Shown piece by piece: positions 1 through 64,000 of a stretch of 64,000 nt of DNA. The notes under the pieces were generated by a model. It saw nothing but the letters and a program-made list of their open reading frames with translations. It searched no databases and was not told where the DNA came from. This DNA is from Anaerobacillus isosaccharinicus (GTDB lineage: Bacteria > Bacillota > Bacilli > Bacillales > Anaerobacillaceae). Each line of letters begins with the position of its first letter. Position 1 is the stretch's first letter. A program made the position numbers and the translations under genes. The DNA lies in NCBI RefSeq assembly GCF_001866075.3, contig NZ_CP063356.1, forward strand, positions 920,164-984,163. Direction: 5' to 3'.

Positions 1-1163
1 GCCATACAAAATGCTCTATTAGTCTCAGGATTTTGTATTTCCGCTAAACTAATAGCACTTTCGGTAACATATCCATATAATTCTCGTTGATTATCATCAC
101 TACGATCAAATAACTTTACAGACTCTAAAAAGTGATTAACTACAACAGGAGTAGTATTTTCAAGTTTATCTTCAAGTGTAAAGTAAGATGCTATTCCAGC
201 CATTCTTGTACCATGATTAGCAATGTCATACACATCTTTTGAAGGATCTACTGCATGCATATTTTCATCAGTTAAAAGTGGCGCTAGCAAATCATGACCA
301 TTATTAACACCTGTATCAAGTAAACAGACCGAAGTATTTGACTGTTCTGAAATATCTAGTCTTTCTACTAAATCTTTTACAAAGTCTCTTTGATCTAATT
401 CAGAAAGCTCTTCAAAAAAGCTTGTTGGGGTAACCATAATTCTGAATTCTGCAATTCTAGAACTTAACCATTGCAATTCTGATAATTGCTGCTTATTGGC
501 TCTTACTCCTAATACGACCCTCTCTGGAAATACTATTTTTTGATTTTTATGCTGGATTTGTCTTTCATCACAAATTTGAAAAAATTCTCCAATAATGGTG
601 TCCACTACTTCTTTCATATCAAACATTAACCACACTTCACACCATTTAGGAGTATTGTTGGGTAATTCATTTTTATCGCTCATCCAAAGAGCATCGACCA
701 TTGCTAGATTAATACTCTCTATTGTTCCAATTACTTTTTCTTCAGTCTCTGTTTCTTTGTACTTATTTAATTTCTTAACAAAAAAATCCCTTTTGTTTTC
801 AGGGACAAAAACAGTAGAGCTTACAACTTTTTGCTCCTCACCATCATCTTCACTTTTTATATTACAAATCCTAACTTTTTGCGTTGTATTCTCTAAGCTT
901 TTAGTAATCAGATCATAACCAGCCTGACCCTTAATTTCTAAATATACACCGTGTTGAGAAGATACCGAAACTGCACCTAAAGTTTCCTGTTGTTTTTCAG
1001 CTTCTTCCCACGCTTTTGTTAAGCTTTCTTCTAATCGTTCTGCATGGCTACGTCTACTAGTTCTAACGGGATAATTACCTTTTCCACCGTTGGAGACAAT
1101 TGGTGTGTAATTAACTGTTTGAGAGGATTGATTAATATATAAGTTGCTTAATTCTGGTTTCAT
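1..1163 (-). CDS. ietS: Subtilisin-like serine protease, IetS-like (3' end outside window)
   Basis: The reading frame opens at ATG 1163 directly after an in-frame TAA and runs off the left edge, giving 387 residues. A long N-terminal region of about 270 residues precedes a peptidase S8 domain. The catalytic Asp lies in the motif LLDTGVN (D283) and the catalytic His in NHGTRMAG (H317). The Ser should lie beyond the edge. It starts 7 bp after the AAA ATPase stop with an AAGGAGG ribosome site, so the two form an operon. An adjacent AAA ATPase plus S8 protease is the composition of IetAS, known as a plasmid-stability toxin-antitoxin pair and as an antiphage system. The defence role is inferred from this pairing. 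Confidence 0.82.
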   Translation of the reverse strand, partial: MKPELSNLYINQSSQTVNYTPIVSNGGKGNYPVRTSRRSHAERLEESLTKAWEEAEKQQETLGAVSVSSQHGVYLEIKGQAGYDLITKSLENTTQKVRICNIKSEDDGEEQKVVSSTVFVPENKRDFFVKKLNKYKETETEEKVIGTIESINLAMVDALWMSDKNELPNNTPKWCEVWLMFDMKEVVDTIIGEFFQICDERQIQHKNQKIVFPERVVLGVRANKQQLSELQWLSSRIAEFRIMVTPTSFFEELSELDQRDFVKDLVERLDISEQSNTSVCLLDTGVNNGHDLLAPLLTDENMHAVDPSKDVYDIANHGTRMAGIASYFTLEDKLENTTPVVVNHFLESVKLFDRSDDNQRELYGYVTESAISLAEIQNPETNRAFCM

Positions 1164-1170
1164 TTATTGC

Positions 1171-2133
1171 CTAAGCCTCCTTATATTTATAATAATTCTT
1201 CCGATCTTTAATGTAATTTAATAGTATGTTTTTTGTAATCAGCTGATCCTCTAAGATAGAATACTTAACTGCTTCCTCACACGCTTTAACAATGTCTGCA
1301 TGATTTAATCCTTTAGCCTCTTTGTACACATCTTCTGTAAAAATATTGTTAGATGCTTTGCCATGAAGCTTCATCTTAAATAATCTTGTGATTTGTTCGA
1401 TATCAGGATTTTTATATTCCATCACATCATCAAATCGTCTAAATAGAGCATTATCTAAAATGCTCGGATTATTGGTTGCTGCGATGATAATACTATAGGA
1501 TTCATCATCTTCAAGATTCTGTAAAAATGAATTTAAGATTCTTCTCATCTCGCCTACATCATTATCTAAGTTTCTATCTGACCCTATAGCATCAAACTCA
1601 TCAAATAAATATACCCCTCGAACTTCCTTTATCTGATCAAATACTTGTCGAAGTTTTGCACTTGTTTCACCCATGTATTTCGTTATCAACCGATCAAATT
1701 GTATTACATAAAGCGGTAAATATAACTCGTTGGCTATAACCGAAGCAGTCATGGTTTTCCCTGTACCAGGATCACCTGCAAGTAACAGTTTTGAACGATT
1801 CATAAGTCCATTTTTTCTTAAGAGATCTTTTTTGTGATACTCATTGATTACACGTTTGATTTTTTCTTCTATCTCAACCGAAACGATTAAATCAGATAAA
1901 TGGACATGAGTCATCTTTTGTTCAAGAATGTCTAATCCTTTATTTAATGCTACAACCTTATTTTTGTTTAGATATTTTGGGTTTTGAATAATTTCTTTAA
2001 TTTCACGAGCACTTGCTGTATGACCAACTTTTGCTTCGTGAGCCGCAATTTGCAAAACAACAGTTTTAAATTTCTCTTCATTACTATCGAAATGCGCTCT
2101 TATTAAAGCTTTAATCTGTTCTATTGTTGCCAT
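1171..2133 (-). CDS. ietA: AAA+ ATPase, IetA-like partner of the subtilase
   Basis: A 320-residue AAA ATPase. Walker A is GDPGTGKT (residues 120-127), Walker B is in YLFDEFDA (about 175-182), sensor 1 is AATN (218-221) and the arginine finger is in FRRFD (231-235). The N-terminal 80 residues are helical and lack a recognised domain. It is the first gene of a two-gene operon with the subtilase and has an AGGTG ribosome site. In IetAS systems the ATPase is thought to restrain or direct the protease. The family is clear. The system assignment is inferred from gene pairing. Confidence 0.85.
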   Translation of the reverse strand: MATIEQIKALIRAHFDSNEEKFKTVVLQIAAHEAKVGHTASAREIKEIIQNPKYLNKNKVVALNKGLDILEQKMTHVHLSDLIVSVEIEEKIKRVINEYHKKDLLRKNGLMNRSKLLLAGDPGTGKTMTASVIANELYLPLYVIQFDRLITKYMGETSAKLRQVFDQIKEVRGVYLFDEFDAIGSDRNLDNDVGEMRRILNSFLQNLEDDESYSIIIAATNNPSILDNALFRRFDDVMEYKNPDIEQITRLFKMKLHGKASNNIFTEDVYKEAKGLNHADIVKACEEAVKYSILEDQLITKNILLNYIKDRKNYYKYKEA

Positions 2134-2310
2134 GCGGATTCACCTACTTTCTTTAGAAGTGCTTATGATAAAAATATAAGACACATACGTCCTTTGTGCC
2201 TCAAAAAATAGTGGTAAAGTTTGCTTTAATTACAATGTATGTTAAATTTTTCATTTTGTTAAAGTACACGATTCTCTCTTCATTTTATCACTCAATGTCA
2301 AGCATCACAA

Positions 2311-2690
2311 CTAAATCACTTGGTTTCGTTTGATAACTTTAGCTTGCTCTTGCTGGATATGCCAACAATTATCTTCGTCTACCGAATACCCATTAAGTAG
2401 CTTTCTTCCACCGAATAATTTCTCGGTTAGCCTAACTCTGATGTTCTCAAGCCAAGCTCTTTGCAATATTCATCACACTTCTTTGTTTCAGAAAATCAGC
2501 CACTTTCATCGTATATTCCTCTATCTGAATGACATCTTCGAAATCAGCTTCAGTACGACGAATGGCGTCAGGGTATTAATCAGCAGTAAGCCGAAGGCAA
2601 TACTGGGTACCTCTCAATCGCTCTGAATATCTGCGCTATTTCATCCTCTAAAAAATATATGGGTTGGAATCTTTAAGATATTTAGGTAAA
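2311..2690 (-). pseudogene. Degenerate protein-coding remnant between ietA and ssrA
   Basis: The minus strand has protein-like stretches in different frames with no intact ORF. One reads EIAQIFRAIERYPVLPSAY, one reads RRTEADFEDVIQIEEYTMK, and the last ends in YSVDEDNCWHIQQEQAKV before a TAG at 2311-2313. Several frameshifts separate them. I do not recognise the family. The composition suggests a decayed accessory gene beside the tmRNA locus. The rest of 2134-2936 shows only the hairpin at 2741-2792. Confidence 0.4.
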
Positions 2691-2740
2691 TATCGGTAAT
2701 TTAAAACGAAAACCAATGCAGCATTTATTAGAACTGCATT

Positions 2741-2792
2741 AAAAAAGATCCTGTATAACTTAGTGGCACTAAGTTATACAGGATCTTTTTTT
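2741..2792 (-). terminator. Strong bidirectional terminator downstream of ssrA
   Basis: A nearly perfect inverted repeat with arms AGATCCTGTATAACTTAG and its complement, flanked by A6 on the left and T7 on the right. It is an intrinsic terminator in both directions. It lies about 145 bp beyond the tmRNA 3' end and probably ends the rnr-smpB-ssrA transcripts. Confidence 0.85.
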
Positions 2793-2936
2793 ACAGCTAC
2801 GGTTTTTATTACAAATCTTAGTTTAAATTAATAAAGTAAAGCAATTCGTTGCCTAAAGTTTCATAAAGCATATCCTTGCCTTAGTGGCAATAATATGGTT
2901 TAAATCACACACGGCTACTCGGTTGATGTGTAATAT

Positions 2937-3559
2937 TGGTGGAGACGGTGGGACATGTTATTCCACGCTTTCGCGATGGCACTGACTATATCTTGAACTT
3001 GAATGAATTCAAGTCCCTTGGCGTATTATGCAGAATGTAGTTTTGCCTAATGGCAGGATCCTGCATCCTAGTACTACCATTAAGGTAGCCTATAAGTCGA
3101 TACACGGCTGTTGGATTGCTCCACACACCGCTCGGTATTACCTTATCGCTATCGCGACTTAGAGTTCACCGATAAAGCCAAGTTATCACTTGTGTGTCAC
3201 CACACAAGGCGACCATTTTACTAATCGAACCCACGTCCAGAAACATTGGCACTTAAGCTTCTACGAGTGTAGTCACTACATTAGCGTTTCGCAATCAAAT
3301 TTGCCTAGTGACAGGCGTCCTTGATGCTAGTCTGGTTAATCTCTTCCTTCGTCCTCAGACGGTGAACAACCGGCGTATCCCACTAAGTTGAGCCCCGACC
3401 CCTACCACATGGGCGATGGAGGGAGGAGCAGCTACTTAATATTAAGCAGCTAAAGCGTAATTTTGTTTGCCAGTTATAGGCGTTGGCGTTTTAACGAGGC
3501 CGACCCCCTCGACTCGCCACTTAAGCTCAAACTATCCCTGTCGAATCCAAAACGTCCCC
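2937..3559 (-). ncRNA. ssrA: tmRNA (10Sa RNA), split by a group I intron
   Basis: The minus strand begins GGGGACGTTTTGGATTCGAC, the conserved tmRNA 5' end, and ends in CGTCTCCACCA. GGGGACG and CGTCTCC pair as the acceptor stem. The tag frame at 3471-3442 reads GKQNYALAA then stop, so the tag is AGKQNYALAA, shorter than the 15-residue B. subtilis tag. The T-arm is interrupted: exon 1 ends GTGGGTTCGAT (3559-3224) and exon 2 starts TCCCAC (2953-2937). Joining them restores a T-loop TTCGATT on a GTGGG/CCCAC stem. The mature RNA would be 353 nt, close to the usual length. It rescues stalled ribosomes with SmpB. Confidence 0.93.
2954..3223 (-). other. Group I self-splicing intron in the tmRNA T-loop
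   Basis: The 270-nt segment interrupts the tmRNA T-loop. The 5' exon ends in T, and the last exon bases CGAT can pair with GTCG at 3213-3210, giving the required U-G pair in P1. The intron ends in G at 2954. The P7 core is visible: GACTTATA at 3098-3091 pairs with TATAGTC inside AAGATATAGTC (2994-2984), with one bulged base. A strong P2-like hairpin CTTGTGTG/CACACAAG and a CGC-GAAA-GCG tetraloop hairpin near the 3' end fit the class. There is no endonuclease ORF. T-loop group I introns are known in some Firmicute tmRNAs. The splice sites are inferred from pairing. Confidence 0.87.
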
Positions 3560-3589
3560 GTTTTTGCAGAGTAGTGAACTCTGAGAAGA

Positions 3590-3700
3590 AATTGTGAATT
3601 GTGAATGTTGAATTGTTTTGAAAGTTACTCTAAATGCATTTTAGTTGCATCTCTGAGAAGCTAACAATAATTCATAATTCATAATTCATAATTCATAATT
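3590..3700. repeat. Family A heptad palindrome, AATTATG type (ssrA/smpB)
   Basis: The left arm has three to four AATTGTG/AATGTTG heptamers. The right arm has four CATAATT heptamers. The two complement each other imperfectly around about 60 bp. It lies between ssrA and smpB. Confidence 0.75.
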
Positions 3701-3750
3701 CGTAACTACAAATTGATTATAGCACAAAGATCATTCGACATAAATGGTAA

Positions 3751-4221
3751 TTACTGTTTTTGTCGTTCTCTAAATACTTTTTCGATCTGGCGTTTCGCAT
3801 CTTTTTCTTTTAATGATTCACGCTTATCGTAGTTTTTCTTACCTTTACCAAGACCAATTAAAACTTTTGCAAAGCCGTTTTTTAAGTAAATTTTTAACGG
3901 GACGAGCGTATAACCTTGCTCTTTCGTGATACCGATAAGCTTACTAATCTCTTTTTTCTTCATTAAAAGCTTGCGTGTTCGCAGTGGATCATGATTGTAA
4001 CGATTTCCTTGCTCATAAGGACTAATATGGGCATTCCATAAGAACATTTCACCATTTTTAATCCGAGCAAATGAGTCTTTAATATTGGCTTTTCCAGCAC
4101 GGATCGACTTTATTTCAGTACCTGTAAGAACAATACCTGTTTCATAGGTTTCTTCAATAAAGTAATCGTGATTAGCTTTTTTGTTTTGAGCAACAACTTT
4201 CCCATCAAGCTTACTAGCCAT
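3751..4221 (-). CDS. smpB: SsrA-binding protein SmpB
   Basis: At 156 residues this is the normal length for SmpB. It has the N-terminal [17 protein letters not shown] and [18 protein letters not shown] signatures and the basic C-terminal tail ending [13 protein letters not shown]. SmpB delivers alanyl-tmRNA to stalled ribosomes and mimics part of a tRNA. It lies between rnr and its RNA partner ssrA, as in B. subtilis. It starts at ATG 4221 after an AGGTG-type ribosome site. Confidence 0.97.
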
Positions 4222-4295
4222 TTTAAAGCACCTCTTTTACAATCATCGTTTGTAAATAATAACATTTTTATTGAAGTATGACAAGGTGCGCTTCC

Positions 4296-4427
4296 AATGT
4301 AGAATGTAAAATGTAAAGTGTAGAATGATTTGTGAGTGTTTCAATGATGTAAAACCTCATTAAAAGATTACAGCATCACTGATTGACCCACAATAACTTT
4401 ACACTCTACACTCTGAACTCTACACTA
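4296..4427. repeat. Family A heptad palindrome (smpB/rnr)
   Basis: The left arm is AATGTAG-AATGTAA-AATGTAA-AGTGTAG. The right arm carries TTTACACTCTACACTC-type heptamers and runs to the rnr stop codon. The arms mix the AATGTAR and GTGTAGA types. Confidence 0.8.
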
Positions 4428-4429
4428 AA

Positions 4430-6787
4430 TTACTTTCTCTTCCCTTTATTGCGTTTGCTTTTTGGGGCGTTTTCGTAAAATTTCTTCTTTTTTGCGCCAC
4501 CTGGTTTTTGTCTGTCAGTTGGTGTTGGTTTAGCCTTGCCATCCTTTTTAGGACCAGTACTAGTACTAGCACCAGCGCCACCGCGGTCTTTTCGCTTACC
4601 TCCACCAACAATAACTTTAGGTTTGTCTTGTGGCGAACGTTCTTTCCTAGGCTTCATGCCAACAACTTCAAAGTCGATTGACATTTCGTCAACGTTTACA
4701 CCAATAACTTTAACCTCGATTTCATCACCGATTCGGAAGATGTTACCCGTTCGCTCACCGACCATGGCGTATTGTTTTTCATCGTAATGGTAATAATCAT
4801 CTGTTAAATAGCTAACGTGGACGAGTCCTTCAATTGTATTCGGTAACTCAACAAATATTCCAAAGTTGGTCACACCAGAAATCATTCCTTCAAACTGCTC
4901 ACCAATTTTATCTTGCATAAATTGGACTTTCTTTAATGTATCCGTATCACGTTCAGCTTCTACTGCACGACGTTCCATTTCAGATGCATGACTTGCGATG
5001 ACTGGTAGTTTTTCAGCCCAATGGCTTGTTGTTGTGTCATCTGTTTTTCCTTCGATTAGATACTTACGAATGAGCCTATGCACAATTAAGTCTGGATAAC
5101 GACGAATTGGCGACGTAAAGTGAGTATAGAATTCAGTTGAGAGACCAAAGTGACCTAAGCTATTAGGGTCGTATTTTGCTTGCTTCATTGAGCGAAGCAT
5201 TACTGTGCTAATAACCGTTTCTTCTGGTTCACCACGGACTTCATCAAGAAGCATTTGTAATGATCTAGGGTGAAGTGTAGTCGCTGTACCGCGAACGACG
5301 TAACCGAAATTCGTAATAAACTCTAAAAACCTTGTCAGCTTTTCAGCATCTGGATCTTCGTGAATTCGGTAGATAAACGGTATTTTCATCCAGTGGAAAT
5401 GCTCGGCAATCGTTTCATTAGCTGCTAACATAAATTCTTCAATCAGTTTCTCAGCTACTGAACGTTCACGAAGGACAACATCGGTTGGTGCTCCTTCTTC
5501 ATCGACAAGAACCTTTGACTCTTTAAAATCAAAGTCAATTGCGCCTCGTTCCATTCGCTTTTTACGAAGAATGTCTGCTAATTCTCCCATTTGTTTAAAA
5601 AATGGGATTAATGGCTCATACCGTTTTGTTACTTCTTCATCTTCTTCAAGCAAAATTTTCCGAACATCTGTATAAGTCATTCGCTCTGTTGTCCGAATGA
5701 CACTTTGGAAAATTTCATGGGCTACGACCTTCCCATTTGGATCAATTTCCATTTCACAAGAAAGCGTCAAGCGGTCGACCTGCGGATTAAGTGAACAAAT
5801 CCCATTAGACAATCGATGAGGAATCATTGGAATCACGCGGTCTACTAAATAGCAACTCGTTGCTCTCTCAAACGCCTCTTTATCAATCGGCGAATCTTCT
5901 GTTACATAGTAACTAACGTCGGCGATATGAACACCTAACTTATAATTACCGTTCTCTAAACGCTCAACGTTAACGGCGTCATCAAGGTCTTTCGCGTCTG
6001 CACCATCGATTGTAACAATCGTTTGGTCACGAAGGTCACGGCGTCCCTTTATCTCTTCAGGGTCGATCTCATCAGGTACAGCATTCGCCTGAGCTAACAC
6101 TTCATCAGGAAATTCTAATGGTAATCCATGTTTATGAATGATTGAGAGAATGTCGACTCCAGGATCATTTTTATGACCGAGAATATTGACAACAATTCCT
6201 TCAGCACTCATTCGCCCTTCAGGATATTTCGTAATTTCTACAACAACCTTGTGACCATCTACTGCGCCACTATTGGCATCTTTCGGGATAAAAATATCAT
6301 TTGGAATTCGCTTATCATCTGCAATGACAAAGCCATAAAACTTATTTTCAGAGTATGTACCTACTACTTTTGTAAGTCCTCTTTCTAAAATACGAATGAC
6401 TTGTCCTTCTGGACGCGCCCCTTCTGATTTCGGGTGAAGTCGTACAAGAACGATATCGCCATTCATGGCACTGTTCATGTCGGCACTATTCACATAAATA
6501 TCTCTTTCAGACATATTATCTTCAGGGATAATAAACGCGAACCCCTTTGCATTAGCTTGTACTTTACCACGGATCAGATTCATTTTTTCGGGTAATCCGT
6601 AGCGATTATTTCTAGTTCTCACAATGAGACCCTTTTGTTCCATTTCATTTAATACTTTGACAAAATCTTTAAATTCACTTGAATCTGTTATTCCAAATGC
6701 TGCTTCTAGTTCCGTAACGGAAAGAGGCTTGTATGCTTCTTCCCTCATAAACTCTAGAAGCTGTTCCTTTCTTTTTCCATAATCCAT
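4430..6787 (-). CDS. rnr: Ribonuclease R
   Basis: A 785-residue 3'-5' exoribonuclease of the RNB family. In order it has an N-terminal winged helix (1-70), cold-shock/OB domains (about 72-200), the RNB domain with the acidic catalytic cluster [14 protein letters not shown] (D261-D270), an S1 domain (about 640-720) and a lysine-rich tail (725-785). RNase R degrades structured RNA and acts with tmRNA-SmpB on non-stop mRNAs. This agrees with its place upstream of smpB and ssrA. The stop codon abuts a family A repeat. Confidence 0.97.
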
Positions 6788-6808
6788 TGTTTTCCCTCCT
6801 TTTTTCTA

Positions 6809-6909
6809 GTGTAGAGTGTAAAGTTTAAAGTGTAGAGTTACTGATTGATTATTCAAGAAGCTCTGTGAAAATCTATAATAACTCTAAACTCTTCACTCTC
6901 AACTCTAAA
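6809..6909. repeat. Family A heptad palindrome, GTGTAGA type (rnr/est)
   Basis: The left arm is GTGTAGA-GTGTAAA-GTTTAAA-GTGTAGA. The right arm is AACTCTAAACTCTTCACTCT-like. The same 7-bp periodicity as the AATGTAR copies is kept with different bases. It ends at the est stop codon. Confidence 0.8.
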
Positions 6910-7653
6910 CTAGATCCAATCTAATTCTTCTAAATACTCATACACATCTTCATGTAGCTGTTCTTTTTCTTCACCTAGCGTAATGACATGTGTAGAGTTT
7001 TCGTACCACTTTAATTGTTTTTCTTCTGACTGAATTTTGTCATGAATGATATTCGCACTTTCAGTATTAATCATTTCATCGTGACGGGCTTGTACGACAA
7101 ATGTTGGCGTATAGATCATGTCCACGTTGTCACGCACCTCTTCTAAAAGACGTTGAAGAGCTTTTAAAGTGGTCATTGGTGTTTTACGGAACTCGTCCAT
7201 TTCACCTTTAATTTGGTCCTCACTTTTTTGCTCACGCTTTTTGTATTCCTCTGCGTAAGCGAGGACACCTTTATACATGACTTCTTCGCTTTTAATGTGC
7301 ATTGGCGCACACATTGGAATTATTCCCTTTACAGGTAAAGTGTAACCTAATTTTAAGGAAAATACCCCTCCAAGAGAAAGGCCGGCTACGGCGATTTCTT
7401 CATGCCCTCTCTCTTTTAAAAAATTGTAACCACCCAGGACATCTTGCCACCAATCATCTGGACCTGTGTAAACTAATTCTTCAGGTGGCACTCCATGCCC
7501 TTTGTACTGAGGGGCATGACATGTGTATCCTTTTTTTTGCAAAAATCTACCTAGCATCCTCACGTCAGCAGAGCTGCCAGTAAAGCCGTGTAGAAGTAAC
7601 ACGGCGCGATCTCCCCCTTCAAAAAGAAAAGGTTTAGGTGCTGCTACTTTCAT
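6910..7653 (-). CDS. est: Carboxylesterase, Est30 type
   Basis: A 247-residue alpha/beta hydrolase. The nucleophile elbow is GLSLGG (Ser93). Asp192 (ARHDEMI) and His222 (STHVITL) complete the triad, at the spacing seen in Geobacillus Est30. LHGFTGS at 21-27 forms the oxyanion region. It hydrolyses short- to medium-chain esters. It precedes rnr in the same direction, as yvaK does in B. subtilis. Confidence 0.92.
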
Positions 7654-7665
7654 ATCGAACCTCCG

Positions 7666-8364
7666 TTAATTTTCGAGAAAGTGATTTATAATGTCTAAAA
7701 GATCATCGCGATCTTCACCTAGCCATATATAATGCTTCGAATTTTTAAAGTAATATAACTGCTTTTCAGTAGAACTAATCATTTCATATAAGTACTCTGC
7801 ACTTTTTTTAGGGGGAACAAGACCATCGCACTCCCCTTGAATGATTAATGTAGGCACTTTTACTTTTTGTAAAATCGGCCTTGTTTTATAAACTGTTTTC
7901 GCAAACTCAACCGTTGCTTTCACAGGTGTATCTTTAATTTTTCTACGATAGAGTTTATAGAGGATGTCATTTTCAAGCTCGCCGCGCCAGCCCTCAATGA
8001 TCCATCCTTTCATATCTTGAATAATTTGCTTTGGATTTAAATAATAGGCGGAGCAACTTAAGAGAATTAGCTTATGAATAGGGTATTTCGCTGCAACGTA
8101 GGAGGCAATCATTCCTCCCATGGAAAACCCTATTACATACACTTTTTCACACCGTTTCAATAATTCCTCTGCTGCTACTTCTGCCGCGTATAGCCAATGT
8201 TTAAAATTGGCTTTCCTTAACCCCTCTTTGCTACCGTGACCAGGAAGTGTTGGTGAATACACTAACCAACCTTTCTTCTGTTTCAAAAAATTTGTAAGTG
8301 GCTCTACTTCTTTAGCTTCCCCAGTAAAACCATGAATACATAAGCAACCAATCATTTTTTTCAT
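7666..8364 (-). CDS. Alpha/beta hydrolase, second carboxylesterase-like protein
   Basis: A 232-residue hydrolase with the oxyanion motif IHGFTGE (10-16), the elbow GFSMGG (Ser81), Asp179 (GECDGLV) and His210 (SKHYIWL). It lies 12 bp upstream of est. The layout matches est closely, so the two look like an old tandem duplication that has diverged. The substrate is not deducible. Confidence 0.85.
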   Translation of the reverse strand: MKKMIGCLCIHGFTGEAKEVEPLTNFLKQKKGWLVYSPTLPGHGSKEGLRKANFKHWLYAAEVAAEELLKRCEKVYVIGFSMGGMIASYVAAKYPIHKLILLSCSAYYLNPKQIIQDMKGWIIEGWRGELENDILYKLYRRKIKDTPVKATVEFAKTVYKTRPILQKVKVPTLIIQGECDGLVPPKKSAEYLYEMISSTEKQLYYFKNSKHYIWLGEDRDDLLDIINHFLEN

Positions 8365-8379
8365 CCCCCATTTATGGAA

Positions 8380-8428
8380 GTGTAGAATACATTGGAAAAT
8401 ATTGCTGAATTCAATCTTACTCTACATA
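8380..8428. repeat. Degenerate family A remnant
   Basis: GTGTAGAATACATT on the left and TACTCTACAT on the right resemble short decayed arms of family A. It lies between the hydrolase and secG. Confidence 0.35.
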
Positions 8429-8486
8429 TACGCGTGTGTCATTCAATTTGTTTCATTTATTTCTTTGATTTGTTATTTCTGTGTAC

Positions 8487-8515
8487 TTGTACAATACCCT
8501 ATGTTGTGGTAAATT
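8487..8515 (+). promoter_or_regulatory. Possible sigma-A promoter of secG
   Basis: TTGTAC (8487-8492) and TAAATT (8510-8515) are separated by 17 bp, 35 bp before the GTG start of secG. The match to consensus is moderate. Confidence 0.4.
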
Positions 8516-8550
8516 AAGAATAATGTGAACTTACGTTGGAGGTGTATGTA

Positions 8551-8781
8551 GTGCAAGCTTTCTTAACAGTATTATTAGTGATCGTTTCAATTTTACTTAT
8601 CGCAGTTGTTTTATTGCAATCTGGCCGTAGTGCAGGCTTATCAGGGGCTATCTCAGGTGGAGCAGAACAATTAGTCGGTAAGCAAAAAGCACGCGGAATA
8701 GATGCAGTATTTCAAAAGGCAACAGTTGTTTTAGCGACATTATTTATCGTCTTAGCAGTTTTAGTGGCTTATTTCTCATAA
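8551..8781 (+). CDS. secG: Protein translocase subunit SecG
   Basis: With a GTG start at 8551 the protein has 76 residues, the length of B. subtilis SecG. The start is set by GGAGGTG at 8538-8544. Two membrane segments flank the conserved loop [19 protein letters not shown] and GKQKARG. SecG is the accessory subunit of the SecYEG channel. In B. subtilis secG is co-directional with est and rnr. Here it is divergent. Confidence 0.95.
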
Positions 8782-8794
8782 TAATTATTACTGA

Positions 8795-8828
8795 AGTAGC
8801 AGGGGATTTTTTCCTTGCTACTTTTTTT
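8795..8828 (+). terminator. Terminator of secG
   Basis: AGTAGCAGGGG and CCTTGCTACT form a stem followed by T7, starting about 14 bp after the secG stop. Confidence 0.85.
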
Positions 8829-8870
8829 GTTTGCGATGTTGATGTCGATTACGGTCGATTTTTGACGTTT

Positions 8871-8963
8871 GGCTTATAAATCGTCGAGTTCGGCTAATAA
8901 GTTACCGATTTTGGCTAATAATTGATGAATTCGGCTAATAAAACCTCGTTTTTGGCTAATAAA
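8871..8963. repeat. Family B array: five GGCTAATAA units with variable spacers
   Basis: The first unit is GGCTTATAAA and the next four are GGCTAATAA. They repeat every 20-21 bp, separated by different 11-12 bp stretches. The array at 42875-42970 has the same five-unit layout and the same variant first unit. Confidence 0.8.
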
Positions 8964-8964
8964 C

Positions 8965-8992
8965 AAAAGCTCCCATCGAAATGGGAGCTTTT
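8965..8992 (-). terminator. Terminator downstream of eno
   Basis: AAAAGCTCCCAT and ATGGGAGCTTTT form a 12-bp perfect stem with a CGAA loop. It works in both directions and lies about 85 bp beyond the eno stop. Confidence 0.8.
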
Positions 8993-8995
8993 TAT

Positions 8996-9055
8996 GTCCA
9001 TATGAGGTGGACTTTAAATGATTTTTGTCCATTTTTGGTGTCTGACACCAAAAAG
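8996..9055. repeat. Family C palindromic repeat
   Basis: GTCCATATGAGGTGGAC is followed by TTTTGTCCATTTTT and the palindrome TTGGTGTCTGACACCAA. The same parts recur at 31129, 38482 and 62322. Confidence 0.75.
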
Positions 9056-9076
9056 GTAGAAAAAGTAGATATTAAA

Positions 9077-10363
<1,287 letters not shown>

Positions 10364-10383
10364 TTAAAAACACTCCTTTTTTT

Positions 10384-10471
10384 AATGTAAATTGTAAAAT
10401 GTAGAATGTAGAATTATGTAAGTAATGCTTAGAAGCTTTACCCTATTTCAATTCTAAATCCTATACTATTA
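10384..10471. repeat. Family A heptad palindrome (eno/gpmI)
   Basis: AATGTAA-ATTGTAA-AATGTAG-AATGTAG is followed by a centre with GCTTAGAAGC and an imperfect right arm with AATTCTAAATCCTATACT. Confidence 0.75.
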
Positions 10472-10474
10472 GAT

Positions 10475-12779
<2,305 letters not shown>

Positions 12780-12782
12780 TTA

Positions 12783-12870
12783 AATGTAGAATGTAGAATG
12801 TAAAATGTAAAATGGATTTAGGTAAGCTTCGAAGCATTTCTAAACCATTCTAAATTCTAAATTTTACATT
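12783..12870. repeat. Family A heptad palindrome (tpiA/pgk)
   Basis: A very regular copy: AATGTAG twice, AATGTAA twice, a centre with AAGCTTCGAAGC, then TTCTAAATTCTAAATTTTAC. It reaches the pgk stop codon. Confidence 0.9.
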
Positions 12871-14053
12871 ACTTATCGTTTAACGCCACAACGCCTGGAA
12901 GTTGTTTGCCTTCCATGAATTCTAATGAAGCTCCGCCGCCTGTTGAGATGTGATCCATATTTTCAGCAAAGCCAAATTTTTCAACTGCAGCTGCTGAGTC
13001 TCCGCCACCAATAACTGTATACGTATTTTGGGCATCTGCTAGAGCAACAGCGACTGATTTTGTGCCATTTTCAAATGCTGGCCACTCAAATACCCCCATT
13101 GGTCCATTCCAGATAACAAGCTTTGATTCTAAAATAACTTTACGGTACGTATCTACTGTTTTTGGTCCAATATCAAGACCTTGCCAGTCGCTAGGAATTT
13201 GATCGATGTCAACCACTTGAGTTTTCGCATCTTTAGAAAACTCATCAGTAATAACAACGTCCTCAGGCATATAGAAATTAACGCCTTTTTCTTTCGCCTT
13301 TTCGATAAAGGATTTAGCTAAATCAATTTTGTCCTCTTCTAAAAGAGACTGACCAATTTCATGACCCATTGCTTTAGCAAATGTATACGCTAAGCCACCA
13401 CCGATAATTAGGTTATCTACTTTATCAAGTAAGTTATCAATTACACCAATTTTATCTTTAACTTTTGCGCCACCAATAATTGCTGTAAATGGGCGATCAG
13501 GATCAAGTAATGCTTTTCCTAACACATCTAATTCTTTTTCCATTAATAGACCTGAAACTGCTGGGATGTGATGGGCAATACCTTCTGTTGAAGCATGAGC
13601 ACGGTGTGCCGCACCAAATGCGTCGTTAACAAAAATATCTGCAAGATTAGCAAACGCTTTTGCTAGTTCTGGATCATTCTTTTCTTCTCCTGGATAAAAA
13701 CGAACGTTTTCTAGTAAAAGAACATCACCGTTACCAAGAGTAGAAATGGCTTTTTCTACTTCTTCACCATAAGCTTCATCTGTTTTCACAACAGATTTTC
13801 CAAGTAATTCACTAAGGCGAGTTGAAACCGCAGTTAGGCGCATGTCCTCATTCACTTGACCTTTAGGACGCCCTAAATGACTTGCTAAAATTACTTTCGC
13901 ACCTTGCTCGATTAAAAATTGAATTGTCGGAAGAGCTGCACGAATTCGTGTATCATCACTTACTTCGTTATTACTCATTGGTACGTTAAAATCAACACGG
14001 CAAAATACACGTTTACCGTTTACATCAATATCGCGAACAGACATTTTGTTCAT
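12869..14053 (-). CDS. pgk: Phosphoglycerate kinase
   Basis: A 394-residue kinase of normal length that makes ATP from 1,3-bisphosphoglycerate. The N-terminal signature [14 protein letters not shown], the substrate-binding [11 protein letters not shown] and the nucleotide site [10 protein letters not shown] are all present. It lies between gapA and tpiA in the cggR operon and is flanked on both sides by family A repeats. Confidence 0.98.
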
Positions 14054-14071
14054 GTGAAACCCTCCTACTTA

Positions 14072-14169
14072 AATGTAGAATGTAAAATGTAAAATGTAGA
14101 ATTTTTTTATGTATCGCTTCGTAGCAAAAATCTTTTATAATTCCACATTTACAATTTTCATTCATAATT
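14072..14169. repeat. Family A heptad palindrome (pgk/gapA)
   Basis: AATGTAG-AATGTAA-AATGTAA-AATGTAG, a centre with CGCTTCGTAGC, then a decayed right arm ATTCCACATTTACAATTTTC. A separate GAGGAGAGAG/CTTCTCCTCT hairpin follows at about 14187-14221. Confidence 0.8.
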
Positions 14170-14297
14170 GCATTTATACATTGGAAAGAGGAGAGAGAAA
14201 CTCGTTTCCCTTCTCCTCTCTGCCAACTTATTATTATTCAACAAAGGGATTAAAATTCCCTCTTAAATAAGTGAGTATAAATTTTGAACATTTTAAA

Positions 14298-14353
14298 TGT
14301 CCAGCTCCACCGCTGAGCCGTCAAGCATCGCTAAACGAAGCGGCTGAGCTTTT
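14298..14353. repeat. Family E element (TGTCCAGCTCC type) downstream of gapA
   Basis: TGTCCAGCTCCACCGCTGAG and the imperfect hairpin GCTGAGCCG/CGGCTGAGC begin a few bases after the gapA stop. The sequence resembles the widespread Bacillaceae TGTCCAGCTCCAGCG repeat, recalled from general knowledge. It may act as a processing hairpin or weak terminator after gapA. Confidence 0.5.
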
Positions 14354-14358
14354 CGTTA

Positions 14359-15381
<1,023 letters not shown>

Positions 15382-15435
15382 TTAGAATAGCTGAAACTGT
15401 TTATATTAAGGGTAGACCCTTTAATAACTTTTTTT

Positions 15436-15560
15436 GTTTAGAGTGTAGAGTTTAAAGTCTAGAGTTTCGAAAGTATAATTCCCCTTATCCGTAAGAGAAT
15501 AAACAAAAATATCATTGTCTAACTTTGAAAACTGTAAACTTCACACTATACACTCTAAAC
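15436..15560. repeat. Family A heptad palindrome, GTGTAGA type (gapA/cggR)
   Basis: GTTTAGA-GTGTAGA-GTTTAAA-GTCTAGA on the left and CTATACACTCTAAACTTC on the right. It lies in the cggR-gapA intergenic region, where B. subtilis has an mRNA processing site. Confidence 0.75.
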
Positions 15561-15589
15561 TTCCTTTAGTATTTATTAAAAAAAGTTTT

Positions 15590-16621
15590 TTATGAATGTA
15601 ATTCCAACAAAGCTTTTGCTGCGCCTTCGTCAGTCACTAAGATGTTGCTCGTTTTTTGTTTCATAAAAGCTGATATCGCATGTGCTTTCGATGTTCCACC
15701 AGCAACGGCGACAACTGATTTTGTCTTAATGACATCCTCTAGCTGCAAACCAATTGTTAAAACTTTATGAATGATATCGCCATTTTGATTAAAGTAATAA
15801 CCAAATGCCTCAGCCACTGCTTGTTTTTCATGAAGGGTTTGTAATATTTCTTCTGATGAACTACGACGTTGTGCCATTGTTGTCGCTTCGCCAATTCCAT
15901 GAACAACTAAGTTTGCAGATCGGATTAAATCGAGAATTTCTTTAATCTTTGGTTCTTCCATTAAAGAAGAATACGAATCTTGGCTTAGCTGATCTGGTAC
16001 ATGGAGCAATCGATAATGTCCCATTGCTTTCGTTGCCATCGTTGCACATATCGTATTCGCTTGATTTTCTACTTGCTCTCCTAAACCACCACGGGCAGGG
16101 ACAAACAATGTTTCCTTCATTTCACTATCAGGAGTCATCATCTCTGCGACAGCAGCAACTGTTGTTCCACCGGTTAGGGCTACAATTTTTGTTTCTTCGT
16201 AAGCTAAATATCGTTTCATCAGTTGGACGGTAGCTCGGCCCATTTCCTTCTTCACCCAAGGAGCTTCATCACTATCTCCTGGAACAACAATGACTTCAGC
16301 AAGACCTAAACATTCCTTAAGCTTGTTTTCAACATTCGTTAAATCAAAAATGTCGCTCATCACTTCATCTAGCTGAGTTAGGACGTCTTTACCCTCATCT
16401 GTTATTGTCATCCCTGATGTAGCCATATCAATTAATCCTTGTTCCTTTAAAAATGTCACTTCACTCCGTAAAACTCTTTCTGACATACCTAAACTTGTTG
16501 CCAAACTTCTACGACCAATCGGTTGCATTAGGCGAATAAAGCGCAAAATGCGAAAGCGGATGCCTAGTACCTCCAAAAGATCAGGTAATAACTTTTTCTG
16601 AATGTCTAATAATAATCTCAT
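15590..16621 (-). CDS. cggR: Central glycolytic genes regulator CggR (SorC family)
   Basis: A 343-residue repressor. The N-terminal winged helix-turn-helix lies at about 25-90 (IGRRSLATSLGMSERVLRSE). A SorC-type sugar-phosphate-binding domain fills 95-340, with VVALTGGTTVAAVAEMM and VHGIGEATTMAQRRS. In B. subtilis it represses the gapA operon until fructose-1,6-bisphosphate accumulates. It is the first gene of the operon and has its own operator upstream. Confidence 0.96.
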   Translation of the reverse strand: MRLLLDIQKKLLPDLLEVLGIRFRILRFIRLMQPIGRRSLATSLGMSERVLRSEVTFLKEQGLIDMATSGMTITDEGKDVLTQLDEVMSDIFDLTNVENKLKECLGLAEVIVVPGDSDEAPWVKKEMGRATVQLMKRYLAYEETKIVALTGGTTVAAVAEMMTPDSEMKETLFVPARGGLGEQVENQANTICATMATKAMGHYRLLHVPDQLSQDSYSSLMEEPKIKEILDLIRSANLVVHGIGEATTMAQRRSSSEEILQTLHEKQAVAEAFGYYFNQNGDIIHKVLTIGLQLEDVIKTKSVVAVAGGTSKAHAISAFMKQKTSNILVTDEGAAKALLELHS

Positions 16622-16661
16622 AAAAAATCCCCTTACTTGATTTTGTCTACGATCTTGTTCA

Positions 16662-16698
16662 GGGACTTATTACGTCCCTCATAGACATATTGTGTCCC
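16662..16698 (-). promoter_or_regulatory. CggR operator
   Basis: On the minus strand two blocks match the known CggR site: GGGACACAATATGTC (16698-16684) and GGGACGTAATAAGTCCC (16678-16662), separated by 5 bp. They lie about 40-75 bp upstream of the cggR start, the expected place for autoregulation of cggR-gapA. Confidence 0.85.
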
Positions 16699-16785
16699 AT
16701 AAGGGTGAAAAAATTAGAAAAACTTTGTCTTCCGAATTTTAAATAAATCGAAGCACAACTGTTTTTCACCTAATAACAGTAAAAT

Positions 16786-16823
16786 AAATCCTTATTACAG
16801 TGTTAGTGTAACAAGGATTTTGT
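16786..16823 (-). terminator. Terminator between the rpoN/glutaredoxin operon and cggR
   Basis: AAATCCTTATTACAGT and AGTGTAACAAGGATTT form a long stem with one mismatch. T-rich sequence follows on both strands. It isolates cggR from upstream minus-strand transcription. Confidence 0.75.
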
Positions 16824-16865
16824 TTCATATCAAGCCTAATTCAACTATTTTTTTAATCGTCACAA

Positions 16866-16880
16866 TTGGAAACGCTTACC
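16866..16880. promoter_or_regulatory. Possible cre site (CcpA)
   Basis: TTGGAAACGCTTACC matches 14 of the 15 positions of the CcpA consensus WTGNAANCGNWNNCW. It lies about 245 bp upstream of cggR and 154 bp beyond the glutaredoxin-like gene. The target is uncertain. Confidence 0.35.
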
Positions 16881-16888
16881 TTTGAGGG

Positions 16889-17033
16889 AGGTGTAGAATG
16901 CAGAGTTGGTGAAAGCTTAGTCTCAGGAGCGATTAGTAATGTATAGACTTTCAAACCACTACAAAGCTCTTCATTGAAATACTTCGTCCCCAAGGAACAA
17001 CACCGACTTCCGATTTCTCTTAATAACTCTAAA
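16889..17033. repeat. Degenerate family A copy
   Basis: AGGTGTAGAATGCAGAGTT at the left and AATAACTCTAAATTATAA at the right look like decayed arms, with GAAAGCTTAG between them. It ends beside the glutaredoxin-like stop. Confidence 0.4.
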
Positions 17034-17270
17034 TTATAAACGATCTATAAAAGACCTTATCTTTACCTCTGAAAGAATCCCGAAGTCTACCTCAACTCCC
17101 TCAATCTCGACCACTGGTATCATTATTTGAAATTTTTCTAAAAGCTCATCGTCTTTATAAATATCAATCATTTCAATTTTTAGGGGAATGTCTTTAGAAA
17201 TCTTCTCTAACACTAAAAGCCCCTTGTCACATAATGAGCAATTTTCCTTCGTATAATACTTAACGTTCAT
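17034..17270 (-). CDS. Glutaredoxin-like family protein
   Basis: A 78-residue thioredoxin-fold protein with the redox motif CSLC (residues 11-14), a cis-Pro region MIPVVEIEG and a short C-terminus. This is the size of the glutaredoxin-like DUF836 family. It probably exchanges disulphides, with partner unknown. It lies downstream of rpoN in the same direction. Confidence 0.85.
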   Translation of the reverse strand: MNVKYYTKENCSLCDKGLLVLEKISKDIPLKIEMIDIYKDDELLEKFQIMIPVVEIEGVEVDFGILSEVKIRSFIDRL

Positions 17271-17285
17271 AGGCCCTCCAACTAT

Positions 17286-17383
17286 AATTTAAAATGTAAA
17301 ATGTAGAATGTAGAATTTCATTAGAGTTTGCTTCGTGGTTTCCCTTTAAACATCTTACATTCTAAATTTTACATTCTACATTT
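17286..17383. repeat. Family A heptad palindrome (glutaredoxin-like/rpoN)
   Basis: AATTTAA-AATGTAA-AATGTAG-AATGTAG, a centre with TTGCTTCGTGG, then TTACATTCTAAATTTTACAT and CTACATT. It stops 2 bp before the rpoN stop codon. Confidence 0.9.
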
Positions 17384-17385
17384 CA

Positions 17386-18729
17386 CTAAAATCTTTTCCT
17401 CTTCGCGGATGATGGGATGTTTAATTCTTCACGGTATTTTGTCACTGTTCTTCTTGATACTTCGATGGAATGATCTTTTTCTAGAACCGCGACTATTTTT
17501 TGATCTGAAAGTGGTTTTTGTTTATTTTCTTGATCGACTATTTTTTTGATGAGCTCCTTCACCGATAGAGATGAAGCATTTGTCCCACCTTCGCTTTTTA
17601 TGCTAGAGCTAAAGAAGTACTTGAGTTCAAACAGCCCTCTAGGAGTTTGAACGTATTTTTGTGTTGTTACACGACTAACAGTTGACTCATGCATGTCGAT
17701 ATCGGCGGCAATTTCTTTTAGTGTTAACGGCTTTAAATAATCATAACCAAATTTAAAGAAATCTTCTTGATACTTAGCAATTGCCTCGGTCACCTTTAGC
17801 AATGTTTGTTGCCTTTGATTGATACTTTTTAATAGCCATAAAATTTGTTGATGTTTTTGCTGCACATATTTTTGTGAAGTTTCATCCGTTGCTTTTTTAA
17901 GTAAGTCTTGATAATGACGACTGACTGTTAAGTTAGGGATTAGATGATCATTCATACTAATAAAAAATTGACCGTCTATTAATTCAATGAAAGCGTCAGG
18001 GCTTATATATGTTAGCGGATCGTTATTATATATCGCTCCAGGCTTAGGTTGCAATGTTTGGATGAGATCTGCAACAGATTGCACCTCTTCTACTGAAATC
18101 GAAAGTGCCTTTGCAATTTCTTTCCATTTTTTGTTTGCGAACATCGTTAAATAGCTTTCGACAATCGTTTCGGCAACATTATTCCTATGATCAAGTTTTC
18201 TTAATTGAAGGAGTAGGCACTCTTGGAGTGATCTAGCACCAATTCCTACTGGATCAAGAGATTGCAAAAAGTGTAAGCAGTATAATGCCTTTTCTTCTGT
18301 TATCGAAAAATGGCTTGCCACTTCCTCTAAATCCCCTGTAAAGTATCCATTTTCATCTAACGAATCTACGAAGTATTGAATAATCTTTTTCTCGGCATCA
18401 TTTAATGGCATAAATCGGATTTGATTAAATAAATGATCTTGGAGGCTAGCTTCATTTTTACTTACATAATCTAATGGTGACGTGTAATCACCTTCGTAAG
18501 TTTTCCAATCTGCCACCTTTTCATAATCAGTCTCAGATTTAGCAGATTTTTGAACATCATTTATTTTTTTATCCTTTACTTCGAGAAGAGGATTTTCTAA
18601 TTGTTGCTCTTCAATAAAAGACAATAATTCATGTGTTGAATATTGCAAAATGGAAATTGCTTGACGCAATTCGTTCGTCATAACTAGCTTCATCGACTGT
18701 TGTTGATACAAACCAAAATCCATATTCAT
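17386..18729 (-). CDS. rpoN: RNA polymerase sigma-54 factor (SigL)
   Basis: The start is ATG 18729, behind GAGGAGG at 7-bp spacing, giving 447 residues. Region I is the Gln-rich N-terminus (LYQQQSMKLVMTNELRQAI). The core-binding region follows, then the RpoN box SRRTVTKYREELNIPSS near the C-terminus, which reads the -24 element. Sigma-54 needs enhancer-binding activators. None is encoded in this window. Confidence 0.96.
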   Translation of the reverse strand: MNMDFGLYQQQSMKLVMTNELRQAISILQYSTHELLSFIEEQQLENPLLEVKDKKINDVQKSAKSETDYEKVADWKTYEGDYTSPLDYVSKNEASLQDHLFNQIRFMPLNDAEKKIIQYFVDSLDENGYFTGDLEEVASHFSITEEKALYCLHFLQSLDPVGIGARSLQECLLLQLRKLDHRNNVAETIVESYLTMFANKKWKEIAKALSISVEEVQSVADLIQTLQPKPGAIYNNDPLTYISPDAFIELIDGQFFISMNDHLIPNLTVSRHYQDLLKKATDETSQKYVQQKHQQILWLLKSINQRQQTLLKVTEAIAKYQEDFFKFGYDYLKPLTLKEIAADIDMHESTVSRVTTQKYVQTPRGLFELKYFFSSSIKSEGGTNASSLSVKELIKKIVDQENKQKPLSDQKIVAVLEKDHSIEVSRRTVTKYREELNIPSSAKRKRF

Positions 18730-18756
18730 TACCCAACCTCCTCTAAAATCTATCAT

Positions 18757-19518
18757 ACTATGTTTACAGTTTTCAGTGAAGCAATTTGTCGTTTAGATGT
18801 AAACGTTTTCATTTATCTATATTCAAAGTTACCTCGTCTTAATGCAAAGAGGTTTATAAAAGGCTCGGTCACATTTTAGACACAATTTAAAGAGCAAAAT
18901 ATAAGTAGCCCCTCATGACAAGGGGCTACTATGCAGGTAAAACATGGACGTGTTTTACTCTTTTATTCTCTCATAACTACTACTATTCATCTATGCTATT
19001 TTCATGGTATTACTGGTAACTTTTATGAGAAAAAAATCAGCTTCTTAAGACTTTATTGGCATGGAAGGATGCTTTTTCATATAGCTTTCCTTTTTTAATT
19101 GGATCCACACATGCTTCATAATGAGAAATATGGTATTTCATAAAGAACCTATGCCATTTCAGATTAAAATAGCCTTTAATTTTCCCCATTTATTATAGTC
19201 ACTCCTAAGTTATGTAATAAATTTTACATCCGACAGATTTCGCTAAGTTTATTATAATAGGACTCGACCCTACTTTATTGAGTATATATTTCTATTTTTC
19301 AACAAGGTATAAAGACCTATCACCTACTAAATAGGATCAAATTTCCATTAGTTGTCTTTAACCACATTGCCCACTAATTAAGATTTTATAAAAAAATTTC
19401 ACCAAATTATCTTGGTTTTAAATTGTATAGTTTCGGTTAAGATGAATATGTATTAAAAATGAAGGTAAGTTGGATGCAGGAAATTATGAAAACACATCGA
19501 ACATATATAGAAAGGTGT
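18757..19518. other. Long non-coding stretch between rpoN and clpP
   Basis: About 760 bp without a credible gene. It holds two hairpins: AGTAGCCCCT/AGGGGCTACT at 18905-18930 and GTAAAACA/TGTTTTAC at about 18937-18958, the latter followed by TCTTTTATTC, so terminator-like. A 31-codon frame opening at about 19475 (MQEIMKTHRT) runs into the family E hairpin and is not a convincing gene. Confidence 0.5.
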
Positions 19519-19672
19519 AAGGGCTTGGCACAGAGATTGGGCAATAAAAAGGCGGAAGTGCCCTGGTAGCCCCGAAAAGCAAATGTTCTTCAAGATAAAA
19601 AGTGTGCCCTTTCACTTTTAATATTGAAGGTTATTTGACCTCGAGGGGCTGGGCACTGAAGCTGGACATCAT
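19519..19672. repeat. Family E large hairpin upstream of clpP
   Basis: AGTGCCCTGGTAGCCCC at 19557-19573 pairs with GGGGCTGGGCACT ending at 19657. The outer stem continues through CAAATG and TCTTCAA-type pairs, and an inner AAAAGTG/CACTTTT hairpin caps it. A second partner, GGGCTTGGCAC at about 19520-19530, could pair with the same left arm. The right end GGGGCTGGGCACTGAAGCTG resembles the Bacillaceae TCCAGCTCCAGCGCC repeat in reverse. Confidence 0.6.
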
Positions 19673-19687
19673 AATCAGTGTAAATCC

Positions 19688-19717
19688 TTTGACCTTCACT
19701 GACCTTTAGATTATGAT
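19688..19717 (+). promoter_or_regulatory. clpP promoter with overlapping CtsR box
   Basis: TTGACC (19689-19694) and TATGAT (19712-19717) at 17-bp spacing form a sigma-A promoter. On the opposite strand AGGTCAGTGAAGGTCAAA (19706-19689) resembles the CtsR heptad repeat GGTCAAA-NAN-GGTCAAA, with one perfect half and one five-of-seven half. CtsR represses clpP in B. subtilis. Confidence 0.72.
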
Positions 19718-19808
19718 ATACATACAATAACTTCATTGGAGGAATAGCTAACAATCTTTGTTGCTATTCACTTATCTCAACAACAAAAATTTAAGGAGGA
19801 ATATTATT

Positions 19809-20402
19809 ATGAATTTAATCCCTACAGTTATCGAACAAACAAACCGTGGCGAACGTGCTTACGACATTTATTCGCGTCTTTTAAAGGATCGCATTATTAT
19901 GTTAGGAAGCGCTATTGATGACAACGTCGCTAACTCAATCGTTGCACAGTTATTATTTTTAGCTGCTGAAGATCCTGATAAAGATATCTCACTTTACATA
20001 AATAGCCCAGGCGGATCTATTACAGCTGGTATGGCGATTTATGACACAATGCAATTTATTAAACCAAAAGTCTCAACAATTTGTATCGGAATGGCTGCTT
20101 CAATGGGTGCGTTCCTACTAGCCGCAGGTGAAAAAGGAAAGCGTTATGCCCTTCCGAACAGTGAAGTTATGATCCACCAGCCATTAGGTGGAGCACAAGG
20201 TCAAGCGACTGATATTCAAATCCATGCAAAGCGCATTATTGAAATGCGTGAAAAATTAAATGAAATTTTATCAGAACGCACAGGTCAACCACTTGACGTT
20301 ATCGAACGCGACACAGAGCGTGATAACTTCATGACAGCTGAAAGAGCAAAAGAATATGGCATGATCGATGAAGTTTTAGTGAAAAAACAAGACGAGAAAT
20401 AG
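19809..20402 (+). CDS. clpP: ATP-dependent Clp protease proteolytic subunit
   Basis: The start is ATG 19809 behind AAGGAGGAA, giving 197 residues and the canonical [20 protein letters not shown]. The triad is Ser98 (GMAASMGA), His123 ([10 protein letters not shown]) and Asp172. ClpP assembles as a double heptamer and degrades substrates delivered by Clp/Hsp100 ATPases, including tmRNA-tagged proteins. It is a single-gene unit with its own promoter and terminator. Confidence 0.98.
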
Positions 20403-20403
20403 G

Positions 20404-20435
20404 AAAAAAGCTAGGTCAGCTGACCTAGCTTTTTT
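20404..20435. terminator. Perfect palindromic terminator after clpP
   Basis: A perfect 32-bp palindrome with half AAAAAAGCTAGGTCAG. It serves clpP from the left and could also stop minus-strand transcription from crh. Confidence 0.92.
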
Positions 20436-20436
20436 A

Positions 20437-20528
20437 AATTATTAATTATTAATTGCGAATTATGAATTAGTAGTAAGTTTTGCTTCGAACTTTACCTAGA
20501 AACATTCATAATTTTTAATTCATAATTG
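20437..20528. repeat. Family A heptad palindrome, AATTATG type (clpP/crh)
   Basis: AATTATT-AATTATT-AATTGCG-AATTATG on the left, a centre TTTTGCTTCGAA, and ATTCATAATTTTTAATTC on the right. It lies between convergent clpP and crh. Confidence 0.8.
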
Positions 20529-20531
20529 CCG

Positions 20532-20789
20532 TTACTCTTCTTTCTCGACAAAAGCAACTAAAGCTGTGATTGCTTCTACTTCGTCTTTTCCATCGGCAAT
20601 GATGTTAATTTCTTTTCCTGAACCAACAGCTAAGCTCATAATACCCATAATACTTTTGGCGTTGACCTTTCTACCTTCTTTTTGAATGTAAATATCTGAA
20701 CTAAATTTGTTTGCTTCTTGCACGAATAACGCTGCAGGTCTTGCTTGTAAGCCAGACTTACGTTTCACTACGATTGGTTTTTCTACCAT
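20532..20789 (-). CDS. crh: HPr-like protein Crh
   Basis: An 85-residue HPr fold. The PTS phosphorylation site His15 is replaced by Gln15 (SGLQARPAA), while regulatory Ser46 is kept (VNAKSIMGIM). This separates Crh from PtsH. HPr kinase, encoded at 41738-42673, phosphorylates Ser46, and P-Ser-Crh is a corepressor of CcpA. It follows whiA-yvcK-rapZ as in B. subtilis. Confidence 0.95.
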   Translation of the reverse strand: MVEKPIVVKRKSGLQARPAALFVQEANKFSSDIYIQKEGRKVNAKSIMGIMSLAVGSGKEINIIADGKDEVEAITALVAFVEKEE

Positions 20790-20866
20790 TATCTTCTCCT
20801 CCTAAATACTTCATCGTCAATAACTATTACTCAACCCATTTAAGGAATTTTCCAGTTTGTATAAGT

Positions 20867-21820
20867 TTAAAACTTATATTCGGCTTCACCATTTCGAAGT
20901 TTGTTTGCAAATTCATCAATTTTTCTTAGGCGATGGTTAATACCAGATTTGCTTACCTTCCCCGTAGTAACCATTTCTCCTAATTCCTTTAATGTTACAT
21001 CTTGATGTTTGACCCTAAGTTCGGCAATTTCTCTTAATTTTTCCGGTAATATACTCAAGCCAACTTCTCGTTGAATAAAGCGGATATTGTCTACTTGACG
21101 CATTGCTGCGCCAACTGTTTTGTTTAAGTTAGCGGTTTCACAATTTACGAGACGGTTAACCGAATTCCTCATATCTTTCATAATCCTAACATCTTCAAAA
21201 AACAGTAATGCCTGGTGGGCTCCGATTATATTTAAGAATTCGGTGATTTTTTCACCTTCTTTTATATATATAATAAACCCTTTTTTTCTTTCCAATACTT
21301 TAGCATTTAGACCATATGAGTTTACCAACTCGCAAAGAGATGTGTTATGTTCCTCGTAGAGAGAAAAAATCTCGAGATGATAGGATGATGTCTCTGGATG
21401 ATTTACAGACCCGCCAGCGAGAAATGCCCCTCTTAAATAAGCACGTTTGCAACAACCATTACTTTTTATTTCATCTGAAACTTCTCTTATAAACTGAAAT
21501 CCTTCTTTCATAATACCTAAATTCGCTAAAAGTTTCTGCGCTTCTTGCGAAATTCTCACTAAATAGACATTATTTTTCTTTAATCGCATCTTTTTTCGGA
21601 CAAGAAGTTCAATATGAACAGTGAATGATTTCTTTATCAATGTATAAATGCGTCTAGCAATAGCGGCATTTTCAGTTAATATATCTAAAACTAATTGTTT
21701 ATTACTAAAAGAAATAGAACCAGTCATTCTTATGAGGGCAGCTAATTCCGCCTTCGCACAGCATTCATCTGCATCCATTTGTGTCAATTCTTTTTTTGTC
21801 ATAGCAGCGAAAGAAGACAA
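20867..21820 (-). CDS. whiA: DNA-binding protein WhiA
   Basis: A 317-residue protein with an N-terminal LAGLIDADG homing-endonuclease-like fold ([18 protein letters not shown]) and a C-terminal helix-turn-helix ([20 protein letters not shown]). WhiA affects chromosome segregation and division in Bacillus and sporulation genes in actinomycetes. It lies in the conserved rapZ-yvcK-whiA-crh cluster. Confidence 0.96.
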
Positions 21821-21838
21821 GGCTAGACCCCCTTTGTT

Positions 21839-21936
21839 AATGTAGAATGTAGAATTTAGAATGTAAAATGTAATAAGTTTCGCTTCGTAGTCTAAACCTA
21901 AAGAAAAATTCTACATTCTTCATTTTACATTTTAAA
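21839..21936. repeat. Family A heptad palindrome (whiA/yvcK)
   Basis: AATGTAG-AATGTAG-AATTTAG-AATGTAA-AATGTAA, a centre with TTCGCTTCGTAG, then TTCTACATTCTTCATTTTAC. It touches the yvcK stop codon, splitting a conserved operon. Confidence 0.9.
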
Positions 21937-22881
21937 TTATAATAGTGACAACAGCAGTTGTGAAAGTTTGATTGCGTCGTGGCGCAGGTAGTTTTCACGG
22001 TAGATTAATAATTGATCGGCAACAATTTGATACGGAAGTTTTTGAAGTTCTATTTTATCAAATAAAACGTCTTTTGCGCCTTCCTTTTCGTATTTTTCTA
22101 AATATTGTTTATCTATTTCTTGATTATTAACAATCATTGTATCAATAATTCCTGCTCCAACATGGGAAACCAATGAATGAACGTGATCACTCGCCGTATA
22201 ATTATCTGTTTCCCCTGGTTGTGTCATGACGTTACAAATATAAACTTTTCTAGCCTGAGCCTTTTTCACTTCATCTGCTATTCCAGGAACGAGTAAGTTA
22301 GGAATGACACTTGTGTAAAGGCTTCCAGGACCGATAACAATTAAATCAGCTTTCCGAATCGCATGAAGGGTTTCTTGTAAAGGTTGAACGTTTTCCGGCG
22401 TAAGAAAAACTCGTTTAATTTTTTTACCTACTTTCGGGATTTTCGATTCTCCGACTACAATACTACCATCACACATTTCTGCTTTTAAGACGATGCTTTG
22501 GTTTGCTGCTGGAAGAACCTTTCCTCTGACATTTAATACTCTGCTAAGTTCATGAACGCCTTTAGCAAAGTCTCCGGTAATTGATGTCATTCCTGCTAAT
22601 AATAAATTACCCAACGAATGGCCTGATAAACCAAGACCATTTTCAAAACGATGCTGGAACAGTTCCTCAATCAGTGGCTCGACTTCTGAGAGAGCTACGA
22701 GGACGTTTCGAACATCCCCAGGCGGTGGGATATTGAGCTCTTTTCGAAGTCGTCCTGAACTACCCCCGTCATCAGCAACAGTTACAATAGCAGTTATGTC
22801 TACAGGGAATGTTTTTAATCCCCGTAAAATTGCCGACAAACCTGTACCGCCGCCGATCACTACGATATTTGCTTTCTTCAA
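21937..22881 (-). CDS. yvcK: Gluconeogenesis/cell-shape factor YvcK
   Basis: A 314-residue protein of the YvcK/CofD-like fold with the nucleotide motif VVIGGGTGLSAILRGLK and TVADDGGSSGRLR. The start is TTG 22881, directly after the rapZ stop (TAATTG) with AAGGGG upstream, so the two are coupled. YvcK binds UDP-sugars and is needed for normal shape on gluconeogenic carbon sources. Confidence 0.94.
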   Translation of the reverse strand: MKKANIVVIGGGTGLSAILRGLKTFPVDITAIVTVADDGGSSGRLRKELNIPPPGDVRNVLVALSEVEPLIEELFQHRFENGLGLSGHSLGNLLLAGMTSITGDFAKGVHELSRVLNVRGKVLPAANQSIVLKAEMCDGSIVVGESKIPKVGKKIKRVFLTPENVQPLQETLHAIRKADLIVIGPGSLYTSVIPNLLVPGIADEVKKAQARKVYICNVMTQPGETDNYTASDHVHSLVSHVGAGIIDTMIVNNQEIDKQYLEKYEKEGAKDVLFDKIELQKLPYQIVADQLLIYRENYLRHDAIKLSQLLLSLL

Positions 22882-23763
22882 TTAATGCCCCTTCCCCTTA
22901 TGAATATCTCGATGTGTGATAAACGTTTTAAAGTCAGCTGAATATTTTTTCCCAAAGTATTCAGCAAGGGTCACAGAACGGTGTTTTCCACCTGTACAAC
23001 CAATTCCGATGACAACTTGACTTTTTCCCTCTCGTTTATAGTGGGGTAAAATATATAACAATAAGTCATCTAGTTTTTCAATGAATTGCTGCGTTTCTGC
23101 CCACTTCAATACATATGACGATACTTCTTCTTCTAATCCTGTTTTTGGTCTCATATGGTCGATATAATGAGGGTTAGGTAAAAACCGAACATCAAACACA
23201 AGGTCTGCGTCAATCGGCATCCCATATTTAAAACCAAAAGACATCACATTCACTGAAAAAGAATGTTGCTCAGCAGCGGAAAAACGTTCAATAAGTTTTT
23301 CTCGTAACTGAAGCGGTTTTAAATCAGTTGTATCAATGATTTGTTGCGCCTGCCCTTTAATCTCCTCTAACATTTCTCGTTCTAGCTGAATCCCTTCTAA
23401 TGGGAGACCTCTAGGTGCTAGCGGATGGGATCGGCGCGTTTCTTTATAGCGCTGCACTAACTTGCTATCCTTTGCATCTAAAAAGATAATTTGTGCTTTT
23501 ACATCAGCAGCTGTTCCTAAATAATCGATTGATTGAAAAAGATGATCAAAAAACTCTCGGCCACGTAAATCAATAACTAATGCTACTTTATTCATTTTAT
23601 CGCCAGAGCTTTCAATAAGTTCAATGAACTTTGGAATTAACGCTGGCGGGAGATTATCAACACAGAAGAAGCCCAAATCTTCAAAGCTCTGTACAGCAAC
23701 CGTTTTCCCTGCACCTGACATCCCCGTAATAATTACAACTTGCATATCCTTTTTGGCTGACAT
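22882..23763 (-). CDS. rapZ: RNase adapter / nucleotide-binding protein RapZ (YvcJ)
   Basis: A 293-residue P-loop protein. Walker A is GMSGAGKT (14-21) and the C-terminal domain has [20 protein letters not shown] and [14 protein letters not shown]. In B. subtilis YvcJ hydrolyses nucleotides and affects competence. In E. coli RapZ guides RNase E to GlmZ. It is upstream of yvcK without a gap. Confidence 0.96.
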
Positions 23764-23785
23764 GATAGCTTCTCCCTTCTTTTTT

Positions 23786-23862
23786 AATGTAGAATTATTG
23801 AAAGCAAAAGCTTCGCAGCAAGGGCTTTCAGCACTCTAAACTTTACACTCTAAACTCTAAAC
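23786..23862. repeat. Family A heptad palindrome (rapZ/Nudix)
   Basis: A short left arm AATGTAGAATTATTG, a centre AAAGCTTCGCAGC, and right arm heptamers ACTCTAAACTTTACACTC of the other type. Left and right arms belong to different types, so they pair poorly. Confidence 0.65.
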
Positions 23863-24327
23863 TTATTTTCTAACCGGATCTAACTGGTACGACAAGAGCT
23901 CAAAGTCTTCGGTGTAGTAGAAGGTTCCATAAATGGTTTCGTTTGAGTGGAGTATGTGGTTAAAGATAAACACATCGCCTGGTGCCATCGGTAAGTTTTT
24001 GACATCTTCTTGTTGTTGCCACTTAAGCTTACCTTCTGGGGAAACGGCTAACATCTCTCCTGATATTTCGGTCGCTAAAAAGGTAAACATCATCCACTCA
24101 TTAAGAACTTTTGCTCCATCTTTAATCACTATTGTAAAAACACCTTTGATTTCAGGGTTTTGAATTTCTAAACCTGTTTCTTCGCGATATTCCCGTGTTA
24201 CAGCCTCTTTGATCGATTCTCCGCTTTCCATCTTTCCACCAGGAGCTACCCACCATCCTCTAGAAGGCTTTTGCAACAATAAGACTTGCCGGTCTTTTTT
24301 TACGATACAATTGGTTATCCTTTGCAA
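23863..24327 (-). CDS. Nudix hydrolase, YvcI/MutT family
   Basis: The likely start is TTG 24327 behind GAGGTG, giving 154 residues beginning MQRITNCIV, like B. subtilis YvcI. An upstream ATG at 24375 would add 16 hydrophobic residues without a good ribosome site. The Nudix box runs from GGKMESGESIKEAV through REYREETGLEI. It presumably hydrolyses a nucleoside diphosphate derivative. It heads the yvcI-rapZ-yvcK-whiA-crh cluster. Confidence 0.88.
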   Translation of the reverse strand: MQRITNCIVKKDRQVLLLQKPSRGWWVAPGGKMESGESIKEAVTREYREETGLEIQNPEIKGVFTIVIKDGAKVLNEWMMFTFLATEISGEMLAVSPEGKLKWQQQEDVKNLPMAPGDVFIFNHILHSNETIYGTFYYTEDFELLSYQLDPVRK

Positions 24328-24580
24328 AGTCCCCACCTCTGTACTAGTCTTTTTATAAATAAAAAAGAAACACAATTCCCTATTCTAATCATAGGAAATG
24401 GAGTAAACCTATACAATGTTTATATCTTCTATATAGTATACTATATTTTTTCTACAGGAACATTCCTAAAAAAATGGAACAGTTAGAATATGTGAAGTCA
24501 TTCGTTTACTATTATTACACAATACTTTTCACTAGCAAATTAATTACTGTTATAATTTAGGTAAATTAGACTTTTTTGAC

Positions 24581-24612
24581 AAAAAAAGAGCACGAATACC
24601 GTTCATTCGTGC
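24581..24612 (-). terminator. Terminator of trxB
   Basis: GCACGAAT and ATTCGTGC form an 8-bp stem, and the minus strand then reads CTCTTTTTTT. It lies about 145 bp past the trxB stop. The rest of 24376-24755 shows nothing else. Confidence 0.75.
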
Positions 24613-24755
24613 GACAAGAAAGTATATAAAAAAGGGGGTCAATTACTTAATCTTATAATACCCTTATTATATTTCAAAACTGTTACAACAGAATTAAAAC
24701 GGAGTAACGTTTTGTTAAAAATGTGTAATTTAAAACCTAAGTTCCAAATCACCCT

Positions 24756-26039
<1,284 letters not shown>

Positions 26040-26090
26040 AAAAAAAAGTACAAAGCATGCCCAATGTTCGTCGTTGGGAGTTACTTTGCA
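26040..26090 (-). terminator. Terminator after the TPR gene
   Basis: On the minus strand GCAAAGTAACTCCCAA pairs imperfectly with TTGGGCATGCTTTG and is followed by TACTTTTTTTT. It lies about 50 bp past the gene. Confidence 0.65.
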
Positions 26091-26139
26091 CAGGCAAGGT
26101 GAACCAATTATATTTTTTGCTATTTTAAAGGTAATTATT

Positions 26140-27180
26140 CTACCACTCTGCGCGATTACTACAGTAGTTATAGGTAGGTTTAATCTCATTTCCTTTTTGG
26201 ATGTAATGCAGGTTCGACATCGCATCATCATTACCAAGTGTGGCAAGCTTTTTCCAAAGGGTTACAGCTTTTTCAATACGACCTGTATAAAAGCTAGCGA
26301 CTGCTAAATGATAGTTAAATTTAGGGAAATCACCGTATCCTTTTCGATGAAGTCTTTCTAAGCCGAGATAGGCTTGTTCATGCTCGCCAACTTTTCCAAA
26401 CGAGATGGCTAAGCTATAACAATGTTCATAGTCGATACTAAAAACATTTTTTAAGCCTTTGGCAAGTGTTTCTGCCTTTTCGACCTCCCCTGTTTCAAAA
26501 AGATAAGTCATCAAATAACAGCGAGCCATCACATTATCTTCTTTTTGTAAAACAGTACGAAGAATATCAATCGCTTTTTTTGCTTGGCCATTTAAATAAT
26601 TGGCTTCCGCTAGGCGAATATGGGCCATCCAATATTCCGGCTTTTCTTTTAACAACTCAGTAAAGTATAAAATGGCTTTATCGTAATTTTCTTTTTTAAG
26701 CTCACTTGACGCTAGCTCATATCGGATTAAGAATGTCTCCGCTTCGGCAAATAAATCATCCTCTTCTTGCAATAGCTCTAAAAGGTCCTCAATATCTTCT
26801 AAAAATTCACCATCTGGATCTTTATCAATATAGAGAAGAGCTTCTTTTCTCGCATGTTCAAACAAACCGAGATTCGCATAATTATTAGCTAAGAAAAAAT
26901 GACATTCAGGCAAATCATCACCTAAATTATTATCTATTATTTTTATTAAACAATCATTTGAGCAGTGAATATCACCTAAATCAGCAAGAATTATCGCCAA
27001 TTGGCACTGAAAAGCTGGCTCCATAGGCTCTAATTCCACAGCACGCTCAAGATATCGTTTTGCTTTAGTTAAATTTTTGTCGCGATAAGCCTCTATTCCT
27101 TTATTGTAGAAATAAGCTCCATCTTGAAGATTAGAGTACACTAACCCCATTGCTTTAATTTTTTCTATTTGTTTACTCAT
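26140..27180 (-). CDS. TPR-repeat protein (YvcD-like)
   Basis: The start is ATG 27180 behind GGGAGG, giving MSKQIEKIKAMG and 346 residues. At least six tetratricopeptide-like helix pairs are visible (for example AYRDKNLTKAKRYLERAVEL and ALQ/ILYFTELLKEKPEYWMAHI). There is no signal peptide or enzyme motif. It occupies the place of B. subtilis yvcD next to trxB and the his operon. A scaffold role is typical of the family. The partner is unknown. Confidence 0.85.
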   Translation of the reverse strand: MSKQIEKIKAMGLVYSNLQDGAYFYNKGIEAYRDKNLTKAKRYLERAVELEPMEPAFQCQLAIILADLGDIHCSNDCLIKIIDNNLGDDLPECHFFLANNYANLGLFEHARKEALLYIDKDPDGEFLEDIEDLLELLQEEDDLFAEAETFLIRYELASSELKKENYDKAILYFTELLKEKPEYWMAHIRLAEANYLNGQAKKAIDILRTVLQKEDNVMARCYLMTYLFETGEVEKAETLAKGLKNVFSIDYEHCYSLAISFGKVGEHEQAYLGLERLHRKGYGDFPKFNYHLAVASFYTGRIEKAVTLWKKLATLGNDDAMSNLHYIQKGNEIKPTYNYCSNRAEW

Positions 27181-27307
27181 TTCTACCTCCCATTCAATCA
27201 TAGTATACTCGCGTAAGTATATCACTTTTTGGATGGTTTGTTAATGTTAAATGTCGTGAAAAATGATATGAAAGCATTTGTAAAAATTCGATTGCTATTT
27301 ATAATCC

Positions 27308-27491
27308 TAACGGACATACGTTCCGTTATTTTAAAAAAATATGATGATTTAAATTTTTATCGGACATATGTTCCGTTATTTTCCAAAAACAGGCGGGAAA
27401 AGCAGCCAAAACTAACTAATAGCGGAACGTATGTCCGATAATATTAAAAAGATTTGTATTTCGGCGAAATAACGGAACTGAAGTCCGATAA
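27308..27491. repeat. Family D cluster: four GGACA/TCCGTTA units in 2+2 inverted layout
   Basis: Units start near 27308, 27359, 27419 and 27467. The first two read CGGACATAYGTTCCGTTA. The last two read the reverse complement sense, CGGAACGTATGTCCG and CGGAACTGAAGTCCG. Spacing is 48-60 bp. The same four-unit layout occurs at 38267-38447. Confidence 0.75.
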
Positions 27492-27510
27492 CACGAAACT
27501 TCAAAAAAAT

Positions 27511-27575
27511 AGAGTGTAGCGCTTGGTTGTTGCAAGCACTCGAGGCCCACACAACTCCAAACTCTACACTCTTTA
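27511..27575. repeat. Family A remnant or short variant (before hisIE stop)
   Basis: AGAGTGTAGCGCTTG at the left and CCAAACTCTACACTC at the right resemble single-heptamer arms around GTTGCAAGCACTCGAGG. It could double as a transcription end signal for the his operon. Confidence 0.5.
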
Positions 27576-27579
27576 GCGC

Positions 27580-28203
27580 TTATTTACTATGTCTTTCTTT
27601 CAACGTGTTCAAGACGTCATCTAGTGGGAGCTTTTGCTCGCGGAGGACAACGAGGAGATGGAACAACAGATCGGCAACTTCCCAACGCAGTTCTTCTGGA
27701 TCACGATTTTTAGCAGCGATAATCACTTCGCCTGCTTCTTCGCCAATTTTCTTTAGCATTTTATCAAGGCCATGTTCAAATAAATAGGTTGTATAAGAGC
27801 CTTCTGGGCGCTCAGCTGCACGCTTGGCAATCGTTTCTTCTAGAACATTTATTATCGCAAAGCGATCATTGCTTTGACTAGGTGTTTCATTGTTTAGTAG
27901 TGAATCACTAAAGCAACTATAGCTACCTTTATGGCAGGCTGGCCCTGCAGGATTGACAAGAACGACTAGGGCATCTTGGTCACAATCATAACGAATATCG
28001 ACGACTTGCTGTGTGTTTCCTGAGGTCGCACCTTTATGCCAAAGCTCTTGGCGCGAGCGGCTATAAAACCATGTTTCTTTCGTTTCAATCGTCTTTTGCA
28101 ATGACTCTTCATTCATATACGCCACTGTTAGCACTTCTTTACTCATCGCATCTTGGACAACCGCAGGGATCAGTTTTTTTTCATCAAACTTAACTTTTAC
28201 CAT
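27580..28203 (-). CDS. hisI: Bifunctional phosphoribosyl-AMP cyclohydrolase / phosphoribosyl-ATP pyrophosphatase
   Basis: A 207-residue HisI-HisE fusion. HisI occupies about 1-110 with [17 protein letters not shown], the HKGATSGN loop and the zinc-site region [11 protein letters not shown]. HisE occupies about 115-207 with [20 protein letters not shown]. It performs the second and third steps of histidine synthesis. It is the last gene of the operon and overlaps hisF by 1 bp. Confidence 0.96.
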
Positions 28204-28961
28204 TAGCGAACCTCAACCCCTTTCTGTTTTAAAAAGCTTTTCACTTCCGCGACAGATGTTTCTTTATAGTGAAAAATTGAAGCTGCTAATGCTGCATCAG
28301 CTTTTGCTTCTTTAAATACTGGGTCAAAATCTTCTTTTGAACCAGCTCCACCTGAAGCAATCACGGGAACGGTCACCGCTTCCCCAACAGCTTTCGTTAA
28401 AGGAAGGTCAAACCCCTTCTTTTCACCGTCTTGATCCATACTTGTTAAGAGGATCTCTCCAGCACCACGTTTCACTGCTTCTTTCGCCCAAGCGATGACT
28501 TCCCACTCTGTTGGCTTTCGACCGCCGTGTGTGAAGACACGCCATGATCGAAGCGCTTCGTCGTATTTCGCATCAATCGCCACTACGATACATTGCGACC
28601 CGAAAAAGTCAGCGCCTTCTGTAATCAGTTCAGGGCGAAGCACAGCTGCAGTGTTTAACGAAACTTTATCTGCTCCTGCTCGTAAAATTCGTTTCATATC
28701 AGCGAGCGAGTTAATCCCGCCCCCAACCGTAAAAGGGATCGCCAATTGTCCTGCGACTTGCTCAACAACATCCACCATTGTTTCACGACCTTCGTGTGAA
28801 GCAGAAATATCTAAAAAGACAAGCTCATCAGCACCTTGCTGATCGTAAAAAGCGGCAAGCTCGACAGGATCGCCAGCGTCACGTAAATTCACAAATTGTA
28901 TACCTTTAACAACACGACCTTCTTTTACATCTAAGCAAGGAATAATCCGTTTAGCCAACAT
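28203..28961 (-). CDS. hisF: Imidazole glycerol phosphate synthase cyclase subunit
   Basis: The start is ATG 28961 ([20 protein letters not shown]), giving 252 residues. The TIM barrel has catalytic Asp residues in PCLDVKEG and [12 protein letters not shown]. It forms IGP and AICAR from PRFAR and ammonia supplied by HisH. It overlaps hisA by 11 bp. Confidence 0.97.
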
Positions 28962-29694
28962 TGGCAGCACCCCGTTCCAATGCTTCTTCAAGTGTAAACT
29001 GATTTGTATAAAGAGCTTTACCGGTTATCGCGCCGCCAATGCCATCTTTTTCAAATTGTTTTAATTCAGTAATGTCATCTAGTGAACTAACACCACCAGA
29101 AGCGATTACTTCTTTTCCAGTCGCACGCGCCAAAGCTGCGATCGCTTCTGTGTTCGGCCCTGACAACATACCATCACGGGAAATATCCGTAAAAATAAAT
29201 ACTTCGGCGCCATGACTAGCTAATTCAATCCCCAATGCTTCTGCGGTCACTTTGGATGTTTCAAGCCAGCCTTCTGTCGCCACGTAGCCATCTCGTGCAT
29301 CGATCCCAATCGCGATTTTTTCAGCGTATTGCTTTAACATTGCCTTAACAAACTCAGGATCTTTTATCGCAGAGCTTCCTAGAATCACACGATCAACGCC
29401 ATTGTCTAAATACGCTGCTACATCTTCAGGCGTACGGATGCCACCGCCTACTTGCACTTTCACGTTTAGTTCTTTTGCAATCGCAATCACATGCTCATGA
29501 TTAACACGGTGTCCGGCTTTAGCACCATCTAAATCTACTGTATGGATCCACTCGGCACCAGCCTCTGCAAATCGTTTTGCCATATCTAACGGCGAATTGC
29601 CATAAACCGTCTCTTGATCATAATCACCTTGAATGAGGCGAACACAATTGCCATCGCGAATATCAATTGCTGGATAAATAATAAATTTACTCAT
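28951..29694 (-). CDS. hisA: ProFAR isomerase
   Basis: The start is ATG 29694 ([20 protein letters not shown]), giving 247 residues. It is a TIM barrel with catalytic Asp in PAIDIRDG and FTDISRDGM. It isomerises ProFAR to PRFAR. It overlaps hisH by 8 bp. Confidence 0.97.
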
Positions 29695-30334
29695 GAATTT
29701 TCGCCTCCTTCTCTTTTGTAACCATGCTTGCAAAGTTCTCAAGTAGCTTCATGCCAACACTACTGCTTTTTTCTGGATGAAATTGCGTTCCAAGGACATT
29801 ATTTTTACCAACAACCGCAGGAACGATCACGTCATAATCGCAGCTTGCTAGAAGTTCAGCTTTGTCCATTTCTTGAACGACATAGGAATGAACGAAGTAG
29901 ACGTGGCCTTCTTCGACCTGGTCGAGTAACGAATGTTCTTGATGAAATTGAAGGCGGTTCCAGCCCATATGAGGGACTTTATAGCGCTCGCCTGTTTCTG
30001 TTACTCCTTTAAAGCGACGGACCTTTCCTTTTAAAAGCGATAGTCCGGTTGTTTCGCCATTTTCTTCACTTTTATCAAACAGTAGTTGCATACCTAAACA
30101 AATTCCGAGTATCGGTTTTCCTAAACTTGCCCAGTTGGTTAAAAATTTATCTAAGTTCTCTTTTCGTAAAATTTCCATCGCATCTTTAAATGAGCCTACT
30201 CCAGGTAAAATTAACCCATCAGCTTTAGCTAGCTCGTCTTGTTTTTCGGAAATAAAATAGTCATAGTTCAATCTTTCTAGTGCTTTACTCACGCTATGAA
30301 GATTGCCCATTCCATAATCAACAATCCCGATCAT
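29687..30334 (-). CDS. hisH: Imidazole glycerol phosphate synthase glutaminase subunit
   Basis: A 215-residue class I glutamine amidotransferase. The catalytic Cys is in [11 protein letters not shown], and His and Glu are in [10 protein letters not shown]. It supplies ammonia to HisF. It starts directly at the hisB stop. Confidence 0.97.
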
Positions 30335-30922
30335 TTATAACATCCCTTTCGTTGAAGGCACACCTTTAATCCTTGGATCAACAGTTGTTGCTTCATCTAA
30401 AGCTCTTGCTAGCGCTTTAAAAATCGCCTCGATAATATGATGTGTATTTGTTCCATAATGAACGACGACATGGAGGTTCATCCGCGCTTCAAGGGCAAAT
30501 TTCCATAAAAATTCATGGACAAGCTCAGTATCGAACGTTCCCACTTTCTCACTTGGAAGTTCAGCACGAAATTCTAAATGAGGACGATTACTTAAATCAA
30601 CGACAACTTGAGCGAGAGTTTCATCCATTGGCACAAACGCACTGCCGTAACGCTTAATGCCTTTTTTATCCCCTAACGCATCTTTTAAAGCAATCCCTAA
30701 ACAAATTCCAATATCCTCTGTCGTGTGATGATCATCAATTTCCACATCACCACTGGCATCAATCGTTAAATCAAACACCCCATGCTTCGTCCAAAGATCA
30801 AGCATATGATTAAGAAACGGCACCGGCGTCTTAATATCCGCCTTCCCTTCCCCATCCACTTGCAGCTGCAACTTTATTTGCGTTTCATTCGTAATCCGTT
30901 CAATACTAGCCGATCTACTCAT
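30335..30922 (-). CDS. hisB: Imidazoleglycerol-phosphate dehydratase
   Basis: The start is ATG 30922 ([15 protein letters not shown]), giving 195 residues. An open frame extends upstream through the family A repeat, but that part is repeat-encoded and lacks a ribosome site. The metal motifs [11 protein letters not shown] and [11 protein letters not shown] are present. It dehydrates IGP to imidazole acetol phosphate. Confidence 0.97.
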
Positions 30923-30945
30923 TTTTATTCCTCCATTCGTTCTAT

Positions 30946-31040
30946 AATGTAAAATGTAGAATGTAGAATTTAGAATGAGAAAGTAAAGCTTCGAAGTCCA
31001 ACCCACACCATTCTGCATTTTACATTTTACATTCTACATT
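30946..31040. repeat. Family A heptad palindrome inside the his operon (hisB/hisD)
   Basis: AATGTAA-AATGTAG-AATGTAG-AATTTAG, a centre AAAGCTTCGAAGT, then CATTCTGCATTTTACATT and further TACATTY heptamers. Confidence 0.9.
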
Positions 31041-31069
31041 TACTTGAAAGCATTACCCACAAAGGTTTT

Positions 31070-31125
31070 TACATTTTGCATTTTACATTTTACATTCTAA
31101 ATTCTGCATTCTGCATTCTACATTA
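31070..31125. repeat. Extra half-element of family A (right arm only)
   Basis: Eight consecutive heptamers of the TACATTY type (TACATTTTGCATTTTACATT onward) with no left arm of their own. They could pair with the left arm of the copy at 30946. Confidence 0.8.
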
Positions 31126-31128
31126 ACC

Positions 31129-31187
31129 AAAAGTCCGCCTGAGGTGGACTTTTGGTTAAAAACGTCCACGAGTGGGGTCAGACCCCC
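31129..31187. repeat. Family C palindromic repeat at the hisD 3' end
   Basis: AAAAGTCCGCCTGAGGTGGA with CTTTT forms a hairpin. It is followed by ACGTCCACGAGT and GGGGTCAGACCCC, a variant of the GGTGTCTGACACC palindrome. It ends at the hisD stop codon. Confidence 0.75.
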
Positions 31188-32453
31188 TTATTTGAGACGC
31201 ACTTCTACTGCTCTGGCGTGGGCTTCGAGGCCTTCGAGGCGGGCGAGGGCGGCGATTTTTTCGGCATTTGCCATTAACGCTGTTTTGCTATATGAAATAA
31301 TGCTCGATTTCTTTGTAAAATCATCAACATTTAAAGGGCTTGAAAAGCGAGCTGTGCCGTTTGTTGGTAATACATGATTTGGTCCGGCGAAATAGTCGCC
31401 GACAGGCTCTGAGCTATATGGCCCTAAGAAAATTGCGCCGGCGTGGCGGATTTTCCCTAGTAATTGCATCGGCTCGGCTGTTAAAATCTCTAAATGCTCT
31501 GGTGCTAACTCGTTGACAACTGCCACCGCTTCTTCTAGATCTTTCGTTACGTAAATTGCACCGTAATCACGGATTGATGCTCCTGCAATCTCTTTACGAG
31601 GTAAAAGAGCTAGTTGTTTCTCTACTTCAGTAGCTACTGCTTCTGCTAGCCGCTCACAAGGCGTCACTAAGATCGCTGATGCTAAGGCATCGTGCTCTGC
31701 TTGCGATAATAGATCAGCAGCAATGTAGCGAGGGTTTGCCTCCTCATCTGCTAACACGACAATTTCGCTTGGTCCGGCAATCATATCAATATCAACGTGA
31801 CCATATACCGCTCGTTTTGCTAACGCTACATATATATTTCCTGGACCAACAATTTTGTCGACAGCCGGTACCGATTCAGTTCCGTACGCTAGCGCCGCCA
31901 CAGCCTGTGCCCCGCCCATTTTATAAATGTGTTCAACACCTAATTCATTGGCAGCAACTAACACACCTGCTGGGAGTGTACCATCTTTCCCCGGAGGCGA
32001 GACCATCACAATCTTACGGACTTCTGCTACTTGAGCTGGAATGACATTCATTAAAATCGAAGATGGATAAGCAGCTGTTCCGCCTGGCACATAAACGCCT
32101 ACTGAATCAAGAGCTGTAATCTTTTGTCCAAGAATGGTCCCATCTTCTTCTGTTGTCAGCCACGACTGACGTTTTTGGCGTTCATGGAAGCGGCGGATAT
32201 TTCCCATTGCCTCGCGAAGCGCAGCAAGTACTTTGTCATCAATATGTGCGTAGGCGGCTTCTAGCTCATCCTTTGTCACCTTAAAACTAGCCAATTCCGC
32301 GCCATCAAATTTTTCCGTAAAAAAGCGAATCGCTTCGTCACCTTCGCTTCTGACTTGCTCAATTATGGCTTCAACGACTTTTTGTTGTTCTTGTGTGCCT
32401 TGGTCGATTGTTCGTTTTAGTGATACTTTTTCGGTCACTTTTTCAATTCTCAT
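31188..32453 (-). CDS. hisD: Histidinol dehydrogenase
   Basis: A 421-residue NAD-dependent enzyme doing the last two steps of the pathway. The zinc and substrate motif [14 protein letters not shown], the [12 protein letters not shown] region and EHLEILT are present. It overlaps hisG by 4 bp. Confidence 0.97.
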
Positions 32454-33082
32454 TGTTCTTCCCCCTCAATAACAGCCGCTAGTCGTTCGACGACGTCATC
32501 AATAATTACGTCTTTCATTCGATAACTAACTGGGTTCACGATTAGGCGAGACGTGATTGGAACGATTTTTTCGATTTCGACAAGGCCGTTGGCTTTTAAT
32601 GTTTGGCCTGTTGAAACAATATCAACGATGCGGTCTGCGAGTCCGATAAGCGGAGCCAGTTCAATGGAGCCGTTCAATTTGATAATCTCCACTTGCTCGC
32701 CCTGCTCACGGAAATAGCTAGCAGCTAGGTTAGGGTATTTAGATGCCACTTTCGGCGCGATATCATTATTTTTTTCATAGGTTGGGAGGGCAGCTACAGC
32801 CATGTAGCATTCGCTTATTTTTAAGTCTAGCACTTCATAAACGTCCCGCTCTTCTTCGATCATCGTATCTTTTCCGGCGACACCGATATCTGCAACACCG
32901 TGCTCAACGTATGTAGGAACATCCATTGGCTTTGCTAAAATAAAGCGCATACCAGCTTCAGGTACATCAATAATTAAGCGGCGATTGTCTTCAAATTCGG
33001 GGGGCAAATTATAGCCTGCTTTACGAAGGAGCTCAACTGCTTCTTCAAAAATACGTCCTTTTGGCATTGCTACTGTTAACAT
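32450..33082 (-). CDS. hisG: ATP phosphoribosyltransferase, short form
   Basis: At 210 residues this is the short HisG that lacks the C-terminal regulatory domain and needs HisZ. The motifs [15 protein letters not shown] and [16 protein letters not shown] are present. It catalyses the committed step of the pathway. hisZ is adjacent upstream. Confidence 0.97.
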
Positions 33083-34264
33083 CTACTTGTCCCCCTTTCC
33101 ATTTTTTCCGATACAATAAATGATCTCTTCATAGCCTTTTGAAAATTGGTCAACGTCCTTCACACCTGATAAGTCTTGCAGTACGACTGCTAAACCTTCT
33201 TGCCGTTTTTGTTGTGCCTGTTCAATGGCATCTTTTCGACGTTCATTGCTATAAATAATACATGTAATTGGATTTTGGTCTGCTTTTAATCCGAGCGCTT
33301 TGACGAGTAAATCTAGGCGAATCCCAAACCCTGTCGCAGGTGCTGGGCGGTTAAATTTCTGTAAAAGTTCATCATAGCGCCCTCCAGAGGCAATTGGCGT
33401 TCCTAGATTATCGCTATACGCTTCAAAAACTGGACCAGTATAATAGCTCATATGCATCACAAGATTTAAATCAAGTTTCACAAAATCTGTAATTCCGTAA
33501 CAATCAAGAACACCGATCAACTTCTCAAGTTCCTCAAGGGCTTTCTTTCCTTCTCCATTTGTTACAAGCTCTTTCGCATCTTCTAGTTTCGAAAAATCAC
33601 CACGAAGATTTAACAGCTGTAAGAGACGACTTTTATCAATCGAGGATAAGGATAGACTTTTCACATGTTGACGGTAGCCAACGTAATTTTTTTCATATAA
33701 AAAGCGACGGAGGACGTTTGCCCGCTCCTCGTTACCAACAACATCTAATAATAGGGCATTTACATAGCCGACGTGGCCAATTGCAATTTTAAAATGACCT
33801 AAGCCAACTTTTTTCAATGAAGCAATCATCAGGGCGATTACTTCTCCATCAGCACTGCTCGTTTCATCACCAATTAGCTCAATGCCGATTTGCTCAAATT
33901 CAGCTGGTCTGCCGCCTTCATCGTGCTGAGCACGAAATACATTGGCATCATAAGCAAGACGTAAGGGAACGCTGACATCTTTCAAACTAGATGCAGCAAG
34001 TCTTGCAATCGGTGCTGTCATGTCAGGACGTAAAACGAGAGTATTTCCTCGTTGATCTAATAGTTTAAACAACTGTTGGTCTAAAATGGCCGAAGCAACA
34101 CCAACTGTTTCATAATATTCTAATGTAGGTGTTTCAATCGATTGATAGCCCCACAGCTTTAACTCTTCTTTCATGTCTTGCCGGATTTGATTTTTCGCTT
34201 CATATAATTGAGGTAGCGTATCACGCATTCCAATTGGTTTTTCAAACATAAATGGCTTTGACAT
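33083..34264 (-). CDS. hisZ: ATP phosphoribosyltransferase regulatory subunit
   Basis: A 393-residue class II aminoacyl-tRNA-synthetase paralogue resembling HisRS. It has FEKPIGMRDTLPQLYEAK at the N-terminus, TLVLRPDMTAPIAR and GIELIGDE. HisZ confers feedback regulation on short HisG. It is the first gene of the operon. Confidence 0.95.
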   Translation of the reverse strand: MSKPFMFEKPIGMRDTLPQLYEAKNQIRQDMKEELKLWGYQSIETPTLEYYETVGVASAILDQQLFKLLDQRGNTLVLRPDMTAPIARLAASSLKDVSVPLRLAYDANVFRAQHDEGGRPAEFEQIGIELIGDETSSADGEVIALMIASLKKVGLGHFKIAIGHVGYVNALLLDVVGNEERANVLRRFLYEKNYVGYRQHVKSLSLSSIDKSRLLQLLNLRGDFSKLEDAKELVTNGEGKKALEELEKLIGVLDCYGITDFVKLDLNLVMHMSYYTGPVFEAYSDNLGTPIASGGRYDELLQKFNRPAPATGFGIRLDLLVKALGLKADQNPITCIIYSNERRKDAIEQAQQKRQEGLAVVLQDLSGVKDVDQFSKGYEEIIYCIGKNGKGDK

Positions 34265-34324
34265 CTCTCACACTCCGTTCGATTTTACTTTACCATGCTA
34301 ATACGATAAAGCATCATATGTAGT

Positions 34325-34353
34325 AGTCTACACTCCACCGAAAAAACCGTCAA
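34325..34353 (-). promoter_or_regulatory. Promoter of the histidine operon
   Basis: On the minus strand TTGACG (34353-34348) and TAGACT (34330-34325) are 17 bp apart, about 60 bp upstream of hisZ. No T-box or his leader peptide is visible between it and the start. Confidence 0.6.
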
Positions 34354-34489
34354 CCTTTTTGAGTTAATTATTTGTAATTTTTAGTATGTGTTATTTAGGA
34401 CAACTTCACAATTTATTGTTAATGACCTAAAATATTCAAAATTTTCTCATTTATAGTATACTAGACTTTAAGAAAATGGAGGTGTTTTT

Positions 34490-36919
34490 TTGGAAACTAC
34501 AGTTGTTGCTCACAAACAGCCCTTACTAAAAAGAAAATGGGTAAAAATATCAGTTTGGATATTATGCAGCTTATTATTTTTTCTTACACTTGCCGTTGGT
34601 TTAGGCTATTGGTTTGTAAAAAGGAGTCACCCTGGATTAACTGGAACGGTCATTGCTCAGCCGCTTAACAGTGAAGTAACGGTTATCCGTGATGAGCGGG
34701 GTGTTGCCCAAATTAAAGCAGTGTCGTTAGAAGACTTATTTTTTGTGCAAGGATATGTAACTGCTCAAGACCGTTTATACCAAATGGATATGACGAGAAG
34801 GCTAGCAAGCGGACGTCTATCAGAGGTGGTTGGGAAACAAGCACTTGAAACAGACCGATTTTTCCGTACATATGGTATGCACCGAACGACTGACAGACTA
34901 GTTTCGATGTTTAATGAAGAAACAACTAGGATCGTAGACGCTTATGTAAGCGGTGTTAACCAGTACATTGAAGAGGCTTTCTCTAGTGGTAAGTATCCGA
35001 TTGAATTTCGCATTTTAGGTTATGAGCCAAATCCCTGGACAAAGGAGGATACGGCTCTAGTTGTAAAATATATGGGCTATACGCTCTCAGGAAATTTCCG
35101 AGCAGAACTAGAGCACTATCGAATGATCAAAAAATTAGGCCACATTGATGCTCCAAGGTTATTTCCGGAGTACCATATTGATGATGCGTTCCCGACCATT
35201 TACACTGTCTCGGAAGCATCACCTTTTTCACTAACGGAATTAGAAAATTTAACTACATTTGCACCAGATGAATTTAACGGCAGTAACAACTGGGTCATTG
35301 GCGGCGACTATACTGAATCTGGTTTTCCGTTTGTTGCTGATGATCCACACTTAGGTTTTGCTATTCCAAGTGTTTGGTACCAAACGCACCTGCAGTTAGA
35401 TGGTGATTTTCATTCTGTAGGGGTTACCGTTCCTGGTGTTCCAGGGGTTGTACTTGGCCATAATGAACATATGGCTTGGGGTGTAACCGCCTTATCTGTT
35501 GATCAAGAAGATTTGTTTTTAGAAAAAGCACATCCGCAAAATCCGCAGTTGTATTTATTTGATGACATCTGGGAAGAAGCAACAATAATTGAAGAAGTTA
35601 TTGAAATTAAGGATGAAGAGCCTTTTATTGAGCGTGTTGAGGTGACAAGAAACGGGCCAATTATTAATAAAGTAGTCACAAACGGACCATACCAGGCGAT
35701 CTCACTTCGCTGGACAGGGTACGAAGCGGGCGAAGAACTAAATGGAATTATGCGACTTAACCGAGCGACGAATGTCCATGAATTTACAGAAGGACTAAAT
35801 GGCTTTGTTACACCTGCCTTAAGCTGGGTGTACGCAGATCGCGATGGAAATATTGGCTTTCGCGGTCAAGCATTAATGCCAATACGTAATAATTCTAATG
35901 GCATGTTGCCTGTTCCTGGCTGGGACCCGGATTACCAGTGGCAAGGCTTTATTCCAAATGAAGAGCTTCCACAAATTATTAATCCCGAACGGGGCTATAT
36001 CATGACCGCTAACAATAAACCTGTAGATGATGAGTACCCATATGAAATTGGTCGTAGCTTTTACCCTTACCGTGCTGAAAGATTAACAGAATTGATTGAA
36101 GATACGATTGCTTCTGATGAGCTTTTTACGATTGAAAAGATGAAAGAAATGCAAACTGATGTCTTAAATGTTCAAGCGCGTTCTTTGCTTCCCATTTTGC
36201 TCGATGCTGTCTCTCGTTCAGAAATAATTACTCCACTATCTGGATTAGAAAAAGATGTTTATGATATGCTCCGAGATTGGGATTATCAAGAAAAAGTAGA
36301 TTCTGGTGGAGCACTTGCATGGAACCATTGGTACAACTTACTTGGACCAGCGCTTTTTGATGATTTACTAGGGTTTTCTTATAATCACAATCTAGTAATT
36401 TATCAAGTGCTGCAAGAAGCTCATCAACACCCGGATCATCAACTATTTGGTTCGCTTAGGGACGGCTTACAGCTTTCACTAGATGAGTTAGCAAGAGAAA
36501 CCTTTGCAGCAGCTATAGATGGAATCGTAGATATTCAAGGGAAGAACACGTCAAAATGGGCTTGGGGCAAATGGCATACCTTGACGATCGATCACCCATT
36601 AGGCGCAGTCAAACCACTTCACTTATTATTTAATGTTGGAAAGTGGGAAATTGGCGGAAGTGGCGCAACACCAAATGCTAATGCTTATAACCGTCATTCA
36701 GGAAAAGTAACAGGCGGCGCTGGCTGGCGCTTTGTCGCTGATTTAGCTTCTGTTAATTCGATGTATGATATTGTCATGCCAGGCCAATCAGGCCAAGTTT
36801 TTTCACCCCACTACTCCGATCAAGTTGATACATGGGCAGAAGGGAATTTGTATCCTATGGTTTATCATAAAGACGGGTTGAAAAAAAAGAAGCTAGTGAG
36901 GTTTGTGCCTGGAGAGTAA
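34490..36919 (+). CDS. Penicillin acylase family Ntn-hydrolase, membrane-anchored
   Basis: The start is TTG 34490 behind GGAGGTG, giving 809 residues. A membrane segment at about 20-43 should anchor the protein outside the cell. The catalytic N-terminal Ser after self-cleavage is expected at Ser265 in NGSNNWVIGG. DDPHLGF and NVSHNEHMAW-like GHNEHMAWGVT are family motifs. Members hydrolyse amides such as beta-lactam side chains or acyl-homoserine lactones. The true substrate is unknown. The gene stands alone between terminators. Confidence 0.9.
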   Translation: METTVVAHKQPLLKRKWVKISVWILCSLLFFLTLAVGLGYWFVKRSHPGLTGTVIAQPLNSEVTVIRDERGVAQIKAVSLEDLFFVQGYVTAQDRLYQMDMTRRLASGRLSEVVGKQALETDRFFRTYGMHRTTDRLVSMFNEETTRIVDAYVSGVNQYIEEAFSSGKYPIEFRILGYEPNPWTKEDTALVVKYMGYTLSGNFRAELEHYRMIKKLGHIDAPRLFPEYHIDDAFPTIYTVSEASPFSLTELENLTTFAPDEFNGSNNWVIGGDYTESGFPFVADDPHLGFAIPSVWYQTHLQLDGDFHSVGVTVPGVPGVVLGHNEHMAWGVTALSVDQEDLFLEKAHPQNPQLYLFDDIWEEATIIEEVIEIKDEEPFIERVEVTRNGPIINKVVTNGPYQAISLRWTGYEAGEELNGIMRLNRATNVHEFTEGLNGFVTPALSWVYADRDGNIGFRGQALMPIRNNSNGMLPVPGWDPDYQWQGFIPNEELPQIINPERGYIMTANNKPVDDEYPYEIGRSFYPYRAERLTELIEDTIASDELFTIEKMKEMQTDVLNVQARSLLPILLDAVSRSEIITPLSGLEKDVYDMLRDWDYQEKVDSGGALAWNHWYNLLGPALFDDLLGFSYNHNLVIYQVLQEAHQHPDHQLFGSLRDGLQLSLDELARETFAAAIDGIVDIQGKNTSKWAWGKWHTLTIDHPLGAVKPLHLLFNVGKWEIGGSGATPNANAYNRHSGKVTGGAGWRFVADLASVNSMYDIVMPGQSGQVFSPHYSDQVDTWAEGNLYPMVYHKDGLKKKKLVRFVPGE

Positions 36920-36978
36920 CGTTTTACTGTAAGGAGCGGTTCACTACGGGTTGATCAATCCAATACTGTTATGTGAAG

Positions 36979-37009
36979 TGACCATCTTTTTTAAAGGTGG
37001 TCATTTTTG
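36979..37009 (+). terminator. Terminator after the acylase gene
   Basis: TGACCATC and GGTGGTCA form a stem around a T- and A-rich loop, followed by T5. Confidence 0.7.
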
Positions 37010-37065
37010 TGTTTTAGAGGCATTTCCCCCTATTATGCAAAATTAAATAAGTTTTGAACAAATGA

Positions 37066-37263
37066 ATGGATGGAAATGATCGCATAAGCGGAATTTGTAT
37101 GAATTTTATTCTTATGAAACATGGATATCCCCCTGCCATTATTAGAAAAAAGGAACGTATTGATAACTTAAAAGCTTTAATTGATGCAGACAATGGAAAT
37201 GGCATACCATTTCTCGCATTGATTACAAAGGACGTAGAAAATTCCCTTAAGACAATGATTTAA
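37066..37263 (+). pseudogene. C-terminal fragment of a Fic-domain protein
   Basis: A 65-codon frame reads MDGNDRISGICMNFILMKHG and continues YPPAIIRKKER. It aligns with the end of the Fic motif HPFxDGNGRxxR and its following LLMNLILMKHGYPP helix. The catalytic His is absent, Gly-Arg is changed, and a stop codon precedes the fragment. It is a decayed remnant of an AMP-transferase gene. Confidence 0.75.
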
Positions 37264-37380
37264 AAAATAAAGTAAGTTCTACAAAAGGATATCTAGTTAT
37301 CAGATAATTTGATATAATAAAATGGAATATATAACCTTTGTTTTCTTTGGTGCTATTCAATTTTTTGTAAGGTGGTGAGG

Positions 37381-38184
37381 ATGTTGATGAATGGAGTTTT
37401 TGCAAGTAATCTAGGTAACTACTCAAATCATATGAAGTTTGTTAAGTATAGTACTGCTCTGCAAATTAATAGTGCTAAAGATGATCCAGCAGGACTAGCT
37501 ATTTCTGAAAAAATGCGGGGTCAATTTCGTGGCGATGATATAGCTGTTCGAAACATGCGTGATAGCCAGTCACTAGGCCGAACTGCTGAAGGTGCCCTTA
37601 GTCAATCTCACTCCGTATTACAAAGAATGCGAGAGTTATCGATCCAAGCAAACAACGGACTTCTCACTGAAAGCGATCGCTCTCACCTGCAAAGGGAATT
37701 TGATGGGCTTCGTGATACGATAAATGCCATTGGGCGTGATACCCAGTTTAATACAAAGCCTTTGCGTGATGGGAGTTTTGTTGATCAGAAAACCACTACT
37801 AGTGGCAACGGGGCTTCTTTCGGTTTAAGTATAGACTCGGCGTTTGCTTCACAACTAGGTAATGCTCAAACAGGTTGGACAATATCCGATGTAGATTTAC
37901 GGTCTAATACGTCTCAAGCGCTTTCAATTATTGACGGAGCAATCAATCAAATCTCGCATTCTCGTGGAAAGTTAGGCGCGACAGATAACCGTTTTGAAAA
38001 AGCTACTAATGTCACAGAAACACAAAGTTTGAACATTCGAGCTGCTGAGTCGAGAGTTCGTGACGCTGATGTCGCTAAAAATGCCATGGAGTTACAAAAA
38101 ATTCAAATCATGCAGCAAGCCTATTTTTCAACGCAACGAATGGGGATCGGGATGATGGGCACGAATGTTAATTTGTTGATGTAG
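37381..38184 (+). CDS. Orphan short flagellin-like protein
   Basis: The preferred start is ATG 37381 behind AAGGTGGTGAGG, giving 267 residues. The core is flagellin D1: INSAKDDPAGLAISEKMRGQ and a C-terminal RAAESRVRDADVAKNAMELQ. The extreme N-terminus (MLMNGVFASNLGNYSNHM) does not match the usual INHN-type D0 segment, and the variable central domain is nearly absent. No flagellar genes or sigma-D promoter are seen nearby. It may be a minor flagellin, as B. subtilis YvzB is thought to be, or a relic. Confidence 0.85.
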   Translation: MLMNGVFASNLGNYSNHMKFVKYSTALQINSAKDDPAGLAISEKMRGQFRGDDIAVRNMRDSQSLGRTAEGALSQSHSVLQRMRELSIQANNGLLTESDRSHLQREFDGLRDTINAIGRDTQFNTKPLRDGSFVDQKTTTSGNGASFGLSIDSAFASQLGNAQTGWTISDVDLRSNTSQALSIIDGAINQISHSRGKLGATDNRFEKATNVTETQSLNIRAAESRVRDADVAKNAMELQKIQIMQQAYFSTQRMGIGMMGTNVNLLM

Positions 38185-38201
38185 GTCATAAAATAATAGA
38201 A

Positions 38202-38241
38202 GCCACATTGTTTTTCTTAGATGAAATCAGTGTGGTTTTTT
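38202..38241 (+). terminator. Terminator after the flagellin-like gene
   Basis: CCACATTG and CAGTGTGG pair with one mismatch around an 18-base loop, followed by T6. Confidence 0.65.
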
Positions 38242-38266
38242 GTTTGGTTTGTTTTTTGGAAGGTTG

Positions 38267-38447
38267 GAGGACAGCAGATCCGTTATATTAAGTAACATTG
38301 TCATTTTTGGGAACGAAAAGGACACCAGAGCCGCTATAGGTCTAAAAAAAGCAACAACATGCCATTTTTAGTCGATTAGCGGATCTGTTGTCCTCCACAC
38401 TTATCAAATTTGCAATTTCAGCTAAAATAACGGAACACCTGTCCTAC
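38267..38447. repeat. Family D cluster, second copy
   Basis: Units are GGACAGCAGATCCGTTA (38270), GGACACCAGAGCCGCTA (38321), and in reverse sense TTAGCGGATCTGTTGTCC (38376) and TAACGGAACACCTGTCC (38428). Spacing is about 50-57 bp, the same layout as 27308-27491. Confidence 0.75.
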
Positions 38448-38481
38448 TTCCCAATCATGAAGCAAGAGCTCACTAACCTTT

Positions 38482-38565
38482 GTCCACCTGAGATGGAATT
38501 TTGATCTAAAATGTCCACGAAGGGTGTCTGACACCTAAAAGATCCGGGGTGTCTGACACCCGAAA
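38482..38565. repeat. Family C repeat with doubled GTGTCTGACAC palindrome
   Basis: GTCCACCTGAGATGGAATTT, then TGTCCACGAAG, then two copies of GGGTGTCTGACACC about 27 bp apart. It ends beside the acetyltransferase stop codon. Confidence 0.75.
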
Positions 38566-38567
38566 AT

Positions 38568-39056
38568 TCAGTTTCCTTCTTTGATGATCTGCATTGGGTT
38601 GCCGCCAACAAAGGCGCCGGCTGGGACATCTTTATGAACAAGGGAGCCTGCTGCAACAATAGCTCGATCACCGATAATCACGCCGGGTAAAATCGTCGTA
38701 TTAGCGCCGATCATCACTTCGTCTCCGATCACCACATCCCCGAGGCGATACTCACCAACTAAATATTCATGAGCTAGAATGGTTGTATTGTAGCCAATCA
38801 CGGTGTTTCTACCGATACTGATTTTTTCAGGAAACATGATATCCATCATCACCATTAACGCTACCGCCGTTTGATCGCCAACCTTCATTCGTAAAAACGT
38901 GCGATATAACCAATTTTTAAACGGAACATGTGGCGTATAACGGGCGATTTGGATCACGATAAAGTTTTTCATTACTTTAAAAAAAGATACTGTCTTATAA
39001 ATCTGCCAGAGAGAGTTAGCACCTTCAACTGGGTAGCGAGTCGTTCTTCTAGCCAA
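38568..39056 (-). CDS. Hexapeptide-repeat acyltransferase (YvoF-like)
   Basis: A 162-residue left-handed beta-helix protein with hexapeptide repeats such as [18 protein letters not shown] and [18 protein letters not shown]. The end [20 protein letters not shown] is typical of maltose/galactoside O-acetyltransferases. The acceptor is unknown. The start overlaps ppaX by 8 bp, so it is in the hprK-lgt-yvoD-ppaX operon. Confidence 0.9.
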
Positions 39057-39699
39057 GGGAATCTTCTCCTAAATAAGTCAGTAGGTCTGACATTGTTTCA
39101 AGCATTACATCAGGCTCATACGACTCTAGGAATTCTCTTCCTTTAATTGTCCATGCTACTGCTGCTGTTTTCGTACCCGTATTTTTCCCACCTAAAACGT
39201 CATATTGGCTGTCACCAACCATAATCGCTCGCTCCGGTGAAGAATTTAATTGGCCCAGTGCCATTAATAATGGCTCAGGATTTGGTTTTACATTTTCGAC
39301 GTCATCAATACCGACGAGGACAGGGAAGTACTGCTCAAGGCCTGTTAATTTCAATCCCATTCGTGCTGTTTCTGAACGCTTTGTTGTTACAACGGCTAGC
39401 TTGTACCCTTTTTCATGAAGAGCTTTGACCGTTTCTTTCACCGTTTCATACTCTTCTACTAATTCATCATGCTTTTCATGATTAAACGTGCGGTACATAT
39501 GAGTCATTTCTTCGACCTTATCAGGAATTAAACGGCTGAAACTATCATGTAGTGATGGACCGATAAATTCGATAACTCTTTCACGCGTGTACTCATTCGG
39601 AAAATAATGATCTAACGTATGCAAAAAAGAGGCGATAATTAGCTCATTTGTATTAATTAACGTACCATCTAAATCAAATAACACTGTATCTATCTTCAT
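39049..39699 (-). CDS. ppaX: Pyrophosphatase PpaX (HAD superfamily)
   Basis: A 216-residue HAD hydrolase with motif [10 protein letters not shown] (Asp9, Asp11), motif II VVTTKRS and motif [14 protein letters not shown]. In the hprK operon PpaX removes pyrophosphate released when HprK dephosphorylates P-Ser-HPr. Confidence 0.94.
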
Positions 39700-39718
39700 G
39701 GAAAAACTCCTTTTTTTT

Positions 39719-39801
39719 AATGTAGAATTACGTGTGTTTGTCTTCGCAGTAATTCAAAAGCATTTTGCATTCTACATTTTACATTTTGTATTCTACATTT
39801 T
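39719..39801. repeat. Family A heptad palindrome overlapping the yvoD-like 3' end
   Basis: The left arm AATGTAGAATTACG is short. The centre has TGTCTTCGCAG. The right arm TTGCATTCTACATTTTAC continues to 39801 and so encodes the last residues of the upstream protein. Confidence 0.8.
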
Positions 39802-40738
39802 CTTTTCCTTCTTCAACTTTCTCCTTCTTCTCCAACCTATTCCAGACAAATGCGACGAGAATGGTTAGGACGATGGCAGTTACGAGGCGGATGAGAAATA
39901 GCGGCCAAATCGGAATGCCTAACGGGATAAAGAGGAGCGTATCCTCTATGACAGCATGGCATGCCACAAGAAAAATAAACGCTAAGTATAAGTCCTTCTT
40001 TTTGACCCCATCTTCTTTAACTGCTTGCATCATCACGCCTGCACCATAAGCAAGCCCAAACACAAGCCCTGCTGCTAATGTCGTTGACGTATTCTCTTTC
40101 ATACCTAGCATTTTTGTAAATGGTGACATCGCTTTTGAAAACCAGCTAAGCCAGTTTAAATCTTTCATAATTTGGATCCCGACCATAATTGGAATGACAA
40201 TGAGCGCTAACTGAAAAACTCCTAATGTTGCACTTTCCAATCCTTGATAGATGATCGCGCCCCAGCCTGAGACGTCTGTTGTTTGTCCTGAAGAAACTAA
40301 GCCGTATTGGGCTTTTTCACTGCCACCGTCCCAGAAAAAATTGATGGCTGCCGCTGAAAAAAGAGCTAGACCAATTCTGACTCCTAAAACGACCGACATA
40401 CGAATCCCAACTTTCGTAGCCACTGCTGATTCAACTAATAAATTATGAGAAAACGAAAGCATCACTGCAAGGATAAAAACTTCTTTTACGGATAAATCTA
40501 GCGTTAAAATCGCACCAATCGCCGCATATAAATTTAAAACGTTCCCTAAAACTAATGGAATGGCAGCCTCTCCTGACAAACCAATTAAGTTCATGACTGG
40601 TGAGAGAATTTGAGCAAGCCAGTTTAATAACGGTGTATAACCAATAATCGTTACTAAAAGGGTAATCGGAAAAATGATCTTTCCTAACGTCCAAGTTGTC
40701 TGTAATCCTACTAGTAATCCCCTTTTTAAACTACCCAA
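39779..40738 (-). CDS. Nucleoside-recognition (Gate) domain membrane protein, YvoD-like
   Basis: A 319-residue protein with about eight membrane segments and two Gate-type halves. The C-terminus NVEYKM plus stop is encoded by the right arm of a family A repeat. The function is unknown. It lies between lgt and ppaX as yvoD does in B. subtilis. Confidence 0.85.
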   Translation of the reverse strand: MGSLKRGLLVGLQTTWTLGKIIFPITLLVTIIGYTPLLNWLAQILSPVMNLIGLSGEAAIPLVLGNVLNLYAAIGAILTLDLSVKEVFILAVMLSFSHNLLVESAVATKVGIRMSVVLGVRIGLALFSAAAINFFWDGGSEKAQYGLVSSGQTTDVSGWGAIIYQGLESATLGVFQLALIVIPIMVGIQIMKDLNWLSWFSKAMSPFTKMLGMKENTSTTLAAGLVFGLAYGAGVMMQAVKEDGVKKKDLYLAFIFLVACHAVIEDTLLFIPLGIPIWPLFLIRLVTAIVLTILVAFVWNRLEKKEKVEEGKENVEYKM

Positions 40739-40757
40739 AACCTCTCACTCCCTATTT

Positions 40758-41621
40758 CTATTTCTTTTTCTTTTTGTTTGGTTTCTTTTTTATTTCTTTT
40801 TTCTCTGGTTCGTCATCTAAATAGCGCTCGTCTGCTAGCCCCATTTTATTACGGTAAACAAGTAAAATCACAGCACCAATAATTGACACAAGTGAAACTA
40901 CTTGCGCTGTTCTTAATAAATCAAACATCATTAAGCTATCTGTACGTAACCCTTCGATAAAAAAACGACCTACTGAGTACCAAATAACATACCCTAAGAA
41001 AAGCTGACCGCGGCGTAAATTAACACGACGGAGATAAATTAAAATCGCGACCCCTAGTAAACTCCAAAGAGACTCATATAAAAATGTTGGATGATAATGC
41101 TGACCATTAATGTACATTTGGTCAATGATAAATTGTGGTATTTGCAGATTGTGCAAAAATTGAGGATCTACTGGACCACCGTGAGCCTCCTGATTCATGA
41201 AGTTCCCCCAGCGTCCAATTGCTTGACCTAGTAAAATACTTGGCGCTGCAATGTCTGCTAGTTTCCAAAACGAAACACCACGTTTTTTCGCAAAGTAATA
41301 CCCAAAAACGATGGCACCGATTAAACCACCGTGAATTGCCAATCCACCTTCCCAAATCGCAAGGATTTTTCCAGGATGTTGAATGTAATATTCCCATTTA
41401 AAAAGAACGTAATATAATCTTGACGTAAGAATGGCAATTGGTATTGCAAAAAGTAATAAATCCGCTAGCATATCTTTAGGCAAACCACGCTTAACCGCCT
41501 CGCGATTAGCAATTAGATAGCCTAAAAACGCCCCGAAACCAATGATTAGCCCATACCAATAAACTGTTAAAAACCCAAGATCAATCGCTACAGGGTTTAT
41601 AGGCTGAATTTGAAAAATCAT
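40758..41621 (-). CDS. lgt: Prolipoprotein diacylglyceryl transferase
   Basis: A 287-residue seven-span membrane enzyme with the signature [17 protein letters not shown] and a Lys-rich C-terminal tail. It attaches diacylglycerol to the lipobox Cys of prolipoproteins, such as the three cytochromes at 59826-61182. It is downstream of hprK as in B. subtilis. Confidence 0.97.
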
Positions 41622-41640
41622 GTAAGCACCCCTTTTTTTA

Positions 41641-41731
41641 AAATTATGAATTATGAATTATGAATTATGAATTGCCTTGAGGGTTCTGCTTCGCTAACAA
41701 CAAACATTCATAATTGACAATTCATAATTGA
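41641..41731. repeat. Family A heptad palindrome, AATTATG type (lgt/hprK)
   Basis: Four consecutive AATTATG units followed by AATTGCC, a centre TTCTGCTTCGCTA, then CATTCATAATTGACAATT. Confidence 0.88.
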
Positions 41732-41737
41732 TTTTTT

Positions 41738-42673
41738 TTAAAATTCCTCTCGATCACCATCTGTGATTACGTTTGTAAGTCTTTGGTTGAATTCCTCTGC
41801 AGCATTGATGCCCATTCTTTTGAGGCGAAAGTTCATCGCTGCCACTTCAATAATTACTGCTAAGTTTCTTCCTGGACGAACCGGAACCGTAATTTTTGGC
41901 AAGTCAGTATTAAAAATTCTTATTGTCTCTTCATCTAGGCCAAGGCGGTCATACGCTTTTGTTTGATCCCAAATTTCGAGATGGACGACCATTGCAATTG
42001 GCGTAAATAACCGAACAGCACCCGCGCCAAATAAAGTCATCACATTAATAATTCCTAGCCCACGAATTTCTAGCAAATGGCGAATGATGTCTGGTGATCG
42101 TCCAACTAACATCCCATCATGCTCTTGGCGTATTTCAACCGAGTCATCAGCGACAAGACGATGACCTCTTCGCACAAGATCTAGTGCTGTCTCACTTTTT
42201 CCAACACCACTCGATCCAGTGATCATGACACCAATTCCATAGATATCGATTAAGACACCATGAACCGCGGTCATTGGTGCTAGCTGACTTTCTAAGTAGT
42301 TTGTTAACGTACTACTAAGTCGTGTTGTTGTTAAATTAGAGCTCATCACAGGAACGCCCACTTTTGCCGAAGCTTCAAGTAATTGTAGTGGGATTTCCAT
42401 TTCCCTAGAGATAATAATTGCCGGCGTATCATATGTACAAAGTCGTTCCATGCGGTCAACCTTTTCGGTATCGGAAAGCTGTTCAAAAAACGTCAGCTCC
42501 GTTTTTCCTAATAATTGAACACGCTGTGCAGGGTAATAGTTGAAATAACCTGCCATTTCCATTCCCGGACGAGAAATATCACTTGTCGTAATTGGGCGAT
42601 AAATCCCTTCTTCGCCACTAATTAATTTCAGATTGAACTTTTCCATTAAATCATGTGCTGTAACTTTTGGCAT
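41738..42673 (-). CDS. hprK: HPr kinase/phosphorylase
   Basis: The start is ATG 42673 ([13 protein letters not shown]) behind GGAGG, giving 311 residues. The P-loop is GSSGVGKS (153-160). The HprK signature [16 protein letters not shown] is present. It phosphorylates Ser46 of HPr and Crh when fructose-1,6-bisphosphate is high, and reverses this with phosphate. It starts the hprK-lgt-yvoD-ppaX-yvoF operon. Confidence 0.97.
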
Positions 42674-42874
42674 GAAAACGTCCTCCATTCTTTCATTTAG
42701 AAAAAAACATAGTTTTACCCCATATAAACAAGATCACGTATCTATTATAAATTGTATCAGCTTTTTTCCATACGGTTATTTTCACTTCTAAATGGTGACT
42801 TATACATTTTAACATAATTAACGTAAAATCAAGTAGGTTTAGACTGAAGGTCTATTTGCTGAAAAAAATGGTTT

Positions 42875-42970
42875 GGCTTATAAATGCGATAGTTTGGCTA
42901 ATAAGTGAAGCAATTTGGCTAATAAACATTCAATTTCCGCTAATAAACTAGCAGTTTTGGCTAATAAAAT
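42875..42970. repeat. Family B array, second copy
   Basis: GGCTTATAAA followed by four GGCTAATAA units at 20-22 bp spacing. The spacers differ from those at 8871-8963. The third-to-fourth junction reads CCGCTAATAA instead of TGGCTAATAA. Confidence 0.8.
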
Positions 42971-43049
42971 GTTTAATCGTTGATTTTCGACGTTGTGAAT
43001 CCGCCGATAGGTGATTTTTTTGATAGAAAATAAGCTCACTCTAATAAAA

Positions 43050-43080
43050 AAACGCCAGATCGACGACGGATCTGGCGTTT
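43050..43080 (-). terminator. Terminator of the yvlB-pspC-yvlD operon
   Basis: AAACGCCAGATC and GATCTGGCGTTT form a perfect 12-bp stem with a T-run on the minus strand, 3 bp past the yvlD stop. Confidence 0.9.
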
Positions 43081-43083
43081 AGA

Positions 43084-43440
43084 CTATTTTTTTTGCATTG
43101 GTTTGACGACAAAGGTATTGATGAGCATATTTAGGATACTAATGATGATTGCTGCGAAAACAGCCATACCAAACCCGGAAATTTGAAACGCATCCCCCAT
43201 TAAGCTTGCAGTAATCATCAGCGTAATCGCGTTAATGACAAATAAGAAAAAGCCAAACGTTATTACGGTAACAGGTAATGTTAAGATCACGAGGATTGGT
43301 TTTAAAATCACATTAATTATGGATAGCAAGACACTTGCAAGGATGGCTGCAGAGACACTTTCTAAATAAAATCCATCAAAATAACCGGCAACAACGACAA
43401 GGACGACACTATTGACAAGAAGATGAATAAGCCAGCGCAT
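43084..43440 (-). CDS. yvlD: Phage holin family 4-like membrane protein (YvlD)
   Basis: A 118-residue protein with four predicted membrane segments and the family sequence ILASVLLSIINVILKPILVI. It is last in an operon with a PspC-domain protein and a DUF4097 protein. In B. subtilis the homologous operon belongs to envelope-stress regulation. The molecular role is unknown. Confidence 0.88.
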   Translation of the reverse strand: MRWLIHLLVNSVVLVVVAGYFDGFYLESVSAAILASVLLSIINVILKPILVILTLPVTVITFGFFLFVINAITLMITASLMGDAFQISGFGMAVFAAIIISILNMLINTFVVKPMQKK

Positions 43441-43442
43441 CG

Positions 43443-43646
43443 TTACTGTACGTCCCCTTCGTTAGGGATGAGCAATGTCCCTATTAAATACGCAATCGGC
43501 ATAACGAAAAATGCCGTTGGAATAATTAGCACGACAAAAATAATCCTCACTACTGTTGGATCAATATCTAAATATTTGCCTAAGCCGCCGCAAACCCCTG
43601 TTAATTTCCGATCTTGCTCGGTTCGATATAACCTTTTCACTTTCAT
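43443..43646 (-). CDS. pspC: PspC domain protein
   Basis: A 67-residue PspC domain, opening KRLYRTEQDRKLTGVCGGLG and ending in a hydrophobic helix. This is the yvlC position. PspC proteins are membrane stress sensors or regulators. It starts 68 bp after the yvlB-like gene. Confidence 0.92.
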   Translation of the reverse strand: MKVKRLYRTEQDRKLTGVCGGLGKYLDIDPTVVRIIFVVLIIPTAFFVMPIAYLIGTLLIPNEGDVQ

Positions 43647-43714
43647 CTATCCCCTCTACTCAATATGGAAAAGTCGGGTAAGGCCACAAAGCACATTACC
43701 CGCGATTTCATATT

Positions 43715-44803
43715 TTAGTTTTGAATGAGGATTGATCCAGTTCTCGCTTCTGCTTCTACATAAAAAACTGGTTCGATCCCTTTATTTGATACGAATGTAA
43801 CAAATTTATTAACGATGTCCTTTTTCTCATCCAGTACTTCCATTTTTGGTAAATCACACGTAAAGCCGCCGACAACAGTTTTAAATTCACCTTCTGTTTT
43901 CATTTCAGACGGAATGGTAATTTCGATGCTGCCAGTTGTTGTTTTTAGATAGGCTTTACTTTTCACTTTTTCCGTTAGCTTATATTTGATTGTTCCGTTT
44001 AGTGTTTCCACATCAGCTTCGCCACCAGTGACAGGTAGATGAATTGTCCCGTGAACCGTTTTGGCTTCTACTTTTTCTGCAGCTAGTTTATTAACAGTAA
44101 TGCTACCATTTACAGTTTCTAATGTCACCTTACTACCACTAAGCTTATCAATCGAAATTCGACCATTGACTGTTTTTGCTTCAAACCTCGCAGCCTCAAT
44201 TACATCTCCGTTTAGTTGCCCATTAAATGTATATAGCTTCACTTCTTCAAAATCTTTGCGTGGGATGTAAACAATCGCATTTATTTTCAAAGATTTTTCA
44301 CGAGACTTAAAACGGAGCTTATCATCTGTTACATTGAATGATACTTCTTCTAAAAAATATTTACGAGCAGCTTCTACCTCTTTTTCACGATAAACCTTTA
44401 CTTTACACTCGACACGAACATCGTTTTCATCCCATGGTACGAAATTAACACTCCCATTTTCAACAGCGATATCTACTCTTGAAATATTGCTGTCCCGATG
44501 ATGAAAAATGTGGTCTATTTCCACCGAGTTGCCGAAGTTTAAATCAAGGTCAAACTCTTTAATTTTTTGAACAGCTTGCTCAATAAAATCTGTAAAACGG
44601 TTTGTAAATGATGGTTGACTGTATTTGCCACGATAATCATGGCCGTTTTCCCAATCAACATCATTTGATAAATACGTGTTGGCTTCCCTCTTAGGTTCTT
44701 TCTTTTCTGTTTCTCCTAATTCCTTAAGGAGAGAGACGCCCTCTTCTGCGGTAATCTTTCCGTCCTCAATCATTTTCAAGATCATTTTACGTTCTTCCTG
44801 CAT
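43715..44803 (-). CDS. yvlB: DUF4097 beta-helix protein (YvlB-like)
   Basis: A 362-residue protein. The N-terminus (ILKMIEDGKITAEEGVSLLK) is a SHOCT-like helical motif. Residues about 100-350 form repeated short beta strands such as EAKTVNGRISI, LETVNGSITV and EAKTVHGTIHL. It probably acts at the membrane with PspC. It has a GAGGAGG ribosome site. Confidence 0.87.
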   Translation of the reverse strand: MQEERKMILKMIEDGKITAEEGVSLLKELGETEKKEPKREANTYLSNDVDWENGHDYRGKYSQPSFTNRFTDFIEQAVQKIKEFDLDLNFGNSVEIDHIFHHRDSNISRVDIAVENGSVNFVPWDENDVRVECKVKVYREKEVEAARKYFLEEVSFNVTDDKLRFKSREKSLKINAIVYIPRKDFEEVKLYTFNGQLNGDVIEAARFEAKTVNGRISIDKLSGSKVTLETVNGSITVNKLAAEKVEAKTVHGTIHLPVTGGEADVETLNGTIKYKLTEKVKSKAYLKTTTGSIEITIPSEMKTEGEFKTVVGGFTCDLPKMEVLDEKKDIVNKFVTFVSNKGIEPVFYVEAEARTGSILIQN

Positions 44804-45010
44804 GTTAACTCCTCCTCTTTTTTATCCTATCTGTTAATACGATCTATTTAAAAAAAGGTTTCTTTTTATCAATAAATTATTTTACGGATGATCTTAGGTT
44901 TTTTATGGTTGAAGGAAAAATTCAATCTCGCAATATTCTATTCAAAAATCGTACCGTGTAAAACAGCAGAAACAATGAAAAATTAGCATTTGGAAAAAGG
45001 TGAATGGAAG

Positions 45011-45043
45011 AAAAAGCTTAAGATTCGGTATCCTAAGCTTTTT
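45011..45043 (-). terminator. Terminator downstream of uvrA
   Basis: AAAAAGCTTA and TAAGCTTTTT form the stem with further GAT/ATC pairing, about 95 bp past the uvrA stop. The rest of 44804-45137 shows nothing else. Confidence 0.75.
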
Positions 45044-45137
45044 CTATAACTCTAATAATTCCGTATTTCGCCATTAATTTACTTTTAATCGAGTAAAACC
45101 GTTCGGAGCTACACAAATTTTTGCTTTTTATAAAATT

Positions 45138-48002
45138 CTATCTTGAAATTGCCTTCATACGGTCTTCCATTCGCTCTCGGTCACGTTCGAGGATTGGCTT
45201 TAAATAAAAGCCAGTATAAGATGCTTCTGTTGCAGCTACGTCTTCAGGTGTTCCGGTCGCAATGATCGTTCCGCCTTTGTCGCCACCTTCTGGGCCAAGA
45301 TCAATGATGTAGTCCACGGTTTTAATAACATCAAGGTTATGCTCTATCACCAATACGGTATCACCTTGATCAACAAGGCGTTGCAAAACTTTCAGTAAGC
45401 GATCAATGTCATCGACATGAAGTCCCGTTGTCGGTTCATCAAGGATATAAATCGTCTTCCCTGTTGAACGGCGGTGTAATTCTGAAGCAAGCTTAACCCG
45501 TTGCGCTTCTCCCCCTGACAATGTTGTAGCCGGTTGACCAAGCTTCATGTAGCCTAAGCCTACATCGAATAAGGTTTGAATTTTACGCTTGATTTTCGGG
45601 ATGTTCGCGAAAAATTCGACGCCATCCTCTACTGTCATATCTAGAATTTCAGAAACCGTTTTACCTTTGTAGGTGATATCTAGCGTTTCTCGGTTATAAC
45701 GTTTGCCGTGGCAAACTTCACAAGGAACGTACACATCTGGTAAAAAGTGCATTTCAATTTTTATAATCCCATCGCCACGGCAAGCTTCACAACGACCGCC
45801 TTTAACGTTGAACGAGAAACGACCTTTTTTATAGCCACGAACTTTTGCTTCGTTTGTCATCGCAAACACATCACGAATGTCATCAAAAACTCCAGTGTAG
45901 GTCGCTGGGTTCGAACGTGGCGTCCGTCCAATTGGTGATTGGTCGATATCAATCACTTTATCGATATGCTCTAAGCCTTGGATTGATTTGTGTTTTCCTG
46001 GCTTTTCTTTTGTTTTGTAAAGATTTTGCGCAATTGATTTATATAAGATGTCGTTAATTAACGTACTTTTACCAGAACCAGAAACGCCAGTTACGGCGAC
46101 AAAGATCCCAAGCGGTACCTTTACCGAAACATTTTTCAGGTTGTTTTCAGCAGCCCCTTTAATTTCAAGAAAGCGCCCATCTGATTTCCGGCGTTCAGCA
46201 GGCAAGGAGATAAATTTTTTCCCAGACAAATATTGTCCCGTTAACGAATTTTCGTTTTCCATAATTTGCTCTGGTGTTCCTTCGGCAGTGATCATCCCAC
46301 CATGCACACCTGCACCAGGGCCAATATCAAAAATGTAGTCAGCAGCCATCATCGTATCTTCGTCGTGCTCGACAACGATGAGCGTATTTCCTAAGTCGCG
46401 CATATGCTCTAATGTTGCGATGAGCCGATTATTATCCCGTTGGTGAAGACCGATGGATGGCTCGTCCAAAATATAAAGGACGCCCATGAGCGACGAACCG
46501 ATTTGCGTTGCTAGACGAATTCGTTGTGCTTCTCCACCAGATAGCGTTCCTGCAGCTCTTGATAATGATAAATAATCAAGCCCAACATTAATTAAAAACC
46601 CGAGACGTTCGTTGATCTCTCGTAAAATTAAACGAGCGATTGCCTGCTCTTTTTCCGTTAAATCAAGCGTTTCAAAAAAGTGCTTCGCGTCTTTGACTGA
46701 CATTGCCGTAATTTCACCAATTTGTCTACCGTTAATTAGGACGGCTAAACTTTCTTTTTTGAGGCGGTTTCCTTTACAGGTTGGACAAGGCTTTTGCGCC
46801 ATGTAGCCTTCCATTTGTTCACGAATATAATCAGAACTCGTTTCTTTGTAACGGCGAGCTAGGTTATGAAGAACACCTTCAAACTCAATTTCATTTTCAC
46901 GGATGTGGCCAAATTCATTTTCATAGCGGAAGTAAATTTTTTCGCCATTACTACCTGCTAACACTTTTTCAAGCAAGTGCTTTGGAATTTGTTCAATTGG
47001 AACATCCATATCAATCCCATAATGATCACAAACACTCGCAAGTAGTTGCGGATAGTATTGGGAACTTGTTGGTTCCCAAGGGGCGAGAGCATGTCCTCTT
47101 AATGACTTAGACCAGTCTGGAATGACCAAATCTAAATCTACCTCTAACTTTGACCCTAGCCCGTCACATGTGGGACAAGCACCAAATGGGCTATTAAACG
47201 AGAACATTCTAGGTTCAAGCTCACCGATCGAAAATCCACATTGAGGACAGGCGTGATGCTGGCTGAACAGAAGCTCTTCACCATCGATAATGTCAATCAT
47301 CACGCGACCATCTGCAAGATTTAATGCCGTCTCCAATGAGTCTGCGAGTCTCGTTTCGATTCCAGGTTTCACAACAATCCGATCAATGACGACTTCAATG
47401 CTATGCTTTTTATTTTTTTCAAGATTAATCTCTTCGGCTACTTCTAGAATTTCTCCGTTGACACGAACACGGACAAAGCCTTGCTTTTTAATATCCTCTA
47501 ACGTTTTAACGTGCTCACCTTTACGACCTGATACAATCGGTGCTAAGATTTGCATTTTCGTTCGTTCTGGAAAACTCATAATTTGATCGACCATTTGTTG
47601 AATCGTTTGCGATGAAATTTCAATTTCATGCTTTGGACAAATAGGGCGACCGATACGAGCGTAAAGAAGCCGTAAATAATCATAAATTTCCGTGACAGTT
47701 CCTACAGTAGAACGAGGGTTTCGGCTTGTCGTTTTTTGATCGATCGAGATCGCCGGTGATAAACCTTCAATCGCGTCCACATCCGGCTTATCCATTTGCC
47801 CTAAAAACTGGCGGGCGTAGGCTGATAATGATTCGACATAACGTCTCTGCCCTTCAGCGTAGATCGTATCGAACGCTAACGACGACTTACCTGATCCAGA
47901 CAAACCAGTTAGGACAACCAATTTGTCACGAGGGATCGTCACATCAATATTTTTTAAATTGTGAGAGCGAGCCCCTTTTACAACGATATTTTCTAAAGCC
48001 AT
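45138..48002 (-). CDS. uvrA: Excinuclease ABC subunit A
   Basis: A 954-residue protein with two ABC ATPase modules: Walker [10 protein letters not shown] near residue 31 and GVSGSGKST near 640, and two LSGGEAQR signatures. Zinc-binding Cys pairs are in CPQCGF/CPTCDG and [17 protein letters not shown]. It recognises bulky DNA damage and loads UvrB. It is downstream of uvrB. Confidence 0.98.
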
Positions 48003-48118
48003 TTATTCATGTCACCCTTCCGCAAATAATCCATGTAAAAATCTTTTGCTTGTCGCCATCGCGAAAAGCCATCTGAGGCCACACAAAACGTTGTGCTTCA
48101 CCTCATATCTTCAAAGGT

Positions 48119-50092
48119 TCACCCTTCTGCTTTTAACTCAATAATTAAATCACGAAGTTCAGCGGCACGTTCAAAATTCAGTGCCTTAGCTGCTTCTTTC
48201 ATTTCTGCTTCCATTCGTTCAATAACAGCGGCACGCTCTTTCTTACTTAGCTTTGTGATTGGTGGTGCTGCGTAATCTTCGTCTGTTTCCGCCACTAATG
48301 TCGCTTTAATAATGTCTGGGATATCTTTTTGAATCGTTGTCGGTGTAATACCATGCTTTATATTATATGCCTCTTGAATGGCTCGCCGGCGATTTGTTTC
48401 TTTAATCGCTATATCCATTGAATTGGTAATTTTATCGGCATACATGATTACGTGACCGCGGGCATTTCGAGCGGCACGACCTGTTGTTTGAATTAATGAT
48501 CGTTCCGAGCGTAAAAATCCTTCTTTATCTGCGTCTAAAATCGCGACGAGCGAAACTTCCGGAATGTCTAACCCCTCTCGGAGAAGGTTGATCCCAATTA
48601 GAACATCAAATGTACCCAATCGTAGCTGGCGAATAATTTCTATTCGCTCGAGCGTTTTAATTTCTGAATGCAAATAACGTACTTTGATACCTAGTTCTTT
48701 TAAATAATCGGTTAAGTCTTCTGACATTTTTTTCGTTAATGTCGTGACGAGGACACGTTCATTTTTTTCAACATGATCACGGATCTCGCCGATGAGATCA
48801 TCAATTTGTCCTTGAATTGGACGTACATCTATTGTAGGGTCAAGCAACCCAGTAGGGCGAATAATTTGCTCAACCATTTTCGGTGTATGTTCTAATTCAT
48901 AAGGTCCTGGTGTCGCCGAGACAAAGATCGCCTGCTTTACTTTTTTCTCAAATTCTTCAAAACGTAAGGGGCGATTGTCTTTTGCTGAAGGCAGACGGAA
49001 GCCATGATCGACTAACACTTGCTTCCTCGCCTGGTCACCATTAAACATTCCCCGAACTTGCGGTAACGTAACATGGGACTCGTCCACCACCATGAGAAAG
49101 TCCTCTGGGAAGAAGTCTATTAATGTGTAAGGCGTTGCCCCAGGCTCGCGGAACGTTAAATGCCGTGAGTAGTTCTCAATCCCATTGCAATAGCCCATCT
49201 CTTGCATCATTTCGATATCATAACGAGTTCGTTGCTCTAGCCTTTGCGCTTCGAGAAGCTTCCCGTTTTCATGAAGCTCCTTTAAACGTTCTTCAAGTTC
49301 AGCTTCGATATGAACAATTGCTTTTTTTAAGTTTTCCTCACGAGTTACGAAGTGGGATGCTGGGAAAATGGCGACGTGCTTTCGTTCACCTAATATTTCA
49401 CCAGTCAATGCATCGACTTCTGTCATCCGATCTATTTCGTCACCAAAAAATTCAACTCGAATGCAACGCTCATCTTTTGAGGCTGGAAAAATTTCGACAA
49501 CATCGCCACGAACACGGAATGTTCCCCGTGTAAAATTAATGTCATTGCGATCATATTGAATATCAACCAAATCTCTCAGTAGCTGATTACGGTCTTTTTC
49601 CATTCCTGTTCGTAATGATACGACTAGGTCACGATATTCTTCTGGTGAACCTAAACCGTAAATACACGAGACACTGGCAATGATAATAACGTCTTGGCGT
49701 TCAAATAAGGCACTCGTTGCAGAGTGACGGAGCTTATCAATTTCATCATTAATGCTGGCATCTTTTTCAATATATGTATCGGAATGAGCGATATAAGCCT
49801 CTGGTTGATAGTAATCATAATAGGATACAAAATATTCCACCGCATTATTAGGGAAAAACTGCTTAAACTCACTATATAGCTGTCCCGCTAACGTCTTATT
49901 GTGGGCGATGACTAGCGTTGGCTTATTCACTTCTTTAATCACATTTGAGATCGTAAAGGTTTTCCCAGTCCCTGTCGCGCCAAGAAGTGTTTGCATCTGT
50001 TTTCCTTCTTTTAAACCTGTTACAAGTTCAGTAATTGCAGTTGGCTGGTCACCTTGTGGCTCATATTTTGAAACAAGCTGAAATTGCTCCAA
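48119..50092 (-). CDS. uvrB: Excinuclease ABC subunit B
   Basis: The preferred start is TTG 50092, placed 6 bp after GGAGGGG and giving [15 protein letters not shown] and 657 residues. ATG 50107 would start inside that ribosome site. Walker A is GATGTGKT, the beta-hairpin region is [10 protein letters not shown] and the C-terminal UvrA/UvrC-interaction coiled coil is [18 protein letters not shown]. It verifies damage and recruits UvrC. Confidence 0.97.
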
Positions 50093-50221
50093 ACTTGACC
50101 CCTCCATTTTTGTATTTTTAGTGAACGATTTTTCACCGTTCTTCGTTTAATTATGTAAAAAAAGCTATTAAATCCGCTATAATCAGTATATCACAAGGAT
50201 ATCATATTCAAACATAGTTTA

Positions 50222-50235
50222 CGAACATATATTCT
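50222..50235 (-). promoter_or_regulatory. Possible LexA (DinR) box of uvrB
   Basis: CGAACATATATTCT matches CGAAC-N4-GTTCG in one half and three of five bases in the other. It is about 130 bp upstream of uvrB. B. subtilis uvrBA is SOS-regulated. A TATACT element lies between the box and the gene. Confidence 0.45.
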
Positions 50236-50270
50236 TCTTGTGATAAAAAATACATTCGACATTTTTTGAT

Positions 50271-50316
50271 AAGTGATACACTTGGATTATGTTAAACAAT
50301 ATTGAACAATTGTTTA
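50271..50316 (+). promoter_or_regulatory. Palindromic operator-like sites upstream of the NarK-like gene
   Basis: AAGTGATACACTT (50271-50283) and TAAACAAT/ATTGTTTA around 8 bp (50293-50316) lie 60-105 bp before the start. They do not match the Fnr consensus well. The regulator is unknown. Confidence 0.35.
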
Positions 50317-50375
50317 TAGTATTTATAGGTTCTGGAAAACTATTTTAAAGTACATATTTACCGGAGGAATGAACT

Positions 50376-51671
50376 ATGGCTAAGTTAACAAATTGGACCC
50401 CAGAAAATGACGCATTCTGGGATGATAAAGGAAAAAAAATTGCAAATAAAAATTTATGGATATCTGTTTTTGCACTAATTCTTGCTTTCTGCGTGTGGCA
50501 GCTTTGGTCAGTAACTGCCGTGCGGCTAAATGATGTTGGCTTTAATTTTACAAAAGGTGAGCTGTTTACTCTTGCGGCATTACCAGGTTTAACAGGGGCT
50601 ACACTTAGGTTAGTTTATACATTTTTGCCAAGCATTTTAGGCGGAAAAAGAACTACATTACTTACAACTGCAGTGTTGTTAATCCCGGCAATTGGAATTG
50701 GGTTTGCTGTTCAAAACCCGGAAACACCTTATTCAGTTATGCTTTTGCTTGCAGCACTATGTGGACTTGGTGGCGGTAACTTAGCTTCTTCTACTGCAAC
50801 GTTAAATCCATTTTTCCCGAAAAAAAGAAAAGGAACTGCAAATGGAATTAATGTTGGGATCGGAAATCTCGGAGTCAGTGTCGTTCAGTTTGTAACGCCA
50901 ATTGTGATTGGAATAGGGTTTATCGGTGCTTTTACTGGTGGCGGGCAAATGATGCCAGATGGTAATGTCGTTTACATTCAAAACGCGGCATTTATCTGGG
51001 TGATCCCAATTATTCTTGCGTTCTTCTTAACGTTATTTTTTATGGACGAGCCTCCTGTTGTTAAACAAAGCATCGGCGCACAGCTTTCTGTTTTGAAGCT
51101 TAAGCACACGTGGATCATGGCTTGGCTATACATTATGTGTTTCGGATCATTTATTGGGTTTGCAGCAGCGTTTCCGTTATTAATCCGTTCTGAATTCCCT
51201 GAAATGAACGCTGTTGCATTTGCCTTTCTTGGCCCGTTCGTCGGTGCCAGCCTTCGCCCAGCAGGCGGCTGGATCTCTGATAAAGTGAACAGCGGTGCGA
51301 AAGTAACCTTTTGGGTGATTATTAGTATGATCTTAGCAACAAGTGGTGTTGTTTATTTCCTACAAGTTCACAACTTTTATGGATTTTTAATCATGTTTAT
51401 CATTTTATTTGCTGGTACAGGGATAGCTAATGGATCGACATTCCGGATGGTACCATTTATTTTTGAGGAAAAAGCCGTTGCACCAATCTTAGGGTTGATT
51501 GCAGCATTCGCAGCCTATGGCGCATTCTTTATCCCAAAAATCTTCGGTTGGTCAATTGATACAACTGGTACTGCCGATTTAGCCTTGTACATTTTCATCG
51601 GCTATTATGTGATTAGCCTATGGGTTTGCTGGAATTGGTACACTCGGAAGAATTGTGAGTATGAGTGTTAG
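50376..51671 (+). CDS. Nitrate/nitrite porter, NarK family (MFS)
   Basis: A 431-residue protein with about 12 membrane segments. The nitrate-porter signatures GLGGGNLASSTATLNPFFPK and GTANGINVGIGNLGVSV are present, as is the second-half FLGPFVGASLRPAGGWISDK. It should exchange nitrate and nitrite. No nitrate reductase gene is in the window. It sits between uvrB and csbA, which are adjacent in B. subtilis, so it is an insertion here. Confidence 0.9.
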   Translation: MAKLTNWTPENDAFWDDKGKKIANKNLWISVFALILAFCVWQLWSVTAVRLNDVGFNFTKGELFTLAALPGLTGATLRLVYTFLPSILGGKRTTLLTTAVLLIPAIGIGFAVQNPETPYSVMLLLAALCGLGGGNLASSTATLNPFFPKKRKGTANGINVGIGNLGVSVVQFVTPIVIGIGFIGAFTGGGQMMPDGNVVYIQNAAFIWVIPIILAFFLTLFFMDEPPVVKQSIGAQLSVLKLKHTWIMAWLYIMCFGSFIGFAAAFPLLIRSEFPEMNAVAFAFLGPFVGASLRPAGGWISDKVNSGAKVTFWVIISMILATSGVVYFLQVHNFYGFLIMFIILFAGTGIANGSTFRMVPFIFEEKAVAPILGLIAAFAAYGAFFIPKIFGWSIDTTGTADLALYIFIGYYVISLWVCWNWYTRKNCEYEC

Positions 51672-51674
51672 AGG

Positions 51675-51692
51675 AAGGTAGAATGTAGGATG
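51675..51692. repeat. Family A half-arm remnant
   Basis: AGGTAGAATGTAGGATGG resembles two to three decayed AATGTAG heptamers, with no right arm seen. Confidence 0.35.
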
Positions 51693-51875
51693 GTGTGGGT
51701 AGTTCGGGGATGTTTGTATTGAAAAGAGTGGACATAATTTTTTTTAGAATGCAAGTAGAACTGATTTCATTGACTAACGGTATGTTACTTGCTGTTATAA
51801 GGCTTTATTATTTTTTAGAAATTTGTGCTAAAATAAAGAATAGGCAAGTATGACTCAATTAAGGGGGAGTAAAAA

Positions 51876-52139
51876 TTGGCTATCAGTAACAAAAAAATAA
51901 TTGACTTAGTTGAACAGCTTCCAGAATCGGCAAGAAAGTCAGCTTATGATTACCTAAAATTTTTAACTGTAAGTCATTCAAGACCAAACTGGGATGAAAT
52001 TTTGGATTTGGAACCAGATGAAACTCCTTTAAGTGAAGAAGAAGAACTACAACTCAAGAACAACTCAGAATTTGTGTCTTGGGAGGATGCAATGAATGAG
52101 CTTAACTTACCAAGTGACGTTAAGTCGAGAGTCGATTAA
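51876..52139 (+). CDS. Antitoxin of a type II toxin-antitoxin pair
   Basis: The start is TTG 51876 behind GGGGGAG, giving 87 residues. The N-terminal helix KKIIDLVEQLPESARKSAYD resembles DUF2281-type antitoxins. An acidic tail (DEILDLEPDETPLSEEEEL) should cover the toxin. It overlaps the toxin gene by 44 bp. Confidence 0.78.
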   Translation: MAISNKKIIDLVEQLPESARKSAYDYLKFLTVSHSRPNWDEILDLEPDETPLSEEEELQLKNNSEFVSWEDAMNELNLPSDVKSRVD

Positions 52140-52356
52140 GTATTTAAAAAAGCAAGAAAAAGCTGTGCAATTAAGAATCACTCGAGCACTAAAGGGATTG
52201 ACAATTCAGCCTCCTCTTGGCGATATTAAGCCCTTAAAGGGTAGAAATAAACAATTGCGGTTAAGAGTTGGTAGCTATAGAGTTATTTTCGAAATAAACC
52301 ACAATGAAAAAATGATCTATATATTGACGATTGATATTCGTGGGGATATATACTAA
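52096..52356 (+). CDS. RelE/ParE family toxin
   Basis: An 86-residue RelE/ParE fold: QVTLSRESIKYLKKQEKAVQ, IKPLKGRNKQLRLRVGSYRV and a C-terminal ILTIDIRGDIY. RelE members cut ribosome-bound mRNA and ParE members inhibit gyrase. The sequence alone does not decide which. It is translated from inside the antitoxin gene and followed by a terminator. Confidence 0.88.
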   Translation: MSLTYQVTLSRESIKYLKKQEKAVQLRITRALKGLTIQPPLGDIKPLKGRNKQLRLRVGSYRVIFEINHNEKMIYILTIDIRGDIY

Positions 52357-52370
52357 ATCTTCTTTAATTT

Positions 52371-52408
52371 AGACCATTACAAAAAAAATTTGGTAATGGT
52401 CTTTTTTA
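52371..52408 (+). terminator. Terminator after the toxin gene
   Basis: AGACCATTAC and GTAATGGTCT form a perfect 10-bp stem followed by T6. Confidence 0.9.
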
Positions 52409-52442
52409 CTCTTAAGAAAATTTAGTAAACGGAGGATTTATT

Positions 52443-52817
52443 ATGATAAAAACGAGCATTAGTAGTGAAGACTCAATATTATTTTTGGAAATGACTGGAT
52501 GGTTAGAGAGTCCGAATTATAAACAAAAGCTTTATCGTCGTCTACCTTATGTAAAAATTTTAAAGGATTTTAAATCTGATGAAAGAAAAAAGTTTATTTC
52601 AATCTATAACGATATGAAATATCTTTTATTAGATAAGGAAATAGACATTTTAGATCGATTATATGGCGTAAATAATGAGAAATGTTCGTCACTAAGAGAA
52701 ATTGGAGAATGGCTAGGTGTAGGTCCAGGGCGAGTTCGACAAATTAGAAACAAAGCTGAAACAAAGATGTGTAGAGAAATTAAGCGCAGAATAGTCAAAG
52801 CAGAAGAGCTAGAGTAG
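52443..52817 (+). CDS. Small sigma-70 region 4-like DNA-binding protein
   Basis: A 124-residue protein with a C-terminal helix-turn-helix SLREIGEWLGVGPGRVRQIR of the sigma-70 region 4 type. It has no region 2, so it is not a complete sigma factor. It has its own GGAGG ribosome site after the toxin terminator. It may regulate a mobile element. The function is otherwise unknown. Confidence 0.78.
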   Translation: MIKTSISSEDSILFLEMTGWLESPNYKQKLYRRLPYVKILKDFKSDERKKFISIYNDMKYLLLDKEIDILDRLYGVNNEKCSSLREIGEWLGVGPGRVRQIRNKAETKMCREIKRRIVKAEELE

Positions 52818-52938
52818 AAGTAAATGATAGTGGGATTGGAGCTGTGTTGAGCTACTTCGAAATTTATATAGATTACGGAACGGCGGGATTTATTTATTCA
52901 TTTTAGATTCTTCAAGCGTTCAACATTCAAATAAGAGT

Positions 52939-52972
52939 AAAAACGCACAGATTAATTAATCTGCGCGTTTTT
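52939..52972. terminator. Bidirectional terminator right of the insertion
   Basis: AAAACGCACAGATTAA and TTAATCTGCGCGTTTT pair with one mismatch and end in T5. It separates the accessory genes from csbA. The remainder of 52818-53078 shows nothing else. Confidence 0.8.
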
Positions 52973-53078
52973 GTATGTTTTTTATAATGTTAATTTGTAA
53001 AGAATTGATGTGAAATACACTGTTTTTTAGCCAGCTATCTCCCAAAACAGACCCTTTTTCATCGACTCAGTTCTTTTT

Positions 53079-53303
53079 CTATACCCCGCGGTTCTTCTTT
53101 TGGATGCGGAGTGAGACGATATAACCTGCTACAATGGATAGGGCACCCGTAATAATAACTGGTATGCTTTGATTTAATCCGTCGAAAGCAAAAATGACAA
53201 TCATTAATGTTACCATAAGCGCTCCAATTTTGCTGTACGATACTCTCGTGAAAAAAAGCATCATAATAAATGGAAGAGTGAGCGCTAAAAGTACTGTGAG
53301 CAT
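53079..53303 (-). CDS. csbA: CsbA family small membrane protein
   Basis: A 74-residue protein with two to three membrane segments and a short basic C-terminus (RIQKKNRGV). Its size and place between minJ and the uvrBA genes match B. subtilis csbA, a general-stress (SigB) gene of unknown function. Confidence 0.8.
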   Translation of the reverse strand: MLTVLLALTLPFIMMLFFTRVSYSKIGALMVTLMIVIFAFDGLNQSIPVIITGALSIVAGYIVSLRIQKKNRGV

Positions 53304-53345
53304 GTTAATTCCTGCTCCTTCCAGCGTAATATGATTTAGAAAAAC

Positions 53346-54539
53346 CTATATAACCTGTTCTTCAAAATGGGTCTCTTCTCGAACAAAGAGTAAGCCAACT
53401 TGATGATGTTCGCCGTCATATAAAGCAGTTTGAGCAAAACGGATTTCGCCATTTCCATCAATGATTTCGAGTTTGCAAAACGCAGACTTAAGTTGCAACG
53501 CTTCATAAAACTGTTGCGAGCTAGAAACTCGAACTCCATTGACTTTCGTGACAACCTCTCCCACCTTCACAGCCATTTTTGATGCTGGAGAATGAGGAAT
53601 GACACCAAGGATGACTAATCCATTTTCTCTTTGCGTGTAGATATTCGTATCTTTTTCTTCTCGTAGCTTTAGTAAAAATGCTACGGTTTCTCTTCCTAAT
53701 ATCGCTACAATAGCTACTATTGGAATAAAAATTGGTAAGTACAAGCTTAGTATACTGAAACCTAGTACAACAATCCCTACAAGCAACACGCGTTTTCCAT
53801 TGTTTATAATAGCATGAACTGGAAGTGTACTGCGAATCACTTGCTGAAAACCTATCGCAAAGGGAACAGCCATCACCCAAAATTGAGAAACATCTAAATT
53901 TAAGATCGGCCAAAAGTCAGTTGAAAAAATTGGACCTGCCGGAAGAAGAAAAAAGATGGGTAAAATCCACATTCTTTCTGCCTCGTGGGCACCAACAATT
54001 TTCCCTCGCTTACTATGTAATAATTTTGGCGAAGTTTGTTTGTTACCATTTTTTAAAATTAGCATACCTTCGATAATAAGCATAAGACTGATAAATAAAG
54101 CTAAGCCACCTAATTGAACATGATTTATTTCAATTATCCAACGGTCGATGATTGTTACACCTGTTACCCACTCTGGTAGAACAAGAGCAATTAGGAGAGT
54201 GAGTCCCCCGGTATACGCCGGTGATAGCCAACGTGCTTGTCCAGCTAATAGGATCGCAACATAAACAAAAGCATATAACACGAATACACCTATAGGAATG
54301 ACAATCCCAAGACCAATGACAAATATAGAAACGATCAAACCGGCTAATAAGCCTGGAAAAAGCGGCACAATAAGATTATCTACGACATCATACACACGGG
54401 TATTGAAGTTTCTTCGTTCCCGCTGCACTCGCTTGTAACCAATAAGAAAGCTAAATAGCAGAAGGATGTAAAATAGGGGATGCAAAAAAAAGAGGCCTAT
54501 TCCTTTTAATAGTTCCATGCCTATTACATAACCGTCCAT
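53346..54539 (-). CDS. minJ: Division topology protein MinJ (multi-span plus PDZ)
   Basis: A 397-residue protein, the same length as B. subtilis MinJ. About eight membrane segments fill residues 10-300. A C-terminal PDZ domain (about 305-390) has LVILGVIPHSPASKMAVKVG and VVTKVNGVRVSSSQQ. MinJ links MinCD to DivIVA at the poles and septum. It follows ctpB as in B. subtilis. Confidence 0.88.
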   Translation of the reverse strand: MDGYVIGMELLKGIGLFFLHPLFYILLLFSFLIGYKRVQRERRNFNTRVYDVVDNLIVPLFPGLLAGLIVSIFVIGLGIVIPIGVFVLYAFVYVAILLAGQARWLSPAYTGGLTLLIALVLPEWVTGVTIIDRWIIEINHVQLGGLALFISLMLIIEGMLILKNGNKQTSPKLLHSKRGKIVGAHEAERMWILPIFFLLPAGPIFSTDFWPILNLDVSQFWVMAVPFAIGFQQVIRSTLPVHAIINNGKRVLLVGIVVLGFSILSLYLPIFIPIVAIVAILGRETVAFLLKLREEKDTNIYTQRENGLVILGVIPHSPASKMAVKVGEVVTKVNGVRVSSSQQFYEALQLKSAFCKLEIIDGNGEIRFAQTALYDGEHHQVGLLFVREETHFEEQVI

Positions 54540-54757
54540 TTTACAGCACCGTCCTCTTTAAAAACATCATACATCCATTATAACTAGTTTGGCTGAAAAT
54601 TACATTTATTTTTTCTTATTTGGTTTATTAGTGGTCGGTCCCTTAAAAGAAGGATCGTAAATCGGTATGGTGCCTGAAAAACGGTTTCCAATAAAGTTTC
54701 GGGCAAAAACAAGCATGAATCGGCTAAATGTATCTAATTAAAATTTTTTAAAAACAC

Positions 54758-54803
54758 AAAAAAACTGAGACCAAAGGAGTTTCACATACTACCTTGATCT
54801 CAG
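54758..54803 (-). terminator. Terminator of ctpB
   Basis: CTGAGATCAAGG and CCTTTGGTCTCAG form the minus-strand stem, followed by T7. It begins 8 bp past the ctpB stop. Confidence 0.85.
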
Positions 54804-54811
54804 CGCTACAA

Positions 54812-56293
54812 TTATCTTTGTAAAATTAATTCAATAGCTGTGTTTAATTGACGGTCGTTTTCTTTGTTACGGACTTCTGCAACGATTTTTTGTTGAAGTG
54901 CCGTGGCTGTTTTCTCGTCAATTTCTCCAGTTCCTTCAAGGTCGTTCGTACGTTGGAATGCCATGACGGCTTTTTTCGTTTGTTCACCGAAATAGCCATC
55001 GACGCGGCCTGGCTCTAACCCTAGACCTTTTAGCATGATTTGGGCATTTTTAATTTGCTCGCCCATCATATCGAACTTTAATGGCTCTTCAATGTTTAAT
55101 GGAGCGACATAGAAATAATCAGGTTGCTTCACCATAACAGTTGGGTCAACACCGACTTCATTAATATTATTTCCAGCAGACGTTAACCATCTGTACAACG
55201 TTAACTTAATTTCACTGCCATCGCCCATTTGAAGTGCTTGTTGAACAGTTCCTTTTCCAAAGGTCGTCTCACCAACGACATCATGTCCGCCTGCTTCTTT
55301 TAATGCAGCGGCTAAAATTTCTGAAGCCGATGCACTACCTTTGTTAATAAGAGTAATAATTGGGTAATCTTTTTCCTCTTTTAGTGACGATAAATAACGT
55401 TCCCGTTCACCTTTACGATCTTCAATTTGAACAATTGGCTTGCCACCTGGAACAATTAAATGGCCAATCTCTTGAACACTACGTAGGTAGCCACCTGGAT
55501 TGCCGCGGACGTCGATAATTAATCCTGCAATTCCTTCTTGCTCATATTCTTGTAGCGCATTTGCAAAATCTCTAGCAGTTCCTTCAGAGAAGGATGTGAT
55601 TTCGATTAAAGCAATTTTCTGACCGTTTCTTTCAATCACACTAGTTCTAATCGTTTCAATCGGAATATCGTCTCTTGTTACGGCTAACTCGATTGGCTCA
55701 GTTACCCCTGGTCTTTCGATTGTTAAGTTAACAACTGTTCCTTTTTCCCCACGAATTTTTAAAACTGCCTCGTGCAGCGATAAGCCTTCAATGCTTTCGC
55801 CATCAATTTGAATAATTTGATCATTTGGTCGTAGCCCGGCTTTTTCAGCTGGAGAATCACGGAATGGAGCAACAATCGTTACTTTACCGTTTGTCATACT
55901 AACTTCGGCGCCAATCCCTTGAAAATGAGAATCTAATGAGTCCATAAATTGCTTAGCTGTTCTTTGATCCATATAAACTGAATATGGATCATTAAGCGTT
56001 TCTAACATTCCTTGAATTGCACCTTCTAATAGCTTATGGTCCTCAATTTCTTCTACATAGCTTTCATTAATAATTTGATAGGCTTTTCCGAACTTCGCTA
56101 AAACTTCATCCATCGATAATGGTGGGCTAGCTTCTTCTTCTGAAGTTTCAACTTGGTTTTTTTCAGCTACTTCAGTTTTCACTTCGGTTGGAGCGCTTAA
56201 GTCGAAAACGGACATTGCAGCAAAGGTACCACCCGCACCAACTAATACTGCTACGAAAATTAGGAATGCAATCGCCTTGCGGTTAATATACAT
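54812..56293 (-). CDS. ctpB: C-terminal processing peptidase CtpB (S41)
   Basis: A 493-residue exported protease. A membrane anchor is at about 8-27. The PDZ domain lies near 125-200 (GIGAEVSMTN, GLRPNDQIIQIDGESI). The S41 active site has GSASASEI (319-326) and Lys347 in TFGKGTVQ. A peptidoglycan-binding domain closes the protein (about 420-490). CtpB cuts SpoIVFA/SpoIVB-pathway proteins during B. subtilis sporulation. Confidence 0.94.
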   Translation of the reverse strand: MYINRKAIAFLIFVAVLVGAGGTFAAMSVFDLSAPTEVKTEVAEKNQVETSEEEASPPLSMDEVLAKFGKAYQIINESYVEEIEDHKLLEGAIQGMLETLNDPYSVYMDQRTAKQFMDSLDSHFQGIGAEVSMTNGKVTIVAPFRDSPAEKAGLRPNDQIIQIDGESIEGLSLHEAVLKIRGEKGTVVNLTIERPGVTEPIELAVTRDDIPIETIRTSVIERNGQKIALIEITSFSEGTARDFANALQEYEQEGIAGLIIDVRGNPGGYLRSVQEIGHLIVPGGKPIVQIEDRKGERERYLSSLKEEKDYPIITLINKGSASASEILAAALKEAGGHDVVGETTFGKGTVQQALQMGDGSEIKLTLYRWLTSAGNNINEVGVDPTVMVKQPDYFYVAPLNIEEPLKFDMMGEQIKNAQIMLKGLGLEPGRVDGYFGEQTKKAVMAFQRTNDLEGTGEIDEKTATALQQKIVAEVRNKENDRQLNTAIELILQR

Positions 56294-56314
56294 GTTTTCA
56301 CCTCATTTTTTACG

Positions 56315-56355
56315 GAAAAGGCATTACATCATTTTTCATGACGCAATGCCTTTTC
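56315..56355 (-). terminator. Hairpin between the M23 gene and ctpB
   Basis: GAAAAGGCATT and AATGCCTTTTC form an 11-bp stem around a 19-base loop. It is probably the terminator of the ftsEX-M23 transcript and lies 20 bp before ctpB. Confidence 0.65.
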
Positions 56356-56385
56356 TATCATCAATAGTATATGACGAGCTATTGA

Positions 56386-56476
56386 AATGTAGAATGTAAA
56401 ATTTAGAATGTACAATTGTGCAGTCGAGCTCAAAGCTCCTTGAAAAATCTGAATTTCACACTATAAACTTTACACG
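56386..56476. repeat. Family A heptad palindrome (ctpB/M23)
   Basis: AATGTAG-AATGTAA-AATTTAG-AATGTAC on the left, a centre GAGCTCAAAGCTC, and TTTCACACTATAAACTTTAC on the right. Confidence 0.8.
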
Positions 56477-56500
56477 AACTTTTTAAAATTATCAAATATA

Positions 56501-57772
56501 CTATCTTGGGATATAGCGCATCGGATCAACGGCGTTAGATTTGGCACCGTTCCATGGACCTTCATGCACTTCAAAGTGTAAATGTGCCCCAAACGAGCGC
56601 CCGGTATTACCCATGTAACCTAATAATTGCCCTTTCTCGACTCGTTGTCCATCGGCCACATAACGGTTTTCTAAATGAGCATAAAGGGTTGTAATAACTT
56701 GTCCATCAACGTTATGAGAAATCATCACTGTATTTCCATAACTAGGTGAATAGTAAGAACGGATCACTGTTCCAGCCTCAACTGCAACTACATGAACATC
56801 ACCTGACCTGCCACCTTTACCAATGTCAATTCCATGGTGCATTTTGCCCCAGCGGAAACCGTATGGCGATGTAATATTCCCTGTCGTTGGGCGCATAAAT
56901 GTTCCTTGTGCTGTTACAGGTGGTGGAGAATGCGTTGTTCCATTACGTGCTGCAAGTTCAGCTGCACGCTTTCGTTCTTCTTCTAGACGCTTTTGACGTT
57001 CCTGCCATGCTGCTAACTCTTGCTTCATTGCTCTTTCTTGAGCGGCAAGAATTTCATCCGCTTCTTCAAGCTCTCCTAACTCAGCGTGAAGCTCACCTTC
57101 TTGCTGTTCTAATTGAGCCATCACACGATCTTTTTCTTTCCGTTGTTTTTCTAATGTTTCTTTTAACACTTCTAGTTGAGCCAACTGATCTTCTAGAGCA
57201 GTTAATTCATCTTCAATTAAAACTTTTGCTGCTTCTACCGCCATTTTATCGTTATGATGTGCCTCTAAAATGTTACGGTCCTGCTGAGCAATCGTACTTA
57301 ATGCTGAAATTCGATTAACTAAATCTCCAAAACTACGTGATCCAAGAATAACTTCTAAGTAGTTAACAGACCCACCATTTTTATACATAGAGCGAACACG
57401 ATTTTTTAACAAATCGTCACGTTCAGCAATTCTTATTTCTAACATTTGAATTTCGGCTACTAAATCCTCAATTCGTTCTTTTGTGCCTTCAATTTCTTGG
57501 TCTTTTTCTCGAATTTGTTGATTAGTTGCGGCAGTTTGGTGGTCAATGGCGCGAATTTCATCACTAAGCGCCTTCAACTTCCGTTCGATTTCTTGAATTT
57601 CCTTTTCTTTCTGTCCTAACTCTGCTTGGTTATCAGATCGTTCCTCTTGGATAGATTTAATCTTTTTTTGCAGAGATGTGTTTGCTTCTACATTGTCAGT
57701 TCCTATCGTTGTTAAAAAGCTTGCGATTGCCAACGTTAAGACTGAAAAAACGAGAAAAAGTCTTCGCTTCAT
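56501..57772 (-). CDS. Coiled-coil M23 murein hydrolase, putative FtsEX effector
   Basis: A 423-residue exported protein. A signal peptide covers about 1-30. Long coiled coils (about 32-115 and 175-275) flank a hinge with VRSMYKNGGSVNYLEVILGS, as in PcsB and EnvC. The M23 domain (290-423) keeps zinc ligands His313, Asp317 and His399 with His366 and His397, so it should be active. It directly follows ftsX. By analogy with EnvC and PcsB, FtsEX probably activates it for septal wall cleavage. In B. subtilis FtsEX works with CwlO instead. Confidence 0.9.
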   Translation of the reverse strand: MKRRLFLVFSVLTLAIASFLTTIGTDNVEANTSLQKKIKSIQEERSDNQAELGQKEKEIQEIERKLKALSDEIRAIDHQTAATNQQIREKDQEIEGTKERIEDLVAEIQMLEIRIAERDDLLKNRVRSMYKNGGSVNYLEVILGSRSFGDLVNRISALSTIAQQDRNILEAHHNDKMAVEAAKVLIEDELTALEDQLAQLEVLKETLEKQRKEKDRVMAQLEQQEGELHAELGELEEADEILAAQERAMKQELAAWQERQKRLEEERKRAAELAARNGTTHSPPPVTAQGTFMRPTTGNITSPYGFRWGKMHHGIDIGKGGRSGDVHVVAVEAGTVIRSYYSPSYGNTVMISHNVDGQVITTLYAHLENRYVADGQRVEKGQLLGYMGNTGRSFGAHLHFEVHEGPWNGAKSNAVDPMRYIPR

Positions 57773-57841
57773 CGTCCCGATTTCCCCCTCTATTAAAATA
57801 TCAAGTTGAGTTGGTGGTTCGTTCTTTGATGTTTTAATCTA

Positions 57842-58735
57842 CTATACTTTTAAAAATTTTCTTACTGACGTCATACTTCCCCAAATACCAATAAAGGCAC
57901 CGATTCCAATCAATATACCACTCACTTGAAAAACAAGGGGGTCTGAAGGTAGTAAGCCGATAAACATTAATTCTAGTTTTTGTCCAAAGCTATCATAGAG
58001 TCTGTTGTAGGCATAAGCTAGAATACCAACTGGGATTAACGAGCCAATAACTCCTAAAAGAAGTCCTTCGATAAAAAATGGCCAGCGGATAAACCCGTTT
58101 GTTGCTCCTACAAGCTTCATAATTTTTATTTCTCTTTTCCTAGCAATGATCGTTAACTTAATTGTATTGGCAATCAAAAACATCGTTGTAAACATCAAAC
58201 CAATAATAAGAAACAGTCCAATTTGCCTTGCTAAACCTGTAAAGGCAAACAACTGCTCAACGACATCTTTACCGTATCCTACCTCTTCAACAAATGGAAG
58301 GGGCTCTATTCTTGTCGCTATTCCCTCTGTTTGTTGAGGTAACGTTGCGCGTACAACATAAACATCATAAAGTGGATTTTCAGAACGCAACGTTTCGAAA
58401 ATTTCACCTTGCTCACCAAGACTTTCAATAAATTGCTCTAATCCTTCTTCCTTAGGTAAGTAAACGATCGATTCTACATTAGGTATACGTTGAATACTTC
58501 TCCGTAGTTCTTCTTGCTGTTCCTTTGTTGCCGTTAAGTCGATAAAGACCCTTACTTCAACGTCTTCTTCAACAGAAGTAGCGAAGTGGTTTAAATTTAA
58601 AATTAATAAGAGAAACACACCTACAATAAGAAGCATAATCGCTACTGCGCTAATTGACGCAAATGTCATCCAGCTGTTTCTAGCTAAACTTTTGATCCCT
58701 TCTTTACCGTGGCGGAGGAGCGTTCTACCTTTCAT
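57842..58735 (-). CDS. ftsX: Cell division ABC transporter permease FtsX
   Basis: The start is ATG 58735 behind AGGGGGGAT, giving MKGRTLLRHGKEG and 297 residues. It has four membrane segments with an extracellular domain (about 60-155) after the first. It overlaps ftsE by 11 bp. FtsX relays FtsE ATPase activity to periplasmic or wall hydrolases. Confidence 0.96.
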   Translation of the reverse strand: MKGRTLLRHGKEGIKSLARNSWMTFASISAVAIMLLIVGVFLLLILNLNHFATSVEEDVEVRVFIDLTATKEQQEELRRSIQRIPNVESIVYLPKEEGLEQFIESLGEQGEIFETLRSENPLYDVYVVRATLPQQTEGIATRIEPLPFVEEVGYGKDVVEQLFAFTGLARQIGLFLIIGLMFTTMFLIANTIKLTIIARKREIKIMKLVGATNGFIRWPFFIEGLLLGVIGSLIPVGILAYAYNRLYDSFGQKLELMFIGLLPSDPLVFQVSGILIGIGAFIGIWGSMTSVRKFLKV

Positions 58736-59411
58736 AGCCGTATCCCCCCTTTGCCTCATCACGAGCAATTCGGCCAGATTCAATGGCTATTACGCGCTTT
58801 CGAATTGTATTAACAATCTCTTTGTTATGCGTCGCCATGACAATCGTTGTGCCTCTATTATTAATTTCCTCTAATGTTTTCATAATGCCCCAAGATGTAT
58901 CGGGGTCAAGATTTCCAGTAGGCTCGTCAGCTATTAAGACGGCTGGATTGTTGACGATTGCTCTGGCAATGGCCACACGCTGTTGCTCCCCACCTGATAA
59001 TTCGTGTGGTAAAAATCGAGCTTTATTTTTCAATTTAACGATATCCAACACATTCATGACACTTCTCTTTATAGAAGAAGGACTTTCTTCTATGACTTCA
59101 AGTGCAAAGGCGATGTTTTCGTAAACAGATAAGGTCGGTAATAATTTAAAGTCCTGGAACACAATTCCTAGCGTACGTCGCATAATTGGAATCCGTTTTT
59201 CTTTTATTTGACCTAGATTGTAGCCGTTTACAACAACAGTTCCTTTTGTTGGCTTTTCTTCGCGGTACATTAATTTTATAAAAGTGGATTTACCTGCTCC
59301 ACTTGGGCCGACAACATAGACAAATTCACCTTTGGAAATGGACACATCAATGCCATTGATGGCCATGACTCCATTAGGGTAGGTCTTCCAAACATCTTTC
59401 ATTTCGATCAT
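58725..59411 (-). CDS. ftsE: Cell division ABC transporter ATP-binding protein FtsE
   Basis: The start is ATG 59411 (MIEMKDVWKTYPNGV), giving 228 residues. Walker A is GPSGAGKST, the signature is LSGGEQQRVAIARA and Walker B is VLIADEPTG. It drives FtsX. A GTG 9 bp upstream is a less likely start. Confidence 0.97.
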   Translation of the reverse strand: MIEMKDVWKTYPNGVMAINGIDVSISKGEFVYVVGPSGAGKSTFIKLMYREEKPTKGTVVVNGYNLGQIKEKRIPIMRRTLGIVFQDFKLLPTLSVYENIAFALEVIEESPSSIKRSVMNVLDIVKLKNKARFLPHELSGGEQQRVAIARAIVNNPAVLIADEPTGNLDPDTSWGIMKTLEEINNRGTTIVMATHNKEIVNTIRKRVIAIESGRIARDEAKGGYGYER

Positions 59412-59431
59412 GGCTTTCACTTCCTTATGTT

Positions 59432-59535
59432 AATGGAGAATGTAGAATGTAGGATGTAGAATCTAGAATTGAGCGGGTTTTGCTCCGAAGCCTAGCCCAT
59501 ACCATTCTACATTTTACACTCTGAATTCTACATTT
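59432..59535. repeat. Family A heptad palindrome upstream of ftsE
   Basis: AATGGAG-AATGTAG-AATGTAG-GATGTAG-AATCTAG, a centre TTTGCTCCGAAGC, then CATTCTACATTTTACACTCT and more. Confidence 0.88.
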
Positions 59536-59663
59536 TTTTCTATTAATCTATTCATAATTTTACAGTATTAAACAAATTTGTACAGCAAACGTCTCAAATT
59601 CCATTATAACATCATTAATCTACAAATTAAGCTGAAAAATATTACATTTTTATTTCAGGAGAC

Positions 59664-59735
59664 AATGTAGAGTGTAGAATGAAAAATGTAGAATTGTTCT
59701 TGGGTGCTGCTTCGAGGTTTTTAATGACATTCTGG
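59664..59735. repeat. Family A copy with decayed right arm
   Basis: AATGTAG-AGTGTAG-AATGAAA-AATGTAG and the centre GCTGCTTCGAGG are clear. Only TGACATTCTGG remains of the right arm. Nothing else is seen in 59536-59788. Confidence 0.7.
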
Positions 59736-59788
59736 TTTTTTTTTTGAAAAATTTTTTCAAAACCAACTGGTAATTCATTATTCATATT

Positions 59789-59821
59789 AAAAAAACTTAT
59801 CCACTAAGGATAAGTTTTTTT
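59789..59821 (-). terminator. Terminator of the first cytochrome gene
   Basis: AAAAAAACTTATCC and GGATAAGTTTTTTT form a perfect stem with an ACTAA loop, 4 bp past the stop. Confidence 0.9.
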
Positions 59822-59825
59822 GGAG

Positions 59826-60200
59826 TTATTGTTTTGAGATCCATTCTGCTAGGTTTTCTGCGTCTTCGCCTTTTACCATATCTTTAGGCATAATTCCAGG
59901 TCCTTCTTGAATAGCGGTTAGTACTTGGTCTTTAGACAAACCAGTAATTGGTTTATCATACCCTGCTCCCCCCTTACCACCTTGTAAGTCCGCACCATGG
60001 CACGCTGCACAAACTTTATAATGCTCAGCTCCTTGATCAGCAGGACTTGGGGCTGTTACCGGTTGATCGGCATTTGAACTAGTTTCCGTTTGTTCAGCTT
60101 TAACTGGAGTTTTTGCTTCTAATGCAACTGGTTTATCATCCCCACTACATGCACCTAAGATTAATACAGCTCCAAACAATGCACCTAACAATTTTTTCAT
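59826..60200 (-). CDS. cccB: Lipoprotein cytochrome c551-like (CccB type), copy 1
   Basis: A 124-residue lipoprotein. The lipobox is LGAC (Cys18). A Pro/Glu/Thr-rich linker precedes the haem domain with CAACH (C64, C67, H68). The distal Met is probably in GPGIMPKDM. It should carry electrons on the outer membrane face, as CccB does. It is the longest linker of the three tandem paralogues and has its own terminator. Confidence 0.93.
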   Translation of the reverse strand: MKKLLGALFGAVLILGACSGDDKPVALEAKTPVKAEQTETSSNADQPVTAPSPADQGAEHYKVCAACHGADLQGGKGGAGYDKPITGLSKDQVLTAIQEGPGIMPKDMVKGEDAENLAEWISKQ

Positions 60201-60313
60201 TTTCTAAGTTCCTCCCTATTTTGTAACTATTTTTTAATTATAATATAAAAATTACTATTATTAAGGGGGAAAAAAGTTTTTTCATGAAATGTTCACTTTT
60301 GGAAATTTGAATA

Positions 60314-60337
60314 AGCCACATCGACGTAGATGTGGCT
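60314..60337 (-). terminator. Hairpin after cytochrome copy 2
   Basis: AGCCACATC and GATGTGGCT form a perfect 9-bp stem. The following T-tract is weak. Confidence 0.55.
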
Positions 60338-60363
60338 CTAAAAAGTTATTTTGTAGTGGTTAC

Positions 60364-60699
60364 TTACTGAGCAGCAATCCACACTGCTAGATTTTCTGCG
60401 TCTTCACCAGTCACTAGATTAGCTGGCATAACACCAACACCTTGGACAATGGCAATATACATCTCTTCCTTTGAAATTCCAGTTATTGGGTATGGGTATG
60501 CCCCTCCACCTTGAAGGTTAACACCGTGGCAGGCAGCGCATGATTTTTTATAAGCAGCTTGAGCTCGTTCCTCATCGTACGTATCAGGTAATGTGATATC
60601 CGATGGTTGTAATCTTTCTGGTGCTGGGGTTGTCGTCTCTCCACCACACGCCGCTAGGATAAAAACCATACCGATAAAAGCAAGTAAACTCTTTTTCAT
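60364..60699 (-). CDS. Lipoprotein cytochrome c551-like, copy 2
   Basis: A 111-residue lipoprotein with lipobox LAAC (Cys18), haem motif CAACH in YKKSCAACHGVNLQGG and the distal-Met region VGVMPANLVTG. It shares the frame ENLAxWIAAQ end with the other copies. It is separated by about 165 bp from copy 1 and 140 bp from copy 3. Confidence 0.93.
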   Translation of the reverse strand: MKKSLLAFIGMVFILAACGGETTTPAPERLQPSDITLPDTYDEERAQAAYKKSCAACHGVNLQGGGAYPYPITGISKEEMYIAIVQGVGVMPANLVTGEDAENLAVWIAAQ

Positions 60700-60790
60700 T
60701 GAATGTAATCCTCCGTTGATTTTATAGGTTATATACCTACTATACCCTTTATTGTTGGCTATTTTTGAAGATTTAGTGAATATTTAATGA

Positions 60791-60821
60791 AAAAAAACTC
60801 CCTTATCGATTAGATAAGAGA
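60791..60821 (-). terminator. Terminator after cytochrome copy 3
   Basis: The minus strand reads CTCTTATC, a short loop, then GATAAGGGAG and T7. Confidence 0.8.
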
Positions 60822-60837
60822 TCTTATTTTTAAAAAA

Positions 60838-61182
60838 TTATTGAGCTGCAATCCAAGCTGCTAAATTTTCAGCCTCTTCACCAGTAACCATGTTTGGAGG
60901 CATGATTCCAGGCCCTTCTTGAATAGCTAATAATACTTCTTCAGCTGTTAAGCCTGTGATTGCTGGGTTATTACCTTGACCTTGTAAGTCTCCACCGTGA
61001 CAGCCTGCACATGATTGATAAGCAGTTTGTGCTCTAGTAGCATCGTATGTACCCGCTGCCGTTTCATCAGTTGCTGGTGTTTCAGTTGGAGCTGGTTCTG
61101 CTGGTGCCGGAGTTGGCTCATCGCCACCACATGCACCTAAGATTAATGCTGCACCAAATAATGCTGTAAGTAATTTTTTCAT
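60838..61182 (-). CDS. Lipoprotein cytochrome c551-like, copy 3
   Basis: The start is ATG 61182 behind GGGAGGG, giving 114 residues. The lipobox is LGAC (Cys18), the linker is Pro/Ala/Thr-rich, and the haem motif is CAGCH (YQSCAGCHGGD). GPGIMPPNMVTG supplies the distal Met. Its N-terminus is nearly identical to copy 1, which suggests recent duplication. Confidence 0.94.
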   Translation of the reverse strand: MKKLLTALFGAALILGACGGDEPTPAPAEPAPTETPATDETAAGTYDATRAQTAYQSCAGCHGGDLQGQGNNPAITGLTAEEVLLAIQEGPGIMPPNMVTGEEAENLAAWIAAQ

Positions 61183-61310
61183 TTTTAAAGACCCTCCCAA
61201 GTTTATAAAAAATTTAATTCGCAAGGTTTAGTTTGTCCTTGCTTCTTTATTTCTAGTATCAATACTATAAAATTATAAACTAAATAGCAAGTATTTCCTC
61301 ACACAATTTT

Positions 61311-62192
61311 TCATTTTTTGAAACCTTCACCTAAAACTTCTGTAGCATTTGTTACAATTACGAAGGCATTTGGGTCAATATTGCGAACAACTTGTTTCAA
61401 TTTCGTGACTTCCATTTGGTTTACGACACACATGAGAACTGGACGTTTATGGTTTGTGTAACCACCATAACCTTCTAATTTTGTTACACCACGGTCAACT
61501 TCTTTAAGAAGACCTTGTTGCACTTCTTCTTGTTTTTCAGAAATTATGAGGGCAACTTTTGCATAGCCAACACCCATTTGGACAAGATCAATTGTTTTAC
61601 CAGTAATATATAGGGCAATCAACGCGTAAAGGGCTAATTCAATATTAAAAACGATCGCCGATGTAGCGACAACTAAGCCATCAATCATAAAAACACAGGC
61701 ACCTAGCGAAAGCCCTGTATATTTATGGATAATTTGCGCAGCTAAATCGGTTCCACCTGTCGATGAATTTGAACGAAACACAATCCCTAAACCAATCCCA
61801 ACTCCAATTCCACCAAAAAGAGCTCCTAGTAAAGGATCAGAAGTTGCTGGCGCTACATCCCTCGTTAATAACACAACGAGTGGCAAAAACGCGGTTCCGA
61901 CTAACGTTTTTAACCCGTACTTAAATCCACCCAATAATAGTATTCCCGCAATAAACAAAGGTATATTAAAAGCCCACTGTGTAAACGCAGGGGTAATTGC
62001 AAAAATATCATAGACAATCGTACTAATACCACTTACCCCACCTGAGGCAATTCGATTAGGTAGTAAAAATAAATTAAAGGCGATTGCCACAATTGCAGAA
62101 CCGACCAACACATGAGCATACTCCCAGACAGTAAACCATTTAGGACAACTCGGCTGAAACGGACCTCTTCTTTTTCCATTTTTCGTCATCAT
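61311..62192 (-). CDS. YitT family membrane protein (YvjA-like)
   Basis: A 293-residue protein with about six membrane segments (for example IASGGVSGISTIVYDIF and SNSSTGGTDLAAQII) and a C-terminal DUF2179 soluble domain (about 225-293). The function is unknown. It lies between prfB and the cytochrome genes, as yvjA does in B. subtilis. Confidence 0.92.
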   Translation of the reverse strand: MMTKNGKRRGPFQPSCPKWFTVWEYAHVLVGSAIVAIAFNLFLLPNRIASGGVSGISTIVYDIFAITPAFTQWAFNIPLFIAGILLLGGFKYGLKTLVGTAFLPLVVLLTRDVAPATSDPLLGALFGGIGVGIGLGIVFRSNSSTGGTDLAAQIIHKYTGLSLGACVFMIDGLVVATSAIVFNIELALYALIALYITGKTIDLVQMGVGYAKVALIISEKQEEVQQGLLKEVDRGVTKLEGYGGYTNHKRPVLMCVVNQMEVTKLKQVVRNIDPNAFVIVTNATEVLGEGFKK

Positions 62193-62321
62193 TCTCTCAC
62201 ACCTACTTTATGAATTTCATGGAGTAAAAATCCTTCAGTAGTATAACACCACTATTCGAAATCTGTAAACATAAGTAAATTAACGCTTTAACGAGACAGA
62301 TTAGCTGTCAGCGCTACGAAA

Positions 62322-62396
62322 TGGTGTCAGACACCTCCAAAGGACAATTTTGAAAAAATGTCCTTTGGGGGTGTCTGACACCGTCCGTGGACATTT
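62322..62396. repeat. Family C repeat, inverted double form
   Basis: Two GGTGTCAGACACC palindromes flank AAAGGACAATTTT and AAAATGTCCTTT, which also pair, making a long hairpin. CGTCCGTGGACATTTT follows. Confidence 0.78.
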
Positions 62397-62416
62397 TCCG
62401 AAATTTGTCTTTTTCA

Positions 62417-62437
62417 GGAGAACAAAATATGTTCTCC
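62417..62437. terminator. Hairpin GGAGAACA/TGTTCTCC
   Basis: A perfect 8-bp stem with a five-base loop, beyond the prfB terminator. It lacks a T-run, so it may not terminate. Confidence 0.4.
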
Positions 62438-62443
62438 CAAATC

Positions 62444-62474
62444 AAAAAAAGAACAATGACATAGGTCACTGCTC
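62444..62474 (-). terminator. Terminator of prfB
   Basis: The minus strand reads GAGCAGTGAC-CTAT-GTCATTGTTC followed by T7. It starts at the prfB stop codon. Confidence 0.9.
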
Positions 62475-63579
62475 TTAGCTTCTGATTTGGGAGCGTAAAT
62501 ATGCATCGATAAATGGATCAAGGTCGCCGTCCATGACGGCTGAAGTGTTACCAACCTCATGATTTGTGCGGTGATCCTTCACTAAGCTGTAGGGGTGAAA
62601 GACGTATGAACGAATTTGACTGCCCCAGCCGATTTCCTTTTGTTCGCCACGAATTTCGTCCAGCTCTGCCTTTTGTTCATCAAGCTTCAGCTGAAAAAGC
62701 TTTGCTTGAAGCATCTTCATCGCTCGTTCGCGATTTTTAATTTGAGATCGCTCTGTTTGGCATGTTACGACTGTATTTGTCGGTACATGAGTAATCCTGA
62801 TCGCCGAGTCTGTTGTATTAATATGCTGTCCACCAGCTCCACTTGCTCGGTACGTATCCACTTTTAACTCTTCTGGAGAAATTGTAATTTCAATATCGTC
62901 AGGTAGTTCTGGCATGATTTCACAAGATACAAATGAAGTGTGACGACGACCTGATGCATCAAACGGAGATATTCGCACAAGTCGATGAACTCCTTTTTCT
63001 GCTTTTAAATAGCCATAAGCATTATGACCTTTAATGAGAAGTGTTACGCTCTTTACACCAGCTTCATCACCAGGTAAATAATCTAATGTTTCTACTTTAA
63101 ATCCTTTACGCTCTGCCCAACGAGTGTACATTCGTAACAGCATTTGCGCCCAGTCTTGGGATTCCGTTCCCCCTGCACCAGGATGCAATTCTAGTAGTGC
63201 GTTATTTTTATCATATGGCTCACTTAATAGCAGAGTTAGCTCATACTCATTTAAGTCGTTTGAAAGAGCTTTTACACCGACTTCTAATTCCTTTTCCATC
63301 TCACTGTCAGGCTCTTCTTTCACAAGTTGATAAGAAACATCTAAATCATCGAAACGTTCTTGAAGACTTAGATAATTTTCGACTTGCTCTTTTAATGCAT
63401 TTGATTCGTTAATCACTTCTTGGGCTTTTTGCTGATCATCCCAAAAAATAGGGTCCGACATTTTTTCATCAAGCTCTGCAATACGTTCTTGCTTCACTTC
63501 AAGGTCAAAGGGACCCCCTAAAGTCCGCTAACCGCTTAGCCATCATCGTAAGCTCTTGTTTAATTTCTACAAGTTCCAT
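62475..63579 (-). CDS. prfB: Peptide chain release factor 2, programmed +1 frameshift
   Basis: The gene starts at ATG 63579 behind AAGGTGG. Frame 0 reads 24 codons to an internal TGA at 63507-63505. The site AGGGGGTCCCTTTGAC holds the canonical SD-like AGGGGG and the slip CTT-TGA-C. After a +1 shift the frame continues to 62475, for 367 residues in all, close to B. subtilis RF2. The GGQ motif is in [11 protein letters not shown] and the stop-reading SPF is in [10 protein letters not shown]2 level thus controls its own synthesis. Confidence 0.96.
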
Positions 63580-63595
63580 GTGAATCCACCTTTAT

Positions 63596-63688
63596 AATGT
63601 AAAATGTAAAATGCAAAATGTAGAATGAAGTGGGTAAAGCTACGAAGCTTAAACCCACAACAATTCTACATTCTACATTTTGAATTCC
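63596..63688. repeat. Family A heptad palindrome (prfB/secA)
   Basis: AATGTAA-AATGTAA-AATGCAA-AATGTAG, a centre with AGCTACGAAGCTT, then AATTCTACATTCTACATTTT. Confidence 0.9.
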
Positions 63689-63700
63689 TTAATTCTTAAA

Positions 63701-64000
63701 TTATTTCCCACAACACTGTTTATATTTTTTGCCGCTGCCGCAGATGCATGGTTCGTTTCGGCCAATTGTTTCGCCTTTACGAACTGGCTTCTTTTTCTCT
63801 GGCTCTTTGCCTGAGCTTGCATGGACAGCTTTTCCTTCGGCTACTTGCTTACGCTCTAGGTTTTGCTCGATTTGAGCCTTCATAATATAGGTTGCTACTT
63901 CTTCTTCAATCGAAGCTATCATTTCTTCAAACATCGCAAATCCTTCAAAACGGTATTCACGTAATGGATCATTTTGGCCGTAGGCACGTAAATGAATTCC
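63701..64000 (-). CDS. secA: Preprotein translocase ATPase SecA (C-terminal end only)
   Basis: The window keeps the last 99 residues. [19 protein letters not shown] is the conserved helical region near the C-terminus. The tail ends in the zinc-binding [13 protein letters not shown] that contacts SecB or ribosomes. The gene continues past the right edge. It is upstream of prfB, as in B. subtilis. Confidence 0.96.

Follow-up and report, generated by a model that had tools for sequence, protein, structure and literature searches.

The tmRNA gene (ssrA) of Anaerobacillus isosaccharinicus is, with a probability that we put at about 96%, an intron-form gene that yields a 623-nt precursor from which a 270-nt group I intron removes itself. 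The gene lies on the minus strand of the window, by which we mean the whole stretch of 64,000 nucleotides that was analyzed (NZ_CP063356.1, positions 920,164 to 984,163). A sequence-only reading had placed a group I intron in the T-loop of this gene, and this assignment is now supported by a covariance model, by covariation among 48 introns, by the empty sites of congeners, and by recognition of the joined exons by ARAGORN. In the mechanism that we propose, the transcribed precursor would fold in its intron part, use guanosine to cut after U6 of the T-loop (which forms the U.G pair of P1), join U6 to U7, and release the intron. This would restore the T-arm, a requirement for charging with alanine, for modification of the T-loop, and for SmpB/ribosome function. 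We infer that the intron is spliced out in vivo and that trans-translation relies on this step.

Anatomy of the interrupted gene

The tmRNA gene is located directly downstream of smpB and rnr (4430-6787). The interruption falls between T-loop nucleotides 6 and 7, and the exons on its two sides rebuild the T-arm (Table 1). The split loop TTCGAT/T is flanked by the T-stem halves GTGGG and CCCAC, and the acceptor stem pairs as GGGGACG/CGTCTCC, with G-T as its third pair. The intron boundaries (3223..2954) were set by the U.G and terminal-G rules. No open reading frame of at least 80 amino acids, the shortest length listed, overlapped the intron, which lacks a homing endonuclease gene and is too short for one. 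The elements described from sequence earlier, namely, the intact acceptor stem, the T-arm split by 270 nt, the U-G pair at the 5' splice site, the terminal G, the bulged P7, and the hairpin with a GAAA tetraloop, were all found again at the coordinates given, on the minus strand, a strand that the sequence-only reading had not named.

Table 1. Coordinates of the tmRNA locus and of the intron elements in the window.
Feature	Position	Strand	Remarks
Interrupted tmRNA gene (ssrA)	2937..3559	-	precursor 623 nt, mature 353 nt; RF00023, 157.4 bits
Exon 1, 336 nt	3224..3559	-	tRNA-like 5' half, tag reading frame, pseudoknot region, T-stem 5' strand, T-loop nt 1-6
Tag coding part	3442..3471	-	GGC AAA CAA AAT TAC GCT TTA GCT GCT TAA = GKQNYALAA + stop; ARAGORN
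Group I intron, 270 nt	2954..3223	-	RF00028 end to end, covariation, empty sites in relatives
Exon 2, 17 nt, TCCCACCGTCTCCACCA	2937..2953	-	T-loop nt 7, T-stem 3' strand, acceptor 3' strand, ACCA
smpB, protein partner of tmRNA, directly upstream of the tmRNA gene	3751..4221	-	PF01668, 8.5e-64
P1	3210..3227	-	exon CGAT and intron TA pair with intron TGGTCG; -1 U.G splice-site pair, U.G in 48/48 rows
P2, GUGA tetraloop	3189..3208	-	two-sided changes in 5/8 pairs
P3, 5' strand (partner 3022..3017)	3177..3182	-	two-sided changes in 4/6 pairs
P4-P6 domain	3105..3172	-	RF00028 match and 48-intron alignment
P7, 5' strand GACTTATA, one bulged base	3091..3098	-	no variation in 7/7 pairs across 48 rows; bulged base variable
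P7.1 and P7.2 extension between P7 and P3	3028..3088	-	two-sided changes in 7/9 P7.2 pairs
P3, 3' strand	3017..3022	-	48-intron alignment
P8	2997..3014	-	48-intron alignment
P7, 3' strand TATAGTC	2984..2990	-	48-intron alignment
P9, GAAA tetraloop	2963..2979	-	48-intron alignment; one drawn pair C-C in the window's sequence
Terminal (omega) G	2954..2954	-	G-ending in parsed introns

Identity and conserved structure of the intron

Both Rfam models named by the sequence-only reading match the locus, albeit to different degrees. The tmRNA model RF00023 scores 157.4 bits, above its cut-off, and the group I model RF00028 (Intron_gpI) matches the insert end to end (model positions 1-253, E = 3.5e-7) but at 33.9 bits, below its curated cut-off of 50 bits, which is a curation threshold rather than a structural feature. 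The insert is nevertheless the best RF00028 match in the whole genome, 18.5 bits ahead of the next (15.4 bits). In an Rfam scan given 4 kb, RF00028 was not matched at the insert, and at E values up to 10 the model gave some match in 8 of 14 control genomes. The low score is probably due in part to the P7.1/P7.2 extension, which the model takes as a long insertion. As a single sequence, the insert folds at z = -5.17, and none of 200 shuffles was as stable. This fold, the full-length RF00028 match, and its rank in the genome place the observation beyond chance.

For a comparative view, 48 introns were aligned with their flanks; these are the 53 intron-bearing loci minus a duplicate (L018), a mis-parsed locus (L029), and three loci without smpB (L033, L040, and L046). 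Standard pairs made up 98.5% of 3503 cells in this alignment. Two-sided changes occurred in 28 of the 73 pairs, against a mean of 14.1 in shuffled alignments, and none of 500 shuffles reached as high a number. When partners were slid by 1-3 columns, 31-38% paired, a control that leans towards the drawn structure, given that this was drawn on the window's own sequence with the Rfam alignment as guide. Covariation was seen in P2, P3, P5, P6, P7.2, P8, and P9, and a single two-sided cell came from P4. P1 and P7 are nearly invariant, so covariation offers them no support of their own. The drawn structure provides the intron with a P3-P9 core including the P3/P7 pseudoknot, the same core as in RF00028, from which the intron differs by its score. 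The stems between P7 and P3 are, as we take it, reminiscent of subgroup IA. The last intron nucleotide was G in 52 of the 53 parsed introns; the exception, L029, reflects a parsing error, and this intron likewise ends in G.

The modest Rfam score would fit a catalytically dead insert, in which case the gene would be a tmRNA pseudogene and ribosomes would be rescued by another pathway. We consider this very unlikely. In the sequence of the window, P1 to P8 as drawn contain standard pairs throughout, and the residues at the splice sites match those of 47 relatives. Furthermore, the two intron-bearing congeners differ at 5.9% of positions in the intron versus 1.2% in exon 1, which argues that the exons are under constraint, and no other locus of the genome exceeds the tmRNA cut-off.

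Recognition and copy number of the tmRNA

The gene is poorly visible to standard tools. The RF00023 match stops at 3222, inside the intron, and ARAGORN called 0 genes and no tmRNA on the window, nor a tmRNA on the precursor. On the joined exons, it called a complete 353-nt standard tmRNA with the tag GKQNYALAA. Natural loci behaved in the same manner: among six of them, ARAGORN called a tmRNA in L007, L008, and L077, which lack the intron, but in none of L005, L006, and L089, which carry it. The earlier expectation that automated annotation would tend to misplace the 3' end is thus borne out by the empty ARAGORN result and by the end of the Rfam match within the intron. With no ARAGORN call and an Rfam tmRNA match that breaks off in the intron, such a gene is easily missed, and the genome could wrongly be labeled tmRNA-free or receive a false 3' end.

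One way in which the intron reading could have failed is an uninterrupted tmRNA 3' end elsewhere. A whole-genome search with RF00023 gave 50 matches, only one of them, at this locus, above the cut-off; the remaining 49 reached at most 31.5 bits, with the best being tRNA-sized, and no second, uninterrupted tmRNA was found in the genome. That a single locus passes the tmRNA cut-off strengthens the case for trans-translation depending on splicing: if the bacterium uses tmRNA, its source would be this gene after splicing.

The gene could conceivably be a circularly permuted two-piece tmRNA with the insert as its intervening sequence, as the corresponding model RF04321 gives a match on the same strand. 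This match scores 29.2 bits, below the cut-off of 47, the gene order is the standard one from 5' to 3', the joined exons form a standard tmRNA, and relatives with empty sites contradict a permuted arrangement, leaving it a negligible probability.

Distribution in the genus and the order

The intron form of the gene is not universal in the genus. In a search of seven genomes, including that of the window, the four near-complete ones were matched, and three incomplete or contaminated ones gave no match. Two of the four near-complete genomes, our own and G005, carry the intron. The other two, G002 and G006, match exon 1 only, and in both GGGTTCGAT runs straight into TCCCAC, which constitutes an empty site. 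Because half of the near-complete genomes of the genus do without it, the intron is dispensable for tmRNA function as such.

At the level of the order, intron DNA was matched in 93 of 397 sampled genomes. Dropping three weak partial matches (G121, G142, and G369), each with an uninterrupted T-arm, left 90 intron genomes. Uninterrupted T-arms, searched for by exact pattern, were retrieved from 222 genomes in which C precedes the site and from 56 in which U does. The intron, C, and U sets are mutually exclusive and leave 29 genomes unassigned. This distribution also bears on the idea that the insert is an artefact of assembly or misbinning or an unrelated piece of mobile DNA. We found nothing in favor of this idea and regard it as extremely improbable: the window lies within a single 5.2-Mb contig, homologous introns are present in about 90 of the 397 genomes, and all 53 parsed intron-bearing loci hold the intron at the same site. 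No clear phage relative of the intron was detected among 50,697 phage records, four of which matched only from query position 230 to 268-270 with E values of 0.02 to 0.9, and three plasmid records matched over exon 1 only.

The arrangement is already known in kind and common among relatives, and our case is an ordinary one. The intron form of tmRNA is reportedly to be credited to Williams in 2002. Clostridium botulinum belongs to a different class of Bacillota than the host studied here. It likewise carries a group I intron in its tmRNA gene (287 nt, behind a 5' exon of 338 nt), previously shown to self-splice according to the accessible part of PMC2729099; the two introns share the host gene and are likened here by their description. 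The intron of the window is probably self-splicing as well. In the accessible part of a 2025 survey, 883 unique intron-form tmRNA sequences are reported from 21 phyla, predominantly Bacillota, with introns mostly at position 7, an endonuclease gene in 36 of the 883, and an average length of 293 nt in the founding set (PMC11915505). The sequence-only reading had stated that some tmRNA genes have group I introns at this position, and this part of the survey documents them. The intron of the window resembles these published forms in its T-loop position 7, its -1 U, its terminal G, its size class, and the lack of an endonuclease gene, and in the features that could be compared with this part of the survey we found no difference in kind.

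Inheritance of the intron

The inheritance of the intron was approached with a quick tree of 159 rows (73 C, 49 intron, and 37 U) built from SmpB and exon 1 minus its last bases. On this tree, the intron state requires at least 35 changes, 24 of them forced by starred branches, counts that are no rates, as the rows were picked by matches. The state was more clustered than in any of 500 shuffles (mean, 42.2). Across 48 intron-bearing loci, intron distances correlated weakly with SmpB distances (Spearman 0.37), compared to 0.59 for exon and SmpB distances. Purely vertical descent of the intron was considered and discarded: the AU test rejects the host tree for the intron data (p = 9.8e-5), whereas the SH test does not (0.202). 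The likelihood deficit of the host tree for these data (98.6) is small beside those of five shuffled trees (897 to 1054), and we therefore favor mostly host-like descent. In 41.8% of pairs, the introns were closer to each other than the exons were; on median this held for far pairs only, and saturation could also account for it. Apparently, the intron is patchy across many Bacillales lineages, with repeated gain and loss, mostly along host lines. Some transfer between lineages is likely, with noise as the alternative.

One of the loci in the SmpB/tmRNA tree, L097, is titled Chryseobacterium sp. ISL-80 and groups among Mesobacillus and other Bacillaceae; it is probably a mislabeled Bacillaceae genome.

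The base before the intron

Our data raise the possibility that the last exon base ahead of the intron (position -1, i.e., T-loop nucleotide 6 or tRNA position 59) switches along with the intron in Bacillales, a proposal that we advance tentatively and at somewhat less than even odds. The base could be parsed in 167 of 173 loci, three of which (L018, L162, and L163) repeat others. It was U in all 53 parsed intron genes, and among parsed intron-free loci it was C in 74 and U in 40. The exact-pattern search gave C in 222 of 278 uninterrupted genes. U-type empty sites were more common in genera that also hold the intron (24 of 58 empty-site genomes, versus 32 of 220 elsewhere), a difference that was also seen when counted by genus (15 of 27 versus 21 of 86; p = 0.004, descent not being corrected for).

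Among 15 pairs of intron and empty genes picked by hand, the empty gene had C in 5 and U in 10. For two of the C pairs, exon 1 shows 4 differences in 342 positions and 2 in 345, the -1 base being one of them in each; the other three C pairs have 13, 26, and 46. Two U pairs have identical exons 1, and across the four pairs from our own genus the number of differences ranges from 6 to 25 in 336 positions. Two strains that both bear the name Robertmurraya korlensis differ in the same gene: PF24B2 has the intron and U before the site (L089), and NBRC 107688 has no intron and C (L077).

The U rule itself, together with 15 exceptions bearing C, is stated in the accessible part of PMC11915505, where T-loop sites are called pre-adapted, as most frequently offering U. 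We did not find C as the usual base in intron-free Bacillales, flipping with the intron, stated in that part of PMC11915505 or in the tmRNA-intron literature searched, in which subscription papers were sparse, and the pattern at -1 may be new. If the base indeed changes with the intron, the published idea of invasion at a pre-existing U would fit Bacillales poorly. The U would then be brought in by a very short converted stretch along with the intron, or else be selected later, and a U in an intron-free gene would indicate a vacated or receptive site.

The region downstream of the tmRNA gene

A pair of genes resembling the IetAS anti-phage system was observed just downstream of the tmRNA gene (window 1171-2133, minus strand; L187:13784-16327, minus strand). 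It comprises an AAA ATPase (IetA, 8.5e-70) and a subtilase (IetS, 1.9e-37) and is followed by a tyrosine integrase (L187:12415-13254, plus strand). About 5.7 kb of this region is common to G005 at 96%, and the subtilase region of G005 reads as several shorter frames. The terminator hairpin of the tmRNA gene (window 2909-2925, minus strand) is reduced to its 5' half, likewise in G005, and is full in G002 and G006, which suggests that the downstream island starts in the loop of this hairpin. Island and intron are both present in our genome and in G005; G002 and G006 are without the island in the roughly 14 kb compared. A comparison of the first 220 bases with bases 4000-9000 retrieved no exact direct repeat of 11 bases (our genome) or 12 bases (G005) flanking the island.

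A perfect 20-bp inverted repeat bordered by a T-run on either side (window 2745-2787) is likely a bidirectional terminator and may now end the tmRNA transcript. Rfam matches to MIR9486, MIR1888, ncr1015, and StyR-143 at 2639-2800 were dismissed, as all are below their gathering scores and overlap this hairpin.

Implications for ribosome rescue

With a sole tmRNA gene that would need self-splicing, ribosome rescue in this bacterium would hang on a ribozyme, as the literature already implies. Having two near-complete genomes with the intron and two without, the genus would be well suited for a direct test of whether the intron bears a cost or has a regulatory role.
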